From contig NZ_LR738849.1 in assembly GCF_902702915.1 (NCBI RefSeq), forward strand, positions 1,488,001 through 1,552,000: DNA of 64,000 bases, written 5' to 3'. Both the position numbers and the translations under genes were made by a program. The notes beneath the pieces are model-generated. The model was not told where the DNA came from, ran no database searches, and was given only the letters and a program-made list of their open reading frames with translations. Source of the DNA: Desulfovibrio sp. 86. GTDB lineage: Bacteria > Desulfobacterota > Desulfovibrionia > Desulfovibrionales > Desulfovibrionaceae. This document shows, piece by piece, positions 1-64,000 of this stretch. Position 1 is the stretch's first letter; each line of letters opens with the position of its first letter.

Positions 1-849
1 CTGCTGGTGCCCATTGCGGGCAAGACCGTGTACGGAGCCAAACGCTGGATATCGCTTGGCTTCATGAGCCTTCAGCCCTCCGAGCTGGCCAAGCTTTCAG
101 TGCTGGTGCTGGCTGCCCGCCTGCTGGCGCGCGACAGCCGCCCCCTTGGCTGGAAGGACTTTTTCTCCGTATTCTTCGTCTGCCTGTTGCCCTGCGCCCT
201 CATCATCACCCAGCCGGACCTTGGCACCACCATGCTCCTTCTGCTTATCCTGGCGGGCATGATACTTTTTCACGGACTCAAGGGCTATGTGCTGAAAACA
301 TGCCTTCTGGCCGTGCCCGGCGTGGGGGCCCTCATGTGGTTTGTGGGCATGCACGACTACCAGCGCCAGCGCATTCTGACCTTCCTTGACCCCACCACCG
401 ACCCGCGCGGCACCGGCTACCACATCATCCAGTCGCGCATCGCCATCGGCTCCGGCGAGCTCTGGGGCAAGGGCTTCAAAGAAGGCACGCAAAGCCAGCT
501 ACGCTTCTTGCCAGAGCGCCATTCAGACTTTGCCGTGGCCGTTTTTGGCGAGGAATGGGGCTTTGTGGGCTGCGTTGCCCTGGTCACCCTGTTCTGCCTC
601 TTTTTGCTTTCCATCTTTTCCACAGCCGTGCAGGCCAAGGACCGTTTTGGCAGCATGCTGGTGGTCGGGGTATTCTTTTACTTTTTCTGGCAGATACTTA
701 TCAACATGGGCATGGTCATCGGCATCATGCCCGTGGTGGGCATTCCGCTGCCCTTCATCAGCTACGGGGGCAGCGCCACCCTGGTCAATTTCACGCTGCT
801 GGGCATAGTGCTCAACGTGTCCATGCGGCGATTCATGTTCAAGGGATAA
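1..849 (+). CDS. rodA: RodA, SEDS-family peptidoglycan glycosyltransferase (5' truncated)
   Basis: RodA polymerises lipid II into peptidoglycan during cell elongation, working in the inner membrane with a class B PBP. The open frame runs in from the window edge, so the start is missing; about 282 residues are visible. They contain repeated hydrophobic segments, the SEDS motif QPSELAKL near the visible N-terminus, the extracytoplasmic loop with the DPRGTGYH stretch, and the C-terminal PLPFISYGGSA signature typical of RodA/FtsW. The gene ends 25 bases before a bactofilin gene on the same strand, which fits a shape-determination locus. FtsW is the alternative; the bactofilin neighbour favours RodA. 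Confidence 0.9.
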   Translation: MLVPIAGKTVYGAKRWISLGFMSLQPSELAKLSVLVLAARLLARDSRPLGWKDFFSVFFVCLLPCALIITQPDLGTTMLLLLILAGMILFHGLKGYVLKTCLLAVPGVGALMWFVGMHDYQRQRILTFLDPTTDPRGTGYHIIQSRIAIGSGELWGKGFKEGTQSQLRFLPERHSDFAVAVFGEEWGFVGCVALVTLFCLFLLSIFSTAVQAKDRFGSMLVVGVFFYFFWQILINMGMVIGIMPVVGIPLPFISYGGSATLVNFTLLGIVLNVSMRRFMFKG

Positions 850-874
850 TTGCAAATATAACGGGGAGACTGCT

Positions 875-1216
875 GTGGCCAAGGACGAAATAGCCTACCT
901 GGGTTCCGATACAGTTTATGAAGGCAAACTGCATTTCAAGGGCACCGTGCGCATTGAAGGCAAGTACAATGGCGAGATCGTGAGCGAAGGCACACTGAAT
1001 GTGGGCAAGGACGCTCAGGTCACCGGCACGCTTGATGTGGGCGAACTTCTGCTCTCCGGCCGGTTCTCCGGCGAAATCACGGCCCGCCGCCGCGTGGTCG
1101 TCTACGGATCGGGCATACTTGAAGGCCGCGTGCAAACCCCCGTGCTGCTGACCGAAGAAGGCGGCATCATCGAAGGCCAGGTGAGCATGCAGAGCTCCGG
1201 CAAGGTCAAAGCCTAG
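875..1216 (+). CDS. Bactofilin-family (polymer-forming cytoskeletal) protein
   Basis: A 113-residue protein made almost entirely of the bactofilin beta-helix, with repeating short strands such as YEGKLHFKGTVRIEGKYNGEI and short polar ends. Bactofilins polymerise without nucleotide and position cell-wall or envelope machinery at the membrane. The start is a GTG at 875, preceded by a GGGGAG ribosome site at about 863; no in-frame ATG fits better. It follows rodA by 25 bases and is probably cotranscribed. The terminal repeat element A lies just downstream. Function beyond morphogenesis is not visible. Confidence 0.85.
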   Translation: MAKDEIAYLGSDTVYEGKLHFKGTVRIEGKYNGEIVSEGTLNVGKDAQVTGTLDVGELLLSGRFSGEITARRRVVVYGSGILEGRVQTPVLLTEEGGIIEGQVSMQSSGKVKA

Positions 1217-1239
1217 GAAACGCTGATTTATAGAGTTCT

Positions 1240-1325
1240 GTGGGGGAGGGACCCTTTTGCAAAAGGGTCCCTCCCCCACGCCCCCACCCCCTAAAACTCT
1301 TGGTATGATTTTGCAGCGTTGAAAG
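1240..1325. repeat. Dispersed repeat family A, copy 1
   Basis: A perfect 40-base palindrome at 1240-1279 (arms GTGGGGGAGGGACCCTTTT, centre GC) followed by a C-rich tail GCCCCCACCCCCTAAAAC and about 30 less conserved bases. The same palindrome plus tail recurs near 3.7, 6.4, 13.8, 16.2/17.6 and 24.8 kb. It lies 23 bases after the bactofilin stop. It could serve as a transcription terminator or REP-like element; the function is inferred. Confidence 0.85.
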
Positions 1326-1349
1326 GGGTTCTGCTTTGGAATAGGACGT

Positions 1350-1386
1350 TAGAGCATTTTACCTTTGAAAAAACGTACATGCTCTA
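1350..1386. repeat. Fragment of repeat family B
   Basis: Contains AGAGCATTTTACCTTTGAAA followed by a complementary ATGCTCT, the terminal hairpin signature of family B seen near 21.3, 25.1 and 61.7 kb. Only the end of the element is recognisable here. The rest of the gene-free stretch 1387-1869 holds no credible coding frame or RNA that I can recognise. Confidence 0.5.
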
Positions 1387-1869
1387 CCGCTGCTCCAACA
1401 TACTGCAACGTGCGGTATGACGTGAACGCGCGTCAAAACACCGCCAGCAAGAAATGCAGCCTGCTTAGGCGCACAGCCCACTCTGAAGCACAGGCACATA
1501 GGCACGCCGCCCGCACAAGAAATTCAGCCCGCCCAGAGCCACAGCCCGCACAAGGCTTTTTATTCCACCCCGCCTGCGGCCCAAGGGGCCGCCCACGCCG
1601 CCATTTGCCCCATGTGACAAAATAGCGCATACTCACACACTGGCGCGTTGCATAACCGACACTGTCAGTTGGCAGTATGGCTTGCATACGCGTATGCGCA
1701 GAGCCGCCAGAAACGCCACCCTGGCGTTACCCGCGTAGCGACATTGCGACCCCCATGGCGGACGCCTGCTCTCGCGCCCGCCAGAGCAACTTCAAAGTGC
1801 ACTTGCTTGAGTGGCCCCGGCCACAGTACAGGCAGACTACTTTGCAACGCTTTCTTCAAGGAGGCACAC

Positions 1870-2424
1870 ATGGCACAAGACTATTTTCGCGCTCTCAGAG
1901 ATGTTGCGCTGGTCATCAACTCCAGCCTTGAGCCCAAGGATGTCCTGCACAAAATAACCGAACAGACAGCCGTCACCATGGGCTGCAAGGCCAGCACCAT
2001 CCGCCTGCTGGACAGCACTGGCCGCTTTTTGCTGCCCAGCGCCGCCTACGGCCTTTCCGGCACCTACCTGCGCAAGGGGCCGGTGGAAGTGAAGCGCAGC
2101 GGCATGGACGGCGAAGTGCTTGCCGGCAAGACCATCCACCTCAAGGACGCCACCGCCGACGGACGCTTTCAGTATCCCGATTCGGCCAGGGCGGAAGGCC
2201 TCGTTTCCGTTCTGTCCGCCCCGCTGATGGTGGACGGCAAGGCCATTGGCCTTATCCGCGTCTATTCCGCCCAAGAACGTGAATTCACGGCCGACGAACA
2301 GACCTTTATGGAAGCCGTGGCCGCCATCTCGGCCCTGGCCATTGAAAATTCGCGCCTGCATGAGGCGCTGCGCAACAATTACGAACTGATGACCAAGCAC
2401 GCGTACCCGGTCTACGAAGACTAA
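1870..2424 (+). CDS. GAF-domain sensor-like protein
   Basis: A 184-residue cytoplasmic protein that is essentially a single GAF domain, spanning about residues 15-165. It starts with a helix (DVALVINSSLEP), then the GAF core with RLLDSTGRFLLPSAAYG and the C-terminal strand-helix VLSAPLMVDGKAIGLIRVYS. There is no kinase, cyclase or output domain, so it probably binds a small molecule or partner and acts on another protein. The ATG at 1870 is chosen because AAGGAGG lies eight to fourteen bases upstream; the frame remains open further upstream but without codon character. The ligand is unknown. It precedes gapA by 197 bases. Confidence 0.75.
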   Translation: MAQDYFRALRDVALVINSSLEPKDVLHKITEQTAVTMGCKASTIRLLDSTGRFLLPSAAYGLSGTYLRKGPVEVKRSGMDGEVLAGKTIHLKDATADGRFQYPDSARAEGLVSVLSAPLMVDGKAIGLIRVYSAQEREFTADEQTFMEAVAAISALAIENSRLHEALRNNYELMTKHAYPVYED

Positions 2425-2621
2425 GGCGGGTTGCCCTTGAGGACAGACATTTTCAAGGGTCACAGCACGCCAGGTACGGCGCGCAGTTGCGCAGATGGAT
2501 TACGGCTGCTCCCCCCGGAAGGGCCGACCCAGTTCAGAATCGTGCGGGCAAACGGCGTTTCGCGCATGAAGAGCGCACGTCGCCTGAAGACACTTCCCTC
2601 TAGTTTGTGAGGATTTCGCAT

Positions 2622-3638
2622 ATGAGCAAAATCAGAATAGGCATCAACGGCTTTGGCCGCATCGGCAGGCAGGTTTTCCGCGCCCTGCACAAGAGCTACC
2701 GCGACCGCGTGGAAGTGGTGGCCATCAACGACCTTTTCGACGCTGAAACCAACTTTCACCTGCTGGAATACGACTCGGTTTACGGGCGCGCCTATCTGGA
2801 CGCCAAGATCGACGGCGCCGAAGTGACCGTGGGCGACTGGAAGGTGCACTGCTTCGCCGAGCGCGACCCCAAGCAGCTTGCCTGGGGCCAATACGGCGTG
2901 GACATTGTGGTGGAAAGCACGGGCATTTTCCGCAAGGCTTCCCAGTGCTCCGTCCACATTGAGAACGGGGCCAAAAAGGTCATCATCACTGCCCCGGCCA
3001 AGGAAGAAGACATCACCATCGTCATGGGCGTCAACCATCAGGACTACGATCCGGCCAAACACCACATCGTGTCCAACGCCTCGTGCACGACCAACTGCCT
3101 TGCCCCTGTGGCCCTGGTGCTGCAGAACGAATTCGGCATCCAGATCGGCAACATGACCACCATCCACTCCTACACCAACGACCAGCGCATCCTGGACATG
3201 GCCCACAAGGACCCCCGCCGTGCCCGCGCCGCCGCGTGCAATATCATTCCCACGTCCACCGGTGCGGCGCAGGCCGTGGCCAAGGTCATTCCCGCGCTCA
3301 AGGGCAAATTCAGCGGCTACTCGCTGCGTGTGCCCACGCCCACCGTGTCTGTGGTGGACTTCAGCGGCATCCTTGAAAAGGAAACCGACACCGAAACCCT
3401 GCTGGGCAAACTCAAGGACGCCTCGGAGACCTACCTCAAGGGCATTCTTGAATACAATGACAAGCCATTGGTTTCCATGGACTTTAAAGGAAATCCCGCT
3501 TCTTCCATCCTTGAGGCTTCCTACACCACGGTGCAGGAAGGCAAGATGGTCAAGGTGGTGGCATGGTACGACAACGAGTGGGGCTACTCCTGCCGCGTTT
3601 GCGACCTGGCCTGCCTCATGGCAGAAAAGGGCATCTAG
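2622..3638 (+). CDS. gapA: Type I glyceraldehyde-3-phosphate dehydrogenase, NAD type
   Basis: Converts glyceraldehyde-3-phosphate to 1,3-bisphosphoglycerate in glycolysis and gluconeogenesis. The 338-residue protein has the Rossmann start INGFGRIGR (9-17), the NAD-preferring Asn36-Asp37 pair, and the catalytic ASCTTNC motif with Cys155. The C-terminal WYDNEWGYS is also present. ATG 2622 has GTGAGGA about nine bases upstream; the in-frame codon 15 bases earlier lacks this spacing. A second, divergent GAPDH lies at 25.2 kb, so this copy is likely the glycolytic NAD enzyme. The gene stands alone and ends at a family A palindrome. Confidence 0.95.
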
Positions 3639-3686
3639 GGCAGATTACCTTTGAAAACGGTTACAGGATATACCCACCTCGGCCCC

Positions 3687-3777
3687 AACTCGCCTTATTC
3701 CGGTAAAACGCCATAAAGGTTTTGGGGGGAGGGGGTGTGGGGGAGGAGACCCTTTTGCAAAAGGGTCCCTCCCCCAC
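3687..3777. repeat. Dispersed repeat family A, copy 2 (inverted)
   Basis: A near-perfect palindrome at 3737-3777 with one extra base in the left arm (GGAGGAGACCC against GGGTCCCTCC). It is preceded by the G-rich tail TTTTGGGGGGAGGGGGTG and about 30 bases alignable to the copies at 16.2 and 24.7 kb. The orientation is opposite to copy 1. It sits between the convergent 3' ends of gapA and the chemoreceptor gene, where it could end transcription from both sides. Confidence 0.85.
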
Positions 3778-3843
3778 AAGCATTTCTTCCCGCACAAACA
3801 CTTCTTCCCCCGCCCCCTCACAAGCGTTTCAACGCTGCTCCGC

Positions 3844-5859
3844 CTACGACCTCTTGAGCTGATCCACAATGGCCCGCAAATCGCCGGACATGGCTGCAAG
3901 CTGCTGCACCGCCTGGGTGGACTCCGCCTGTCCCCGCGATGTTTCTTCTGAGATTCTTGTTACTTCTTCAATGGCCTGACTGATCTGTTCCGAAGCTGCG
4001 GACTGTTCTTCGGCGGCCGTGGCTATGGACTGCGCCTGATCGGCGTTGTCCTTGGCGTAGGTGAGGATATTTCCAAGCGCCGTGCCGGAATCGTGCGAAA
4101 GCGTTGTGGTTTTTCCCACGGTGTTTACAGCTGAATCCATAGAGTGGATGCTTTTTTGCGCGGCCGTCTGAATGGCTGAGATGTTTTCTCCCACTTCCTT
4201 GGTGGCGCCGATGGTTTTTTCGGCCAGCTTGCGCACCTCGTCAGCCACCACGGCGAATCCGCGTCCGGCCTCGCCTGCGCGGGCTGCCTCAATGGCGGCG
4301 TTGAGCGCAAGCAGACTGGTCTGATCCGCGATATCGTTGATGACGTCCATGATGGCTCCGATGCTGTTGGCCTGCCGCCCCAGCACGGTGAGGTCTTCCT
4401 TCATGGTGTGGCTTTGCGTCTCCAGCTCATTGACCGCAGCGATGACCTGGTGCACCAGTTCCGCGCCGCGTCCGGCCTCTTTTTGCGTATTCACGGCATT
4501 GGTGGCGGCATCGCCCGAATTGCGGGCGACCTCAACCACGGACACGCTCATCTGCTCCATGCTGGTGGCGGTTTCAGTCATGCGTTGCTGCTGCACTGAC
4601 GCCGCCTTGGATATCTGCTCCGCCTGGGCAGCCAGTTCTTCTGTGCTTGAGGCTATGCGTTCCACAATCCCTTCGATCTGCGAAGCCGCCTGAAGGATGC
4701 CGCGCCGCGTGGCCAGTTCGGCCTCCTTGCGGGCCTCTTCTGCTTCGGCCACGGCCTTGCGGGCGCGTTCGGCCTCCTTGGTGGCAAGTTTTTCTTTTTC
4801 TGCCGTGGTGGATATCATTTCCTTGAGTCTGTTCACCATGGTGCGCAGGGCGTCGGCCAGCACGCCAACCTCGTCCCTGCTTCTGACGTTCAGCGTTTCG
4901 TCCAGCCTGCCTGCGGACACGGAGGCGGCAAAGTCCACGCACTTGTTAAGGGGCTTGAAGATCAGGCGGGTCACAAGAAACATCACCATCAGGGCTGAAA
5001 AAACCAGGGCCACCACGGCGGCGATGGAACTGTACAGCAGGTTCTGGTCCGAATCCTGGTGGATGACGCTCATCTCTTCGTACGTCCACACCTTCCAATC
5101 CAGCCCCTTGATGGTGTAGAGGCTGCCCACATACTGCTCGTTGCTGTGGGTGAAGGATATCCTGCCATCGGAATTCTGCGTGCGGTATTTGTCCAGGCCG
5201 GAAACCTCGTCCCACAGGCTTTTGCCGATGCGCTTTTCATTCCTGTTGGCCATGATGTAGCCATCGGCCCTGGTCAGAAAGACGTTCTGGAAATCCAGCA
5301 CGCCGTTGGCGAACGTGGTGATGTCCGTAAGGCCCAGGTTGATGCACAGTGCGCCCACCACCTTTCCGTTGTCCATGATGGGCACGCCCACGGCCATGAC
5401 TGTGGCCCCGATGGATGAGGTGTACGGCGTGGTGACCACGCGCTTTTCACCGGAAAAAATGCGTTTGTACCACTCGCGCCCAAGACTTTTGGCATTGAAA
5501 TTGGGGATCATGCCCTTGTCATTGTGCGCCTCGCCGTTTTCAAAACAATAGTAGGCTTCCACAAGCTTTGTCTGCTGCAACAGCTGGACAAGCACATTCC
5601 TGCGGTATTGGTACAGGTCGTCGCCAGTGACGCCAACGGGCTGAACCAACATTTTGGCTGACAGTTCCAGCATGTTGAAATACACGTCCATCTTTTCGGC
5701 AACGGCTTTGCCCACGGATCGTGAGATGGTGTCCAACTGCTCGATCTTGGCGGCATTGGATGAAGAACTGAAGCTTTTGTACGAGTTGGCCGTCATGGCC
5801 ACGATAACCAGCGAGAAGAACGCGAAAACACTTAGAACAATTTTATTCTTTGCACTCAT
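3844..5859 (-). CDS. Methyl-accepting chemotaxis protein with dCACHE-type sensor
   Basis: A 671-residue transmembrane chemoreceptor. It has an N-terminal membrane helix (about residues 5-28), then a periplasmic region of about 250 residues with CACHE-like motifs ([29 protein letters not shown]). A second membrane helix and a HAMP domain near 300-370 follow. Then comes an Ala/Glu-rich coiled coil and the MCP signalling domain with the hairpin-tip core [12 protein letters not shown] and [16 protein letters not shown]. It signals to the CheA/CheW array. The start MSAKNKI at 5859 precedes the first membrane helix; the frame is open 18 codons further upstream but only over AT-poor filler. The ligand is unknown; small-molecule binding of the dCACHE type is expected. 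No CheB/R-binding pentapeptide is visible at the C-terminus. Confidence 0.9.
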
Positions 5860-6300
5860 GGTTGCGTCACGTCCTTGATTGTAAAAAAAGTAACAAGGCA
5901 AAACCCTCGCCAAATAGTATCTGCCGATTAAGACATCCCACGTGGATAAGAAATATTTTCAGTTGATAAAAACTAATATCATAAAGCTAATATGTAAAGC
6001 TGAAATATACAGGATAAAAATGTGTAACTCAGCTTTAAAACGTATTTATTTTTTAAATACCCCCGCAAAATCTCAAAACAACATGCATACACCATTATTT
6101 AATATATTAAAATTATCAATACTGCATAATTTACTATACAAATGGATGAAAAGTTATATTTTTGCTTTCTACACCCATATTTAAGAAGAAAAATATTTTC
6201 CAATGCATAAATAAAACAGCCCCATACCTGCTGTGAACTATAGGGTTCATTTTAAATTAAAATAAATTTGTAAATATGGCAGGAGGAATATCAAGCGACC
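5860..6300. other. AT-rich intergenic region upstream of the chemoreceptor
   Basis: Strikingly AT-rich compared with the surrounding GC-rich DNA. It most likely holds the promoter of the minus-strand chemoreceptor gene. An 80-codon plus-strand frame at 5942-6184 exists, but has no convincing ribosome site and a composition expected of AT-rich noncoding DNA, so I do not call it a gene. The abrupt composition change could also mark acquired or H-NS-like-bound DNA; that is inference. Confidence 0.5.
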
Positions 6301-6418
6301 TGTAACGGCACGTCGCGCGGCTTGCAACCGCAACCGGTTGGAGGCGGATACGCCCCTAAACGGTCAGGGTCATTCACACGACCGCGCAGCCGTAGGAAAT
6401 TTCACGCTGGAAGGCTTT

Positions 6419-6515
6419 GTGGGGGAGGGACCCTTTTGCAAAAGGGTCCCTCCCCCACGCCCCCACCCCCTAAAACCCTTAGTGTATTTTGTGTGACCAA
6501 CGGTTTTTCTGATAT
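6419..6515. repeat. Dispersed repeat family A, copy 3
   Basis: A perfect 40-base palindrome at 6419-6458, identical to copy 1, followed by the C-rich tail CCCCCACCCCCTAAAACCC and about 35 further bases. It interrupts an otherwise structured GC-rich stretch (6300-6626) of unknown role. It lies about 370 bases beyond the end of the oxidoreductase operon. Confidence 0.85.
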
Positions 6516-6626
6516 GAAGCTGGACATACAAAGACGGCGCGTTTGCTGGCATCAGTCGCCGTAACGGTTATCCGCTCTCGAGCGATTTGACGTTGAAACC
6601 CGGCTGACGCCCCGCCGCGCGTCAAC

Positions 6627-6662
6627 AAAAAAATCCCCGTGGGAATCCACGGGGATTTTTTT
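6627..6662. terminator. Bidirectional rho-independent terminator
   Basis: An inverted repeat with arms CCCCGTGG / CCACGGGG, flanked by an A-run on the left and a T-run on the right, so it could act in either direction. It lies 167 bases past the stop of the minus-strand 2-oxoacid oxidoreductase operon and is its probable terminator. It could also end an uncharacterised plus-strand transcript from 6300-6626. Confidence 0.85.
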
Positions 6663-6668
6663 GTGTAT

Positions 6669-6833
6669 CAGTCAGTTGGCGTCAGTTGGCGCCAGTTGGC
6701 GTCTGTTACGCGCCCGCCATGCGCTATTATGCCCCTGTTGTGCCCATGGTGCGCGACGGGCACGGTCTGGTTACGCGGCGGGCATGCCCCCAGAGCTCAG
6801 ACGTCGAAGCGGTCAGACGTCGAAGCGGTCAGG
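6669..6833. repeat. Short direct repeats in the oxidoreductase 3' region
   Basis: Four near-identical direct copies of a CAGTTGGCG unit occur at about 6669-6704. Two exact copies of CAGACGTCGAAGCGGT follow at about 6798-6829, and the second runs up to the stop codon of the gamma-subunit gene. They lie in the 3' untranslated region of the operon. They may reflect replication slippage; no function is evident. Confidence 0.6.
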
Positions 6834-7368
6834 CAAAGTCGTAGCCAGCTTCCAGAGCCTTCATGTTGGCCGGGATAAGCTTGGCGTAGTGAGCGCTTGT
6901 CACTCTTTTGATGGTTTCCTGCACTTCTATGAGCGGCAGCGCTCCCGTAGCCTTGATCCACGCGCCGAGAGCCACCATGTTGGCCATCTTCGCACTGCCC
7001 AGTTCGTGGGCCATGTCGTTGACCGGGATGTAGACCGTGTGCAGGGAGGCATCCAGAAGCCCCTTGTCCACCAGGGAGGCGTTGACCACCTGCACCCCGT
7101 CCTTGTGCAGACGCGGCTGGAACTTTGTCAGCGAGGGTTCGTTGAGGATGATGGTGGACAGGGGCTCACGCACCAGCGGCGAGCCGATGGCGTGTTCGTC
7201 CATAACCACCGTGCAGTTGGCCGTACCGCCGCGCATTTCCGCGCCGTATACGGGGATGAAGCTCACCTCAAGACCGTGTTCCATGCCTGCCTGCGCCAGA
7301 AGGTTGCCTATGAGCATGACCCCCTGGCCGCCGAACCCGGCGATAATGACGTCCTGATAGCTACTCAC
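6829..7368 (-). CDS. 2-oxoacid:ferredoxin oxidoreductase, gamma subunit
   Basis: The 179-residue gamma subunit of a four-subunit enzyme that oxidatively decarboxylates a 2-oxoacid to an acyl-CoA and reduces ferredoxin. It shows the family start DVIIAGFGGQGVMLIG (residues 6-21), then EMRGGTANCTVVM, then the C-terminal region. The length is normal for the family. It is the last gene of the operon; its start overlaps the beta-subunit stop by eight bases, which suggests translational coupling. Sequence alone does not separate 2-oxoglutarate (Kor) from 2-oxoisovalerate (Vor) specificity. Confidence 0.88.
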   Translation of the reverse strand: MSSYQDVIIAGFGGQGVMLIGNLLAQAGMEHGLEVSFIPVYGAEMRGGTANCTVVMDEHAIGSPLVREPLSTIILNEPSLTKFQPRLHKDGVQVVNASLVDKGLLDASLHTVYIPVNDMAHELGSAKMANMVALGAWIKATGALPLIEVQETIKRVTSAHYAKLIPANMKALEAGYDFA

Positions 7369-8197
7369 GGCCTGCCTCCCCGGCTGTATGTCCCTTTGCG
7401 CCTTCTGCGGCGGCCACGGTTACATCCTTGTACACGCCCAGAGGAAACACGGGAATCATGGCCTCGGAAATGCGCTTGTTGGCGGCTATGGGGTCCATAT
7501 GCCAGTTGGTGGGGCAGCCGGAAAGCAGCTCGATAAAGCCAAAGCCGAGCCCCTGCAACTGCACGTCAAAAGCCTTGCGCACGGCCTTTTTGGCGGCGCG
7601 CACGTTTTTGACGGAATCCAGCGAGCAGCGCGCGGCATAGGCCACGCCGTCCAGTTGGGCCATGATTTCGGCCATGCGGATGGGGCCGCCCTCATTGCCA
7701 AGGCTGCGGCCCTGGCGCGTGGTGGTGGTTTTCTGCCCCAGCAGCGTGGTGGGGGCCATCTGCCCGCCCGTCATGCCGTACACCGTATTGTTGATGAAGA
7801 TGGTGGTGATCTTTTCGCCACGGTTGGCCGCGTGCAGGGATTCGGCCATGCCGATGGCGGCCATGTCGCCGTCGCCCTGATAGGTGAAGACCACGGATTC
7901 CGGCCTGGCGCGGCGCACGCCCGTGGCCACGGCGCAGGCGCGTCCGTGCGGGGCTTCAAGGCCGTCCACGTTGAAGTAGTCATAGGTAAAGGTGGCGCAG
8001 CCCACCGAGGCCACAAGTATGGTGCGGTCCGCCACACCCAGTTCGTGCAGCACCTCGCTCACCAGCCTGTGGGCTATGCCGTGGTGGCAGCCGGGGCAGT
8101 AGTGGGTCTGGCGCTCGTTGAGCACGGGGTTTACGTCAAAAACCAGGGTTTCGCCCTCTTGCGGCAGCCATTGGGCGTCCATTTGCTGTGATGACAT
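7361..8197 (-). CDS. 2-oxoacid:ferredoxin oxidoreductase, beta subunit (TPP-binding)
   Basis: The 278-residue catalytic subunit that binds thiamine diphosphate. Visible motifs are HYCPGCHHG (32-40), the TPP/Mg motif QGDGDMAAIG (107-116) and the downstream FINNTVYGMTGGQ that completes the cofactor site. The length fits KorB/VorA-type separate beta subunits, not a fused pyruvate oxidoreductase. It lies two bases after the alpha-subunit stop and overlaps the gamma gene. In sulfate reducers such enzymes link organic-acid or amino-acid oxidation to ferredoxin, or run in reverse for carboxylation. Confidence 0.92.
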   Translation of the reverse strand: MSSQQMDAQWLPQEGETLVFDVNPVLNERQTHYCPGCHHGIAHRLVSEVLHELGVADRTILVASVGCATFTYDYFNVDGLEAPHGRACAVATGVRRARPESVVFTYQGDGDMAAIGMAESLHAANRGEKITTIFINNTVYGMTGGQMAPTTLLGQKTTTTRQGRSLGNEGGPIRMAEIMAQLDGVAYAARCSLDSVKNVRAAKKAVRKAFDVQLQGLGFGFIELLSGCPTNWHMDPIAANKRISEAMIPVFPLGVYKDVTVAAAEGAKGHTAGEAGRE

Positions 8198-8199
8198 GG

Positions 8200-9315
8200 C
8201 TATTTCTCCTTGAGGGCCTGTAGCATGGGGTCACGCAGGGCGTCAGCCCCGATGAAGAGGCCGGGCATGATGCCGTGCCAGAGCACGGTAGACGCGCTTA
8301 CGCCGGGCTGGGCAAAAAGGGCCAGACGCACGTCTTCCACCATCTGCCCCGTATTCTGTTCCATAACCAGGAAGCGGCGACCGGGCGCGAGCGCGCGCAG
8401 GGCTGCATCCGGGAAAGGAAAGAGCGTGATGGGGCGGAACAGGCCAACCTTGCGCCCCTCGGCCCGCAACTGGCGTATGGCGCTGCGGGCTATGCGGGCA
8501 ATGGAGCCAAAGGCCACCACCACAAGCTCGGCGTCGTCAACGTCCACGCATTCCCACGCGCACTCGGCCTTCATGGCCTCATACTTTTTCATGAGCATGC
8601 GGTTGCGCTCGGCCAGCGCGCCTTCGGCAAGATACACGGACTTGAGCAGACGCGGCGCGGCGTTGGCGCCCCGCTTGCCATAGCCTTCAAGCCTCCAATC
8701 CTTGCTCATGGCCGCCAGATCTTCGGGCGACACAGCGTCAGCGGGCGGCACGCGCCGTACGGGTTCCTTTATCTGGCCCACAATGGCGTCGCCCAGCACC
8801 ATGACCGGGTTGGCGTACTTGAAGGCCAGGGCAAAGGCGCGGAACATGAAATCATAACATTCCTGGGCCGTGGCCGGAGCCAGCGTCAGGTTGCGGTGGT
8901 CGCCGTGGCCGCCGCCCTTGACGGCCTGAAAATAGTCGCCCTGCGAGGGGCCGATGTCGCCAAGGCCCGGCCCGCCGCGCTGCATGTTGACCATGACGCC
9001 CGGAATATGGCTGCCCGCCATGTAGGAAATGCCTTCCTGCATGAGAGATACGCCACAGCTCGATGAAGACGTGAGCGCCGGAATGCCGCAGGCCGCAGCG
9101 CCCAGCAGCATGTTGACCGCCGCCACTTCGCTTTCGGCCTGCACAAACTGGCCGCCGTGCTCCGGCAGCAGCGAGGAAAGCACTTCGGGGATTTCATTCT
9201 GCGGCGTGATGGGATAGCCGAAATAGCAGCGGCAACCCGCGTCCACAGCGCCAAAGGCCACAGCTTCATTGCCTTTTATGAGAATGCGTTCAGAGGAGTT
9301 TTGGCCCTGACTCAT
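8200..9315 (-). CDS. vorB: 2-oxoacid:ferredoxin oxidoreductase, alpha subunit (VorB/KorA type)
   Basis: The 371-residue alpha subunit. It begins with the conserved SERILIKGNEAVAFGAVDAG, followed by YFGYPITPQNEIPE. The typical EAVNMLLGAAACG-like region is present as SEVAAVNMLLGAAACG. A C-terminal domain of KorA/VorB type follows. It overlaps the upstream ferredoxin gene by four bases (ATGA). The gene order ferredoxin-alpha-beta-gamma is common for enzymes annotated either as VorB (3-methyl-2-oxobutanoate) or KorA (2-oxoglutarate); the symbol reflects the more usual naming and the substrate is unproven. Confidence 0.88.
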   Translation of the reverse strand: MSQGQNSSERILIKGNEAVAFGAVDAGCRCYFGYPITPQNEIPEVLSSLLPEHGGQFVQAESEVAAVNMLLGAAACGIPALTSSSSCGVSLMQEGISYMAGSHIPGVMVNMQRGGPGLGDIGPSQGDYFQAVKGGGHGDHRNLTLAPATAQECYDFMFRAFALAFKYANPVMVLGDAIVGQIKEPVRRVPPADAVSPEDLAAMSKDWRLEGYGKRGANAAPRLLKSVYLAEGALAERNRMLMKKYEAMKAECAWECVDVDDAELVVVAFGSIARIARSAIRQLRAEGRKVGLFRPITLFPFPDAALRALAPGRRFLVMEQNTGQMVEDVRLALFAQPGVSASTVLWHGIMPGLFIGADALRDPMLQALKEK

Positions 9316-9536
9316 GCCTCGCCCCCTTTCTTTTTTTCACTTTTGAACACGCGAATGGCCACATCGGGGCACATGAGAGCGCAGGAGGCGCAGCCGGTGC
9401 ACTGCCCGTCCATCTCCATAACCTCGTAGCCATGACGGTTAAAACGGCCTGATGGCCGTAAAATATGCACAGGACAGGCTTCCACACACAGGCGGCAGCC
9501 CTTGCAGCGTTCTTCCAGAAAAACGACTCGTGACAT
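9312..9536 (-). CDS. 2-oxoacid oxidoreductase ferredoxin (delta) subunit, 2x[4Fe-4S]
   Basis: A 74-residue bicluster ferredoxin with two motifs, CKGCRLCVEACP (11-22) and CTGCASCALMCP (46-57). It passes electrons from the catalytic core to free ferredoxin. The Lys-rich C-terminus is family-like. It is the first gene of the operon. Reading the minus strand, AAGGAG lies six to twelve bases before the ATG. It overlaps the alpha-subunit start by four bases. Confidence 0.92.
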   Translation of the reverse strand: MSRVVFLEERCKGCRLCVEACPVHILRPSGRFNRHGYEVMEMDGQCTGCASCALMCPDVAIRVFKSEKKKGGEA

Positions 9537-9735
9537 GTATGCTCCTTGAGGCGCCTTGCCCGCCGGGGGAATGGGAACGGAAAGTCTCGCGACAGGCCCG
9601 TTCCGGGAGGCTTTGCCGTCAAAGCCTCGTCTGTGCCCAGGTCATGCCGCATCGGGACCATCCCGCGAGGCAGACCATGCCGTTGCCCGCCGCCATTCCG
9701 GCGTGCCGGAAAACTGACGGCAGCGGCAAAGGGCG

Positions 9736-10833
9736 TCAGCGGATCAGCATGGCATCCCCATATGAAAAAAATCTGTACCCTTTGGCAATGGCCTCGGCGT
9801 AGGCGTCCAGCATGCGCTTGCGCCCCGCGAAGGCTGCGACCAGCATGAGCAGTGAGGATTCCGGCAGATGGAAGTTGGTCACAAGGCCTTCAACCACGCG
9901 GAACGGCCTGCCGGGATACAGAAAAATATCTGTCCAGCCCGTGTATGCCTGCACCCTGCCGCAGAGTTCCGCCACGCCCTCGAGGGTGCGCAGGCTGGTT
10001 GTTCCCACGGCGATGACGGGCCTTTTCTGCGCGCGCGCCTCAGCTATGGCCAGAGCCGTGGATTCAGGAACTTCCACGTATTCCCGGTGCATGCGGTGGC
10101 TGCGGATGTCGGGAGTCCGCACGGGGCTGAAGGTGCCGTACCCCACATATAGGGTCACTTCTGCCCATTGGAAGCCCCTTTCGGCCAACTTTTCCCGCAG
10201 GGGCGGCGTAAAGTGCAGGCCAGCCGTGGGCGCGGCCACCGACCCCGTCTTGTCCTGCCGGGCATAGACGGTCTGGTAGCGGCTCAAGTCCTCTTCGCCG
10301 TCAGGACGCCTGATGTAAGGAGGCAGGGGGATATGCCCCGTGGCCGCAAAGGCCGCAGCCAGATCGCCCTTCCAGCCCAGGCGCACGCGGCGCTGCCCGA
10401 AGGGGCCGGATGCCAGCACGGTCACGCCGATGCCCGCGCCAAACTCAAAAGTTTCCCCTTCACGGATGCTGCCGCCAGAACGCACAAGACCTTCAGCCTC
10501 TGCGAAAAACCCGCCGCTTTTGTCGGCCTTGGCCCTCTCCACCACCAGGGGCAGGGGCGTGAGCAGCAAAAATTCCACCTTGCCGCCCGTGGAGCGCGTG
10601 CCCAAAAGACGCGCCTGCAATACACGGGAATTGTTCGCTATCAACAATGCCCCTTCGGGCAGACAATCCGGCAGATCACTGAACATTTTATGGTGCAGGT
10701 CAAGCGCGCCTGTGCGCGGCATGACGAGCAACCGCGAACTGCCCCGTTCTTCTGGGGGGAACTGGGCTATCTGTTCCTGCGGCAGGTCGAAGTTGTAATT
10801 TTCCAGTAAGAAATCCGCTTCCTCAATATGCAT
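9736..10833 (-). CDS. queA: S-adenosylmethionine:tRNA ribosyltransferase-isomerase
   Basis: QueA transfers the ribose of SAM to 7-aminomethyl-deazaguanine in tRNA, forming epoxyqueuosine. The 365-residue protein has all the family landmarks: NYNFDLPQEQIAQFP near the start, LIANNSRVLQARLLG (64-78), PPYIRRPDG, SVAAPTAGLHFT and the C-terminal TNFHLPESSLLMLVAAFAG. The length is slightly above the usual 340-360. It appears to be monocistronic, with the 200-base gap to the ferredoxin gene holding no other gene. Confidence 0.95.
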   Translation of the reverse strand: MHIEEADFLLENYNFDLPQEQIAQFPPEERGSSRLLVMPRTGALDLHHKMFSDLPDCLPEGALLIANNSRVLQARLLGTRSTGGKVEFLLLTPLPLVVERAKADKSGGFFAEAEGLVRSGGSIREGETFEFGAGIGVTVLASGPFGQRRVRLGWKGDLAAAFAATGHIPLPPYIRRPDGEEDLSRYQTVYARQDKTGSVAAPTAGLHFTPPLREKLAERGFQWAEVTLYVGYGTFSPVRTPDIRSHRMHREYVEVPESTALAIAEARAQKRPVIAVGTTSLRTLEGVAELCGRVQAYTGWTDIFLYPGRPFRVVEGLVTNFHLPESSLLMLVAAFAGRKRMLDAYAEAIAKGYRFFSYGDAMLIR

Positions 10834-10961
10834 GGCTTCCGGGCCTTGGTTATATGTTCCCGCCAGTTGCGCCGCTGCCGCTCTTGTCAGCGCGGGGCGT
10901 TGAGGCTAGGGTGACTTGATTGCCCCCCTCGGCATGACGATGGGAGGGAAGGAGTATAGCC

Positions 10962-11597
10962 ATGCGGCGGCCTCTTGTCATCATTGCGTTACTGGCACTT
11001 CTCGCAACGCTTTCGGGTTGCGCCACCATTGGGCTGGAAAATCCTTTTTCCAACGACCCGCTCACCGGCGGCACAGATACCACCACAAGCCTGCTGCTCG
11101 GCGTGCCCACGCCTGCGGGCATGCAGCGCTACGGCTCGCACGGCTTTCAGGACTTTGGCCCCGGCGGCGGGCGTCAGGGGATGGAAGTGCTGCGCGGCAA
11201 GGTGGACACGGGGTTTGCGGCGCAGATCATGTACTCCGGTCTGCAAAGCCAGGGCTGGCAGTTGCGCCTGGCCCTGCGCAAGGGCGCGCGCGCCGTCTAC
11301 GTGTATGACCGTGGCGCTACCATGGCTGTGCTGACCTTCGACAGCCAGACCTTGCTGACGGTTCTGAATATCTGGGTGGCCGACCGCCTGCCCGACGGCT
11401 CCCCCCTGCCCATGCAGGACGCCGCAAGCACCGGATCTGGCGGTTCCGGCGGGCCTGGCAGTTCTGGCGGGGCTGGCGGCATGGGCGGCTCAGGAGATGC
11501 CGGCGGCATGAACACCGCCCCCCAGGGCGGGCAGCCCGGCCGCAGCGGCGGTACATCCGGCAGCGGCGGCAGCGGCCTACAGGAGCGAACGTTATGA
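10962..11597 (+). CDS. Predicted lipoprotein with Gly/Ser-rich C-terminal tail
   Basis: A 211-residue secreted protein with a short basic N-terminus, a hydrophobic stretch and the lipobox LSGC (Cys20), so it should be lipid-anchored. The central part (about 30-140) is a folded region with GVPTPAGMQRYGSHGFQ and AVLTFDSQTLLTVLNIW that I do not assign to a named family. The last 60 residues are almost only Gly, Ser, Pro and Ala. GGAGGGAAGG lies upstream of the ATG. Its stop overlaps the coaBC start by four bases, so the two genes are translationally coupled. Confidence 0.7.
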   Translation: MRRPLVIIALLALLATLSGCATIGLENPFSNDPLTGGTDTTTSLLLGVPTPAGMQRYGSHGFQDFGPGGGRQGMEVLRGKVDTGFAAQIMYSGLQSQGWQLRLALRKGARAVYVYDRGATMAVLTFDSQTLLTVLNIWVADRLPDGSPLPMQDAASTGSGGSGGPGSSGGAGGMGGSGDAGGMNTAPQGGQPGRSGGTSGSGGSGLQERTL

Positions 11598-12847
11598 TAG
11601 ACCAAAAAAGCGGCCTGAAAACGCCCTTTGATCACAGCACGCGCTTTGCGCAAAAGCGCCTGCATCTTGGCGTGTGCGGCTCCGTGGCCTGCTACCGGGC
11701 TGCGGATCTTCTCAGGGCCTGGCGCGGTATGGGCATCCATGTCTCGGCCACACTCACGCCCGGAGCGCGGCATTTTGTGACCCCCATGCTGTTCGAATCC
11801 TTGGGCGCGACCCCTGTCTATGAAGACATGTTCACTCCGGGGCAAGAAATTTTCGCCCACCTTGAACCGGGGCAGCACGCCCACGTCATGGTGGTGGCCC
11901 CGGCCTCGGCCGACGCGCTCTTCCGCCTTGCCCACGGCGCTGCCAACGACATGCTGGCCGCGCAGGCTCTGGCTTTTGACGGGCCGCTTGTCATCGCTCC
12001 GGCCATGAACCCGCGCATGTGGGCCAACCCCGCCACCCAGGCCAATGTGGCCCTGCTGCGCGAGCGTGGAGCCTGCATCGTGGCCCCCGGCTGCGGCGGC
12101 ACGGCCTGCGGCGATGAGGGCGAAGGCAGGCTGGCCCCCCTGCACGACATTTTTCTTGCCGCCTTGCGGGCGCTGTCCCCGCAGGACATGGCGGGCAGGC
12201 GCGTGATGGTCACCCTTGGCCCCACGCGCGAAGCCTGGGACGGGGTGCGCTTCTGGTCCAACCCCTCCAGCGGCCTCATGGGCGCGGCCCTGGCCGTCTG
12301 CGCATGGCTGCGCGGTGCGGAGGTCACGGCCGTATGCGGCCCCGGCGTGCGTGCACGCATGCCGCAGGGCATAGCCCGGCGGGACGTCGTCAGCGCCAGA
12401 GACATGTTTGCCGTGGCCGCCAACCTCTGGCCCCAAATGGATGTGGGCATGTTCACCGCCGCTGTGGCGGACTTTTCACCCAAGCCCATGGGCGGGCGCA
12501 AGTTCAAAAAATCCGAGGCTCCGCAGGGCTTCAGTCTGGACTTTCAGCCCAACCCCGACATTTTGCAAAGCCTTGCGGAGCAGCGCGCGCCCGGTCAGAA
12601 AATTCTGGCCTTCGCCGCTGAAACCGCGCCGGACATGCACGCCCTGCTGCCCCTGGCCCACGCCAAGCTTGCCCGCAAAAAGGCCGACCTCCTGGCTGGC
12701 AACCTCGTCAATGCTGCGGACAGCGGCTTTGGCTCGCCTACCAACAGCATGGCAGTGGTGGACGCCAAGGGACGCGAAGAAATCTGGCCCAACCAGAGCA
12801 AGGCCGACGTGGCCTGGGAGTTGTGTTCGTGGCTTTTGCGTATGTAA
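11594..12847 (+). CDS. coaBC: Bifunctional phosphopantothenoylcysteine decarboxylase / phosphopantothenate-cysteine ligase
   Basis: Catalyses two coenzyme A steps: ligation of cysteine to 4'-phosphopantothenate, then FMN-dependent decarboxylation. The N-terminal flavoprotein half shows LGVCGSVACYRAADL, APASADALFRLAHGAANDMLA and the PAMNPRMW active-site motif. The C-terminal ligase half shows VTLGPTREAWDGVRFWSNPSSG and KKADLLAGN. The 417-residue length is normal. About 22 residues precede the flavodoxin-like fold. panB and panC, which supply the pathway, are elsewhere in the window (53.8 and 37.0 kb). Confidence 0.94.
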   Translation: MIDQKSGLKTPFDHSTRFAQKRLHLGVCGSVACYRAADLLRAWRGMGIHVSATLTPGARHFVTPMLFESLGATPVYEDMFTPGQEIFAHLEPGQHAHVMVVAPASADALFRLAHGAANDMLAAQALAFDGPLVIAPAMNPRMWANPATQANVALLRERGACIVAPGCGGTACGDEGEGRLAPLHDIFLAALRALSPQDMAGRRVMVTLGPTREAWDGVRFWSNPSSGLMGAALAVCAWLRGAEVTAVCGPGVRARMPQGIARRDVVSARDMFAVAANLWPQMDVGMFTAAVADFSPKPMGGRKFKKSEAPQGFSLDFQPNPDILQSLAEQRAPGQKILAFAAETAPDMHALLPLAHAKLARKKADLLAGNLVNAADSGFGSPTNSMAVVDAKGREEIWPNQSKADVAWELCSWLLRM

Positions 12848-13770
12848 ATCCCCTGTCAGCCCTGTGGCAACGCCGGGGCCTGTCCAACCTGCTCATGCCC
12901 GAAGGCTTTGACGCCTTTGCGCCGCAGTCTGAAACCACGGCCCGGCCGCCCATGCGCAGGCCTGCGGGTGGAACTGCGGGCAGTGCGGCCAGCGGCCATG
13001 GCGGCAGGCAGGCCGGAACACCCACATTTTCCGGCCAGACAGGATTATCACGGCAGGCGGGAACGCCCGCACAGGCCGGAAATTCCGGCCCCATCGGCCC
13101 AGCTGGAATATCAGGACAGTCGGAGCCAGCCGGACAAAGCTCACGGCCCGCCCGCCGACCTTCCGCCGCTGCCAGCCAGGACGGGCAGTCCGGGCAGGAC
13201 TTGTATGGCGCACCGCGCCAGCCCGCACCCGGCGTGCAGGCAAACGCCGCGTCCGGCCCCCCGTGGAAACCCCTGCCGCCCCATGTCTGGCCCTCACCCT
13301 GGCGGCAGCAGCTGGAAAAAACACGGCCCGGTCTGGTGCTGTGGACATACTGGAATCTCGGTCTTGATCTCTGCGACCCGCAGGCTGAAGGCCGCCTTGA
13401 GCGCAGAGCCTTTTTGCAGAAACTGCTTCAGGATCTGGCGCACCCTGCCGGAACCCACACTTTCTGGCCCGCCGGCATGCCCGTCGCGCCGGAAGACCGC
13501 ACCCCCGGCACGGACCAAAGCCTTGTGCCCCACGCCGACGCCTTCTGGTCGGGAACCTCGCGCCTCGGCGCACGGGGCGTGGTGGTTATGGGCTCCGCAG
13601 CCGTCAAGGCGCTGGGCCTGCCCCCCGGCCTGCGGCCCCTCCAGCAAACCCGCTACAGGGGCCACATGGTGTGGGTGCTGTGGGATGTGGACTATTTGCA
13701 GCGCGAAGACCAGCGCTATGCCTCCATGCTGGCCTTTTTGCGGCAGTCCCTGCGACAGGTCGCCCGCTAG
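12823..13770 (+). CDS. Uncharacterised protein with low-complexity N-terminal half
   Basis: A 315-residue protein I do not recognise. It starts at GTG 12823 and overlaps coaBC by 25 bases; ATG 12895 (MPEGFDAF) is an alternative start. Residues about 30-145 are Gly/Pro/Ser/Gln-rich and look disordered. The folded C-terminal half contains LVLWTYWNLGLDLCDP, ARGVVVMGSAAVKALGLP and HMVWVLWDVDYLQRED. The GVVVMGSAAVKALG strand-helix resembles a uracil-DNA-glycosylase-like fold, but I see no catalytic motif, so this is only a hint. The link to coaBC looks operonic. Confidence 0.65.
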   Translation: MFVAFAYVNPLSALWQRRGLSNLLMPEGFDAFAPQSETTARPPMRRPAGGTAGSAASGHGGRQAGTPTFSGQTGLSRQAGTPAQAGNSGPIGPAGISGQSEPAGQSSRPARRPSAAASQDGQSGQDLYGAPRQPAPGVQANAASGPPWKPLPPHVWPSPWRQQLEKTRPGLVLWTYWNLGLDLCDPQAEGRLERRAFLQKLLQDLAHPAGTHTFWPAGMPVAPEDRTPGTDQSLVPHADAFWSGTSRLGARGVVVMGSAAVKALGLPPGLRPLQQTRYRGHMVWVLWDVDYLQREDQRYASMLAFLRQSLRQVAR

Positions 13771-13793
13771 GGCAATGTACTTTGAGATATTTT

Positions 13794-13858
13794 GTGGGGG
13801 AGGGACCCTTTTGTAAAAGGGTCTCCTCCCCCACGCCCCCTCCCCCTAAAACTTTTAG
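13794..13858. repeat. Dispersed repeat family A, copy 4
   Basis: A near-perfect palindrome at 13794-13834; the right arm has one extra base (GGGTCTCCTCC) and the centre is GT. The tail GCCCCCTCCCCCTAAAAC is in the same orientation as copies 1 and 3. It lies 23 bases after the stop of the uncharacterised gene and runs directly into a family F element. Confidence 0.85.
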
Positions 13859-13984
13859 GGAAACCCTGATTTATTTCGTTTGACGGCGTTGCTTCACTTT
13901 TTTTGAAACAGTCGAGGACGGAAGAGTCCACTCCTGCTTCAAAAAAAGAGTGCGCCTTGCCAAACGAAATAACTGCGCGTTTCC
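13859..13984 (+). repeat. MITE-like repeat family F, full copy 1 (126 bp)
   Basis: Starts GGAAACCCTGATTTATTTCG and ends GCGCGTTTCC, with subterminal complementary CGTTTGACGGC / GCCTTGCCAAACG blocks. An internal imperfect hairpin is formed by CTTTTTTTGAA and TTCAAAAAAAG. An inverted copy of identical length is at 21081-21206; fragments occur near 1.2 and 19.6 kb. No coding capacity. The remaining gap up to 14235 contains no recognised gene; a MITE-like origin is inferred. Confidence 0.8.
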
Positions 13985-14235
13985 AGGAGGTTCGTTAATC
14001 AGGGCTTCCGAAGAGTACTTTCAAAATGAAATTGCTCTAAAATGCGGCGTGCCGCAGGGGAAGGAAGGTCTTGGGCATCAACCGGGGCCGTGCCGCCGCT
14101 GCGCCCAGCCCGAAGTGTTGTTACTTTTTTTTGAAACCACGTGGGGGCACGCCAGCCCCTATAACACACGCGCCGCCCTGCACTTTTTTTCGGTGCGGGC
14201 AGCTGCAAAAGCTTTTCCGGTCGTTGGAGGATTTT

Positions 14236-14589
14236 GTGTTTATCGCCATGGGCCTCATGCTTCTGGGCATTGCCGTGGGCCTTCTGCTGCGCGGCAGGCC
14301 GCTGGCCGCCAAACTCACACGCTGCGTCACCCCGGCCATCATGCTGCTGCTCTTTGCCCTCGGCATTTCCGTGGGCGGCAACAGTACCCTCATGGCGGCC
14401 CTGCCCAGACTGGGCGGCGCTGCCATTGCACTCACCGTGGGCGCTGTCGCGGGTTCTCTTGCCTGCGTGCTCTGCATCCGCCGTTTTTTCCGCCAACCGC
14501 CGGAACCCGACGCCCTCACCCCGACGCCCGACGCCGGGGGCCAGGCGGGCGCGCCGTCCGCTTCCGGCCGTGAGGGCTCACAGGCATGA
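14236..14589 (+). CDS. lysO: LysO-type exporter, N-terminal half as separate subunit
   Basis: A 117-residue membrane protein with about three hydrophobic segments (MGLMLLGIAVGLLL, AIMLLLFALGISVGG, AALPRLGGAAIALTVGAVAG), matching the first part of DUF340/LysO lysine exporters. The C-terminal 35 residues are hydrophilic. The GTG at 14236 is chosen because TTGGAGG ends five bases upstream; the frame stays open further upstream but without membrane or coding character. Its stop overlaps the ATG of the next gene, which encodes the rest of the transporter. E. coli LysO is one chain. Confidence 0.7.
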   Translation: MFIAMGLMLLGIAVGLLLRGRPLAAKLTRCVTPAIMLLLFALGISVGGNSTLMAALPRLGGAAIALTVGAVAGSLACVLCIRRFFRQPPEPDALTPTPDAGGQAGAPSASGREGSQA

Positions 14590-15185
14590 GCGGCAGCCTC
14601 GTCATCCTGTTTTTTTTCGGCGCTGGCCTGCTGCTGGCCCGCGTGGGCTTTATCCCCGACTATTTCATTGAACACGACATGACGCTCTACATGCTATGGC
14701 TGCTCATGATTCTTGTGGGCATCTCAATGGGATCCGACAGGCGGCTTGGCGAAATGCTGCGCAGCCTGCGGCCCCGGGTGCTGCTGCTGCCCTTGGCCAC
14801 CACTGTGGGCACCTTTGCCGGAACAGCCCTTGTCAGCCTTTTTCTCGTCTACAGCGCTGCCGAATGCATGGCTGTGGGCGCGGGATTTGCCTACTATTCG
14901 CTTTCTTCCATCTTCATCACGCAATACAAGGGGCCGGAGCTGGGAACCATAGCCCTTATCAGCAATATCCTCCGCGAATTGTTCACCCTGCTCTTCACGC
15001 CGCTGCTGGTGCGCTTTATGGGCCCCACGGCGGCCATCAGCTGCGGCGGCGCTTCCACCGTTGACACCACCCTGCCCGTCATTACCCGCTACGCCGGAAA
15101 CCAGTGGGTGTTCATATCCATTGTGCACGCCCTTGTCCTGGACTTCAGCGTGCCCTTCTGGGTGACGTTTTTTTGCAGCATTTGA
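14586..15185 (+). CDS. lysO: LysO-type lysine exporter, C-terminal half (DUF340)
   Basis: A 199-residue integral membrane protein with five to six hydrophobic segments. The family region includes LLMILVGISMGSDRR, AGFAYYSLSSIFITQYKGPELG, SNILRELFTLLFTPLLVR and GGASTVDTTLPVITRY, all typical of the LysO/DUF340 exporter that moves lysine (and toxic analogues) out of the cell. It is coupled to the upstream half-gene by an ATGA overlap. Together the two halves equal a normal LysO of about 300 residues. Confidence 0.82.
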   Translation: MSGSLVILFFFGAGLLLARVGFIPDYFIEHDMTLYMLWLLMILVGISMGSDRRLGEMLRSLRPRVLLLPLATTVGTFAGTALVSLFLVYSAAECMAVGAGFAYYSLSSIFITQYKGPELGTIALISNILRELFTLLFTPLLVRFMGPTAAISCGGASTVDTTLPVITRYAGNQWVFISIVHALVLDFSVPFWVTFFCSI

Positions 15186-15345
15186 GTAAGATAACGAACC
15201 TTCTGCTCTGATGTGGCGACTCCAGAGGTCACGACGCAGCGCGGGAACCCGGAAAAAAGAAATGTGACGGGCCGCCTTGCCAGAAGAGTAAAAAACCATA
15301 AGTATGGATGAAGAGCCAGCACACAGCCTCTGGAGGATATGGATC

Positions 15346-16038
15346 ATGGCCCGCATGCGCTCAGCCAAACAAAAACTGAAAGATGCCATCAATAGTCCGG
15401 AATGGCGCAGCCATCTTGACGAAATAACCCAGGGCGGCCTTGAAAACGTGGGTCCGCTGTTTTCTTTTCTTTTGCTCGGCCCGCAAACCATGCACCGCGC
15501 CGCCGTGGCTCTGGGGCAGATCACGGCCCGGCTTGCCGAAACACAGCCCGAGGCCGCCAAAAACATCATCCGCCGCCTCATGTGGCACCTCAATGAAGAA
15601 TCCGGCAATATCGGTTGGGGCATCCCCAACGCCTTTGCCGAAATTCTGGCCGCCAGCGCCCCCCTTGCCAAGGATTTTCACCGCATTCTTGTCTCCTACG
15701 TCATTGACCTTGGCCATGACGACAATTTTTGCGACCACGACATCCTGCGGCGCTCCTGCTACTGGGGCATAGGGCGACTTGCGCAGGCACGGCCAGAGCT
15801 GTGCCTGGGCGCGCGAAAATGGCTGCTCAAGGGGCTGGAAGATCAGGATGTCATCTGCCGGGGCATGGCCGCCTGGGCCTTGAGCCAGCTGCCCCCTGAC
15901 CTCATGGACGCTCCCGCCCTGCGGCGCCTGGCTGATGCCGGGCTTGAAGAACAGTGCGAACTCTTTGACGGCAACATCGTGTATGAAAAAAGCGTCAGCC
16001 AGATCGCCCGCGACGCGCTGGAAAAACTCGCGGCCTGA
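15346..16038 (+). CDS. HEAT-like helical protein, DVU0298 type
   Basis: A 230-residue soluble, all-helical protein with paired helices resembling HEAT repeats. Examples are MHRAAVALGQITARLAE, NAFAEILAASAPLAKDF and CRGMAAWALSQLPPDLMD. I recall a conserved family of this type in Desulfovibrio (DVU0298 in D. vulgaris); the function is unknown and probably protein-binding. ATG 15346 has TGGAGGA eight bases upstream; a start 42 bases earlier is less well placed. A strong terminator follows the stop. Confidence 0.7.
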   Translation: MARMRSAKQKLKDAINSPEWRSHLDEITQGGLENVGPLFSFLLLGPQTMHRAAVALGQITARLAETQPEAAKNIIRRLMWHLNEESGNIGWGIPNAFAEILAASAPLAKDFHRILVSYVIDLGHDDNFCDHDILRRSCYWGIGRLAQARPELCLGARKWLLKGLEDQDVICRGMAAWALSQLPPDLMDAPALRRLADAGLEEQCELFDGNIVYEKSVSQIARDALEKLAA

Positions 16039-16060
16039 TTTTTCCGCAACATTTCTGCGC

Positions 16061-16090
16061 AAAAAAGCCCTCCGAATGGAGGGCTTTTTT
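16061..16090 (+). terminator. Rho-independent terminator after the HEAT-like gene
   Basis: Inverted repeat AAGCCCTCC / GGAGGGCTT with a four-base loop, preceded by an A-run and followed by six T. It begins 22 bases after the stop codon, and the symmetric A/T runs allow action in both directions. Confidence 0.9.
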
Positions 16091-16190
16091 ATCATGAACA
16101 CCCGCGCGGCCCGCGCGTGCTATCTGAGAGCAAATACGCTTTGAACTGGCTTGCTGGCTAAAGGACGCTGTCTCTTGAACCCGCGTTCCA

Positions 16191-16268
16191 GATCAAAGAA
16201 CTCGGTGTACCATGACACAACACGATAAGAGTTTTAGGGGGTGGGGGCGTGGGGGAGGAGACCCTTTT
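16191..16268. repeat. Family A copy 5, left part (interrupted)
   Basis: Carries the upstream part found in copy 6 (AACTCGGTGTACCATGAC..., AAGAGTTTTAGGGGGTGGG) and the left palindrome arm GTGGGGGAGGAGACCC. The right arm is missing here; a matching AGGGTCCCTCCCCCAC is found 1.37 kb away at 17643-17658, beyond a family B element and the IS. The element was therefore split by insertions. Confidence 0.8.
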
Positions 16269-16422
16269 TTAGAACATCTACCCTTTAAAAAAGGGTAGAT
16301 GTTCTAACGCTGCACGAGAGTGCAGCGCGCCACAACATGGCGTGGATTCTGCCGAAAATCGCATTTTTGGCAGAATGACTCCTTTGAAATATGAAATATT
16401 TCAAAGGTAATCTGGTCTAAAG
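16269..16422. repeat. Repeat family B copy inside family A
   Basis: Contains four hairpins in a row: AGAACATCTACCC/GGGTAGATGTTCT, GCTGCAC/GTGCAGC, TCTGCCGAAAA/TTTTGGCAGA and CCTTTGAAAT/ATTTCAAAGG. The order matches the copy at 39502-39663, including a GCGTG-GATTCTGCCG-like stretch. It separates the left arm of family A from the IS481 element and ends in the IS target duplication TCTAAAG. Confidence 0.75.
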
Positions 16423-17635
16423 TGAAGTAGTCGCGATTTGATCTGACAGTTGTCCCTTGAAAAGCGAGGGGAACTCCGTTTTGATGGAAGTGTAAACGTA
16501 CCATCAACCGGGCACAGCGCCCACGGAGTTTCCCCATGGAAAGTTTCAATCAAAACGTCATCAAACACAAGACCGGACTTCTCAACCTTGCTGCCGAACT
16601 CGGCAATGTCTCCAGAGCCTGCCGCATCATGGGCTTTTCCAGAGATACCTTCTACCGGTATCAAACAGCACGAGACGCCGGAGGCGTTGAAGCGCTGTTT
16701 GAGGTCAGCCGCAAAAAGCCCAACCTGAAAAATCGCGTGGAAGAGGCCACGGAACTGGCGGTGTTGGATTTTGCGATAGCCTTCCCTGCTCATGGGCAAG
16801 TGCGGGCCAGCAACGAACTGCGCAAAACCGGCGTATTTGTGTCGCCGTCAGGGGTGCGTTCCATCTGGTTGCGCCATGACCTGGCCTCAATGAAGCAGCG
16901 CCTGAACGCCCTGGAGAAGAAGTCCGCTGAAGAGGGCATTGTGCTCACCGAAGCCCAGGTACAAGCTCTGGAGCGTAAAAAACACGACGATGAGGCTTGC
17001 GGCGAAATAGAAAGCCATCATCCCGGATATCTCGGCAGTCAGGACACATTTTACGTCGGCACCATCAAGGGCGTCGGCCGTATTTATCAGCAAACCTTTG
17101 TGGATACCTACTCTAAGTGGGCGGCTGCCAAGCTCTACACTACCAAAACACCCATCACCGGAGCCGACCTGCTCAATGACCGGGTTTTGCCATTCTTCAC
17201 TTCAATGGAAATGGGCATTATCCGCATGCTGACGGACAGGGGCACAGAGTACTGCGGCAGACTGGAAACGCATGACTACCAGCTTTATCTGGGCATAAAC
17301 AACATAGAACACACCAAGGCCAAGGCGCGGCATCCGCAGACAAACGGCATCTGCGAACGTTTCCACAAGACCATCCTGCACGAGTTTTACCAGGTTGCCT
17401 TCCGGCGGAAACTGTATAACTCTCTGGAGGAACTGCAGGCCGATCTGGATGTCTGGATGGAACATTACAACATCGAAAGGACACATCAAGGGAAAAAGTG
17501 TTGCGGCAGAACGCCATTGCAAACACTCCTTGACGGAAAACAGATCTGGAAGGAAAAGGTCGGACAACTCAACTAACCTGACAATCGGAACCATCAAAAC
17601 GGAACCGACTGTCAGATCAAGTCTGAACTACTACA
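16423..17635 (+). mobile_element. Intact IS481-family insertion sequence with 7 bp target duplication
   Basis: The element is 1213 bp. The left end TGAAGTAGT...TTGATCTGACAGT and right end (read inward) TGTAGTAGT...TTGATCTGACAGT are imperfect terminal inverted repeats, and an inner CCGTTTTGATGG also repeats inverted near each end. The bases just outside are TCTAAAG on both sides (16416-16422 and 17636-17642), a perfect 7 bp target duplication. One full-length transposase gene lies between. Intact ends and duplication argue for a recent insertion. Confidence 0.93.
16536..17576 (+). CDS. IS481-family transposase (DDE)
   Basis: The 346-residue transposase of the surrounding element. An N-terminal helix-turn-helix (about 15-60, LLNLAAELGNVSRACRIMGFSR) is followed by a second DNA-binding region and the rve-type catalytic core. 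Catalytic residues are visible in QDTFYVG (first Asp), LTDRGTEYCG (second Asp) and TNGICERFH (Glu). Its length and the intact frame suggest it is functional. It moves the element by cut-and-paste or copy-out mechanisms used in the family. Confidence 0.93.
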   Translation: MESFNQNVIKHKTGLLNLAAELGNVSRACRIMGFSRDTFYRYQTARDAGGVEALFEVSRKKPNLKNRVEEATELAVLDFAIAFPAHGQVRASNELRKTGVFVSPSGVRSIWLRHDLASMKQRLNALEKKSAEEGIVLTEAQVQALERKKHDDEACGEIESHHPGYLGSQDTFYVGTIKGVGRIYQQTFVDTYSKWAAAKLYTTKTPITGADLLNDRVLPFFTSMEMGIIRMLTDRGTEYCGRLETHDYQLYLGINNIEHTKAKARHPQTNGICERFHKTILHEFYQVAFRRKLYNSLEELQADLDVWMEHYNIERTHQGKKCCGRTPLQTLLDGKQIWKEKVGQLN

Positions 17636-17642
17636 TCTAAAG

Positions 17643-17658
17643 AGGGTCCCTCCCCCAC
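17643..17658. repeat. Family A copy 5, right arm
   Basis: AGGGTCCCTCCCCCAC complements the left arm that ends at about 16265. Between the arms lie the family B element and the IS. This shows the order of insertion: A first, then B, then the IS. Confidence 0.8.
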
Positions 17659-17701
17659 AAAACTTTCCAACATACCGTGACAGCGCGACAGCCCACCGGG
17701 C

Positions 17702-18979
17702 TCAGTCATCCATTTTTCGGATCACCACGCCCTGTTCCTCAAGCTGACGCATGACGTCGCCGCACCGGAAAACATCCGCACCCACGATTTCGGCTTCGTC
17801 CAGCAAACTCATGCTTCCGTCGGCATAGGCCAGCAGGTCCATCATGAGATCAACCTGCTCGGTACAGGAATATCTGGTGCTCAGCGTGGGGTACAGCCCC
17901 CGCTTGCCCAGTTGCGGTTCGCACAGAACCTTGCATTGGTACGTCACATTTTCTTCAATGGACGCAAGCACCTTGCGCATTATTTCGAAGCCGCCGTGAA
18001 GGCCTTGTTCCGTGACCAGCGAGCAGTCGTCCAGCGACGTGTGGTATTCGGGGAAGACATGGTACTTGGTGCGCATGACGCTGCACAGGGGCAGATCAAT
18101 GCCTGGCGAGCAGTACTGCCGCTCGTCGCTGCCCCTGTCATGAAAGGTGTAACGCACAAAGTCCGGGGCAAAGTGTTGCAGCACGTGCAGTGCCGCCTTG
18201 TCTGCCAGGGTGTTGCCCTTGCGGCTCGGCAGATAGGAATAGGCGCGGTCGTCTCCAAGGCAGGTCAGGTTGAACCCGGCCACCACCCGTTCGCGCAGCT
18301 GCAGATAGTTTTTGCTGAGATAGGTAATGGAGCCTATGGTTTCCGGCACAAAAACAAAACGGTACGTGTAGCGGCGCGGCGCGGTTTGCAGCCAGCGCGC
18401 CAGAGCCATGGCCACCACAGGGCCGGAAAGCTCATTATTGGCCATGGAGGGGTGGCACACATAGGTGGAAAGAAAAACTTCCTTCTCGCTGTGGCCGGGC
18501 AGCACCAGTTCGCCGTACGTGAGATGGCCGGGCGCGAGCGTGGACTTGATCACCGCATGGTACATGCCCGGTTTGAGCTTCTCACGCACGCTGTGCTTGA
18601 GGCAGAAGCCCCAGCGCCGGGCGTAATAGGACGTTACGTAGGGGATGGCCTCTGGCAGATCAGGCCGGGAGTAGAGATGCTCCTGCAAATCCTCAAGGGA
18701 CAGCATGAGATCCACGGGCTCGGAATAGCCCACCACATGCAGATTGCAGTGAGAAAAATCGGCGATAACCTCGCCGTCGGGGCCTGTCAGCCGTGCTCCG
18801 GTGATGTTCCACTCATCGGGCACTGTCCAGTCGAATACCTGACTGCCTGACGGAACTTCATGTATTTGCAGACCCGGCAGTTCTTCCTTGAGTATGGAAA
18901 GAGTCTGCCGAACGCCATTACCGGTAATGCTCCGGCAAATGGGGAAAAGCCGCTGAAGAAAACTGTGAAGATTTGGCAT
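17702..18979 (-). CDS. DUF4910 (aminopeptidase-like) protein with winged-helix tail
   Basis: A 425-residue protein of the DUF4910/DUF2172 family, which has an M28-peptidase-like fold with an inserted domain and a C-terminal winged helix. Visible are FPICRSITGNGVRQTL near the N-terminus, FDWTVPDEWN, TYVCHPSMANNELSGPVV (metal-site region, 218-235) and PEYHTSLDD near residue 340. These fit a zinc aminopeptidase-like site. Family members often sit in surface-polysaccharide loci; none is adjacent here. The start MPNLHSF at 18979 has AAGG upstream; the frame continues 69 codons further upstream without coding character. Confidence 0.8.
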   Translation of the reverse strand: MPNLHSFLQRLFPICRSITGNGVRQTLSILKEELPGLQIHEVPSGSQVFDWTVPDEWNITGARLTGPDGEVIADFSHCNLHVVGYSEPVDLMLSLEDLQEHLYSRPDLPEAIPYVTSYYARRWGFCLKHSVREKLKPGMYHAVIKSTLAPGHLTYGELVLPGHSEKEVFLSTYVCHPSMANNELSGPVVAMALARWLQTAPRRYTYRFVFVPETIGSITYLSKNYLQLRERVVAGFNLTCLGDDRAYSYLPSRKGNTLADKAALHVLQHFAPDFVRYTFHDRGSDERQYCSPGIDLPLCSVMRTKYHVFPEYHTSLDDCSLVTEQGLHGGFEIMRKVLASIEENVTYQCKVLCEPQLGKRGLYPTLSTRYSCTEQVDLMMDLLAYADGSMSLLDEAEIVGADVFRCGDVMRQLEEQGVVIRKMDD

Positions 18980-19594
18980 GGAAAGAGCCTTGTAGTCTCT
19001 TGCCCGCCCGGGGGGGGCGCGGGCATAAAAATATGGTAAACAAACCTGCCGCCTTGTGTGGGCCATTGTGGCAAAGCAAAAACGACATCTTCCCTCCTGC
19101 ACAGATGGCGGACCCCATGGGCCGCCCCACGCGCGCGCTGGCCCCCGTTCGGAACCTTCTCGCACGCTCTCCCCTCGTTGCTTCACCCCGACATCCGGCC
19201 GGAAGCACCGCCGCGTCGCGGTACAGGCGTCCGAGCGCTATCGGGTATCTCAAGGCCGGGGTGTCTGCCCCAGTCCGTGTATCTCCCCGGCATATGGGCT
19301 ATACGGCGCATACGGAAGCAAAAAGACCGCTGATTGTCCAGCACTGTTTGCATAATATGCGAAAAATAGGGAATAAGTTTTTGTAACTGGCTTTTTGGAT
19401 TAATAATTTTTTTTATTATCGCAAGCCCTACATTGCGCCATGCCAGAGCAATTCCGGGCCATCTGTCACACTACTGTAACAAAACCCCGCGCGGCCATGC
19501 GCATACGTTCCGCCTGCCGAAAGAGCCTTGGCACGGTGCACTGCCGGAGCGGCTGCGCGTCAAGGGCTGGGCCTTTTCAGGCGCACCAACGTCA
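18980..19594. other. Gene-free stretch upstream of the DUF4910 gene
   Basis: GC-rich up to about 19360, then a short AT-rich segment (19365-19430). Frames on both strands are open but overlap one another and lack ribosome sites or family motifs. I see no recognised gene or RNA. Promoter signals for the DUF4910 gene would be expected near 18990-19060 but none is clear. Confidence 0.4.
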
Positions 19595-19622
19595 AAGGCT
19601 CCCCACGCTGTGGGGAGCCTTT
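19595..19622. terminator. Hairpin with terminator character
   Basis: AAAGGCTCCCCAC / GTGGGGAGCCTTT forms a 13 bp stem with a two-base loop, flanked by AAA and TTT. No gene ends nearby, so it may end a small unannotated transcript or belong to a repeat. Confidence 0.6.
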
Positions 19623-19626
19623 GGAA

Positions 19627-19664
19627 TGAAGCAACGCCGCCAAACGGAATACATCAGCGTTTCC
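19627..19664 (-). repeat. Family F fragment
   Basis: GAAGCAACGCCGCCAAACGG...ATCAGCGTTTCC matches the last third of the full family F copy at 21081-21206 in the same orientation. The rest of the element is absent. Confidence 0.65.
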
Positions 19665-19671
19665 CCAGTGG

Positions 19672-19812
19672 CTGTTTCTAAATTAATGATTTTGCGCCAA
19701 GGGCAAGGAAAAAGGCTTTTTTACGAAAGGAGTGTACTTTTGCGGTACATGACGAGCGTAAAAAATGGCCTTTTGACGCAGCCAATTGGACAAAAGAATT
19801 ATTTAGAAACAG
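19672..19812. repeat. Repeat family C: 141 bp element with 12 bp terminal inverted repeats
   Basis: Begins CTGTTTCTAAAT and ends ATTTAGAAACAG, a perfect 12 bp terminal inverted repeat. The interior has no open frame of note and is AT-richer than its surroundings. The structure is MITE-like. Only one copy is seen in this window. Confidence 0.6.
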
Positions 19813-19817
19813 TCCCT

Positions 19818-19943
19818 AGAGCATTTAACACTTGAAATGCTCGCGTACGGCAGGCAAAAGCCCGCCTACTCGCTTTTCGTGGCAAGGATTTTCAGAAAAA
19901 TCCTTGCAGAGCATTTAACTCATTTCATTCGTAAACTGCTCTA
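19818..19943. repeat. Repeat family B copy
   Basis: Starts AGAGCATTTAACACTTGAAATGCTC and ends with a second AGAGCATTTAAC...CTGCTCTA, including an internal GGATTTTC/GAAAATCC hairpin. Its last bases CTA form the stop codon of the minus-strand cheV gene. Confidence 0.6.
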
Positions 19944-20891
19944 GGCCTGGTGGCCCCAGACTGCGGTGATAAGCTCATGCAGCTTGACGGAAAGGGCCTT
20001 GAGATCCGGCTTGGTGTACTGGGCGTCCGCCCCCACCAGGGCGCACTTTCTGGCGAGGCTCTCGTTGATCATTGAGGAAAAGATGGCCACGGGCAGCTTT
20101 TTGAGCACAGGGTCATCCTTGATGCGCTTGCACAGGGCAAGGCCGTCCATGGCGGGCATTTCGATGTCCGTGATGATTCCCTGCAAAAAATCCGATACGG
20201 GGCGGTTCTCCGCCTCGCAACGATTGCGCACGGTCTGCAGGTAGTCCCAGGCTTCCTGCCCGTTGACGCGCTGCTCCACCTTGAAGCGTCCTTCCTTGTT
20301 GAGCAGATCCAGCAGCAGGCTGCGGATGCTGCTGGAATCGTCCACATGCAGGATGGTGTACGTCTTGCCGTCCGAAGCGGCCATGTCCGCCGCGTCAAAG
20401 CGCAGGGCCATGGCCGGGTGCAGTTCGGCCACAATGGCTTCAAGATCCAGCAGAAATATGACGCGCTCTTCAAGCCGCACCACGCCGGTGACGGAACTGC
20501 GGCTCATGTTCTGCAAAAACTGGCCGGGGGCTTCAACGTCCGTCCAGCTCAACCTGTAGATGCGGTTGACGCCAGACACGAGAAAGCCCGTACAGACTCC
20601 GTTGAACTCCGTCACAATGACCTTGGCGTCTTCATTGGTTATGGGTGCGCTGCCAAGAAAACGCGCCATGTCGATAAGCGGCACAATGCGCCCGTTGCGG
20701 TGCAAAAACGCGCCCAGCAGGGCTTTATGGCGCATTTCCGGCATGGCCGTCACAGGTTGGCGACGGCCTATTTCAACCACTTTGGCCACATTGAGGCCGT
20801 AATGGGCCTCGTAACCGTCCTGGTTGACATAGAACTCCACAATTTCGAGTTCATTGGTGCCAGTTTCGAGCAAAATATTGGTCTGCGCCAT
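19941..20891 (-). CDS. cheV: CheV-type chemotaxis adaptor (CheW domain + receiver)
   Basis: A 316-residue two-domain protein. Residues about 14-165 form a CheW-like domain (EIVEFYVN, GLNVAKVVEI, RNGRIVPLIDMARFL). Residues about 180-310 form a response-regulator receiver with TILHVDDSSSIRSLL and the phospho-acceptor region GIITDIEMPAMDG. CheV couples receptors to CheA and is adjusted by phosphorylation. It is monocistronic. Its partner receptor may be the one at 3.8 kb, but no linkage is visible. Confidence 0.92.
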   Translation of the reverse strand: MAQTNILLETGTNELEIVEFYVNQDGYEAHYGLNVAKVVEIGRRQPVTAMPEMRHKALLGAFLHRNGRIVPLIDMARFLGSAPITNEDAKVIVTEFNGVCTGFLVSGVNRIYRLSWTDVEAPGQFLQNMSRSSVTGVVRLEERVIFLLDLEAIVAELHPAMALRFDAADMAASDGKTYTILHVDDSSSIRSLLLDLLNKEGRFKVEQRVNGQEAWDYLQTVRNRCEAENRPVSDFLQGIITDIEMPAMDGLALCKRIKDDPVLKKLPVAIFSSMINESLARKCALVGADAQYTKPDLKALSVKLHELITAVWGHQA

Positions 20892-21080
20892 GAAAGTACT
20901 CCATTAAGCGGGCCGGGCCGCCAGCGTGCCGCATGCGGAAAGTCCAGTGCCGAAGCTCTTTTTCTTGCCAAACTTATCGGCAGGAAAAAATAACTATTTA
21001 CCTCATAAAAAATAAAATGTCTGTTTTCCGCGCCTGTTGCCACGCCAGAATTTTGGGAAACACTTATTAAAGAGCCTCTT

Positions 21081-21206
21081 GGAAACGCGTTGGTATTTCG
21101 TTTGGCAAGGCGCGAGCTTTTTTTGAAGCAGGAGTGGACTCTTCCGTCCTCGACTGTTTCAAAAAAAGTGAAGCAAGTCCGCCAAACGGAATAAATCAGC
21201 GTTTCC
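21081..21206 (-). repeat. MITE-like repeat family F, full copy 2 (126 bp, inverted)
   Basis: The reverse complement matches 13859-13984 over its full length with few differences, with exact ends GGAAACG... and ...CGTTTCC. The two copies are 7.1 kb apart in opposite orientation. Confidence 0.85.
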
Positions 21207-21333
21207 TTTGAAACCGGGGTACGCTGGGGCACGCCACCAGCAGCCCCACAGGGCCGACGGGGGAGATACGGCCAGCGGGCCGCCCTCTTTCATCCGCAGG
21301 GGATCTGCCGAAAAAGGACGTCCCGTACTTGTT

Positions 21334-21495
21334 TAGACCAGATTACCTTTGAAATGCTTCACATTTCAAAGGGTTCATTCAGCCGAGCCTTATCCGTGGC
21401 TTTCTTCGCCGCGACGGCTAAAGCCCGGCTGAATCCACGCCGCGTTGTGGCGCGCTTGGAGCATTTACATTTTTTCAAAGGTAAAATGCTCCAGA
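21334..21495. repeat. Repeat family B copy
   Basis: Starts TAGACCAGATTACCTTTGAAA, contains CATTCAGCCG / CGGCTGAAT inverted arms around the middle, and ends with the hairpin GGAGCATTTAC...GTAAAATGCTCC. It is close to the copy at 24905-25159. It lies in the gap between cheV and cysK, where there is no other gene. Confidence 0.75.
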
Positions 21496-21648
21496 CAGTG
21501 TCGCCACGGGATGAATTTCCAGTCATATCCAGCCATATCAGGGGAAACGAGCCTTTTATGCAGGGGGTTTTCTCTGATGGCGTCTGACCGGAATAAAAGG
21601 CGAAGTTCGACGCAGAAATACCCGGAAAGGCGCTCGTGACGGCGCTGT

Positions 21649-22572
21649 CTAGGCCGACTGCGTCATATCGGTGAACAGCCTGGTGGACATATATCGCTCG
21701 CCGGTATCGCAGGCAAAGGTGACGATATTTTTTCCTTTCATTTCCGGGCGCGCCGCGACCTTGAGGGCTGCCGCCACGTTGGCGCCAGTGGATATGCCTG
21801 TCACGATGCCGCAGCGCATGAGCGTGCGGGCCATGGTCAGGGCTTCTTCACCATCGGCCAGCAGTATTTCGTCCAGCAGGGCACGGTCAAGAATGGCGGG
21901 CACAAAGCCTGCGCCTATCCCCTGAATGAGGTGCGGCGACGCCTTGCCGCCCGAAAGCACGGGCGAGGCTTCGGGTTCCACGGCAATGACCTTGAAGCCT
22001 GGGATGCGCTCCTTCAAAAAGCGGCCAGCCCCCGTGATGGACGAGCCTGAACCCACGCCAGCCACCAGCACATCCATCTTGCCGACGCTGTCGCTGTAAA
22101 TTTCTGGGCCGGTGGTTTTGTAATGGGCCTGCACGGCTTCGGGATTGGTGAACTGGCCGGGGATGAAGCCGCCCTGCTCTTCGGCGATGCGGCGGGCTTC
22201 GTCAACAGCGCCCGTCATGCCCTTGGCAGCGGGGGTAAGCACCAGTTCCGCGCCAAGGCCCTTGAGCAGGTTGCGCCGCTCAATGCTCATGGACTCGGGC
22301 ATGGCGAGCATGCAACGCAGGCCTCGAACGGCCGAAACCAGGGCTATGCCGATGCCCATATTGCCGCTGGTGGCCTCCACGACAAGACCGCCCGGCTCCA
22401 GCTCGCCCCACTGAAGGGCATTTTCGATAAGGTGAAAGGCCACGCGGTCCTTGATGGAACCGCCGGGGTTACGATTTTCAAGTTTGAGCCAGACCTTGCC
22501 GGGCAGATCTTGTGAAAGACCAAGACGCAGCAGAGGCGTATTGCCAATAGCTTGAAGAATGTTGGTCAACAT
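21649..22572 (-). CDS. cysK: Cysteine synthase (PLP-dependent, CysK family)
   Basis: Makes cysteine from an activated serine and sulfide. The 307-residue protein has the PLP lysine in NPGGSIKDR (Lys41), the substrate loop TSGNMG (68-73), and the phosphate-binding GVGSGSSITGAG. Residue 72 is Met where O-acetylserine sulfhydrylases normally have Thr (TSGNTG). This could change substrate handling, for example toward O-phosphoserine; that is inference. The start MLTNILQAIGNTPLL is typical. No cysE is adjacent. Confidence 0.92.
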   Translation of the reverse strand: MLTNILQAIGNTPLLRLGLSQDLPGKVWLKLENRNPGGSIKDRVAFHLIENALQWGELEPGGLVVEATSGNMGIGIALVSAVRGLRCMLAMPESMSIERRNLLKGLGAELVLTPAAKGMTGAVDEARRIAEEQGGFIPGQFTNPEAVQAHYKTTGPEIYSDSVGKMDVLVAGVGSGSSITGAGRFLKERIPGFKVIAVEPEASPVLSGGKASPHLIQGIGAGFVPAILDRALLDEILLADGEEALTMARTLMRCGIVTGISTGANVAAALKVAARPEMKGKNIVTFACDTGERYMSTRLFTDMTQSA

Positions 22573-22793
22573 GGCGAGAAAACCTCATAGTATCGTAGGG
22601 AATGTCCCGAAAATCCTGCAGGATGGACAGGTGGAGCTTTACAACAGACGCGTTTTGCTTAACAGTCAGAACACGAGAATAGAGGAAAGCGTGTGCATTG
22701 GCAAACTTTCCTGTATATACATGCCGGGCCAGTTCCCGGCGCGAAACAGCCTTGCGCCGCAGATGCCGGCCCAGCATAACGACGGAGGATACC

Positions 22794-23255
22794 ATGAATT
22801 TTCTGAAATCCGCATTTCTTGTCTGCGCTCTGTTCCTTTGCCTTTCCGCCGGTCAGGCTCATGCCAAGGCCGACACAGTAGCCCTGTATACCGAAGCGGT
22901 CATGACCGGCGACATCCCCGCCCTTGAAACCCTGCTGGCCCCAAATTACTGGCACATCGCCGGTAGCGGGCACATCGAGGACAAGGAGCACTTCATCCAG
23001 TCCATCAAAAACAAGGAACTGGTGGTTGACCGCCTGACCATCACCAATGTGCGCACCACAATGATCGGCGGCGCTACCCTGATGACGGGCAACGGTTACT
23101 TCAAGGGCATCTCCCAGCCTGCGCAGCCCGAAGGGCTCATGCGCTTTACCCTCGTGGTTGTGAAAAACCAGAACCGCGAGCAGGTGGTGCTGTTCCAGGC
23201 CACTCCCGTGGTCTCCACCCCTGACTGCCGGGACGGCAACTGCAAAATCCAGTAG
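22794..23255 (+). CDS. Secreted NTF2-like (SnoaL/DUF4440-type) protein
   Basis: A 153-residue protein with a clear signal peptide (MNFLKSAFLVCALFLCLSAG, cleavage after AHA at about residue 24). The mature part looks like an NTF2-like fold, with VALYTEAVMTGDIPALETLL and YWHIAGSGHIEDKEHF. It probably lies in the periplasm and binds a small ligand or partner. GGAGG stands six bases before the ATG. The C-terminus has a Cys pair (CRDGNC). Function unknown. Confidence 0.75.
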   Translation: MNFLKSAFLVCALFLCLSAGQAHAKADTVALYTEAVMTGDIPALETLLAPNYWHIAGSGHIEDKEHFIQSIKNKELVVDRLTITNVRTTMIGGATLMTGNGYFKGISQPAQPEGLMRFTLVVVKNQNREQVVLFQATPVVSTPDCRDGNCKIQ

Positions 23256-23299
23256 CCCGAGAACCTGTAGCCGCTCCGGCGGTTCTTTGCATACTACCG

Positions 23300-23328
23300 A
23301 AGCCCCGTCACCACGGGGCTTTTTTTGT
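23300..23328 (+). terminator. Rho-independent terminator after the NTF2-like gene
   Basis: Stem AAGCCCCG / CGGGGCTT with a six-base loop and seven T, 45 bases after the stop codon. The rest of the gap to 23648 is GC-rich and holds no recognised gene. Confidence 0.9.
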
Positions 23329-23648
23329 TCACGGCGTGCACCGTGCCTGTTGTTTCCGCCCCGCAGGCTGGAGAAACGCGCCAATACGGTTTATGATGGC
23401 TGCAAGGATGCCAGCAACCCCGACACCGCCTGTGCTGCATGTCGGCCGGGGCATGGACAATGGGCATGCGCCGTCAGCACTCTGTCTGCGGCTAGCCTGA
23501 CAGCCCTGCGCCGCCCACAGCAGTGCGCCAGCGAGCCGCAGCGCGAGCATCTCCTGCGCCGCGCGTTCCGGCGCCTTCTCCTGCCCTCACCACCCTCAGG
23601 GGGCGCGGCTGCCCGGCCTCAGCACCTTCCGCACAAAAGGACTCCCTC

Positions 23649-24608
23649 ATGCATATACTTATTCTGGGCTCATCAGGTTTTTTGGGATCGCACGTCACGA
23701 CCCATCTTTTGCAGCATGGGCACGCTGTTCGCGCCGCAGTGCGCGGCACTGCGGCCGGACGTCCCCCGCAAAAGGGGCTTGCGTATGCGGCCTGGAACGG
23801 CGTGGACGCAGTCGGGCTTATTCCCCTGCTGCAGGATGTGGATGCTGTGATCAACCTGCAAGGTGAAAACATCGGCGCGGGGCGCTGGACGGCCGCCCGA
23901 AAGCAGGCCATTGCACAAAGCAGGCTCAACGCGGGGCATGCCCTGACAGCCGCGCTGCAAACCCTGCACGACAGGGGATTGCGCCTGCCCCGCACCCTGT
24001 TGCAGGCATCGGCCTGCGGCTATTATGGCCTGTGGCAGGATGCCGCGACGGCTCCCGACTGCAACGAAACACACCCCAGGGGACAGGGCTTTCTGGCAGA
24101 CGTGTGCGGCCTTTGGGAAGAGAGCACGAATCGTGCGGAAGCGCTGGGCGTGCGCCGCTGCGTCCTGCGGTTTTCGCCGGTTGTGGGTCAAAAATCCTCA
24201 GGGGGCGTGGGGGGATTTCTGGAACGGATGCTGACGCCCTTTCTGTACTTTCTGGGCGGCCCGGTCGGGTCCGGCCGTCAGCCCGTGAGCTGGGTGCACA
24301 TGTCGGACGTGACGCGGGCCGTGCGCTTTCTGCTTGAGCGGGAGGACACGCAAGGCATCTTCAACATAAGCGCCCCCACCCAGGTCAACATGCGCCAGTT
24401 TGCCCGCGCTCTGGGCAAGGCTTGTTCCCGCCCGTCGTGGCTGCCTGTTCCCGGCTTTGTACTCCGTCTGGTTTTGGGGCAAATGGCCGAAGAACTGGTT
24501 TTGAACGGGCAAAAATCGCTTCCCGTCCGGCTCAAGCTCGCTGGCTACAGCTTTCAGTGCCCTGACCTCGACCATGCCCTGACCGAGACGCTCGCACGGC
24601 GCGCCTGA
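23649..24608 (+). CDS. TIGR01777-family SDR epimerase-like protein
   Basis: A 319-residue extended short-chain dehydrogenase of the TIGR01777 type (YfcH-like). Visible: nucleotide-binding GSSGFLGSH (7-15), INLQGENIGAGRW, SACGYYG with the Tyr of the SDR site, and RFSPVVG. The C-terminal VRLKLAGYSFQCPDLDHAL matches the DUF1731 tail. The biochemical role of the family is not settled. ATG 23649 is the point where family similarity begins; the frame is open further upstream. Confidence 0.88.
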   Translation: MHILILGSSGFLGSHVTTHLLQHGHAVRAAVRGTAAGRPPQKGLAYAAWNGVDAVGLIPLLQDVDAVINLQGENIGAGRWTAARKQAIAQSRLNAGHALTAALQTLHDRGLRLPRTLLQASACGYYGLWQDAATAPDCNETHPRGQGFLADVCGLWEESTNRAEALGVRRCVLRFSPVVGQKSSGGVGGFLERMLTPFLYFLGGPVGSGRQPVSWVHMSDVTRAVRFLLEREDTQGIFNISAPTQVNMRQFARALGKACSRPSWLPVPGFVLRLVLGQMAEELVLNGQKSLPVRLKLAGYSFQCPDLDHALTETLARRA

Positions 24609-24728
24609 TCTGTCCTCCTTCCCCGCGCGCCCCCGCCGCAGCCGAACAAGGGGCATGGCGCGGCCACACGTTGCCAGACAGACTCTGCAATGCCGTGACG
24701 CCTTGGAGACGCTGCCTCTTGCCCCTCC

Positions 24729-24828
24729 GGATCAACAAACTCGTTGTACCATGACAAAACACAATAAGAGTTTTAGGGGGTGGGGGCGTGGGGGAGGAGA
24801 CCCTTTTGCAAAAGGGTCCCTCCCCCAC
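24729..24828. repeat. Dispersed repeat family A, copy 6
   Basis: Full element: about 45 bases alignable to copy 5 (AACTCGTTGTACCATGAC, AAGAGTTTTAGGGGGTGGG) followed by the palindrome GTGGGGGAGGAGACCCTTTT / AAAAGGGTCCCTCCCCCAC. It lies between convergent genes (epimerase and GAPDH 2). Confidence 0.88.
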
Positions 24829-24904
24829 AAAGCACAAAATGTTTCAAAATGACATTACGCCAAACCCAAAAAAAGCGGCGCGGCCCATAAGACCGCGCCG
24901 CCTG

Positions 24905-25159
24905 GCATTTCAAAGGTAAAATGTTCTAGAACTGATTAACTTTGAAATGCTTCACATTTCAAAGTTTTCATTCAGCCGAAAAATGCGATTTGCGACAGCC
25001 ATCTGCAGGCTGCACATTCTATTAATTAATTGCTGTCTTTATCCGTAGCTTCCTTCGTCGCAACGGCTAAAGCTCGGCTGAATCCACGCCACGTTGTGGC
25101 GCGCTGTACTTCCGTACAGCGTTAGAGCATTTACACTTTTTCAAAGTTAAAATGCTCTA
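24905..25159. repeat. Repeat family B, longest copy
   Basis: Has AACTTTGAAATG...CATTTCAAAGTT, then CATTCAGCCGA...TCGGCTGAAT with an AT-rich insert, then CGTGGCGCGC-like and GTACTTCCGTAC hairpins. The end is AGAGCATTTACA...GTTAAAATGCTCT. The terminal CTA is the stop codon of the GAPDH gene on the minus strand. Confidence 0.75.
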
Positions 25160-26158
25160 GCAGGTACCGCCAACCATGCGCAGCAGGCGTAGCAACTGAT
25201 TGGTAAAGCCGGCTTCATTGTCGTACCAGATGAGCACTTTGACCATGGTGCCGTCGAGCACCTGGGTGGAGAGCGCGTCCACCACGCCGCCGTGGGTGCT
25301 GCCCCGGAAGTCGATGGAAACCAGCGGTTCTTCGGTAAAGCCCATGTGCACGCCCAGGGAGCTTTCACTGGCTGCCTTGAGTGCCTCGTTGACGGCCACG
25401 GCGTCGCAGTGCCGTTCCACTTCACAGGTCAGGTCCACAAGGGAACAGTCAAAGGTGGGCACGCGCACGGACATGCCGTTGAGCTTGCCTTCAAGTTCGG
25501 GCATCACGATGCCCACGGCCTTGGCCGCGCCGGTGCTGGAAGGCACCATGGACACGGCGGCGGCACGGCCGCGACGCCAGTCCTTGTGGGTACCGTCCAG
25601 AATGCGCTGGCTCATGGTGTAGCTGTGAATGGTGGTCATGAGGCCGTGCCGGATGCCGAACTTCTCGTGCAGCACCTTGGCCACAGGGGCCAGACAGTTG
25701 GTGGTGCAGGAAGCGGCCGAAATGATCTTGTGCTTGACGCAGTCGTACACATGATCGTTGACGCCCATGACGACCATGGCGTCCACATCCTTGGCGGGCG
25801 CGGATATGACGACCTTTTCAGCGCCGCAGGCCAGATGTTTGGCAAGGCCCTCGGCATCCTTGATGGTGCCCGTCGTCTCCACGGCAATGTTCACGCCAAG
25901 GCTCTTCCATTCCCATTCGCCAGGCTTGCAACGGGTTACGGCGATGTGGCGTCCATTGACTATGATGCCGTTCTCATCGTGGTCCACACTGCCCGCAAAG
26001 GTGCCGTACGTGGAGTCGTACTTGAAAAGATAGGCCAGGGCGGCATTATCGGCGCGCGCGTTGATGGCGGCGATTTGCAGATCCTGGTCGTCGGCCAGCA
26101 ACCGCAGCAGATAGCGGCCAATGCGGCCAAAGCCGTTCATTCCCAGTTTGACGGGCAT
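25157..26158 (-). CDS. Second glyceraldehyde-3-phosphate dehydrogenase, GapB-like
   Basis: A 333-residue type I GAPDH with [11 protein letters not shown], catalytic Cys151 in SAASCTTNC, and the C-terminal WYDNEAGFTNQ. The NAD-selecting Asp after Asn33 is replaced by Ala (INARAD), and the usual LeuPro pair in the S-loop reads GlyThr (ILDGTHKD). The same type of change is known in B. subtilis GapB, an NADP-dependent gluconeogenic enzyme. The fructose-bisphosphate aldolase gene is 31 bases upstream, so the pair likely forms an operon for triose/hexose interconversion. Cofactor use is inferred. Confidence 0.92.
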   Translation of the reverse strand: MPVKLGMNGFGRIGRYLLRLLADDQDLQIAAINARADNAALAYLFKYDSTYGTFAGSVDHDENGIIVNGRHIAVTRCKPGEWEWKSLGVNIAVETTGTIKDAEGLAKHLACGAEKVVISAPAKDVDAMVVMGVNDHVYDCVKHKIISAASCTTNCLAPVAKVLHEKFGIRHGLMTTIHSYTMSQRILDGTHKDWRRGRAAAVSMVPSSTGAAKAVGIVMPELEGKLNGMSVRVPTFDCSLVDLTCEVERHCDAVAVNEALKAASESSLGVHMGFTEEPLVSIDFRGSTHGGVVDALSTQVLDGTMVKVLIWYDNEAGFTNQLLRLLRMVGGTC

Positions 26159-26189
26159 GTTACGCTCCTTGACAAGAACTTATGTGGTT

Positions 26190-27116
26190 TTAGGCTTTGC
26201 CCGAAGATCCCATCACATTATGGATCTTGTGCGCCACCATATTCTTGACCGCTTCCCGGGCTGGCTTGAGATAGGACCGGGGGTCGAACTCTTCGGGATG
26301 CTCGGCAAGATACTGGCGGATGCAGGCCGTGACAGCCAGGCGGATATCCGTATCCACGTTGATCTTGCACACCCCCATGCCCGCAGCCTTGCGCAGCATG
26401 TCTTCGGGCACGCCCTTGGCGCCGCCCACCTTGCCGCCGTACTGGTTGCACAGGGCGACAAATTCCTGCGGCACGCTGGACGCGCCGTGCAGCACAAGGG
26501 GATAGTCGGGCAGTTTTTTGCTGATGGTCTCAAGCCGGTCGAAATCCAGCCTGGCCTCGCCCTTGAACTTGTACGCGCCGTGGCTTGTGCCGATGGCAAT
26601 GGCCAGGGAGTCGCAGCCCGTGCGCTCCACAAATTCCACAGCCTCGTCGGGGTCGGTATACACGTGCTCGTCAGACTGCACGTGTTCCTCAATACCCGCC
26701 AGCTTGCCCAGTTCCGCCTCCACCCACACGCCACGGGGATGGGCGTATTCCACCACCTGTTTGGTCAGGGCGATGTTTTCTTCAAAGGGGAGGTGCGAAC
26801 CGTCGATCATGACCGAGGTAAAACCGCCGTCAATGCAGTCGCGGCACATCTCAAAGCTCGGGCCGTGGTCAAGGTGCACGGCCACGGGCACGCTGGCGTC
26901 AACGTCCAGAGCGGCCTCCACCAGCTTCATGATGTACACCTGCCCCGCGTATTTGCGCGCGCCGGAAGAAACCTGAAGAATGACAGGCGACTTTTCTTCG
27001 GAGGCCGCGTTCATAATACCCTGGATTATTTCCATGTTATTGACGTTGAACGCGCCAATGGCATAGCCCCCGGCATAGGCGGCGGCAAACATTTCTTTGG
27101 GATTGGTAAGAGGCAT
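26190..27116 (-). CDS. fba: Class II fructose-bisphosphate aldolase
   Basis: Zinc-dependent aldolase that splits or forms fructose-1,6-bisphosphate. The 308-residue protein has VHLDHG (zinc and catalytic Asp/His), VEAELGKLAG, IGTSHGAYKF and LVLHGASSVP. The C-terminal NVDTDIRLA is typical of the class IIB (Fba/GatY) group. It is cotranscribed with the downstream GapB-like GAPDH. The 338-base gap upstream (27117-27454) holds no recognised gene and likely the promoter. Confidence 0.94.
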   Translation of the reverse strand: MPLTNPKEMFAAAYAGGYAIGAFNVNNMEIIQGIMNAASEEKSPVILQVSSGARKYAGQVYIMKLVEAALDVDASVPVAVHLDHGPSFEMCRDCIDGGFTSVMIDGSHLPFEENIALTKQVVEYAHPRGVWVEAELGKLAGIEEHVQSDEHVYTDPDEAVEFVERTGCDSLAIAIGTSHGAYKFKGEARLDFDRLETISKKLPDYPLVLHGASSVPQEFVALCNQYGGKVGGAKGVPEDMLRKAAGMGVCKINVDTDIRLAVTACIRQYLAEHPEEFDPRSYLKPAREAVKNMVAHKIHNVMGSSGKA

Positions 27117-27454
27117 GAATTCCTCCGTGGTTTTCTGCGGCAGGGGCTGCCGAAATACTCAAGTTTAAAGGCATTTGCCCGTGCAGACATCAAGACAGCA
27201 TGGCTAGCACCAACGCCCGCCACAAGCAAGAGTCACATACACCAAATTTACGCGAAGGGGAATGGTTTAACGCCACCACAAGGGCATCCCTGGCCGTTTT
27301 GACGATTTTTTATTCACGGCAGACGCGCACCCAGGGCCGCTTTGGGGCATATCTTCCCGCCAATTCAATACATATACAATATACACAGCGAGGGAAAACA
27401 CAGAACGGCTTTTACGCAATGGCGCGGCCTCCTGCCTGTGCGCCAGCGGAAGGA

Positions 27455-28222
27455 TTAAAGCCCCATCTTTGTCAGGGCGCGCATGCCCCTGTGATCCGTA
27501 AACTCGAAATTCAGGGGCGTCATGGTGATATGCCCACGGTTGAGCAGGTCTTTGTCCGAATCGGGCTCGATGCTCTCCATGGGGATTTCGCCCTCAAGCC
27601 ACCAGTAGGGCACGCCCCTCGGGTCTTCACGCTCAAGATAGACGTTTTTCCACACGGCGCTGGTCTGGGGGCAGACGCGCAGCTCGCGCGCCTCCTCCAG
27701 CGGGCAGGCCGGATAGTTCACATTGATGACCCGGCGGCGTCCCACTTCGGCCCAGTTGATGCGGCTGGCCAGAGCCACCGCGTGCCGGGCCTGGGGCATG
27801 AGGTCCACGTCCGGGCCGGTGTTGTGGCTGAAACTGTCGTGCGACACGGCCATGCTGGGCAGTTCTTCGTGAGCGGCCTCAGTGGCGGCCCCCACGGTGC
27901 CGGAGTACAGGATGTCCGGCCCCACGTTGGCCCCGGCGTTGATGCCGGACATGACAAGGTCGGGCCTTTGGGGCAGCAGACGCCCCAGAGCCAGCTTTAC
28001 GCAGTCTGTGGGCGTGCCAAAAACGCCTGTGCCCGTGAAGCCCGGTTCTTCAATCACCATGGCCCGCACCGGCTCAAAAACCGTGAGCGAATGCCCTACC
28101 CCGGACTGCTGGCGCATGGGGGCCACTACGAAAACCGTGTGCCCGGCTTCCATCAAAGCCGCGTACAGGGCACGCAGGCCCCTGGCCCGGATGCCGTCGT
28201 CATTGGTCAGGAGAACGTTCAT
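27455..28222 (-). CDS. surE: 5'/3'-nucleotidase SurE
   Basis: A metal-dependent nucleoside monophosphate phosphatase. The 255-residue protein starts MNVLLTNDDG, giving the catalytic Asp8-Asp9, followed by APMRQQSGVGHS, GTPTDCVKLAL and SGINAGANVG. The length is normal. The start at 28222 is set by the family; 12 additional codons upstream are open but unlikely. It is divergent from the YhaM-like nuclease gene. Confidence 0.95.
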   Translation of the reverse strand: MNVLLTNDDGIRARGLRALYAALMEAGHTVFVVAPMRQQSGVGHSLTVFEPVRAMVIEEPGFTGTGVFGTPTDCVKLALGRLLPQRPDLVMSGINAGANVGPDILYSGTVGAATEAAHEELPSMAVSHDSFSHNTGPDVDLMPQARHAVALASRINWAEVGRRRVINVNYPACPLEEARELRVCPQTSAVWKNVYLEREDPRGVPYWWLEGEIPMESIEPDSDKDLLNRGHITMTPLNFEFTDHRGMRALTKMGL

Positions 28223-28330
28223 TGACAATACCTCGGAAAGAAGGGAAATTCGGGCCATAGACCCGTTGCGGCCCGCCGCCGTAAACGGATACCCAAAAGA
28301 ACGGAGCGCTGGCCGCTCCTGGAAAGATAT

Positions 28331-29362
28331 ATGGAAAAAGGTTGTTACGTCAAAGACATTAGCGCCGCGTCAGAAGCGCGCGGCCTGTTCGCCGTCAGTC
28401 AGGCGGCTCAGGGCCAGTCCCGCAACGGGCCGTACTGGCGGCTTACCCTGACGGACGCCAGCGGCAGTCTGGAAGCCAAGATATGGAGCCCCCTCAGCGC
28501 TGATTTCAGCGAGATTCCCTCCGGCTCCCTTGTCTGGGTTGAAGGCCGCGCCGGGCTTTACCGCGATCAGGTGCAGCTCACGGTGGAGCACATGCGCCTG
28601 CTCGACGAGGCCGAAAGCGCCGCCGTGGACCACACGGCCCTTATGCCCGCCAGCCCTTATCCACTGGACGACATGCTTCAGGAACTGGACGGGCTCATCA
28701 AGACCGAGTTTACCCACGCGCCCTGGCGCAAGCTGGTACAGGGCTTCTTCAACAATGAAGAACTGCGGGCCGCTTTTCGCATATGTCCGGCCGCCAAGGG
28801 CGTACACCACGCCTATGTGGGCGGCCTGCTGGAGCATACCCTGAGCGTCTTCACCCTTTGCCGCCGCATCGCCGACCAGTATCCGGAACTGGACCGTCAG
28901 ACCCTGTTGGCCGGGGCGCTCTTTCACGATATCGGCAAGATACGCGAGTTTTCCGGCGGTCTTGCCAACGATTATACCGACGAGGGCCGCCTTCTCGGCC
29001 ACCTCATGCTTGGCATAGAAATGCTGGCTCCCTTCATGGCCAAATCCGGCCTTGAAGAGCCTTTGCAGCGGCATCTCAAGCACCTTATCTTGAGCCACCA
29101 CGGCGAACTCCAGTTCGGCGCGGTGCGCCCGCCCCACACGCCTGAGGCCATGGCCCTGCACTATGCCGACAATCTGGACGCCAAGATGGCCCAGTGCCGT
29201 GGCCTTTTCGCCCAACTGGACGACGAGGGGCAGGATTGGACCCCCTGGCAGGCCACCCTGGGACGCCCCGTTTACCGGGCAGCGCGAACACCGGAAAAAG
29301 CCGCCCCCGCAACCCGCAAAAAGGCGGTCAAAGAAGAATGTTTATCACTTTTGAAGGTATAG
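28331..29362 (+). CDS. YhaM-like 3'-5' exoribonuclease (OB fold + HD domain)
   Basis: A 343-residue protein. Residues about 1-100 form an OB-fold nucleic-acid-binding domain (YWRLTLTDASGSLEAKIW). Residues 150-320 form an HD phosphohydrolase domain with GLLEHTLSVF, the ALFHDIGKI metal motif and LILSHHGELQFG. B. subtilis YhaM degrades RNA and ssDNA 3' to 5'. The C-terminal tail is basic. It overlaps the tmk start by 25 bases. Confidence 0.85.
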   Translation: MEKGCYVKDISAASEARGLFAVSQAAQGQSRNGPYWRLTLTDASGSLEAKIWSPLSADFSEIPSGSLVWVEGRAGLYRDQVQLTVEHMRLLDEAESAAVDHTALMPASPYPLDDMLQELDGLIKTEFTHAPWRKLVQGFFNNEELRAAFRICPAAKGVHHAYVGGLLEHTLSVFTLCRRIADQYPELDRQTLLAGALFHDIGKIREFSGGLANDYTDEGRLLGHLMLGIEMLAPFMAKSGLEEPLQRHLKHLILSHHGELQFGAVRPPHTPEAMALHYADNLDAKMAQCRGLFAQLDDEGQDWTPWQATLGRPVYRAARTPEKAAPATRKKAVKEECLSLLKV

Positions 29363-29991
29363 AGGGCGCGGGCAAATCCACAGCCATCGAGTTTCTTGTG
29401 GAGTATCTGCAAGCCCACGCATATGACCCCGTCACCACCAGAGAACCCGGGGGCAGCGCCCTTGGCCGACGCCTGCGGTCGCTGCTGCTGGACGTGCGCA
29501 CCACAGGGCTTTGCAGCCGGGCCGAACTGTTTCTTTTTCTGGCTGACCGCGCCCAGCATGTGGCCGAAGTCATCAGTCCCGCCCTTGAGGCCGGGCAGGT
29601 GGTGCTCTGCGATCGCTTCACGGACTCCACCCTGGCCTATCAGGGCTATGGGCGCGGGCTGGATATCGAATATCTGCGCGGCCTCAACCAGGCTGCCACT
29701 GGCGGACTCCAGCCGGAGCTGACCCTGCTGCTGGACCTGCCCGTGCGCTGCGGGCTGGAGCGCGCCGGTGAACGCAACCGCGCTTCCGGCATCGTCATTG
29801 CCGAAGGCCGCTTTGACAGCGAAAGCCTGGATTTTCATGAGCGCGTACGCCGGGGCTACCGCGCCCTGGCGGAAGAAGAGCCCGAACGCTTTGCCATCAT
29901 TGACGCCTCACAGCCGCCCGAAGACGTGGTGCTTCAGTGCCGCTCGGCCATTGAAGCGCATCTGCGCCGCCGTGGCAGGGGGCTCGACTAG
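29338..29991 (+). CDS. tmk: Thymidylate kinase
   Basis: Phosphorylates dTMP to dTDP. The 217-residue protein has the P-loop GIEGAGKS (7-14), REPGG, CDRFTDSTLAYQG and a LID region ending SGIVIAEGRFDSES. The start is fixed by MFITFEGIEGAGK; a GAAG precedes it. It is coupled to the nuclease gene. Downstream, 29992-30290 has a short family B-like fragment (TAGAGCAGTG...) and no gene. Confidence 0.93.
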   Translation: MFITFEGIEGAGKSTAIEFLVEYLQAHAYDPVTTREPGGSALGRRLRSLLLDVRTTGLCSRAELFLFLADRAQHVAEVISPALEAGQVVLCDRFTDSTLAYQGYGRGLDIEYLRGLNQAATGGLQPELTLLLDLPVRCGLERAGERNRASGIVIAEGRFDSESLDFHERVRRGYRALAEEEPERFAIIDASQPPEDVVLQCRSAIEAHLRRRGRGLD

Positions 29992-30290
29992 AGCAGTGCG
30001 ACGTTGCACTCTTGGGAATGCCTTTGGGACTCCACTTTCTCAAAGACTGAAGACGCCCGTTCCGGCCAGCAACAGCACAGGCGCGCCGCGCGGACGTCTT
30101 CGCGGCGGGCGGATGCCCATGCAGCCATCAGAGACGTTTCAGGGAGCCATTGCTCCGCACGGCCACCAACACCATGGCCGCATCCTGCAACATGGCGACA
30201 GCGCGGATATTCCGCTCTTGCGCCCTGGCAGTCGGCCATAACAATTCTGTCACATAACCTGTTTACAATCCGTCTGACGGGGAGAATACC

Positions 30291-30632
30291 ATGCAAGAAT
30301 TTTACGACCTCAAGCTCGAAGGAACAAAGCTGCATTTCATTCCCCGCGAAGACGGGTCCGAAGGCTTTGAATTCGCCCTGCCCGATCCCCCTGCCAACCA
30401 TACGGCCGCCGGCATTCTGGGCGACCCGGAACTCATGTACTGCGTGGCCTTCCGCAAGGAAGACGGCCACGGCGGTCTCTTTGCCATGTATGACGAAAAC
30501 GGCCTGCTCTTCGTGGCCGTGGCGGCCAGCAACCTGGCCTATTCGCTGGGTCTGGCCGAGATGGGCCGCACGGTGACCTACGCCCGCTACGGGGCGGACA
30601 TCTTTGACGCGCTGGACGAAAATGATGACTGA
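30291..30632 (+). CDS. Small conserved hypothetical protein
   Basis: A 113-residue acidic, soluble protein with no signal or membrane segment. I do not recognise a named family. It has a beta-rich start (YDLKLEGTKLHFIPRE) and an Ala-rich helix (VAVAASNLAYSLGLAEMG). GACGGGGAG lies upstream of the ATG. Its end overlaps the start of the deacetylase-like gene, so they are likely in one operon. Confidence 0.7.
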   Translation: MQEFYDLKLEGTKLHFIPREDGSEGFEFALPDPPANHTAAGILGDPELMYCVAFRKEDGHGGLFAMYDENGLLFVAVAASNLAYSLGLAEMGRTVTYARYGADIFDALDENDD

Positions 30633-32055
30633 GCCGTGGGCCGGGCAACGCCCGGCAACCCACAATCCCTCCCTGGTGGACACAAAGACCGCATTCCGTG
30701 CCGCGCAACGGCTGGGAGTGGTCTTTTTTCCCGCTTTTGACTGGGCCATCTCCGCCACCCATCCCGAGCGCGAAGAACGCCTGCTCTACACGCGCGATCA
30801 ACTTGTGGAAGAAGGGCTGTTCGATATTCCCGGCATCACGGAATACCGCCCCCCCTTTGCCAGCCACGCGCAGCTTGAGCGTGTCCATTTCTGCCTGCCC
30901 ACGGTTCGCGCCGTGAGCACGGATTCGCATCTGGCGGCGGCCGGCGGAGCCATACGCGCCGCCCGTCTTGTGCTTGAAGGTCATGAAGACCGCGCCTTTG
31001 CCCTTGTGCGCCCGCCGGGGCATCACGCCATGCGCGTGGTGCACGGCAACCGTGGCTTCTGCAATATCAACAATGAAGCCGTCATGGTGGAGTACATCCG
31101 CGACACCTACCCGCACCCCGACGGCCGCCCCCTGCGCATCGCCATTGTGGACACGGACGTGCACCACGGCGACGGCACTCAGGACGTGTTCTGGAACGAT
31201 CCGCACACGCTCTTCATTTCCCTGCATCAGGACGGGCGCACCCTGTATCCCGGCACGGGCTTTCTGAAAGAATGCGGCGGCCCCGGCGCTCTCGGCCGCA
31301 CCATCAATATTCCCCTGCCGCCGGAGACCTCGGACGAAGGCTATCTTTACGCCGTGGAACACGCGGTGCTGCCCATTCTGGAAGACTTCAAACCGGACTT
31401 CGTCATCAACTCCGCCGGGCAGGACAACCACTTCACCGATCCTCTGGCCAACATGAAGCTGTCGGCGCAGGGCTACGCGGCCCTCACAAAACTGCTCAAG
31501 CCCCATGTGGCGGTGCTTGAGGGCGGCTATGCCATCCGCGGCGCTCTGCCCTATGTGAACCTGGCCATCTGCATGGCCCTGGCAGGGCTGGACGCGGGCG
31601 ACATCCGCGAGCCGGGCTGGACGCCGGAAGCCACGCGCCAGGACCCCAAGGTGGGGCAGTACATAGCCCGCCTGTGCGGGCAGGTGCGCGACGTCTATTT
31701 CAATCCGCCCGACGAACCGTTTGAGGGCCGTGTGGAAGGCCGGGGCCAGGATCGCTGGTGGGTTCGGCAAAAGCATATTTTTTATGATACAGACATGATC
31801 AGCGAGGGCCAGACGGAAGGCTGGCGGCTCTGCGCGGACTGCTCCGGCCTCGGACGCATCGAAACGGCCTCGGATCGCGTGGCCCGCTCGCTCTGCCTGC
31901 TCATACCGCGCCATGCCTGCCCGGCCTGCCGGGCCAGGGGACTGGAACTTGCCGCCGAAGCCCGCAAGACCGGGCGCTACGCCCACGTGCTGCTGCTGGA
32001 CGGCGATGCCGCAGGCGTCATGCCGGATGCCGGGCGCGAGCACCTGCGGGTGTAG
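30622..32055 (+). CDS. Histone-deacetylase/acetylpolyamine-hydrolase family protein with C-terminal zinc-ribbon-like tail
   Basis: A 477-residue protein. The first 340 residues are a class II HDAC-like arginase-fold domain, with RPPGHHAM (active His pair), DTDVHHGDGTQ (zinc Asp/His), SAGQDNH and LEGGYAIRG (Tyr). Bacterial relatives deacetylate acetylpolyamines or protein lysines. The unusual part is the last 100 residues, with CADC and CPAC pairs that suggest a zinc-binding module. Two adjacent ATGs (30622, 30625) and an upstream TTG are possible starts. A polyamine gene, carboxynorspermidine synthase, follows 336 bases later, which makes an acetylpolyamine substrate attractive but unproven. 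Confidence 0.85.
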   Translation: MMTEPWAGQRPATHNPSLVDTKTAFRAAQRLGVVFFPAFDWAISATHPEREERLLYTRDQLVEEGLFDIPGITEYRPPFASHAQLERVHFCLPTVRAVSTDSHLAAAGGAIRAARLVLEGHEDRAFALVRPPGHHAMRVVHGNRGFCNINNEAVMVEYIRDTYPHPDGRPLRIAIVDTDVHHGDGTQDVFWNDPHTLFISLHQDGRTLYPGTGFLKECGGPGALGRTINIPLPPETSDEGYLYAVEHAVLPILEDFKPDFVINSAGQDNHFTDPLANMKLSAQGYAALTKLLKPHVAVLEGGYAIRGALPYVNLAICMALAGLDAGDIREPGWTPEATRQDPKVGQYIARLCGQVRDVYFNPPDEPFEGRVEGRGQDRWWVRQKHIFYDTDMISEGQTEGWRLCADCSGLGRIETASDRVARSLCLLIPRHACPACRARGLELAAEARKTGRYAHVLLLDGDAAGVMPDAGREHLRV

Positions 32056-32391
32056 ACGGCCCCGCGCGGGCATACGGGAGCCTGTGGGCATGACAACGAT
32101 CAGCGTTCAGGCCCCCCGGCCTTGCGCACATTATGCGGTCCGGGTTGGGGGCGTCCCTTTAGCGGGGCACGCTTTGAATTTTCAGGGGCAGTATGCCTGA
32201 CGGCCAATGAACGACCGCGCGGAATCCGTACAATGCGGTTGACTGATCCGGTCTTTGCAGGCATATAGCCGGACTTTGCGCCCATAATGGCCCTTGCGGC
32301 CACAGGCGCTTTTTGTGTGATGGGACGTGACCGGGCGGCGCAGCCGCACGGATTTTCTTTTGACCCCCTATCTTGCTGAGAGGGAAGAGCT
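32056..32391. other. Intergenic region before carboxynorspermidine synthase
   Basis: 336 bases with several small inverted repeats but no credible gene. A TTGACT at about 32230 could be a -35 box for the downstream gene, but I find no well-spaced -10. A purine-rich AGAGGGAAGAG ribosome site precedes the ATG at 32392. Confidence 0.4.
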
Positions 32392-33603
32392 ATGGCGAAT
32401 ATCCTTATCATCGGCGCGGGCGGCGTCGGGAGCGTGGTTGTCCACAAATGCGCCCAGGTGGCCAAGGAAGGCGGCACTTTTGACAAGATAACCCTTGCCA
32501 GCCGCACGGTCGCGCGCTGCGACGCCATCGCCGCGAGCGTGAAGGCGCGCTACGGCGTGGACATTGCCACCGCCAAGGTGGACGCGGACAATGTGCCCGA
32601 ACTCTGCGCGCTTATCCGCAGCGTCAAGCCCGACCTTGTGTGCAACGTGGCCCTGCCCTATCAGGACCTGCACATTATGGACGCCTGCCTTGAATGCGGC
32701 GTGCACTATGTGGACACGGCCAACTACGAACCGCTGGACACCGCCAAGTTTGAATACAAATGGCAGTGGGCCTACGCGGAGCGCTTTCGCGAAGCCGGGC
32801 TCACCGCCCTGCTCGGTTCGGGCTTTGACCCCGGCGTCACCAACGTCTTTGCCGCCTGGGTCATGAAGCACGAGATGGACGAAGTGCATGTGCTCGACAT
32901 CATTGACTGCAATGCCGGTGACCACGGCCAGCCCTTTGCCACCAACTTCAACCCTGAAATCAATATCCGTGAAGTGACCGCGCGCGGCCGCTACTGGGAA
33001 CGGGGCGAATGGGTGGAGACGGATCCGCTGTCCTGGTCCATGAATTTTGATTTCCCCGACGGCATTGGCGGCAAGAAGTGCTTTCTCATGTACCACGAGG
33101 AGCTGGAATCCCTGGTCAAGAACCTCAAGGGACTGCGCCGCGCCCGTTTCTGGATGACCTTCTCGGAGAATTATCTCAACCACCTGAAAGTGCTCGGCAA
33201 TGTGGGCATGACCCGCATTGATCCCGTGAACTTCCAGGGGCAGGACATTGTGCCCATCCAGTTCCTGGCCAAGCTGCTGCCCGATCCGTCCTCGCTCGGC
33301 CCCCTGACCAAGGGCAAGACCTGCATCGGCGACCTCATGCGCGGCGTCAGCGGCGGCAAGGAAAAAACCGTATATATCTACAATATCTGCGACCACGAAG
33401 AATGCTATGCCGAAGTCGGTTCGCAGGCCATTTCATACACCACGGGCGTGCCCGCCATGATCGGCTCCAAGATGGTGGCCGAGGGTACGTGGCGCAAGCC
33501 CGGCGTGTGGAATATGGAGCAGTTTGATCCCGATCCCTTCCTCAAGGATCTGGGCAAGTATGGGCTGCCCTGGCAGTGCGTGGATGTGACGGGGAAGATT
33601 TAG
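32392..33603 (+). CDS. Carboxynorspermidine synthase (saccharopine-dehydrogenase family)
   Basis: A 403-residue NAD(P)H-dependent reductase that condenses aspartate semialdehyde with a diamine to give carboxyspermidine or carboxynorspermidine. The N-terminal Rossmann motif is IIGAGGVGSVV (6-16); GSGFDPGVTNVFAAW is a family landmark. The partner decarboxylase NspC is at 52.3 kb, separated by a repeat-bounded block. This pathway replaces SpeD/SpeE in many delta-proteobacteria. Confidence 0.9.
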   Translation: MANILIIGAGGVGSVVVHKCAQVAKEGGTFDKITLASRTVARCDAIAASVKARYGVDIATAKVDADNVPELCALIRSVKPDLVCNVALPYQDLHIMDACLECGVHYVDTANYEPLDTAKFEYKWQWAYAERFREAGLTALLGSGFDPGVTNVFAAWVMKHEMDEVHVLDIIDCNAGDHGQPFATNFNPEINIREVTARGRYWERGEWVETDPLSWSMNFDFPDGIGGKKCFLMYHEELESLVKNLKGLRRARFWMTFSENYLNHLKVLGNVGMTRIDPVNFQGQDIVPIQFLAKLLPDPSSLGPLTKGKTCIGDLMRGVSGGKEKTVYIYNICDHEECYAEVGSQAISYTTGVPAMIGSKMVAEGTWRKPGVWNMEQFDPDPFLKDLGKYGLPWQCVDVTGKI

Positions 33604-33716
33604 TTTCTTCTCTCGATTGGAGTGCTACGAGGGGTGTCGTTACGGCGACAAGGCGACATTCCTGCGGAGCGCTTCAAAGGCTGAAAAATACGTCTGCGTT
33701 TCTATGTCTGTTTTTT

Positions 33717-33763
33717 TGAAAGGCTGTTTGCCCGGTTGCGGGTGAACAGCCTTTCAGTTTTTT
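33717..33763 (+). terminator. Rho-independent terminator after carboxynorspermidine synthase
   Basis: Stem GAAAGGCTGTT / AACAGCCTTTC around a GC-rich loop, followed by a T-rich stretch, about 115 bases after the stop. Confidence 0.8.
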
Positions 33764-33844
33764 CTTTGATAAATAGGTGGTTAAGCCAGAACTGAAAATA
33801 AGGAAACGGCGACGAGAACAAAGAAAAGGAAGAAAAGCAGGGCT

Positions 33845-34290
33845 TGCCCTTTGAAATGCGGTTGTTGCGCCCTGCGGGCACGGCGACCTTTCTTTTCTGT
33901 TGTTTGGGCCGCCTGCGCGGCGGGCGGCGTGGCGAGGGTATGCGCGGCAGGCGCTCTAAAGAAAGCAAAGCAGGGCTTGGCCTTTGAGCGGCGGCTTCTG
34001 CGCCCTGCGGGCACGGGGGCTTTCCTTTTCTGTTGCTTGGGCCGCCTGCGCGGCGGGCGGCAGATGGGGGCCTGTTAGGGGCTGCCGTATACTGCCGCCC
34101 CTCCGAGGCCCCCTCTGCACTCCCCCCGGACGACCCCGCTGGGCTTGTCGTATCTCTCCACTCCCACGGGGCAGTCTTCAAGGGCCTTCCATATCCCATC
34201 ATTCTGCGAGGGCTGCGCGGCTTTCGCTTCGGGAGCTTCCTCGCTTCGCTCGGCGATCTCCCTGCGCGCCGCGCAATGCCAGCGTACGTT
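33845..34290 (+). repeat. Repeat family D, copy 1 (GC-rich tandem array)
   Basis: Two tandem units of about 133 bp share CCCTGCGGGCAC (33870 and 34003) and the palindromic CCGCCTGCGCGGCGGGCGG. They run into a longer shared segment with CCGGACGACCCCGCTGGG and GGCGATCTCCCTGCGCGCCG. The same blocks occur at 41.2-41.6 kb (same strand) and inverted at 41.9-42.9 and 50.8-51.2 kb. All frames are open because of base composition, and no protein family is recognisable. Confidence 0.85.
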
Positions 34291-34456
34291 TTGGCGTTGA
34301 GTGTCAGTTTTGGGGAATCTGAGCGCTAAGACTCGTCTGGCGACCTGTGAAGAAACCTACTCCCACCGTAATTCCAATGTTTTCAAAGGCGGCGGATGTA
34401 ACTGCATAAGCAATTTGATTGGGATACTGTTGTTTCTCAGGCGAAGTGCAGGCCAT

Positions 34457-34568
34457 TGCCGGGGGCGGCGTCATAAAGAGCCTAAGCCGACACGTCGGCG
34501 AGGTTCGTGCGCAGCCGCCCCCGAAGAAAATACTCTTAGTCGGGGTAGAACAGGGGATGCAAGGGGGG
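34457..34568 (-). repeat. Repeat family E, copy 1
   Basis: Contains CCGGGGGCGGCGTCATAAAG, the palindromic core GCCGACACGTCGGC and GGTTCGTGCGCAGCCGCCCC. An inverted copy is at 41618-41757. The following 34569-34879 has no recognised gene; a minus-strand frame at 34471-34821 runs through this repeat and is not credible. Confidence 0.75.
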
Positions 34569-34879
34569 CATTATAGGGGCAGTATAACTTCACCCTAAAG
34601 GTATAGGGCCTGACCGCCAGGAGAGATGAAGAACACCTAAAGGGATGATGCCAGTATGGTCGGCAGCGTTTTTCAAAATTCTGGAAGTGGCTTGTACGAT
34701 ATGCGCTACTCTTTGCAAAAAGAGCAGAAGGAATCACTTGAAGCATCCGCAGTCGAGACTCCAACCGCTCAGCACGTTTTCGGCTCTCGCGACACGCATT
34801 CTTGACCATCGCCAAGGGCAAATGTAAAATAAAACATTCAAACCACCTCTATTAGCCATGCCGCCAAGACTGAGCTCAT

Positions 34880-35599
34880 ATGAAGAAAAAATCCTTGCGC
34901 ATCGGAATCATCGGTGATTTTGATGCGGCAAAAAAATCACATATCGCGACTGTAGAAGCGCTCAGGCATTGCGGAAGCACTTTGCACCTGCACACTGAAA
35001 TTATGTGGATAAGCACGCAAACCCTTGAGGACGATGCTGAAAAACACCTGTCGAATTGTGACGGCGTGTTCTGTGCTCCCGGCAGCCCCTATGCCAGTCT
35101 TGCCGGGGCGTTACGCGGCATCCGTTTCGCACGGGAAGCGAACAAGCCGTTCTTGGGTACCTGTGGCGGGTTTCAACATGCGCTCCTTGAATTTGCCGTG
35201 AATGCGCTCGGCATGGCGGAGGCCGCCCATGAGGAATACTCGCCGGATGCCGTATTCCCTGTGGTATCCCGCCTGTCTTGCACTCTGCGCGAGCAGGAGA
35301 ATACCATCTTTTTGCTGCCTTCATGCGTCCGGCGGATCTACGGTAAAGAAGCAACTGTAGAGCGCTACAATTGCGGCTTTGGCCTCAACCCAGCGTATCA
35401 GGCGCGTTTTACGGAATGCGGCTTCAATGTCGTGGGCATGGACGCCCAGGGGGAAGCCAGAATTATGGAAATGCCGAGTCGCGCCTTCTTTGTGGGCACC
35501 CTGTTTCAGCCCCAGCTCAGCTCCACACCGGAGAATCCCCATCCATTGCTGCTGGCGTTCATCAAAACGGCAGCTGGCGAGGACGGGGAGCGCGCCTGA
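34880..35599 (+). CDS. Stand-alone CTP-synthase-like glutamine amidotransferase domain
   Basis: A 239-residue class I glutamine amidotransferase domain resembling the C-terminal half of CTP synthase, without the synthetase half. The nucleophile is the Cys in LGTCGGFQHALLEF (about residue 95). It is preceded by an oxyanion region APGSPYASLAGALRGIRFARE as in PyrG relatives. A His-rich segment near the end (ENPHPLLLAF) may supply the catalytic His. This matches a family described as CTP synthase C-terminal region-related proteins; the acceptor substrate is unknown. The ribosome site is weak (GAGCTC). It sits alone in a repeat-rich block. Confidence 0.78.
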   Translation: MKKKSLRIGIIGDFDAAKKSHIATVEALRHCGSTLHLHTEIMWISTQTLEDDAEKHLSNCDGVFCAPGSPYASLAGALRGIRFAREANKPFLGTCGGFQHALLEFAVNALGMAEAAHEEYSPDAVFPVVSRLSCTLREQENTIFLLPSCVRRIYGKEATVERYNCGFGLNPAYQARFTECGFNVVGMDAQGEARIMEMPSRAFFVGTLFQPQLSSTPENPHPLLLAFIKTAAGEDGERA

Positions 35600-35740
35600 C
35601 GCCGACCTGGGTGGAAGACTTTACCACTTCCGTGGCATGGATGCGCAGGGCATCGCTACCCTTCGTCTGAGCATCATCGGCGAAGCCGCTTCCGTGCTCT
35701 TGAAAAAATCCCCTAGTTTGGGGCTTCCTTTTTTCTGAAT

Positions 35741-35776
35741 AAAAAAGAGTGGAGAGGCATGACGCCCCTCCACTCC
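35741..35776 (-). terminator. Terminator of the panC-metK operon
   Basis: Read on the minus strand: GAGTGGAGGGGC / GCCTCTCCACTC stem with a GTCAT-type loop, then TTTTTT. It lies 26 bases beyond the metK stop. A weaker hairpin just to the left (35708-35736) could end the plus-strand amidotransferase transcript. Confidence 0.88.
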
Positions 35777-35801
35777 GGATATGCTAACTAGCGTGCCGCT
35801 A

Positions 35802-36974
35802 CTACACTTTGGCGGCGGTACGCAGGTCGGCCACGGCGTCCGTGGCTTCCCAGGTGAACTCGGGCAGCTCGCGGCCAAAGTGGCCGTAGCAGGAGGTCTT
35901 CTGGTAAATGGGGCGCTTGAGGTCAAGGCGCTTGCTGATGAAGTAGGGGCGCAGGTCAAAAACTTCGCGCACGGCCTTGGTCAGGATTTCATCAGGAATC
36001 TCGCTGGTTCCCTGCGACGACACAAGCACGCTCACGGGCTGGGCCACGCCGATGCAATAGGCGATCTGCACTTCGCATATAGGGGCGAGACCGGCGGCCA
36101 CGACGTTTTTGGCAATGTAGCGGCCCATGTACGCGCCGGAACGGTCAACCTTGGAGGGATCCTTGCCGGAGAACGCGCCGCCGCCGTGGTGGCCGCTGCC
36201 GCCGTAGGTGTCCTGAATGATCTTGCGGCCAGTGAGGCCGCAGTCGCCCATGGGGCCGCCCACCACAAAACGTCCGGTGGTGTTGATGAAGATTTCGCAG
36301 TCTTTTTCGGTAAAGTAGCCGGAAGGTTCAAGAATGGGGCGAATCACGTGCTTTTTCACGGCTTCGGCCACATCCGCCTGACTGGCGCTGGCGGCGTGCT
36401 GGGTGGAAACCACCACGTTGTTGATGCGCACGGGCCTGCCGTCCTGATATTCAAAAGAAACCTGGGTCTTGCCGTCCGGGCGGAAAATGTCCACCAGTCC
36501 GTCCTTGCGCACCTTGGTGAGCTGCTGCGAAAGCTGATGCGCCCAGTAGATGGGGGCGGGCATCAGGGTGGAGGTTTCGTCGCAGGCATAGCCGAACATC
36601 ATGCCCTGGTCGCCCGCGCCCTGGTCTTCGGGCTTTGCACGCACAACGCCCTGGGCGATGTCGGGGGACTGATGCCCGATGGTGGAAATGACGGCGCAGG
36701 TCTTCCAGTCAAAGCCCATGTCGGAGTTGCTGTAGCCGATGTTCTTGATGGTCTCGCGTACCACGGTGGGCAGGTCGGCGTAGCCGGTGGTGGTGATTTC
36801 ACCGGCGATAATGGCCATGCCCGTGGTTACCAGGGTTTCGCAGGCCACGTGGGCGTCGGCGTCCTGGGCCAGCAGGGTGTCCAGAACCGCGTCGGAAATC
36901 TGGTCTGCCACCTTGTCGGGATGCCCTTCGGTGACGGATTCGGAGGTAAAGAAATATTTGCCCTTGGTCTGCAT
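35802..36974 (-). CDS. metK: S-adenosylmethionine synthetase
   Basis: Makes SAM from methionine and ATP. The 390-residue protein has [20 protein letters not shown], the [12 protein letters not shown] signature, [16 protein letters not shown] and the C-terminal YGHFGR. ATG 36974 has AAGGAG six bases upstream on the minus strand; the frame is open much further upstream into panC but that is a shadow. It lies 43 bases after panC. Confidence 0.96.
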
Positions 36975-37017
36975 GCTGTTCTCCTTTAAAGGATCACACC
37001 GCAGGCGCGGTGCGTTG

Positions 37018-37863
37018 CTAACGCAAAATGATATTGTCGATAAGTCTGGCCTTGCCCATGCGCACGGCACAGGCCATGAGGGCCGGGCCGTCAACCTTGT
37101 CGAGCTGGGCCAGGGATTCGGGATGTACAATGCTGAGATAGTCCAGCCGCCCCAGCGGCAGCATTTCCGCCCAGCGGCGCAGCACGGCCTCACGCAGCAG
37201 GGACGCGCTGGTCTCGCCCTCCTGCGCCAGCTTCTGCGCGTGCAGCAGGCCCCGGCGTATTTCCGGCGCCTGGGCGCGCTCTTCCGGGGCAAGGTAGACA
37301 TTGCGCGATGACAACGCGAGCCCGTCGGACTCACGCACGATGGGGAGCGTTTCAATGCGCACAGGCAGGTTGAGATCCCGCACCATACGGCGCAGGATGG
37401 CCTGCTGCTGCCAATCTTTCTGGCCGAAAACGGCCACGTCCGCCGCGCTCAGCATGAAAAGCTTGAGCACTACGGTGCACACGCCGCGAAAATGTATGGG
37501 GCGGGTCTGCCCGCACAGGCCCTTGGCAAGGTCGGGAACCTCGACCCAGGTGGCGTGATCCGGCGCATACATGGACCCCGGTTCGGGCATAAAGAGCACG
37601 TCCGCGCCATGACTGGCGGCAATGGCCGCGTCGCGTTCGGCGTCGCGCGGATATGCGTCGAGGTCCTCATCGGGCCCAAATTGGGTAGGATTGACGAAAA
37701 GGCTTACCACAAGCCTTTTGCCCAAGGTGCGACCTTGGGCCATAAGGGCTTCATGCCCGGCGTGGTAGTAGCCCATGGTGGGAACAAGCGCGATGTCGTC
37801 CCCGGCCTTGTGCCAGGCGCGGCACTGGGCCGCCAATTGCTGTGGGGTAGTTAATATCTGCAT
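37018..37863 (-). CDS. panC: Pantothenate synthetase
   Basis: Condenses pantoate and beta-alanine to pantothenate using ATP. The 281-residue protein shows [14 protein letters not shown] (the HIGH-like motif), [19 protein letters not shown] and ALSSRNVYL. The length is normal. It appears first in a panC-metK operon. panB is 16 kb away and coaBC is at 11.6 kb, so the CoA pathway is scattered. Confidence 0.95.
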
Positions 37864-38088
37864 ATCAAGGTATTGTGATATAGTTTAAGAGAATCCATTT
37901 ATACACGTGTCGAGAAGGCTTGTAAAGAAGAAGAGGGAATCCCTGCCCTGCCGGGGGGATGCTCAGGGGCGGTACCCAGGGGCGGTACTCGGGGAACGGG
38001 GCATGGAACCGGCATGGCGCTGCGCGGGGTCGGGCCGCCGCCCTTGACCCTCCCGGCGTCAATGGGCATAAGAAGAGCGGGAGGGCAC

Positions 38089-38658
38089 ATGGTGAAACCT
38101 TTTTATCAGGGCAAGTTGGACACATTTTGCGCGATTTACGCCGTACTGAACGCCCTGCGCCTTACCCACAGCATCCGGGTGCTCAGGGCGCGCAACATTC
38201 TCAATGAAACCCTGATGGCTTTGGCGACCTCGCCGGAAGTGTTCAGAGCCGTGCTTGAGCAGGAGACCGACTACTGCACTCTTGTGGACGGCATGCTGCG
38301 CGCGCAGAGCCGCGTGTTTCCCCTGGACGTGCGCCAGCCCTTTGGCACGGATCAGGACCCATCCGCCGAACAGGTGTGGGACTGTTGTGATCAGTGGCTT
38401 AATGGCGGCAGCAACCGCGCCCTTGTTTTTCGTTTTTTGCGCCACATCACGCCTGACAGCCCGGCCGTGAACCGCCACTGGACAACGGCCGACAGCCTGA
38501 AGGATGACGTGCTGCATCTTTTTGACTGCAGCCATGAGGCAGAGGCCATCCTCAATGTGCGCAAGGGCAGCTTTGTGACCCGCCCGCAGGAAATCGAGCA
38601 GGACAAACTGCTGTACATCCAGCCTGAGACCATCCGCCTGATACGCCTGCCGGTATAG
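38089..38658 (+). CDS. Putative papain-like (C39-type) cysteine peptidase fold protein
   Basis: A 189-residue cytoplasmic protein. Its N-terminus, FYQGKLDTFCAIYAVLNALRLT, has the Gln...Cys arrangement of papain-like and C39 peptidases (oxyanion Gln7, nucleophile Cys14 in DTFCAIYA). A His later in VNRHWTTADS could complete the site. No exact family is recalled. GGGAGGG precedes the ATG at 38089. A family B-like repeat follows. Confidence 0.6.
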   Translation: MVKPFYQGKLDTFCAIYAVLNALRLTHSIRVLRARNILNETLMALATSPEVFRAVLEQETDYCTLVDGMLRAQSRVFPLDVRQPFGTDQDPSAEQVWDCCDQWLNGGSNRALVFRFLRHITPDSPAVNRHWTTADSLKDDVLHLFDCSHEAEAILNVRKGSFVTRPQEIEQDKLLYIQPETIRLIRLPV

Positions 38659-38733
38659 AACCTCCTGCCTTTAAAAAGGGTACGTGCTCCAACGCCGCGC
38701 GAGAACGCGGCGCGGCGCAACGTGCCGAGGATT
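38658..38733. repeat. Repeat family B, truncated copy
   Basis: CCTTTAAAAAGGGTACGTGCTCC followed by CGCCGCGCGAGAACGCGGCGCGGCGCAACGTG and GATTCAGCG parallels the middle of the 16.3 and 39.5 kb copies in order. Confidence 0.5.
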
Positions 38734-38913
38734 CAGCGTTTACCGCCTGACCGCCCGTGCTGCACCGTCAAAAAACCACGCCAAGTTACCAGTCTTATTA
38801 TATCCGTCTGTAATAAAATACTTTTTTTACCCTGGCCGGATTATTGCATTTTTTCAGGCGTTCTCTGGCGCGGCACACGCGCCCAACGCAACGCGCACGC
38901 AAGCGAGGTGAGC

Positions 38914-39504
38914 ATGACGCCTGTACTCTGGCTGCTGGGCCTTTCCGGCAGCGGCAAAACCGCACTTGGTTCTCTTCTGCGCCTGTATCTGGAAGGGCAG
39001 GGCATTGAAACGGCCTTTATTGACGAAGGCAAATTTTGCCCGCAGGCCGATGTCGCCCCTGAAGGCCGCATTGCCGCAACCAACGTCTTGCGCGATCATG
39101 CTTTGCAGAAGCACGCCCAGGGCCGCCTGTGCATTGTGGCGGCCACCACCCCCTATGACAGCATGCGCCAGAAAAACCGTGACCTCTTGCCCCTGTACCG
39201 TGAAGTGTGGGTGCGCTGCTCACTGCAAACGCTGGTAGAGCGCGACACCAGGGGCTTGTACGCCATGGCCGCGCACGCGCACGTCCCCGGACTGTGCGGC
39301 CTGACCGACAAATTTGATGAGCCCCGTCGCGCCGATCATATCATTGATACTGACCGCCACAGTCTGGCCGAAAGTTATTTGCAGTTGCGCGACCTTGCCC
39401 TGAACGCTCTGGATACAGCGCGCCACTGGCAGCGCATGCAGCACGCGCTGCTGCCGGAACGTCCGCTGCCTGCGGCCCGCATGCAGCCCGCCATAGCCCT
39501 TTAG
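38914..39504 (+). CDS. Adenylylsulfate-kinase-like P-loop kinase
   Basis: A 196-residue protein of the CysC fold, with P-loop GLSGSGKT (9-16) and a core VLRDHALQKHAQGRLCIVAATTPYDSMRQKNRDLL like APS kinase. It deviates at key sites: the substrate motif DGDN is replaced by DEGK (IDEGKF). The usual GISAPYEEP loop reads GLTDKFDEP. True APS phosphorylation is therefore doubtful; a different phospho-acceptor is possible. The gene is flanked by B repeats and precedes dgt on the opposite strand. Confidence 0.75.
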   Translation: MTPVLWLLGLSGSGKTALGSLLRLYLEGQGIETAFIDEGKFCPQADVAPEGRIAATNVLRDHALQKHAQGRLCIVAATTPYDSMRQKNRDLLPLYREVWVRCSLQTLVERDTRGLYAMAAHAHVPGLCGLTDKFDEPRRADHIIDTDRHSLAESYLQLRDLALNALDTARHWQRMQHALLPERPLPAARMQPAIAL

Positions 39505-39663
39505 AGCATGTTACTTTTGAAAAAGGCCACATGCCCTGAAGCTGCGCGAGTGTGCGGCGCATCGCAGTGTGGCGTGACTTCTGCCGAAAAATCGCATTTT
39601 TCGGCAGAATGACAACTTGAAATGTGAAGCATTGCAAAGGTCATCTGAGCCAGAGCAATGTTA
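39502..39663. repeat. Repeat family B copy
   Basis: TAGAGCATGTTACTTTTGAA opens the element and overlaps the stop of the kinase gene. It continues with GCTGCGCGAGTGTGCGGC, TCTGCCGAAAAATCG/CGATTTTTCGGCAGA-type hairpin and a TTGAAATGTGAAGCATTGCAA tail, in the same order as the copy at 16269-16422. Confidence 0.75.
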
Positions 39664-39782
39664 CATTGTCATCGCTCTGACGGCTGGGGGTGGAACCTCC
39701 ACGCCGCCGCCGTCACTGGCGGCCTTGCCCGGTGCGCTTTGCCTGGCGAGTTTTGCCTGACGCGTTTTGCCTGGTGGGCGCG

Positions 39783-41126
39783 TTATTGCGCCGCAGTGCC
39801 TGAGAACTGCTGCGAAATGAAGGTCGCGTAATCGTCGGTCATGCCAGACACAAAATCCAGCACGCGCAGATAGGCCGTATACAGGCATTCGCCCTCAGAA
39901 GGAGCATTGGAGCCCATGAGAGTAAGCGCGCGTTTTTCCTGATAGGACATGGTATTGTTTTTACTGAAATTGAAGCAGGCCGGAATAAAAATGTCCAGCA
40001 GCCGCTTGTACAGAGTGTACGTTCCTATTTCCAGCGCGGTTTTCTGCGGATTGTTCATAATCTTGCTGTTAAAGACCTCTTTTGCCGCGGCCATAAAATT
40101 TGCCACATCCGGCTTGGCGTGCTTGAGCAGATCGCCCTCAAGCGTGCCGGCCATCATGTCTTCATAACACTCCATAAATGTCTGCACCACGGAAGGGATG
40201 ATGCACGCCATGGCCCTGGTGCGCAGCATGCCGGAGCGCCGCCGGTCGGAGTCCATAGCGCCCAGGCGGGCCGTATCCATATCGTTGTCGTCAAGCAGCG
40301 GCTCCACGGCGTTCTTGATGTCCTGATAGCCAATGATGCGCAGTTCGCGCGCGTCCTCCATATCTATGATGCGGTAGCAGATGTCGTCCGCCGCCTCCAG
40401 CAGGTAGGAAAGCGGATGCCGTCGCGCGCGGCCGTCACGCATCAGACCCAGAGTTGTGAAGATTTCCGTAAAAATGCCCTGCTCTGCGGTGTAAAAATTA
40501 AACTTGCCGCTGGATTGCCCCAATGCCTCATGGGCGGATCGGGGATACTTCACAAGGCTGCCCAGCACGGGAAAGGTCAGGCGAAAGCCCCCGGCGTCCT
40601 TGTTGTTCTCAAGCGTATTGACCACCCGAAATCCCTGGGCGTTGCCGTCAAAGGCCTCAAAGTCCGCCCGTTCCGCTGGCCGCAGTTCCTTGAAATAGTG
40701 CTCGGTATGGCCCGTATCCTTGAACCAGTCGCGTATGGCTTCTTCACCGGCATGGCCAAAGGGCGGATTGCCGATATCGTGCGCAAGGCAGGCCGCCTGT
40801 ATGATCTGGCCGAGATGCTCGGGGCTGAAACCGTCCGGCAGGTGCCCCCGGTCGGCCAGGGTCTGCCCCACCTGAAGGCCCAGCGATCGCCCGACGCTGC
40901 TTACCTCAAGTGAATGGGTAAGACGGTTGTGGATATGGTCGTTGCGCACCAGCGGATGCACCTGGGTTTTCTTGGCCAGCCTGCGAAACGAGCTGGAAAA
41001 GATGATGCGGTCATAATCCTGCACAAAGGGATTGCGCACCACATCGAGGTCGGCAAGCATCTTGCTCTGGCGCGTTATGCGGTACGGGGCCAGCAGACGG
41101 CCCCATTGTTCTTTATGGTCGCTCAT
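39783..41126 (-). CDS. dgt: Deoxyguanosinetriphosphate triphosphohydrolase (dGTPase)
   Basis: Hydrolyses dGTP (and probably other dNTPs) to the nucleoside and triphosphate. The 447-residue HD-domain protein has RDRIIFSSSFRRLAKKTQV-like sequence, NRLTHSLEVSSVGR, ACLAHDIGNPPFGHAGE (HD metal motif) and the dGTPase C-terminal region with YTLYKRLLDIF. ATG 41126 is preceded by AAGGAG on the minus strand; 15 extra upstream codons are unlikely. It is the longer Dgt type, not the short YedF type. Confidence 0.92.
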   Translation of the reverse strand: MSDHKEQWGRLLAPYRITRQSKMLADLDVVRNPFVQDYDRIIFSSSFRRLAKKTQVHPLVRNDHIHNRLTHSLEVSSVGRSLGLQVGQTLADRGHLPDGFSPEHLGQIIQAACLAHDIGNPPFGHAGEEAIRDWFKDTGHTEHYFKELRPAERADFEAFDGNAQGFRVVNTLENNKDAGGFRLTFPVLGSLVKYPRSAHEALGQSSGKFNFYTAEQGIFTEIFTTLGLMRDGRARRHPLSYLLEAADDICYRIIDMEDARELRIIGYQDIKNAVEPLLDDNDMDTARLGAMDSDRRRSGMLRTRAMACIIPSVVQTFMECYEDMMAGTLEGDLLKHAKPDVANFMAAAKEVFNSKIMNNPQKTALEIGTYTLYKRLLDIFIPACFNFSKNNTMSYQEKRALTLMGSNAPSEGECLYTAYLRVLDFVSGMTDDYATFISQQFSGTAAQ

Positions 41127-41224
41127 AAGTTCTCCTTCAAAGGCTTTATGACAACTGTCTTCGAGCTGCAAGCCTATGAGCTTTTGAGGCGCGGAGCTTA
41201 CACGGCTGAGGATTCAGAAAAAAT

Positions 41225-41617
41225 TAAGCAGGGTTTGCCCTTTGATAGGAGGGTATTGCGCCCTGCGGGCACGGGGGCTTTTCTTTAATTTCGTTTTGGC
41301 CGCCTGCGCGGTGGCGGCGTGGCGGGGGTATGCGCGGCGGACGCTTCAAGAGAATAAAGCTGGGCCTGTCCTCTGAGAGGTGGGTGTTGTGCCCTGCGGG
41401 CACGGGGGCTTTCTTTTTCCTTTTGTTTTGGCCGCCTGCGCGGCGGGCGGCGTGGTGCGGTATGGACGCGGACGCTTTGAAGAAAATAGAGCTTGTCCTT
41501 TGAAAGACAGTTTGTGTGCCCTGCGGGCACGGCGACCTTTCTTTTCCGTTGTTTGGGCCGCCTGCGCGGCGTGCGGCAAGGCGGGGCCGGTTATGGGGCT
41601 GCGCCCCCTTCTCGGCC
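41225..41617 (+). repeat. Repeat family D, copy 2 (three tandem units)
   Basis: Three units with CCCTGCGGGCAC at 41261, 41392 and 41519 (spacing 131 and 127), each followed by a pyrimidine-rich stretch and GGCCGCCTGCGCGG. They are the same strand sense as the array at 33.8-34.3 kb. No coding role. Confidence 0.85.
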
Positions 41618-41757
41618 CCCCTTGCATCCCCCCCGAAGCACCCCGCTGTCCTACCCTGACCAACAATTTCCCTTTTTCGGGGGCGGCTACGCACGAACCT
41701 CGCCGACGTGTCGGCTTCGGTTCTTTATGACGCCGCCCCCGGCAGCAATACGCTCCC
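41618..41757 (+). repeat. Repeat family E, copy 2 (inverted to copy 1)
   Basis: The reverse complement matches 34457-34568 through the palindromic core GCCGACACGTCGGC and the flanking CGGCGTCATAAAGA block. Confidence 0.75.
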
Positions 41758-41859
41758 TGCCTGAGAAGCGGCACAGGCTTAAGGCATGTTACCGTGATAA
41801 AAACGCTGAATTCCTTTGCCAGATTTTTTGGTAAATCCAGAAGCGGACCAAACAGCAGA

Positions 41860-42893
41860 AAAAGAAAGGCCGCCGTGCCCGCAGGGCGCAATACCCTCCT
41901 ATCGAAGGACAAGCTCTGCTTTATTTTTTTGAAGCCCCATCTACGCGAGTACCGCCGCCATTACGTGCCTTTTCCCAACAGTGATATGCAGTTTCTGAGG
42001 CTCCCCCACAGCCAAAGAGACGCCTTCCCGACGCTCACTCAGGGCGAGATCACACGCTGGCATTGCGCGGCGCGCAGGGAGATCGCCGAGCGGAGCGAGG
42101 AAGCTCCCGGAGCAGAAGCCGCGCAGCCCTCGCAGAATGGTGGGATATGGAAGGCCCTTGAAGGCTGACCCGTGGGAGTGTGGGATATACGACAAACCCA
42201 GCGGGGTCGTCCGGGGGGAGTGCAGAGGGGGCCTCGGAGGGGCGGCAGCCCCTAACAGGCCCCCATCTGCCGCCCGCCGCGCAGGCGGCCCAAACAGCAG
42301 AAAAAGTAAGGCCCCCGTGCCCGCTGGGCACATAAGCCATCTCTCGAAGGACAAGCTCTGCTTTATTCTTTTTGAAGCCCAGCTACGCAAGTACCGCCGC
42401 CATTACGTGCCTTTTCCCAATAGTGATATGCGGTTTCTGGGGCTCCCCCACAGCCAAAGAGACGCCTTCCCGAAGCTCACTCAGGGCGAGATCGCACGCT
42501 GGCATTGCGTGGCGCACAGGGAGATCGCCGAGCGGAGCGAGGAAGCTCCCGGAGCAAAAGCCGCGCAGCCCTCGCAGAATGGTGGGATATGGAAGGCCCT
42601 TGAAGGCTGACCCGTGGGAGTGGAGAGATGCGACAAGCCCAGCGGGGTCGTCCGGGGGGAGTGCAGAGGGGGCCTCGGAGGGGCGGCAGCCCCTAACAGG
42701 CCCCCATCTGCCGCCCGCCGCGCAGGCGGCCCAAACGAAATAAAAGACAGGCCGCCATGCCCGCAGGGCACAGAACCCACCTCTCAAAGGACAGGCCCTG
42801 CTTTGCTTTCTTCAGAGCGCCCACCGCGCATACTCACGCCACGTCGCACGCCGCGCATACTCACGCCACGCCGCCCGCCCCGCAGGCGGCATC
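41860..42893 (-). repeat. Repeat family D, copy 3: inverted array with two 442 bp tandem units
   Basis: The sequence ACCGCCGCCATTACGTGCC recurs at 41951 and 42393, giving a 442 bp period, and the units stay very similar for over 400 bases. A third, truncated unit ends near 42893 with short ACGCCGCGCATACTCACGCC repeats. Each unit carries the 130 bp sub-block of copies 1 and 2 in reverse orientation. The array directly abuts the 3' end of the glycan operon. Confidence 0.88.
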
Positions 42894-43901
42894 CTAAAAC
42901 GCTTCCTTGTAGGCCTTGTAAAGAACCGCTGCCTGTTCCCCCCCAAAAGGTGAACAGTATTCAGGAAGACTGAAGGCCATAATCCCCGAATGGGGGACAG
43001 ATCCGGCAATCTTCAATTGCTTTTTTATCCGCGCCAGCGGTGCAGGGACAGCACGAAAGGCTTTCTGGTTTACTGGCGCGCCGTCAACCTGGGTGAATAC
43101 TTCAACTACCGGTGTAAACACGCGCCCGGTCTTTTCTGCAGCTTGAGAGACTGCCCCGAAAAACAGGCTGACTTCATTCACGTTCAGTTTGTGTGCGCCT
43201 ACGCCGTCCTGAAAGAGAACCCTGTCAATGCCGCTCTGGGTCAAAATGCGTTGCCACAATTTTTTGAGCGTCTCCGGTTCAGCATAGCCATTGGAAAAAC
43301 CGGAAACCGCTACGGGCAGATGGGGGGCCAGGATTCGTAATCCTGCGCGCAGATCCTTCAAAAAATTCAGGAGTTCTGCCTGCCGATCTGCCTCAAGCCA
43401 ACTTTGATCGTCAATTTCCTGCGGTATGTACAAGCCGCTTACCACATTTTTGCCTGAGTCCAAGCGTAGCAATTCCTCTGCGGCCGCAAGGCTGGTAGTG
43501 CATAACTTGCGAAAATACCAGCGAACATGGTTGGGATCCCGCTTGATTTTTTCCCAATATGCCTGGTCGTGGACAAGCCCGAGAACCACCCGTATATGCT
43601 GATCTCGTGCCGCCCGCAGGGCCTTTTCCAGCGTAAGCCGGGCAGGAGCGGTAAAATATTTGCTTGCGTAGGTTGGCGTTGCGCCATCGACAGTCCATTG
43701 AACCACAACCTCATCGACTCCAATGGCGCGCAGAGCTGCAAACAGGCTTTGCCAGCGCTCTTCAGTCCATGTCGCGTGGACATCCCATAACTGAAGAAAG
43801 GTGCCGGTTATGACCGGTTTCGCGGCATCAGCTCTTCCGTCCTGTACGGAAAGCGTGATTATAAGGCTGATCAGCGCAAAAAACTGCAGGATTTTTTTCA
43901 T
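42894..43901 (-). CDS. Secreted DUF4434 protein, glycoside-hydrolase-like
   Basis: A 335-residue protein with a signal peptide (MKKILQFFALISLIITLSVQ). The mature part resembles DUF4434, a TIM-barrel family related to glycoside hydrolases: TGTFLQLWDVHATWTEERW, IGVDEVVVQWTVD, GLYIPQEIDDQSW (possible acidic site Glu-Asp) and SGIMAFSLPEYCSP. It begins 12 bases after nfrA and ends the operon. By position it probably trims, cuts or remodels the exported glycan. In E. coli the gene after nfrA (ybcH) is, as I recall, of a similar type. Confidence 0.8.
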   Translation of the reverse strand: MKKILQFFALISLIITLSVQDGRADAAKPVITGTFLQLWDVHATWTEERWQSLFAALRAIGVDEVVVQWTVDGATPTYASKYFTAPARLTLEKALRAARDQHIRVVLGLVHDQAYWEKIKRDPNHVRWYFRKLCTTSLAAAEELLRLDSGKNVVSGLYIPQEIDDQSWLEADRQAELLNFLKDLRAGLRILAPHLPVAVSGFSNGYAEPETLKKLWQRILTQSGIDRVLFQDGVGAHKLNVNEVSLFFGAVSQAAEKTGRVFTPVVEVFTQVDGAPVNQKAFRAVPAPLARIKKQLKIAGSVPHSGIMAFSLPEYCSPFGGEQAAVLYKAYKEAF

Positions 43902-43913
43902 TGCCCGGTCCGG

Positions 43914-46886
43914 TCAGTAGGTAATGCTGGTTGTGAGGAACAGCGAATTTATGGTGTTGTTCTTGTTGTGGCCCTCAGCATGAAAAAGCGTGCCTCCCTT
44001 ATATTGTAAAAGAATTTCCATGGATGATCTGGAGACTTCATATTCAAAAGCAGGAAAAAGAAAGCGCAAAGAAACGCCAGCGCCAAATTCTACAAGAGAT
44101 GTCTGGTCGCGGTCTGGCTCAGTAATACGAGTGTCGGCCACTATATGTGGCGTTACAAGTAATTTGTCATTTACATTGAAGGTCATGCCCTGCCGAACTT
44201 CACCGTAGATGGCGCTGCGCACGTCTTCGGACGCATAGTAATCGTATTCACCGAAGAAAAAGCTGTAGTTCCAGTATGGGGTTCCGGGTTTGAGGTCATA
44301 TCCGTCCGCCCATGAATACATTGCCCGTAACAGCCAATTGTCTTCGGCTTTGTCTCCAATGTGAAAAAGTCGTTCAGCCCCCAGATTGAAATTCTGGCTT
44401 TTGAAGGGCTTGTAGCGCAAGCCCACAGCGCCTTGCCATGTATCTTCATCAAAAGAAAAGCTGTTGTTTTCATTCAGATTGGCGCTGACGCGGCCGATAA
44501 CCTGAAGAATACGGTCATCACGCAGACCGAAAAAGGGAGGGATCCAAGCGAGTTCAGCCCCACCGCCTGAGCGGATCGTATGAGAAGTGTCGCCACCGGT
44601 CCATTTGGACGAACCTGCCTGATCCGGAATATAGGACAGGTACGCTGTAGCCGACACGTTCGTCTGGAGCTTTGTCACCTCCTGCCGCAGCCTGTGTATT
44701 TTTTTGTCCATTTCAATCTGTTCCGCCTCATTGTCCGGCCTTTGCATCTGGGCATCGTCAATGGCCCTCTTGAACGAGGCAACGGCCCGGTCATTGCGGG
44801 CCTCGTGCATATAGGCATAGCCCAGGTCTTCCCTCAAAAAGAGGTAGTCATTATCGGCATTGAGCGCGGCTTCAAATGACTGAGCCGCTTCCGCATATTG
44901 ACCGGACTCGCTGAGGGCATAGCCTAGCGCGGCCTGGCGCTCGGGACTGTCGCCCATGGCCAGAGATTTTCTGTATGCCGCGATGGCATCGGGATTTCGG
45001 TGGAGTTTACGCAGCAAATTGCCCTGGCGGAAAAACAGATCAGCGTCTTTTTTCATGACCAGTGATTCTTCGAGCAACGTTGCCGCATCTTCGTATCGTT
45101 GGTCCGCTTCAGCAATAAAGGCCAATTCTGAGAGGCGCAGCAAGCGTGTACTTTCAGACAATGCCCAGGGGGGGGCCATTTCAAGTGTCTGCCTGGCGGC
45201 TTCGCCCTGCCCCGCAAGCCGTTCAACTCGCCCGAGGCGCACTGCCGTTTCAGCGTCATAACCGAGTGCCTGCGCCTTTCTGAAGGCTTCTGCGGCTTCT
45301 GCATAGCTGGCCTCGCCCGCATAAAGAAACCCAAGGGAGAGGTAAAACTCCCGCTGTTCACGCGGGGGCATGCCGGACACGCTTTTTTCAGCCTGTTTGT
45401 AGCTGGCAAGAGCAAGGCCGGGCTTACCGAGCTTTTCATATGTGCGCCCCAAAGAAAGCCGCGTGCCTGGGGTACTATGCAGGTTTACGGCCAGGGCAAA
45501 GTCTTCCAGAGCTTTTTCATACAGGCCTGCCTTGAATTCCGCCTGGGCCTCGGCAAGAGTGACGCGCCAGTTGGGGCCAGTTATGGCCAAGGCACGGTGA
45601 AAGGCGCGTTCCGCTCCGGCGTAATCTCCCAGGGCTGTGAGCGCGTAGCCGAGATTTTCTTCTGAGACCGCCATATCATCACGCAGGGCTCCGGGGCTGT
45701 CGGCAGCCAGACGCCACGTAGCTGCGGCCTTTGCGGTTTCGCCCGCAGCCGTGTGGGCCTGCGCAAGCGACATGAGCGTTTTTACTTTTTCTCTGGGGGA
45801 ATCAAGCAGTTCCAGAGCCTGATGCAGTGGTTCCACGGCTTCGGCAGGTTTGCCGATGGCCATGGCAGACAGGCCGAGCCCCAAAGCCAGCTGCGCCTGT
45901 GCAGCGCGCGGCAGCGCTGACGCCAGGCCAGACATCAGGGCGGACGCCTCGCGGAATGCCCGATAGCCCTGAGCAGCATCGCCTTGATTGGAATATATGT
46001 TGCCGAGCGCCAGCAGGGTTTCTGCCTTGAGAGTCGTATTGTCATTGGTGCGTAAAAAAGCCTCAAGCGTATCGGCAGCCTGCTTGTCCAGATGCGCAGA
46101 CGCAAGGCTCAGCCCCGCCTTGTACAGCATTTGCGGGTCTTGCACAGAAAGTTCGGCATATAACCTTGCAGCTTCCTGATATTGGGCAGACAAAAACAGG
46201 CTGTTGGCCAGAATGGTGGTATTTTCAGGCGTGGGTTGCAGTTTTGCCAGCAGCCTCCCGAGGCGTACGGCTTCACTGTGGTTGCCTTCCAGCCCGGCGA
46301 GAATTGCCTGCTCGCGTAAAAGCGATTCGTCTTCCGGGGCAAGACTACGCGCCTGCGCCAGATATTCTGCGGTCTTTTCTTCCAAACCGATCTGTTTGCT
46401 GACCAGAACCAGAGAACGCAAGGCTGCAATCTTTTCCTGGTTACTCTGGGCTGCAGCCAGCGCGTTTTCAAAAGCGGCCAGGGCATTGGCGTCATCACCC
46501 AACTTCATGAGAATCATGCCCCGGGACATCTGCAAGGCGTGGCTTGTCTGCGTTCCGGGCTGACTGTCCAGCAATGCGAGCGCCTCGTTGTACCTGCCCA
46601 TTTGATAGAGCAGGTTCATGAAATCGGCGCGCGCCTTGTGGTCTGAGGGAATGATGTCAAAATACTGGCGGAATTCCGCCGCCGCTTCATCAGTTTTGCC
46701 TTCTTTAAGCTTGCGATAGGCCATGTCCAAATGCGGGTAACCCTTAAAATGGGCCAGCCGATCATCAACCCAACTTTTTCCAACGGCGGGGGCTCCGTCT
46801 GTACGCGGCGTGTGTTCCGCCATGGCGCAGATCGGGTGCAGGCTGAAAGCCATCAGAAGCGGCGTCAGAAAGAAATATGTTTTCAT
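43914..46886 (-). CDS. nfrA: NfrA-like outer-membrane glycan export protein (TPR + beta-barrel)
   Basis: A 990-residue protein with a signal peptide (MKTYFFLTPLLMAFSLHPIC), then many TPR units over about 40-760, for example GRYNEALALLDSQPG and GDYAGAERAFHRALAI. The last 230 residues are an NfrA_C-type barrel with AVGLRYKPFKSQNFNLGAER and a terminal aromatic residue (TTSITY). It should export or display the glycan at the outer membrane, as NfrA does in E. coli, where it is the phage N4 receptor and has almost the same length. Start 46886 fits the signal peptide. It lies 49 bases after nfrB. Confidence 0.87.
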   Translation of the reverse strand: MKTYFFLTPLLMAFSLHPICAMAEHTPRTDGAPAVGKSWVDDRLAHFKGYPHLDMAYRKLKEGKTDEAAAEFRQYFDIIPSDHKARADFMNLLYQMGRYNEALALLDSQPGTQTSHALQMSRGMILMKLGDDANALAAFENALAAAQSNQEKIAALRSLVLVSKQIGLEEKTAEYLAQARSLAPEDESLLREQAILAGLEGNHSEAVRLGRLLAKLQPTPENTTILANSLFLSAQYQEAARLYAELSVQDPQMLYKAGLSLASAHLDKQAADTLEAFLRTNDNTTLKAETLLALGNIYSNQGDAAQGYRAFREASALMSGLASALPRAAQAQLALGLGLSAMAIGKPAEAVEPLHQALELLDSPREKVKTLMSLAQAHTAAGETAKAAATWRLAADSPGALRDDMAVSEENLGYALTALGDYAGAERAFHRALAITGPNWRVTLAEAQAEFKAGLYEKALEDFALAVNLHSTPGTRLSLGRTYEKLGKPGLALASYKQAEKSVSGMPPREQREFYLSLGFLYAGEASYAEAAEAFRKAQALGYDAETAVRLGRVERLAGQGEAARQTLEMAPPWALSESTRLLRLSELAFIAEADQRYEDAATLLEESLVMKKDADLFFRQGNLLRKLHRNPDAIAAYRKSLAMGDSPERQAALGYALSESGQYAEAAQSFEAALNADNDYLFLREDLGYAYMHEARNDRAVASFKRAIDDAQMQRPDNEAEQIEMDKKIHRLRQEVTKLQTNVSATAYLSYIPDQAGSSKWTGGDTSHTIRSGGGAELAWIPPFFGLRDDRILQVIGRVSANLNENNSFSFDEDTWQGAVGLRYKPFKSQNFNLGAERLFHIGDKAEDNWLLRAMYSWADGYDLKPGTPYWNYSFFFGEYDYYASEDVRSAIYGEVRQGMTFNVNDKLLVTPHIVADTRITEPDRDQTSLVEFGAGVSLRFLFPAFEYEVSRSSMEILLQYKGGTLFHAEGHNKNNTINSLFLTTSITY

Positions 46887-46935
46887 AAACAATATCGCTG
46901 TGTTATGAGTACCAGCATTATGACGACTCACATTG

Positions 46936-49290
46936 TCAGGCAGGAAGGGCCTGGTCCCTGTCATGGGACTTTTTAACTTGGCCGAGCGGCCTTGCCTTGG
47001 GAATGGGATAAGGCTCTGGCAGGGTTCGGGCTATGGCCTGCTCTGCGACATCCAGAATGTCTGCCGTCACAAAATTGAGCTGCAGCAAAACGTCCTCCAA
47101 TGTAGGGCAGGAATCTTGTTGCACCTCCAACGCATGCTCCAGCTGGCTTTCCGAGACCAACCCTTCAGTAACCAAAAAATCGCCAAATCTGCCCTCTGGT
47201 CTGTGTTGGGCAAAAAATCGTGATTCAGCTTCTTTCAACTGCGCATAGCGCACCATGTTTTCCTGAAGCAGTATGTCGCCCAGCTTGGCATATTTTTGCC
47301 GCCGGTGACTTCGGGCCTGGTCAAGCTGTTCTTCACTGATTTGCCCGTTGGCAACAAGATAGGAGGCAAAATCTGTGGCAGTTGACCCGCCCGATGAGGA
47401 AAGCCTGTCAAAACCATAACGCAGCGCAAAGGCGAGGTCACTTCTGGTGACAAGATAGAGCACAATAGCGCGCCCCGCAGCCTGTTCCATTTCTGACAGG
47501 GCCTGGGAAGAAGGCGGGTTTTCCACCGCCAGCGCCAACTCGCCAGTGGGCTGAATTTCCATAGGAAAGGCTCCGTTGGCCAGAGCCAGGTGGCGCGGTA
47601 TGGCCGAGAGGGCATCAAGCGGCGTGCGGTAAGGGTCTACACGGCGCGTCTCAATGCGAAACTGTTTGCCGAGAATCTGGATCAGCCTGTCTTCTGAAAT
47701 CATACCCATATCCAGCAGCACCCGCCCCAGGGGCAGGCCGGTCTCTTTTTGGCGTGCCAGGGCGGCGTCGAGCTGCGCGATGGTAATGAAACGCCTGTCC
47801 AGCATAAGGTCGCCCAAACGACGGCGGTAGGCCACCAGTTCCGCTTCAGAGGGGTAAACATGTTCCGTTTTGTCCCAGGCAATGACCTTGCCTGTGAGCA
47901 GATACCTCGCATAGAGGCGAAATGCCCGCATGGTGGCCGCGAAGTTGATCACGTTGCCCCACAGCAACCGGGGAAAGGACAGCAGAGCCTCGCCAAAGCC
48001 ATAGACGATGCAGACATAAAACATGCGCCACAGCGACCGCCAGAAAAAGAAAAACAAGTTTGCGAGCATCAGGTACCAGAGCCCCGTATCAGGCTCAACA
48101 ATGGGGGGGTAATGGTAAGCATCGGGTGCGAAAACCTGATAAAGCCACAGGGCGCCGACAAGCGGCACAACGGCATTGGCAAGCATGCTCACAAGGTTGG
48201 TGACCAGACCTTTTCTGTCCCGAAACAGCATATAGCGCGTCCAGAAATTGCCCTGCCAGCCGATATTTGCCCATCCCTGAAGGGCAATGCCCATGATCCA
48301 GCGCGACTTTTGCCTGACGGCCGTGCTGAAGGTGCGGGGGAAATATTCCCGGATGACGATATATTCCGGTTTGGTACCCACATGGGTTTTGCCGGTCAGA
48401 AAGTTTTTGCGGCTTACCTGCCGGTGGAGCACCTGGCGGACAAAAACCTGACGCAACCCGAATTTGCGCATGCGCAGGCCAAAATCATAGTCTTCCGTCA
48501 GTGATTCAATGTTGAAAAGCTGGTTGTTGCTGTCCTTGGCCAGCAGTTCAAGCGCACGGCGGCTATACCCGCTGCCGACGCCGGCAGAGGGCACGGACTT
48601 GCTCAGTATCTCCCGAACAAGCATGTCACGGGCATGATTTTCTGCAAATTCAGCGGCATAATGTCCGGCCGTAAAGTTCCACCAGCGCAGTGTCATAGGA
48701 AAAACCGGCAACTGTATCATGTCCATGCGCGGGATGAGATAGTTGAACAGCTTGATGTAGAGAGGATGAACAATGTCCTCGGAATCGTTCATGACGAAGA
48801 TGTCAAACTCTACGTCGTTTTCTTTTTCAAAGTGCTTGATGCCCGCGTAAATCCAGTTAAGGCAGTCGGCCTTGTTGGTCGGGCCGTCTTTGGGGCAGAC
48901 AATGCGGTTGACGTTGCCGTAAACCTCTCTGGCCAGGGAAACCTCTCGCTGGGTCTTGAGGTCATTGGGGTATGTGCCGACAAAAATCTGATAGTTCGAA
49001 TAATTGATAGTCTTTATGGTGTTGTCGAGCATCCGGCGAATAACGGCGGATTCGTCCCAGCAGGGAATCATGATGGCCACGGGTTTTTCCGGCGGCGACA
49101 TCAGCTGATCCTCGGTCAATGGGGGAAATTTGCGGCGGATGAAAATCCAACGGTAGGCCTTGTGGAAGATATAGGTGCAGTCGATAAAAAGCTCATCAAT
49201 TCCGCTGAGAAGAAAAACAACGCCGAGTCCCATCAGCAAAAGCTGAAGGCCCAGTAAAAGATACGGCATGATGAAGTCTAGCGTAGTCAT
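46936..49290 (-). CDS. nfrB: NfrB-like processive glycosyltransferase with c-di-GMP-binding MshEN modules
   Basis: A 784-residue inner-membrane protein. An N-terminal membrane helix (about 8-30) is followed by a GT2 domain (70-330) with MIPCWDES, VMNDSED (DxD-like), SLTEDYDFGLRM (ED) and RQKSRW (QxxRW). Several membrane segments follow at about 350-450. The C-terminal half has MshEN-type repeats: RRLGDLMLDRRFITIAQLD...LGRVLLDMGMIS and RFGDFLVTEGLVSESQLEHAL. In E. coli NfrB the same arrangement makes the enzyme c-di-GMP dependent, and it uses UDP-ManNAc made by WecB. It overlaps the epimerase gene by ATGA. Confidence 0.9.
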   Translation of the reverse strand: MTTLDFIMPYLLLGLQLLLMGLGVVFLLSGIDELFIDCTYIFHKAYRWIFIRRKFPPLTEDQLMSPPEKPVAIMIPCWDESAVIRRMLDNTIKTINYSNYQIFVGTYPNDLKTQREVSLAREVYGNVNRIVCPKDGPTNKADCLNWIYAGIKHFEKENDVEFDIFVMNDSEDIVHPLYIKLFNYLIPRMDMIQLPVFPMTLRWWNFTAGHYAAEFAENHARDMLVREILSKSVPSAGVGSGYSRRALELLAKDSNNQLFNIESLTEDYDFGLRMRKFGLRQVFVRQVLHRQVSRKNFLTGKTHVGTKPEYIVIREYFPRTFSTAVRQKSRWIMGIALQGWANIGWQGNFWTRYMLFRDRKGLVTNLVSMLANAVVPLVGALWLYQVFAPDAYHYPPIVEPDTGLWYLMLANLFFFFWRSLWRMFYVCIVYGFGEALLSFPRLLWGNVINFAATMRAFRLYARYLLTGKVIAWDKTEHVYPSEAELVAYRRRLGDLMLDRRFITIAQLDAALARQKETGLPLGRVLLDMGMISEDRLIQILGKQFRIETRRVDPYRTPLDALSAIPRHLALANGAFPMEIQPTGELALAVENPPSSQALSEMEQAAGRAIVLYLVTRSDLAFALRYGFDRLSSSGGSTATDFASYLVANGQISEEQLDQARSHRRQKYAKLGDILLQENMVRYAQLKEAESRFFAQHRPEGRFGDFLVTEGLVSESQLEHALEVQQDSCPTLEDVLLQLNFVTADILDVAEQAIARTLPEPYPIPKARPLGQVKKSHDRDQALPA

Positions 49291-50468
49291 TGCGCAATCT
49301 TTCCCTGGGGTTGAAACTGCCGTTCAACAGGCAGTATTGGGGTTTCTCCGCCAAAATAGCGCCGCAGGGCCTCTACTATGCGCTCTGCTGCCCTGCCGTC
49401 GCCATAAGGATTAGACCCTTGGCGCATGCGTTGCCGTGCATGCTCGTCAGTGAGCAGTTTTGCCGCTTTTTCCGCTATTAAAGCACGATCTGTGCCTACA
49501 AGTTGCGCCATGCCCAGGCGGGCGGCTTCGGGGCGTTCTGTTACCGAGCGCAGCACCAGCACAGGCGTGTGGAATGTGGGCGCTTCTTCCTGGCCGCCAC
49601 CAGAATCCGTCAAAAAAAGCGTCGCGTCGCGCATAAGGTTTACGAACGATAAATAATCCAGCGGATCCGTAAGATGAATATTGGCCACATTGCCCAGGGC
49701 CGCAAAAACCACATCATGCACGCGGGGGTTGCGGTGTACCGGGTAGATAAAGGATATATCGGGAAAAGCTGCGGCCAGGTCGCCTATGGCGCCGCAGATG
49801 TCGGGCAGACCATGCTCCCAACTTTCACGCCGGTGCGACGTCACAAGAACAAACCGCGACGCCTCGCCGACCAGAGGCATCAGGTGCGGGGCCAGACCTG
49901 GGCCGAGTTTGTCGGACAACCTGAGCAGCGCATCAACCACTGTGTTTCCGGTAACGATAATCGTGTCGTCATCGTGTCCTTCTTTCAGCAGTTCCTTTTT
50001 GGCAAGAGGCGTGGGGGCAAAGTGCAGTGTCGTCAAAACACTGGTAAGCCGCCGGTTGGCTTCCTCCGGGAACGGGTTTGCCATGTCGTGACTGCGTAGA
50101 CCTGCCTCAACATGCCCGATTTTCACGCCAAGATAATGCGCCGCCAGAGACGCGGCAAAAACGGTGGTGGTATCCCCCTGCACCAGCAACATATCCGGCT
50201 TCGCCTGGTCGAGGTATCGCGTAAGCCCGTTCAGGGCTTTTTCTGTCAGCGAACTCAGGCTCTGGTTGGGCGTCATCAGGTGCAGATCAACGTCAGGCTT
50301 AAGTGCAAAAAGCGTCAGAACCTGCTCCAGCATTTCACGGTGCTGCCCGGTGGAAATAATGCTGAGGCGCATATCTTCCGCTGCCGCCAAGGCGTGGATC
50401 ACGGGCGCCATTTTTATGGCTTCCGGTCTTGTGCCAATAACTACTGATATATGTGGCTGATAAGACAT
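49287..50468 (-). CDS. wecB: UDP-N-acetylglucosamine 2-epimerase (non-hydrolysing)
   Basis: Interconverts UDP-GlcNAc and UDP-ManNAc in the cytoplasm. The 393-residue protein has VVIGTRPEAIKMAPV, STGQHREM, VQGDTTT, HVEAGLRS, TSHRRESWEHG and LTDSGGGQEEAP, all typical of WecB/MnaA. The start MSYQPHI at 50468 has CAGGAG upstream; 74 open codons before it are not coding-like. It is the first gene of the operon and presumably supplies UDP-ManNAc directly to the NfrB-like transferase. Confidence 0.94.
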   Translation of the reverse strand: MSYQPHISVVIGTRPEAIKMAPVIHALAAAEDMRLSIISTGQHREMLEQVLTLFALKPDVDLHLMTPNQSLSSLTEKALNGLTRYLDQAKPDMLLVQGDTTTVFAASLAAHYLGVKIGHVEAGLRSHDMANPFPEEANRRLTSVLTTLHFAPTPLAKKELLKEGHDDDTIIVTGNTVVDALLRLSDKLGPGLAPHLMPLVGEASRFVLVTSHRRESWEHGLPDICGAIGDLAAAFPDISFIYPVHRNPRVHDVVFAALGNVANIHLTDPLDYLSFVNLMRDATLFLTDSGGGQEEAPTFHTPVLVLRSVTERPEAARLGMAQLVGTDRALIAEKAAKLLTDEHARQRMRQGSNPYGDGRAAERIVEALRRYFGGETPILPVERQFQPQGKIAQ

Positions 50469-50789
50469 ATATGCTCCTGAGGCTCCAGGCATGTCAGCTT
50501 CACTTATGGTGGTGCACAAGCACTTAGGTTCTTTGAAAAATATTGTGCATAAACCATACCAGCAGGCTATGCTGGCAGAAAAATCAAAATGGAGGCCTGC
50601 ATCCTTTGGCACGTCGCTGGACCACTTGACCGGGAGCGAGATCAACACGCACATCAGGACGCTGAAGGACAGTTGATGAAATTCCGTCACGTAAGCCCCA
50701 ACGTCAGCAGAACATTACTCACGCATCTCAAAGGCCAGCCCCAAGGCTCAGACCCTTCGTCACAACGTACCTTTCCCCAACAACCAGCC

Positions 50790-51215
50790 GCCATTCCTGA
50801 AACTTTCCACAGCCAGCGGGACGCCCTCTGCCCCTCATGCAGCGCGAAGGCGCATGCTGGCATTGCGCGGCGCGCAGGGAGATCACCGAGCGAAGCGAGG
50901 AAGCTCCCGGAGCAAAAGCCGCGCAGCCCTCGCCACGTGTCGGAAACGGGAAAGCCTTTAAGGGCTAACCCGTGGGAGTGGGGATATATACGACAAGCCC
51001 AAGCGGGGTCGTCCGGGGGGAGTGCAGATGGGGGCCTCGGAGGGGCGGCAGCCCCTAACAGGCCCCGCCTTGCCGCACGCCGCGCAGGCGGCCAAAACAA
51101 AAGAAAAAAGAAAGCCCCCATGCCCGCAGGGCACAACACCCGCCTCTCAGAGGACAGGCCCTTCTTTACTTTCTTCAGAGCGCACGCCGCGCACACTCAC
51201 GCCTTGCCGCGCAAC
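50790..51215 (-). repeat. Repeat family D, copy 4
   Basis: Same orientation as the 41.9-42.9 kb array: GGGAGATCACCGAGCGAAGC, GAAGCTCCCGGAGCAAAAGC, GGGGTCGTCCGGGGGGAGTG, CCGCGCAGGCGGCC and TGCCCGCAGGGCACA. It lies upstream of the glycan operon, so the operon (42.9-50.5 kb) is bracketed by direct copies. The rest of 50469-51370 holds only the operon promoter region and no recognised gene. Confidence 0.85.
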
Positions 51216-51370
51216 CTGGACAACGCCAAAGGGCGGGCTGTGCCCTGATGCTGCAAATAGAGCCACCTCACGATATGGTCACTGTACAGGTCTTGCTCGA
51301 TTGCCTAAAATCTAACTGGCGTTCATAACACAAAGCTTGTCTGACAACTTATTGAGAAGAGGCACGTATC

Positions 51371-51835
51371 ATGCGTTATGTACATACAAATCTCATCGCT
51401 AAAAACTGGCGATCTCTTTCGCTATTTTATCAGAAAGTATTTGGATGTAAGCCAGTTCCACCTGAACGGGATTTGAAAGGTGCGTGGTTAGAACGCCTGA
51501 CAGGCATGCCGGATGCTCATATCGTTGGTGAACATCTGAGGTTGCCAGGATACGACGATGCAGGTTTGACTCTCGAAATATTCAGTTATGATACTTCAAC
51601 TTCAGGAGAGCCAAAGCTGAACCTCCACGGCTTTTCGCATATTGCTTTTGAAGTAGAAAATGTCGCTGATACGGTTAAATTACTGCTTAGCGAGGGTGGC
51701 GAACTTGTGGGAGAAATCGTCAGCAGAGAATACGAAACATTGGGCACAGGGACTTTTGCATATGCAAAAGATCCAGAAGGCAATATCATTGAGGTACAGA
51801 GTTGGAAGAAGCATAAAGAAAGCAGTGCAGAATAA
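51371..51835 (+). CDS. VOC-superfamily (glyoxalase-like) protein
   Basis: A 154-residue two-module vicinal-oxygen-chelate protein. It starts MRYVHTNLIAKNWRSLSLFYQKVFG, with His5 as a likely metal ligand. A Glu in LTLEIFSYD, GFSHIAFEVENV (His) and the final DPEGNIIEVQSW (Glu) complete a typical site. Lyase, dioxygenase or resistance functions are all possible. The base composition is AT-richer than the neighbours, consistent with acquisition. AGAAGAGG precedes the ATG. Confidence 0.85.
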   Translation: MRYVHTNLIAKNWRSLSLFYQKVFGCKPVPPERDLKGAWLERLTGMPDAHIVGEHLRLPGYDDAGLTLEIFSYDTSTSGEPKLNLHGFSHIAFEVENVADTVKLLLSEGGELVGEIVSREYETLGTGTFAYAKDPEGNIIEVQSWKKHKESSAE

Positions 51836-52171
51836 CCTGGCAACGTATAGAAAAAACGAAACCCCCTTCCTTGGCTGAAATATCGTTGCTACTTTCGGTC
51901 ATGTGTGCGCTCTGCCCGTTAAGAAAATGGGCGGGGCCGCTCCCGACATCAAACCGCAGAATATTCCTCGGTCAGCGGCAAGGATATTTTGTCCCGGCTG
52001 GCCGGGATGGTGAAGAACGCGGAAAAGGTTTTTTGTCACTGCCCCGATGGAGGGGGGGCAGTACAACGGCCCCACTCAAAGACCAAATCCCAAACCACCT
52101 CCAACAACCATTCATCCCCCAACCCCTTGCGCCCACTCCGCCAATACGTCAAAATTCCAAAAGCAGGCCAC
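51836..52171. other. Intergenic region between the VOC gene and nspC
   Basis: No credible gene; frames extending into nspC from upstream are not coding-like. It probably carries the nspC promoter. It ends in an 11 bp tandem array, listed separately. Confidence 0.4.
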
Positions 52172-52235
52172 GCCAAAATCGCGCAAACTTCGCGCCAAGA
52201 TCGCGCCAAGACCGCGCCAAATTCGCGCAAACGCC
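52172..52235. repeat. 11 bp tandem repeats upstream of nspC
   Basis: Five full 11 bp units and one partial unit, consensus GCCAAAATCGC (variants GCAAACTTCGC, GCCAAGATCGC, GCCAAGACCGC, GCCAAATTCGC), lie 48 bases before the nspC start. The period of about one helical turn would place identical faces in line, as in protein-binding arrays. Function unknown. Confidence 0.75.
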
Positions 52236-52282
52236 ACACCCAATTCCAGACCTGCGCAGCACACTCACCCAGAGGAACGTTA

Positions 52283-53503
52283 ATGCACTGTCAGCACCTT
52301 CTCTTTGATCCGGCCCGCATCCCTTCGCCCTGCTTTGTCCTGGACGAAATCCAGCTTCTGACCAATGCGGCCATTCTCAACACCGTGCAGGAACGCACCG
52401 GGGCAAAAATCCTCCTTGCTCTCAAGGGGTATGCGGCCTGGGCGACCTTTCCCCTGCTTTCCCGGTTCAAGGGGCACGGCCCCCTGTGGGGCGCCTGCGC
52501 CAGCTCTGTGGACGAAGCCCGCCTGGCCCGCGAGGAATTCGGCGGCGAGGTACATTCCTTCGCGGCAGCCTGGAACAAGCGCGAAGTGGCGGAACTGCTG
52601 ACGCTGACAGACCACATCGTCTTCAACTCCATTGCGCAGTGGCGCGAATTCGCGCCCGCCATCGAGGCGTGGAATCAGGGCCGCTGCCCTGACAGACAGA
52701 TACAGTGCGGCCTGCGCATCAACCCGGAACACTCCGAAGGCGCTGCGGAAATATACAATCCCTGCGCGCCCGGCTCGCGCCTCGGCATACGGCGCAAGCA
52801 TTTTGACCCCACGGCTCTGGACGGCATCTCCGGCCTGCATTTTCATACGCTTTGCGAACAGGGCGCGGACGCGCTGGAGCGCACCCTGGCCGCTGTGGAG
52901 AAAAATTTCGGCCAGTGGCTGCCCCGATGCAAATGGATCAACATGGGCGGCGGGCATCACATCACCAAGCCGGGCTATGACCTGGACCTGCTCTGCCGCC
53001 TGCTTGTCCAGTGGCGCGACCGTTATCAGGCGCAGATATACCTTGAGCCCGGCGAGGCCGTTGCCCTGGACGCGGGCTGGCTGGTCGCCACGGTGCTGGA
53101 CGTTATCGAGGCCGACATGCCCATTGTCATTCTGGACATAGGCGTGCCCTGCCACATGCCCGACGTCATTGAAATGCCCTACAGGCCGCGCGTGACGTAT
53201 GAGCATGACGGCGTAGCCGTGCAGGCTGGCGAGGCGGGCCAAAGGGCCTGGACCTGCCGTCTGGCGGGCAAGTCATGCCTGGCGGGCGACGTGGCTGGCG
53301 AATATTCCTTTGACGCGCCCCTCAAGCCGGGGCAGCGCCTCATATTTGAAGACATGGCCATATACAGCATGGTCAAGACCACGACCTTCAACGGCCTGCG
53401 CCTGCCCTCCATCGGCATTTGCGGCCAGGACGCCGACGGCGAAACGGACTTTCGCATGCTGCGCCAGTTCGGCTACGCGGACTTTAAAACCCGGCTTTCC
53501 TGA
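52283..53503 (+). CDS. nspC: Carboxynorspermidine decarboxylase
   Basis: A PLP-dependent, alanine-racemase-fold decarboxylase that converts carboxy(nor)spermidine to (nor)spermidine. The 406-residue protein has the PLP lysine in LLALKGYA (Lys48), SSVDEARLAREEFGGE, HFHTLCEQ, NMGGGHHITKPGYD and the C-terminal DIGVPCHMPDVIEMPYRP. ATG 52283 has AGAGG upstream. It acts after the synthase encoded at 32.4-33.6 kb. Confidence 0.93.
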   Translation: MHCQHLLFDPARIPSPCFVLDEIQLLTNAAILNTVQERTGAKILLALKGYAAWATFPLLSRFKGHGPLWGACASSVDEARLAREEFGGEVHSFAAAWNKREVAELLTLTDHIVFNSIAQWREFAPAIEAWNQGRCPDRQIQCGLRINPEHSEGAAEIYNPCAPGSRLGIRRKHFDPTALDGISGLHFHTLCEQGADALERTLAAVEKNFGQWLPRCKWINMGGGHHITKPGYDLDLLCRLLVQWRDRYQAQIYLEPGEAVALDAGWLVATVLDVIEADMPIVILDIGVPCHMPDVIEMPYRPRVTYEHDGVAVQAGEAGQRAWTCRLAGKSCLAGDVAGEYSFDAPLKPGQRLIFEDMAIYSMVKTTTFNGLRLPSIGICGQDADGETDFRMLRQFGYADFKTRLS

Positions 53504-53549
53504 TGCGCCTGCCAGAGCAGTCAACACTTGAAGCAGCTTTGGCATCTGC

Positions 53550-53586
53550 AACAGAAAAACCCCGGTAGAACCGGGGTTTTTCTGTT
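53550..53586. terminator. Terminator after nspC
   Basis: A long stem CAACAGAAAAACCCCGG / CCGGGGTTTTTCTGTTG, 46 bases after the stop. Internal A/T runs make it bidirectional. Confidence 0.9.
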
Positions 53587-53623
53587 GCGCGCATTGGCAA
53601 AAAATCTGCGTTCAGCGCGTATC

Positions 53624-53774
53624 CAGAGCAGATCAACTTTGAGAATGTACATTTTCAAAGTTTAAGCCACGCTCACTTAGGCGTTTAACCGCGCAGATAA
53701 ACTGCGCTTGCGCCTCCATAGCGAACGTCTGCTCACGCAGCCGTCAGAGCAATGTAAAAGTTACATTGCTCTAT
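53624..53774. repeat. Repeat family B-like copy
   Basis: Starts AGAGCAGATCAACTTTGAGAATG with complementary CATTTTCAAAGTT, and ends AGAGCAATGTAAAAG/TTACATTGCTCT. The terminal CTA overlaps the panB stop. A related, decayed stretch lies at about 55865-55980. Confidence 0.55.
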
Positions 53775-54604
53775 TTGAGTTTTTTGACCGCTTTTTCCAT
53801 ACCCTCTGGCAAGGGATAGCAGTGCTCCTCACCGGGAAAAGCCCCGGCGCGCACTTCACGGGTGTAGGCCTCAATGGCGTCGCGCAGGGCCTTGTCCACC
53901 GAGCCGAAGTATTTGACAAAACGCGGCAACGGCCGGGTGTTCAGGCCGGTCATGTCCTGCCAGACCAGCACCTGCCCGTCGCATTCCGCGCCAGCGCCGA
54001 TGCCGATGACGGGAATGGCAAGCTCCCTGGTGACGCGGGCGGCAAGAACGGCGGGCACGCATTCCAGCACCAGGGCAAAGGCCCCGGCATCCTGAAGGGC
54101 GCGGGCGTCGTCCAGCAGCTTCTGGGCCGCGCTGGGCGTCTTGCCCTGCATCTTGAAACCGCCGAAGGCGTTGACAGACTGGGGGGTAAGCCCCAGATGC
54201 CCCATGACGGGAATGGACGCCCGCACAAGAGCCCTGACCACGTCGCAAAATTCCGAACCGCCTTCAAGCTTGACGGCCTGGGCGCGGCCTTCGGTCACCA
54301 GCCTGCCAGCATTGCGCACGGCTTCATCCACGCTGGTGTGATAGCTCATGTAGGGCATGTCGCAGATCACAAGGGCCTGATCCGCAGCCCGCGCCACAGC
54401 GGCGCAATGGCGTAGCATGTCGTCCATGGTGACGCTGAGTGTGTCCTCGTGTCCCAGCATGACCATGCCGAGCGAATCCCCCACCAGCAGGGCATTGACT
54501 CCGGCGTCGTCCATAACGCGGGCCGTGCTGTAGTCGTAGGCGGTAAGCACCACAAGCTTGTCCTGCCCCTTGGCGGCGCGAAATGTGACCACAGTGTTCT
54601 TCAT
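53771..54604 (-). CDS. panB: 3-methyl-2-oxobutanoate hydroxymethyltransferase
   Basis: First committed pantothenate step: transfers a hydroxymethyl group from methylene-THF to 2-oxoisovalerate. The 277-residue protein has LTAYDYSTARVMDDAG, LLVGDSLGMVMLGH, VKLEGG, GHLGLTPQSV and IGIGAGAECDGQVLVWQDM. The length is normal. It lies between nspC and speB with no sign of a shared operon with panC. Confidence 0.95.
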   Translation of the reverse strand: MKNTVVTFRAAKGQDKLVVLTAYDYSTARVMDDAGVNALLVGDSLGMVMLGHEDTLSVTMDDMLRHCAAVARAADQALVICDMPYMSYHTSVDEAVRNAGRLVTEGRAQAVKLEGGSEFCDVVRALVRASIPVMGHLGLTPQSVNAFGGFKMQGKTPSAAQKLLDDARALQDAGAFALVLECVPAVLAARVTRELAIPVIGIGAGAECDGQVLVWQDMTGLNTRPLPRFVKYFGSVDKALRDAIEAYTREVRAGAFPGEEHCYPLPEGMEKAVKKLK

Positions 54605-54686
54605 GGTGAATGCTCCTTGGTAAAAACCCTGTCGGCAACTGTTGGGGATGCCTGACGGCCAGCGATCCAGACGGCAGAAAAACGCG

Positions 54687-55562
54687 TCAGGAACGGCTGT
54701 TGGCCGCGAACGCCAGCCCCATAAGCAGATGCGTCAGCTTGGCCGCCGTAAAATCACAGTGGTGCAGACCCGCAATGGGGGCAAGCTCCACCACGTCCAG
54801 CCCCACGACCTGACGCCCCTCAACGCAGCGCTCAAGAATGAACTGGGCCTCACGCCAGCTTAAGCCGCCGGGTGACGGCGTTCCCGTGGCGGGCATGAGG
54901 GAGGCGTCAAAGGCGTCCACGTCAAAGGTGATGTAAATCCGCTGGGGGAAGCCCTCGGGCAGGGGCAGCTCGGGCAGACCCACGCGGGCCATGAAATAGG
55001 CGTCATAGTGCGTGACGTTGTGCGCCTTGCGTACCTCGGCTTCCTCGCGGCAGAAGTCGCGCACGCCAAACTGCACCAGCGGCAGGCCCAGATCGGCCAC
55101 AGCACGGTGCATGACGCAGGCGTGCGAATAGGGGCTGCCCTCATAGCTTGAACGCAGATCGGCATGGGCGTCAAACTGCACAATGCCAAAGGGTTCGCCC
55201 GTGCTCTGCGCCTGCTTGGCCAGGGCGCGCAACGCGCCAAGGCTCACCGTGTGTTCGCCGCCGAGCAGCACCGGCAGGGCCTTGCAGGCAAGCGCCTGGG
55301 CCGTGGCAGCCTCGATGCGGTCAATGACCCCCTCAATGGGGCCGCTACAGTCCACAGGGGGCGCGGTATAAAAACCTGATTCTCCTGGGGTAAGTCCGCT
55401 TTCCCAGGCTTCAAGCTGCTGGGAGGCCGTGAGCAGGGCCTCGGGGCCGTGGGCCGTGCCAGCGCCGTAAGACACGCTCTGCTCCAGCGGAACGGGGATA
55501 ATATGAAAGGCGGCCTGTTCAGGCCGGGAGGGGCTGTATTCCGATGCAAGAAAATGCTGCAT
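54687..55562 (-). CDS. speB: Agmatinase (arginase/SpeB family)
   Basis: Hydrolyses agmatine to putrescine and urea. The 291-residue protein has the manganese ligands in LGGEHTVS, FDAHADLR and ITFDVDAFD, and the C-terminal VVELAPIAG. Start MQHFLAS at 55562. Agmatinase fits the nearby carboxynorspermidine pathway by providing the diamine. A long inverted repeat lies in its leader. Confidence 0.9.
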   Translation of the reverse strand: MQHFLASEYSPSRPEQAAFHIIPVPLEQSVSYGAGTAHGPEALLTASQQLEAWESGLTPGESGFYTAPPVDCSGPIEGVIDRIEAATAQALACKALPVLLGGEHTVSLGALRALAKQAQSTGEPFGIVQFDAHADLRSSYEGSPYSHACVMHRAVADLGLPLVQFGVRDFCREEAEVRKAHNVTHYDAYFMARVGLPELPLPEGFPQRIYITFDVDAFDASLMPATGTPSPGGLSWREAQFILERCVEGRQVVGLDVVELAPIAGLHHCDFTAAKLTHLLMGLAFAANSRS

Positions 55563-55588
55563 GACTATCCTCAGGCTGTATGGATGAA

Positions 55589-55632
55589 CCAAATAAAACG
55601 GCCCGCTTGGGGAGGCAGGCCGTCTTATTTGG
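55589..55632 (-). promoter_or_regulatory. Inverted repeat in the speB leader
   Basis: CCAAATAAAACGGCC and GGCCGTCTTATTTGG form a 15 bp stem with one mismatch, 27 bases before the speB start. On the minus-strand RNA the hairpin would stand directly before the ribosome site. It is a candidate attenuator or operator. It is not followed by a clear U-run, so a simple terminator is less likely. The remaining 55633-55985 is AT-rich, with a decayed family B segment and no gene. Confidence 0.5.
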
Positions 55633-55985
55633 AGGAGGCTGTCAGCAAAAGAAAGGAAGGTACTTTCTATTCTGCAATGGCCGTGCCAAGTGGAATCGAG
55701 AAAATAAATCTCTCTAACCACCAGTAATTTATTGTAATTTATTTCAGGAACAAATACTGTTTAGTTTAAAAACTTATACTCTCCTGCCCTGCGCCCCACG
55801 TTGCAGGCTTGCCGCTGTACAAAAAATTATCTCACTGATGCATGCGGCCAGCCCACGGAGCAGACTACTGTTAAAAATATACATTCTCAAAGTTACCGGC
55901 ACGTTCGCTTCGGCGCTTACCCGCGCAAATAAATCTCGGTGCTTTTATCGGCTGATGTTCCGCCACCAGACTTTCCGCTCAAGAC

Positions 55986-56519
55986 TTACTGCAACGTTTC
56001 CTTTCCAGCGGTGGCCGGAGCCCCCTGTATGCTGACGGTCAGCTTTTCCGCCAGTTCGCGCGCGCCGGGGGTCTGACGCCATTCGTCAAAGAGCTTGCGC
56101 CATGCGCCGAACTCCGTGAAGCCACGGTCCAGCTGATCTTCGTGCATCTGCACCCAGGTATTGAAAAGCTGCATCTGCACCTGAAAGGTGGCGCTGTTGA
56201 ATATCATGGCCGCGCTGTCGCGCGCTATGCTCTTGCCTTCCACGTGGGTGGCCACGAAGTTGCAAATGGCGCGCTGCGACATTTCAAAGGTCACTTCCTG
56301 ACCGTTCATTTCATCGGCCAGGGGCAGCAGATGGGGGTAGAGTTCGGCAATGCGCTCCATACCCTTGACCGGCACGGCCATGAACAGCGGCGCTTCACCG
56401 TCAACCGGGGCGGCTTCGGGCTTTTCGCTGATAAAATAGAATCGCAGCCAGTTTTCAAACATGACCGCTTCAATCATGGCGGCTACGGCGCTCTGGAATT
56501 GGCTCTGTGGCTCAGGCAT
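55986..56519 (-). CDS. Conserved hypothetical protein
   Basis: A 177-residue soluble, mostly helical protein without signal peptide or recognised domain. Features: AAMIEAVMFENWLRFYFI near the start, LYPHLLPLADEMNGQEVTFE in the middle and EWRQTPGARELAEKL near the end. AAGGAG stands before the ATG at 56519 on the minus strand. It is probably monocistronic. I do not assign a function. Confidence 0.7.
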   Translation of the reverse strand: MPEPQSQFQSAVAAMIEAVMFENWLRFYFISEKPEAAPVDGEAPLFMAVPVKGMERIAELYPHLLPLADEMNGQEVTFEMSQRAICNFVATHVEGKSIARDSAAMIFNSATFQVQMQLFNTWVQMHEDQLDRGFTEFGAWRKLFDEWRQTPGARELAEKLTVSIQGAPATAGKETLQ

Positions 56520-56843
56520 GGAAACTCCTTGACTTTTTGGCGGCGTGAGCACCCTGGCTCCAACCGCCATCAGGACTTGGCTCACGTACTTCTGGAACAG
56601 ATCATCAGGCCATGGCCGACGCCGAGAACCCCTGAAAGGCGCTCATGCCGCACGGCCTAGAGAAAAATGTCGCAAGCGGCTCCATATGTACTATCCGGGC
56701 CGACCCGCGTCAATGCGGTACGCCGTAAAGCCGGGGCGCATATAAATGTTCTGGCGGCGAGGATGCGGCCCTGCCAGATGCGGCCAGCCCAGACGACGCC
56801 AAAGCAAATGTAGCCAATGCGAATGCGAGCAGTCAGCGTTTCC

Positions 56844-58100
56844 CTAAGTCGCGGCCAGCCGCTCGCGCCGCAGGCGCAGCGCCCTGGTGCCCGTAAGGCT
56901 CAAGGCCAGGGCGGCGCTTCCCGTCACGGCGCAGACTATCCCCAGAGGGACAGCGGTTCCCGGCCCGGCCAGCCCCACCAACGGGGAGGAAAACGCCCCG
57001 AAAATAAAGGCCGCCACGCCGATCACGCCCGAAGCCGCGCCCGCGCCCACGTCCTGCGCCGCGATGCCGAGGGTGAAGCTGGTGGCGAAGGTCACGCCCT
57101 GGAGCGTTATCATGCAATACAGGGCGGCAATGAGGGGCCAGGGCGAAGCCGGACGTGCCAGGGTCACGCCCAGCACCGCCAGACAGGCCACCCAGCGCAG
57201 GACGTTTCCTGCCACCAGCAGCCTTTCTTCCCTGACGCGGCGGGCCAGCCGCCCGGTAATGATGGCCATAAAAGACAGACTGAGCGCGTTGGCCCCGAAG
57301 ATCATGCCGTAGGCCGTGGGCGAAAAGCCGTACATATCCTGCAAAATAAAGGGCGAGGCCGCCACATAGCCGAAAAATCCGGCCATGGTGAAGCCTTGCA
57401 CCCCGGCAAAGCACATGAAGGCCTTTTCGCTGAAGAGCTTGCCCGTACAGCGCAGGGAGGCCAGCACGCCGCCGGGCCGCCGGGCCTCTGGACGCAGTGT
57501 TTCCGGCAACCGCCAGGCGCACAGGCACACGAGCAGCAGGCCAAAACCCGTCAGAAAAATAAATACCGCGTGCCAGCCGCCCAGTACGGCCAGACCGCCA
57601 CCCAAAAGCGGGGCCACGATGGGGGCCACGCTCTGAATGGCGATAAGCACGGCCATGAAGCTTGTGAGCTCCGGCCCGCGAAAAAGATCGCAGGCAATGG
57701 CGCGTGAAAGCACCACGCCCCCGGCTCCGCTGAGTCCCTGCGCAAACCGCAAGGCGATAAAACCTTGGCCGGAGCTTGTCTGCGCGCAAAAAAACGACGC
57801 CAGCGTGAAGAAGGCCAGCGCCAGCAGCAGGGGGCCGCGCCGCCCGCGACTGTCTGAAATGGGGCCTATGAATATCTGGCCAATGGCCATGCCCAGCAAA
57901 AAGGCGGTGATGGTGATCTGCGTGGCAGCCGTCGAGATGGAAAGATCCCCGGCGATCTGGGGCAGGCTCGGCAAATAGGTGTCTATGCTCAAGGGGCCGA
58001 ATGCCCCCAGCATGGCGAGCAGCAGCGCGAAAAAAAGCCTGCGCCCACGGCTCAGCCGTGCGCCGGGCCCGACGACAAGGTCATTCTGTGAAAAACTCAT
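56844..58100 (-). CDS. Bcr/CflA-family MFS multidrug transporter
   Basis: A 418-residue inner-membrane drug:proton antiporter with about 12 hydrophobic segments. The signature motifs include GAFGPLSIDTYLPSLPQIAGDL, GQIFIGPISDSRGRRGPLLL (MFS motif A) and RFAQGLSGAGGVVLSRAI. Members export bicyclomycin, chloramphenicol or sulfonamides; the substrate here is unknown. It is divergent from the helicase gene, with a 127-base gap. Confidence 0.9.
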   Translation of the reverse strand: MSFSQNDLVVGPGARLSRGRRLFFALLLAMLGAFGPLSIDTYLPSLPQIAGDLSISTAATQITITAFLLGMAIGQIFIGPISDSRGRRGPLLLALAFFTLASFFCAQTSSGQGFIALRFAQGLSGAGGVVLSRAIACDLFRGPELTSFMAVLIAIQSVAPIVAPLLGGGLAVLGGWHAVFIFLTGFGLLLVCLCAWRLPETLRPEARRPGGVLASLRCTGKLFSEKAFMCFAGVQGFTMAGFFGYVAASPFILQDMYGFSPTAYGMIFGANALSLSFMAIITGRLARRVREERLLVAGNVLRWVACLAVLGVTLARPASPWPLIAALYCMITLQGVTFATSFTLGIAAQDVGAGAASGVIGVAAFIFGAFSSPLVGLAGPGTAVPLGIVCAVTGSAALALSLTGTRALRLRRERLAAT

Positions 58101-58227
58101 GCGGTACTATTCCCTCAATTTTGGCGGATACTCAACCCGGCTGCGGGCAAAGTCAAGTTGCTGCGCCACAAGCTGCCAGCCGCACGACGCTCTGGCGGGC
58201 CGAAAAGCCTTGTGCTAGGGTCGCGTC

Positions 58228-60576
58228 ATGATCGACTACGCTCAAGCGCTCAACCAAGCCCAATACCAGGCAGCCACCAGCGGCGACGGCCCCGTGCTGG
58301 TGGTGGCCGGCGCGGGCAGCGGCAAAACCCGCACCATTGTGTACCGTCTGGCCTGGCTGGCCGAAAACGGCATCTCGCCCGACGCCATGCTGCTGCTCAC
58401 CTTTACCCGCAAGGCCGCCCAGGAAATGTTGCACCGCGCGGGACTGTTGCTGAACCAGGGGCTTACCGGCGTTCAGGGCGGCACTTTTCACGCCTTTTCT
58501 TTCAGCGTGCTGCGCCGTTGGAAACCCGCGTGGCTGGCCGACCGACCCTTTACGGTTATGGACGCCGCGGACATCACGGCAGCGGTCAAGCACTGCAAGG
58601 ACACTCTCAAGCTGGGCAAGGGCGACAAATCCTTTCCCAAAACCCAGACCGTGGTGGGCCTGCTCAGCAAGGCGCGCAACAAGGAACTGCCCCTGGACGA
58701 AGTGCTGCGGCGCGAGGCCTTTCACCTGCTGCCCCATGCCGAAAGCCTGACCCGCCTGGGCGAGGCCTACAACGCCTACAGGCGCGAAAAAGGCCTCATG
58801 GACTATGACGACCTGCTTTTCGAGCTTGAAGACCTGCTGCGCACCAATGCCCTGGCCGCCGCCAGCCTGCGCCAGCGCTTCAGCCACATTCTTGTGGACG
58901 AATACCAGGACACCAACCTCGTGCAGGCGCGCATCGTGCGTCTGCTGGCCGGGCCGGAAGACGGGCCCCCAGGCAACGTCATGGCCGTGGGCGACGAGGC
59001 CCAGTCCATCTACGCCTTCCGTGGGGCGAACGTTCGCAACATTCTGGATTTCCCCAATTTTTTTCCGGGTACCAAGGTCGTACGGCTGGAGGAAAACTAC
59101 AGGTCAACCAAGCCCGTGCTGGATGTGGCCAACAGCCTTCTGGCCCATGCGGCAGAGTCCTTTCATAAAAACCTCTTCACCAGAAAGGAAGGCGGCGAGC
59201 CGGTACGCCTGGTCACGCCCCTGAGCGACGCCAGCCAGGCCAAGCTTGTGGTGCGCCGCGTCGAAGAACTGCTGCGCGAGCACTTGCCCCACGAAATCGC
59301 CGTGCTCTTTCGCGCTGGCTTCCACTCCTACAACCTTGAAATGGCGCTCAACCAGGCTGGCATCGGCTTTCGCAAGTACGGCGGCCTGCGCTATACCGAG
59401 GCCGCCCACGTCAAGGACGTCATGGCCTACGCCCGCCTGCTGCTCAACCCTCTGGACCTGCCCGCCTTTGCCCGCGTGGCCGCCCAGCACAGCGGCATCG
59501 GCCCCAAGACAGTGGAAAAGCTCTATGCCGTGGCGCGCAGCGGCGACGCGGCGGCCACGGAAAAGGCCTTTGGCAAACACGTCGGCTTTCTGGAAGACAT
59601 GCGCTTCATCAACGACCTGCGCGCGCGGCCCATGGCGCCCTCGTCCACGCTGGCGGCCATACTGGAGCACTACCGCCCCCGGCTGGAAACCCTGTACCCC
59701 GAAGACTGGCCCCGCCGTCAGCAGGGTCTTGAAGAAATCATTCAGATGGCTTCGGGCTACGTGCATCTGGATCTTTTTTTGGCCGATCTGGCGCTGGAGT
59801 CGCCCGAAGAGGACGAAAACGACGCCGAAGGCAAGATCACCCTTTCCACCGTGCATTCGGCCAAGGGGCTGGAATGGAACGCCGTGTGCATCATCGATCT
59901 TGTGGAAGACCGCTTTCCCTCGCGTCACGCCCTGGCCCGGCCCGAAGACTTTGAAGAAGAACGCCGCCTCATGTACGTGGCCTGCACCCGCGCCCGCCAA
60001 CATCTGGATCTCTACGCCCCGGCCTCCCTGTACAACAGGGCCGAGCGCGGCAGCCAGCACGTGAACCAGAGCCCCTTTGTGCGCGAACTGGCTCCCGGCC
60101 TTGTGGAAGAATGGGTGGAGGGCTTTGGCGGCGGTCTTTCACGCCGCACGCCGGGCAGCTTCGGCGGCGCGGGCACGTATCAGCCACTGGCCCGGCCCCT
60201 GTCTCGGCCGCAGGCATATTCGCAGACATCCTCCCAAACATCCTCGCAGGCCAGCCGCGATTACGCCGCCTTTGACGATTGCCAGCTGCCCCCGGAACAG
60301 GAACATGCCGAGCCCGGCCTGAACTTTGCGCGGCCGCGCGGCCTTGCCCCCCGTCAGGAAAACCCGGCCGTGGGTGAAAGCCCAACGGCTGGCGGTTCCG
60401 GCACAACGGCCACAGGCGGCGCGGCCGCCGGTCAGGGGGAACTCTGCTACTGCACCCACCGCATCTTCGGGCGCGGCAAGATTATCAAGCATCTGTCGCC
60501 CGAAAAGGTGCAGGTGAACTTTCCCGGCTTCGGCCTCAAGGTCATTTTGAGCGAATACCTGCTCATGGAGAATTGA
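58228..60576 (+). CDS. UvrD/PcrA-type superfamily 1 DNA helicase
   Basis: A 782-residue 3'-5' ATP-dependent helicase. Walker A is AGAGSGKT (27-34), then TFTRKAAQEM, DEYQDTN (Walker B), AVGDEAQSIYAFRGA, LEENYRSTKPVL, TVHSAKGLEW and YVACTRARQHL. After a Gly/Ser/Gln-rich linker (about 640-740) the C-terminal IFGRGKIIKHLSPEKVQVNFPGFG resembles the Tudor-like RNA-polymerase-binding tail of PcrA/UvrD. This fits a role in repair and transcription-replication conflicts. It is coupled to thiL by a one-base gap. Confidence 0.93.
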   Translation: MIDYAQALNQAQYQAATSGDGPVLVVAGAGSGKTRTIVYRLAWLAENGISPDAMLLLTFTRKAAQEMLHRAGLLLNQGLTGVQGGTFHAFSFSVLRRWKPAWLADRPFTVMDAADITAAVKHCKDTLKLGKGDKSFPKTQTVVGLLSKARNKELPLDEVLRREAFHLLPHAESLTRLGEAYNAYRREKGLMDYDDLLFELEDLLRTNALAAASLRQRFSHILVDEYQDTNLVQARIVRLLAGPEDGPPGNVMAVGDEAQSIYAFRGANVRNILDFPNFFPGTKVVRLEENYRSTKPVLDVANSLLAHAAESFHKNLFTRKEGGEPVRLVTPLSDASQAKLVVRRVEELLREHLPHEIAVLFRAGFHSYNLEMALNQAGIGFRKYGGLRYTEAAHVKDVMAYARLLLNPLDLPAFARVAAQHSGIGPKTVEKLYAVARSGDAAATEKAFGKHVGFLEDMRFINDLRARPMAPSSTLAAILEHYRPRLETLYPEDWPRRQQGLEEIIQMASGYVHLDLFLADLALESPEEDENDAEGKITLSTVHSAKGLEWNAVCIIDLVEDRFPSRHALARPEDFEEERRLMYVACTRARQHLDLYAPASLYNRAERGSQHVNQSPFVRELAPGLVEEWVEGFGGGLSRRTPGSFGGAGTYQPLARPLSRPQAYSQTSSQTSSQASRDYAAFDDCQLPPEQEHAEPGLNFARPRGLAPRQENPAVGESPTAGGSGTTATGGAAAGQGELCYCTHRIFGRGKIIKHLSPEKVQVNFPGFGLKVILSEYLLMEN

Positions 60577-60577
60577 T

Positions 60578-61624
60578 ATGGTTGCGCCCCCATCGTCCGG
60601 CGACGCCGCCGCGCCACTGTCGGAAGACCGCATACTGGCCTGCCTGGCCGGATATTTTCCCCAGACCCATCCTTCATTGCTGCTGGGCCGGGGTGACGAC
60701 TGCGCCGTGCTCAAGGCCGGACGGCCCCTTTGCGTCAGCAGCGACCTTTTTTTGGAAGACATCCATTTTCGCCGTTCCTATTTTTCGCCCGAAGACACGG
60801 GCTACAAGGCCCTTGCCGTCAATGTCAGCGACCTGGCGGGCTGCGGCGCGCGGCCCCTTGGCTTCACGCTCTGCCTGGGCCTGCCCTCCTGGGTGGATAT
60901 GGAGTGGCTCAACAGATTCTTCAGCGGCATGGCCGAGGTGGCCGGTCAGCACCGCATGGCGCTGGCCGGAGGCGACCTCTCGCGCAGCAAGAGTCTGCAC
61001 ATTTCCATAACCGTCTGGGGCGAGACGGCGGACCCCGGCCATTTTCTGGTGCGGGGCGGCAGCATGCCCGGAGACGTGCTCTTCGTGGTCGGCCCTCTGG
61101 GCCTAGCCCGCGTAGGTCTGGCCCAACTGGAAGCGCAGGGGCGTCAGGCCCTTGATGCCTGGCCCGCCGCCTGCGCGGCCCATCTGCGGCCCGCACCGCA
61201 AGTGGACGCAGGACTGATGCTGGCGCGCGCGGGATACAACGCGCGGCCTCCGGCCCTCATGGATCTTTCGGACGGCATCATGCGCGACCTGCCGCGTCTG
61301 CTGGGCCTCACAGGCGAACTCAGCGCCGTCTGCCCGGAAAAATGCACGGGCCTCGGCGCGGAAATCGTGCTGCCGCAAGGCCGCCTGCACCCGGAACTAC
61401 TGCGCTACGCAGCGGCCACGGGAAAAAATCCCGTGCATGAAGCCCTGCTCGGCGGCGAGGACTACGCCCTGCTCGGCACCTGCGCGCCCGACATGCTGCC
61501 TCCCCTGCACTCGGCCATTCCCGGCCTGTACAGCATTGGCGTGGTCACATCTGGCGGCGGCATTGAGTGCAACAACGCGCCTCTGGACAGCCTTGGCGGC
61601 GGATTTGACCACTTTGAGGCCTGA
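60578..61624 (+). CDS. thiL: Thiamine-monophosphate kinase
   Basis: Phosphorylates thiamine monophosphate to the diphosphate cofactor. The 348-residue protein has LGRGDDCAVLKAG, SSDLFLEDIHFRR, ALAVNVSDLAGCGARPLG, GGDLSRS and ALMDLSDGIMRDLPRL, all typical of the AIR synthase-like fold. It is translated right after the helicase gene. No TPP riboswitch is seen. Confidence 0.93.
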   Translation: MVAPPSSGDAAAPLSEDRILACLAGYFPQTHPSLLLGRGDDCAVLKAGRPLCVSSDLFLEDIHFRRSYFSPEDTGYKALAVNVSDLAGCGARPLGFTLCLGLPSWVDMEWLNRFFSGMAEVAGQHRMALAGGDLSRSKSLHISITVWGETADPGHFLVRGGSMPGDVLFVVGPLGLARVGLAQLEAQGRQALDAWPAACAAHLRPAPQVDAGLMLARAGYNARPPALMDLSDGIMRDLPRLLGLTGELSAVCPEKCTGLGAEIVLPQGRLHPELLRYAAATGKNPVHEALLGGEDYALLGTCAPDMLPPLHSAIPGLYSIGVVTSGGGIECNNAPLDSLGGGFDHFEA

Positions 61625-61658
61625 AACGCTTCGGCCTGCGACCCGCAAAAGGCCGTCC

Positions 61659-61756
61659 GGAGCAGATCACCCTTAATACATAAAGCATTTCGGCAGCATT
61701 CTGCCTAGAGCATTTTGCTTTTGAAGCACTCCTTGTTTCAAAAGCAAAATGCTCTA
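61659..61756. repeat. Repeat family B copy with strong hairpin
   Basis: TAGAGCATTTTGCTTTTGAA and TTTCAAAAGCAAAATGCTCTA form a stem of about 20 bp. A short GGCAGCATTCTGCC hairpin precedes it. It lies between thiL and the aldolase gene. Confidence 0.7.
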
Positions 61757-61783
61757 AAGAACCTTTGACTGGCAGGAACACGC

Positions 61784-62407
61784 ATGCACAAGGATTTTCA
61801 GTCAGCACAAGAACTTATAGCCCCTTACGTGGAAGAAATGCGCGCCATCTGCCGGGACGCGTGGGCGCAGGGCCTGCTCTCGGGCTGTAACGGCAACTCC
61901 AGCCGCCGCCTGCCCGCCCCGCATGAGGGCATCGCGTGCCTGACCTGCACGGGGGCCGCCAAGGGCCGCCTTGCCCCGCAGAACTGCTGTCTTGTGGAGA
62001 TTGCAGGCGCGGCCCCGCTGCACGGCGGCCCGGCGTCAACGGAATCCGGCATGCACCTGGCCATTTACCGCGCAAAGCCCCAATGCGGCGCCATACTGCA
62101 CACGCACCCGCGCCGCCTGCTGGCCCTGAGCCTGCGCCTTGAAAAGGAAGACGACGGGCTGGAAGATTTTTTGCGCCTCCCGCTCTTTGAGGCGGACGTG
62201 TGGCGCGCCCGCCTGGGCTTCGCCCCTGCTCTGCCGCCCGGAACAGCGGAACTGGCCGACGCCGTGGCCAGGGCAAGCCTCGACCATCCGGCTGTGTGGA
62301 TGGCAGGACACGGCCTGTGCAGCACGGGCGCGACCCTGGCCGAAGCGCTTTGCCTGACCGAGGAACTGGAGCATCTGGCCGCCATCCAGCTTTTGAGCAT
62401 GCGCTGA
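61784..62407 (+). CDS. Class II aldolase/adducin-family protein
   Basis: A 207-residue zinc aldolase or dehydratase-like protein (FucA/MtnB fold). Catalytic and zinc features: SGCNGNSSRRL, TESGMHLAIYR (Glu), AILHTHPRRLL (His pair) and WMAGHGLCSTG (His). The substrate cannot be read from sequence; fuculose-phosphate aldolase, ribulose-phosphate epimerase and methylthioribulose-phosphate dehydratase are all in this family. Confidence 0.85.
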   Translation: MHKDFQSAQELIAPYVEEMRAICRDAWAQGLLSGCNGNSSRRLPAPHEGIACLTCTGAAKGRLAPQNCCLVEIAGAAPLHGGPASTESGMHLAIYRAKPQCGAILHTHPRRLLALSLRLEKEDDGLEDFLRLPLFEADVWRARLGFAPALPPGTAELADAVARASLDHPAVWMAGHGLCSTGATLAEALCLTEELEHLAAIQLLSMR

Positions 62408-62446
62408 TCCAATTTCGCTTTTCCCCACAGTTCACGCCAAGCAATA

Positions 62447-62470
62447 AAGGCCCGCCACCGGGCCTTTTTT
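62447..62470 (+). terminator. Terminator after the class II aldolase gene
   Basis: AAGGCCCG / CGGGCCTT stem with a CCAC loop and a run of T, 40 bases after the stop codon. Confidence 0.9.
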
Positions 62471-62522
62471 GCTGCCCATGGGCAGATACGTCCTGAGAGT
62501 AAGCGTTTCTACAGAGTGCCGT

Positions 62523-62548
62523 AACACGATTAACAAAATCGTGTTTTT
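62523..62548 (+). promoter_or_regulatory. Palindrome upstream of nikK
   Basis: AACACGAT...ATCGTGTT with a seven-base spacer, followed by five or more T. It lies within a longer region that has GTAACAC twice (62521 and 62595). It may be a terminator-like attenuator or an operator; a NikR-type site is plausible for a nickel gene but not proven. Confidence 0.45.
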
Positions 62549-62639
62549 TTGCTTGCCAAAAAACCTGCCCTTGTGTAGCATCTTTAAAAAAAACGTAACA
62601 CAATCCTTCAGCACAGCATCTTAATCCAAGGAGCCTGAC

Positions 62640-63452
62640 ATGAACCTTTTGCAGCAGATCGGCCGCAAGGCAAAACCCATCCTCGGTGGTCTGGCCCTTA
62701 CGGCTCTGCTGGGCGCGGCCCTGCCCGCAACGGCGCACGAATTCATCCTCAAGCCCGACACGGCCACTCCTGCCGCCGGGCAGAAAACCCGTGTGCAGGC
62801 CCAGGCTTCGCATGTTTTCATGATCAGCGAGGAAGCGGAAAAGCCCGAAACCGTGAACCTGCAACTGGTGCAAAAGGGCAAATCCACTCCTGTGACCCTG
62901 ACCGAAGACGCTTCACTTGTCGCCCTTGTGGGCGACATTACGCTGACGGACACGGCCCCGGCCCTGCTGGTGGGGCACCGCCTGCCCCAGATATGGAGCG
63001 AAACCACGGAGGGCGTGCTTGAGGGCAACCGCGCGCAGCTTGAAGCGCAGGGCAAGAAAGTCCGCTCGGTGGGCAAGTATGAAAAGTTCGCCAAAAGCCT
63101 GCTCAACCCTGCCGCCAATGACACGCTGTACAAAACCCCGCAAAACCAGATGCTGGAAATCGTCCTGCTGGACAATCCCGCCACCGTCAAGCCCGGCGGC
63201 GTCATGAACGTACAGGTGCTTTTGCGCGGCAAACCCCTGCCGGGCGCGACCGTGGGCCTGACCCACGACGGCTTCAGCAAGGAAGAGGACGCCTACAAGG
63301 TGACGGCCGCCACCGACGCCCAGGGCAAAGCCGCCCTTGCCGTGGACAAGCCAGCACTCTGGATGGTCCGCACCGCCACCGTTGAAAAAACGCCGGGCAC
63401 GGACGCCGACGCGCACCACCTGCGGGCCACCTACGTTTTCCCGGTGCGATAA
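62640..63452 (+). CDS. nikK: NikK-like periplasmic DUF4198 nickel-uptake component
   Basis: A 270-residue exported protein with a signal peptide (about 1-32, ending ATA). The mature protein begins HEFILKPD, so the first residue is His, as in known NikK-type proteins where N-terminal His binds the metal. DUF4198 beta-sandwich features follow (GQKTRVQAQASHVFM, PATVKPGGVMNVQVLLRGKPLPGATVGL). CCAAGGAG stands seven bases before the ATG. With the next gene it likely begins a Nik/Cbi-type ECF transporter operon continuing beyond the window. Confidence 0.8.
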   Translation: MNLLQQIGRKAKPILGGLALTALLGAALPATAHEFILKPDTATPAAGQKTRVQAQASHVFMISEEAEKPETVNLQLVQKGKSTPVTLTEDASLVALVGDITLTDTAPALLVGHRLPQIWSETTEGVLEGNRAQLEAQGKKVRSVGKYEKFAKSLLNPAANDTLYKTPQNQMLEIVLLDNPATVKPGGVMNVQVLLRGKPLPGATVGLTHDGFSKEEDAYKVTAATDAQGKAALAVDKPALWMVRTATVEKTPGTDADAHHLRATYVFPVR

Positions 63453-63461
63453 CGCGACGGC

Positions 63462-63950
63462 ATGACCATGAGAGTTGCCGTGTTCACTAAGGTTTTCAGC
63501 CTGTTTCTGCTCTGCGCCTGCCTTGTGATGGTCAATGCGCGGCTCGCCTCTGCCCATGCCCTGCGCGCCGCCGAAATCCCTCAGGGGCAGGCCGTTGTCA
63601 TGCAGTTCGCCTATTCCACGGGCGAAGTGCCTGCCTACGCGAATGTGGAAGTTTACGGCCCGGCCGATGCGGGCATGGAATTCCAGAACGGCCGCACCGA
63701 CGCCCAGGGACGCTTCGCCTTTGTGCCCAATGCCCCGGGCCAATGGCGGGTGATCATGGCCGACAACATGGGCCACAGGGTAGTGCACGAGACTACTGTG
63801 GCCGAAAACGGCGGCGCCGCCCCCACGGCAGACGCCGCCGCTGACGCATGGGGCCGTTTTGCCACCCCCCTGCGGGCCTTGCTGGGCGTCAGCCTGCTGC
63901 TGAATCTGGGAACAATGTCCGTGCTGTGGCGTCAACGCCGCAAGGCGTAA
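63462..63950 (+). CDS. nikL: NikL-like nickel-uptake component
   Basis: A 162-residue protein with a signal peptide (about 1-31, LASA) and a mature start HALRAAE, again with N-terminal His. A small beta domain (AYANVEVYGPADAGMEF, GRFAFVPNAPGQWRVIMADNMGH) is followed by a C-terminal membrane helix (FATPLRALLGVSLLLNLGTM) and a basic end. This layout matches NikL, a membrane-anchored accessory of NikMQO. It begins nine bases after nikK. Energising subunits are not in the window. Confidence 0.8.
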   Translation: MTMRVAVFTKVFSLFLLCACLVMVNARLASAHALRAAEIPQGQAVVMQFAYSTGEVPAYANVEVYGPADAGMEFQNGRTDAQGRFAFVPNAPGQWRVIMADNMGHRVVHETTVAENGGAAPTADAAADAWGRFATPLRALLGVSLLLNLGTMSVLWRQRRKA

Positions 63951-64000
63951 AGCCAGGTTGGCAACACGGCCAGGAGGCCCGCCCATGGGGGGGCGGGCCT

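Follow-up and report, generated by a model that had tools for sequence, protein, structure and literature searches.

A CysC-like P-loop protein of an orphan Desulfovibrio subfamily with an altered APS site

The window analyzed here is a stretch of 64,000 nucleotides from Desulfovibrio sp. 86 (contig NZ_LR738849.1, positions 1,488,001 to 1,552,000). At positions 38914..39504 of the forward strand it carries an uninterrupted frame of 196 aa which, according to its translation and a Pfam match, encodes a CysC/APS-kinase-like P-loop protein of an orphan Desulfovibrio subfamily. The gene is real; GAGGTGAGC lies directly 5' of its ATG, and the start site is common to most orthologues. The protein matched Pfam APS_kinase (PF01583) with 71.8 bits (E 8.3e-20), above the cut-off of 21.1. 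The NCBIfam apsK equivalog-domain model gave only 79.3 bits, short of its cut-off of 138.7, and the curated functional threshold for an APS kinase was therefore missed. The nearest solved relative by sequence was the APS kinase 7YQ0 from Archaeoglobus fulgidus (77.6 bits). An AlphaFold2 model built from 29 sequences had a mean pLDDT of 87.0, and the top-ranked solved structures were again APS kinases, the best being 5CB6 (Z 23.2, rmsd 2.0 Å over 169 residues). The protein had no match in PHROGs and PADLOC, and a defence or phage role was set aside on that ground.

A convergent gene at 39783..41171 (- strand, longest frame) encodes a dGTPase (NCBIfam NF002205, 518.5 bits). Between the two genes lies a perfect hairpin with 13-bp arms, TTCTGCCGAAAAA and TTTTTCGGCAGAA, at 39579..39609; this is the one such site in the window, with 0 expected in shuffles, and it is possibly a bidirectional terminator. 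To compare gene surroundings, 29 orthologue stretches were gene-called, and the kinase-like gene appeared in the rows of 23 (L084 and L087-L091 were left out). The dGTPase gene adjoined it in 13 of these 23 loci. A polysaccharide deacetylase was encoded within six genes in 12 loci, and a carboxynorspermidine-synthase-like or decarboxylase-family protein in 11. These names are weak: the synthase-like protein of the window scored 406 against a cut-off of 800. Neighbour cluster c9 proved to be a histone-deacetylase-family protein. A link to a polyamine pathway was considered and rejected, the recurrence being taken as conserved position rather than as a pathway. No pathway gene for a sugar or lipid-phosphate acceptor was present among the neighbours scanned, and no sulfation or cysDN genes were recognized in the scanned part.

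The gene directly upstream (38092-38655, + strand) encodes 188 aa with papain-like spacing, namely Q..C near the start followed by H and D. Such a protein occurred in 62 of the 79 genomes of the genus; at the thresholds used it matched nothing in Pfam, NCBIfam, PHROGs or PADLOC, and its single PDB match had an E value of 0.71. An operon or functional link with this gene was dismissed, as it adjoins the kinase-like gene in only 3 of 23 loci, namely in the window and in the two relatives closest to it.

The residues of the active site were assessed against M. tuberculosis CysC. In the passages of PMC4373884 that concern this enzyme, Asp480 may act as the catalytic base (its mouse counterpart is reported to be essential), Lys562 of the lid stabilizes the transition state, Arg483 and Arg497 are ligands of the phosphosulfate, Phe492 and Phe576 clamp the adenine of APS, and Arg559 stacks on the adenine of ATP. 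Spacing was used to match these residues to the E. coli CysC motifs, with Asp480 as the second Asp of DGDN and Lys562 as the Lys of D-P-K-G-L-Y, where a proline precedes it as Pro561 does in PMC4373884. The site columns were read from an alignment of 106 family sequences, comprising 39 orthologues, 15 members of a set termed group X and 52 others including E. coli CysC. The sequence of the M. tuberculosis enzyme also helped to place the numbering, and Asn500, which does not come from those passages, is counted as a further residue of the site.

The P-loop GLSGSGKT (residues 9-16, 38938..38961, + strand) was intact, as the earlier note had stated, and was invariant in a 25-row orthologue alignment. 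Orthologue L091 reads GLSGTGKT, and the P-loop lysine, Lys15, was still present in 39/39 orthologues. The stretch DEGKFC (residues 37-42, 39022..39039, + strand) replaces DGDNxR, with D37-E38-G39-K40 standing at DGDN without a gap, so that Asp480 corresponds to Gly39 and Arg483 to Cys42. In residues 47-55 (39052..39078, + strand), a loop shorter than that of E. coli CysC, Phe492 is replaced by Val47 and Asn500 by Ala55, while Arg497 is kept as Arg52. The lid starts with RDTRGLY (residues 110-116, 39241..39261, + strand), where Arg559 is kept as Arg110 and Lys562 is replaced by Arg113. Finally, residues 126-137 (GLCGLTDKFDEP, 39289..39324, + strand) carry Leu127 in place of Phe576. Thus the P-loop lysine and the ATP-stacking arginine of an APS kinase are present, one of the two phosphosulfate ligands is kept, and the proposed base, the lid lysine and both halves of the adenine clamp are missing. 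Lys15, Asp37, Arg52 and Arg110 were kept in 39/39 orthologues; the positions of Asp480, Arg483, Phe492, Asn500, Lys562 and Phe576 varied. The ATP half of the site (P-loop and Arg110) is, as judged from these residues, retained in the window protein. APS kinase activity is unlikely, given the alterations on the acceptor side and at the proposed base.

The earlier note had described the CysC core as intact, which was too generous in view of the changes to Cys42, Val47, Ala55, Arg113 and Leu127. It had also pointed to KFDEP as a second altered specificity motif. The tyrosine of the YE-P motif is phenylalanine (Phe134 in the window protein) in 39/39 orthologues but also in 13 of 52 ordinary family members, and this change is therefore uninformative. 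DGDN does read DEGK, and once KFDEP is removed this observation is stronger than first described. As DEG is common to five genomes, a sequencing slip is excluded. The note had named the same substitution in known active APS kinases as what would refute it, and this did not turn up in the sample. Of 66 non-orthologues that have sequence at the motif, 0 carried DEG; 65 of them had Asp480 and one had Asn, and Arg483 was present in 66/66. Apart from E. coli CysC these are uncharacterized genome sequences, so the pattern is one of conservation and not a proof of activity. Arginine at the position of Lys562, a conservative change, was also found in 3 of the 52 other relatives.

Orthologues, defined as matches over at least query residues 1-163, were present in 39 of the 79 Desulfovibrio-genus genomes, the window genome counted, with identities of 51-94%. 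A further 39 genomes, some of them incomplete, had no orthologue, and one more contained a fragment. In a search of 149 family-level genomes, those of the genus among them, the highest score beyond the genus was 77.3 bits, at 37% identity, and a 97-residue piece reached 42% identity. A wider contig scan with two peptide patterns returned 32 loci. Twenty-three of these, at 49-91%, were titled Desulfovibrio, Desulfovibrionaceae or Deltaproteobacteria, one (L128, titled Clostridia MAG) had a match of 67 residues with 53% at a contig end, and the remaining eight were weaker. No full-length member outside the genus was seen in the 149 family-level genomes and the contig scan, and apart from the one short match labelled Clostridia the subfamily was found only in Desulfovibrio.

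A phylogeny with ordinary CysC, which the earlier note had named as a check, placed the orthologues in a single clade of their own, separate from ordinary CysC and from group X (SH-aLRT 100 in a tree of 105 rows; 100/100 in a tree of 43 rows without the key columns). The larger tree left out L183, which is cut at the motif, and has long branches; the tree program warned that the joining of the group-X side to the orthologues is possibly false. On the sequence evidence the window protein is derived from an APS-kinase-like ancestor. Asp480 is kept in 34 and Lys562 in 33 of the 39 orthologues. Within the clade, the replacement of Asp480 by Gly required one change (5 rows), that of Lys562 by Arg one change (6 rows) and that of Arg483 by Cys two changes (13 rows). 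Leucine stands in place of Phe576 in 36 of 39. The other three have phenylalanine, which L091 close by does not; the 105-row tree does not resolve the base of the clade, so this phenylalanine may be ancestral or regained. L084, L088 and L089 keep all named residues (DAD, Arg483, Phe492, Lys562 and Phe576). L036, the sister to the DEG group (fork support 89 in the 105-row tree), carries DED together with Cys42 and Arg113, which indicates that Arg483 and Lys562 were replaced before Asp480 was lost. As read from these sequences, the APS half was dismantled stepwise and not in a single jump, and Asp480 changed to Gly once, in the window lineage.

Selection was estimated from pairwise dN/dS values by simple Nei-Gojobori counts. 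For the kinase-like gene, the window against L032, L033, L034 and L035 gave 0.19, 0.23, 0.26 and 0.25, respectively, so nonsynonymous change is suppressed about 4-5-fold among the nearest relatives. In the same genome pairs the values were 0.03 for metK, 0.04-0.07 for panC, 0.06-0.11 for the papain-like gene and 0.08-0.13 for the dGTPase gene. The kinase-like gene thus lies at about 1.4 to 9 times the values of its neighbours, and its constraint is loosened, though purifying. Position 113 was Arg in 6/6 nearest relatives, encoded by AGG, AGA and CGC codons, and DEG and Cys42 were fixed in 5/5 genomes with a pairwise dS of up to 0.73.

The kinase-like gene was the only PF01583 gene found in the window genome, a single contig of 3.46 Mb. 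Sat was present (286.8 bits), and no PAPS reductase was found above the cut-off. The genome also encodes a PF13469 sulfotransferase-family protein (L167:1692-2861, - strand, 120.8 bits), which is a possible user of PAPS. The sole APS-kinase relative of the genome looks defective, which leaves no evident source of PAPS for this protein if it uses any. PF00685 matches of 41.8-52.8 bits occurred in 14 genomes of the genus, the window genome among them; 6 of the 14 had no APS-kinase match beyond short P-loop pieces, and such a protein is thus no indicator of PAPS supply.

In sulfate reducers APS is a respiratory intermediate, and the earlier note had held that an APS kinase would be notable there. 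This point is weakened by the presence of high-scoring CysC (148-219 bits) in 22 of the 79 genus genomes. High-scoring CysC and an orthologue occurred together in 4 genomes, while 10.9 were expected (P 0.0005), a value that is only indicative because the genomes are related and some are incomplete. The counts of 39, 22 and 4 among 79 were tallied by hand, excluding a 53-residue fragment (G216). The rare co-occurrence could come about because the subfamily takes the place of CysC, or could reflect clade structure alone. Nothing else speaks as strongly for the possibility that early members of the subfamily are still APS kinases.

Compared with CysC of known structure (M. tuberculosis 4BZP, Archaeoglobus 7YQ0/7YQ1, Synechocystis 5CB6), the modelled fold is alike, with Z values of 20-23 and an rmsd of about 2 Å for most. 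The P-loop, Arg559 and Arg497 are shared, whereas Asp480, Arg483, Phe492, Lys562 and Phe576 are replaced and the identity in the structure matches is at most 29%. The APS-kinase-like domain of fungal ATP sulfurylase (1I2D, 1M8P) has the same fold (Z about 21) and, according to the relevant part of PMC3779200, is regulatory and binds PAPS; it is fused to ATP sulfurylase, while the window protein is free-standing with an intact P-loop. The broad fold is also that of gluconate kinase and other small-molecule kinases with a P-loop. Gluconate kinase was the first other family (Z 16.6), below nearly all APS kinase entries among the matches listed, and no protein of this type was among the 35 PDB sequences found for the window protein.

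Group X consists of 14 sequences of the genus that form a separate clade, and of a fifteenth, the cut L183. It keeps Asp480, Arg483, Phe492 and Lys562, while Asn500 is replaced by Leu and Phe576 by Met. Its gene cluster was checked in two genomes. At L178:2819-8761 (- strand) the gene stands in one strand run with genes for a PEP-utiliser/PPDK_N protein, a glutamine amidotransferase, a nucleotidyltransferase and two methyltransferases, and L176:15-3491 (+ strand) has the same order minus the amidotransferase. These clusters resemble the O-methyl phosphoramidate capsule genes of C. jejuni. The cytidine diphosphoramidate kinase is related to CysC but has an acceptor other than APS, and we take Cj1415 to be this kinase in the Cj1415-Cj1418 set. 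The Cj1415-Cj1418 set produces CDP-phosphoramidate 3'-phosphate, as described in the passages of PMC11800397 on this pathway. By analogy, group X is probably of the Cj1415 type and would then show, within the same genus, that the CysC fold is able to take another acceptor. The window protein lies outside the group X clade, and no PEP-utiliser/glutamine kinase and nucleotidyltransferase genes were found among the window proteins scanned around its gene. No open-licence PMC paper on methyl phosphoramidate in Desulfovibrio was found.

Taken from its residues, the window protein probably does a different job from an APS kinase. The reading we put first, tentatively and at somewhat less than an even chance, is that of an ATP-using CysC derivative which no longer makes PAPS and acts on another phosphate acceptor. 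MgATP would still be bound, an APS-kinase-type lid would close over it, and the gamma-phosphate would pass to some other small acceptor, bound by Arg52 and the remodelled 37-55 loop, while Asp37 or Glu38 would stand in for the lost base; PAPS would not be made at a useful rate. This reading draws on the retention of ATP-side residues in 39/39 orthologues while the APS-side positions change, on the roles that PMC4373884 gives to those positions, on the fully supported single clade in which Asp480 and Lys562 were each replaced by one change, on purifying selection with Arg113, DEG and Cys42 held, on group X as a precedent, in the same genus, of a CysC relative that serves a different pathway, and on Sat without a PAPS reductase over the cut-off. 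It is weakened by the called neighbours (polyamine-type, polysaccharide deacetylase and dGTPase), which suggest no acceptor, by the loosened constraint, by the sulfotransferase-family protein as a possible PAPS user, and by the rare co-occurrence with high-scoring CysC, which may mean replacement. Of the earlier note's proposal that the substrate-side changes suggest another acceptor, the improbability of APS activity stood, but a sugar or lipid phosphate was without positive evidence.

Loss of the base would be equally expected of a pseudoenzyme, which binds ATP and perhaps another nucleotide, transfers no phosphate and serves as a sensor or partner subunit. This alternative is less probable, though it deserves weight: the proposed base has become Gly and the transition-state lysine Arg, the constraint is looser than that of the neighbours, and the fungal ATP sulfurylase domain described in the part of PMC3779200 cited above is a precedent. 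However, the P-loop lysine and the ATP-stacking arginine are kept throughout the orthologues, Arg113 stays basic, and no partner gene was recognized alongside. An acceptor-switched enzyme is favoured, although sequence alone cannot choose between the two.

It is improbable that the protein is a tolerant APS kinase in which Glu38 or Asp37 serves as base and Arg113 does the work of Lys562, and which is the PAPS source of the genome. Its position as the only PF01583 gene beside a sulfotransferase-family protein, the rare co-occurrence with high-scoring CysC, the persistence of Asp480 and Lys562 in most orthologues and the occurrence of Arg at 562 in three other relatives fit such an enzyme. Yet five APS-site positions named in the passages of PMC4373884 are altered together, the other relatives keep Asp480 and Arg483 almost without exception, and sulfotransferase-type proteins are uninformative on PAPS supply because PF00685 matches of similar strength also occur in genomes that have no APS-kinase match beyond P-loop pieces. 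Slow decay, with a function fading in the window lineage and a frame open by chance, is quite doubtful, since all five nearest relatives have an open frame, suppression of nonsynonymous change persists among them and the new residues are shared by 5/5 genomes, despite the raised dN/dS and the 39 genomes, some incomplete, without an orthologue.

The acceptor-switched enzyme would thus be a CysC-derived kinase confined to Desulfovibrio and retooled for a new acceptor, and extant relatives, from L084, L088 and L089 to the DEG form, would record the steps by which its APS site was lost; we hold this as a provisional account, not quite an even proposition. Among the matches listed for open-licence PMC papers on APS kinase or pseudokinase and Desulfovibrio, no title or start of an abstract described the subfamily. 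The D. gigas genome paper, in the passage concerned, reports one bifunctional apsK, on a plasmid. It is easy to annotate genes of this kind as adenylyl-sulfate kinase and to read them as a sign of PAPS synthesis in a sulfate reducer, which is a mistake in the window lineage if the site no longer works on APS. The graded orthologue series would serve as a natural experiment on acceptor change or loss in a nucleotide kinase.

Some further features were observed around the gene. A cysteine-synthase-like PLP enzyme (PF00291, 251.7 bits) was encoded within six genes of it in 4 of 23 loci (L079:3545-4540, + strand, and also L069, L073 and L076), in L069 with an Rrf2-type regulator nearby; a sulfur link is possible. 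The window also encodes a free-standing protein related to the C-terminal region of CTP synthase (34880-35599, + strand, NF004836, 286.5 bits), which was absent from the stretches around the kinase-like genes of four relatives. Inverted repeats of 212 nt with 93% identity (34092-34303 and 42478-42689), accompanied by further repeats at 33834-34303 and 41225-42857, flank an 8-kb block with metK, panC, the kinase-like gene and the dGTPase gene. They may have driven a rearrangement that changed the neighbours of the block relative to L066 and L067.
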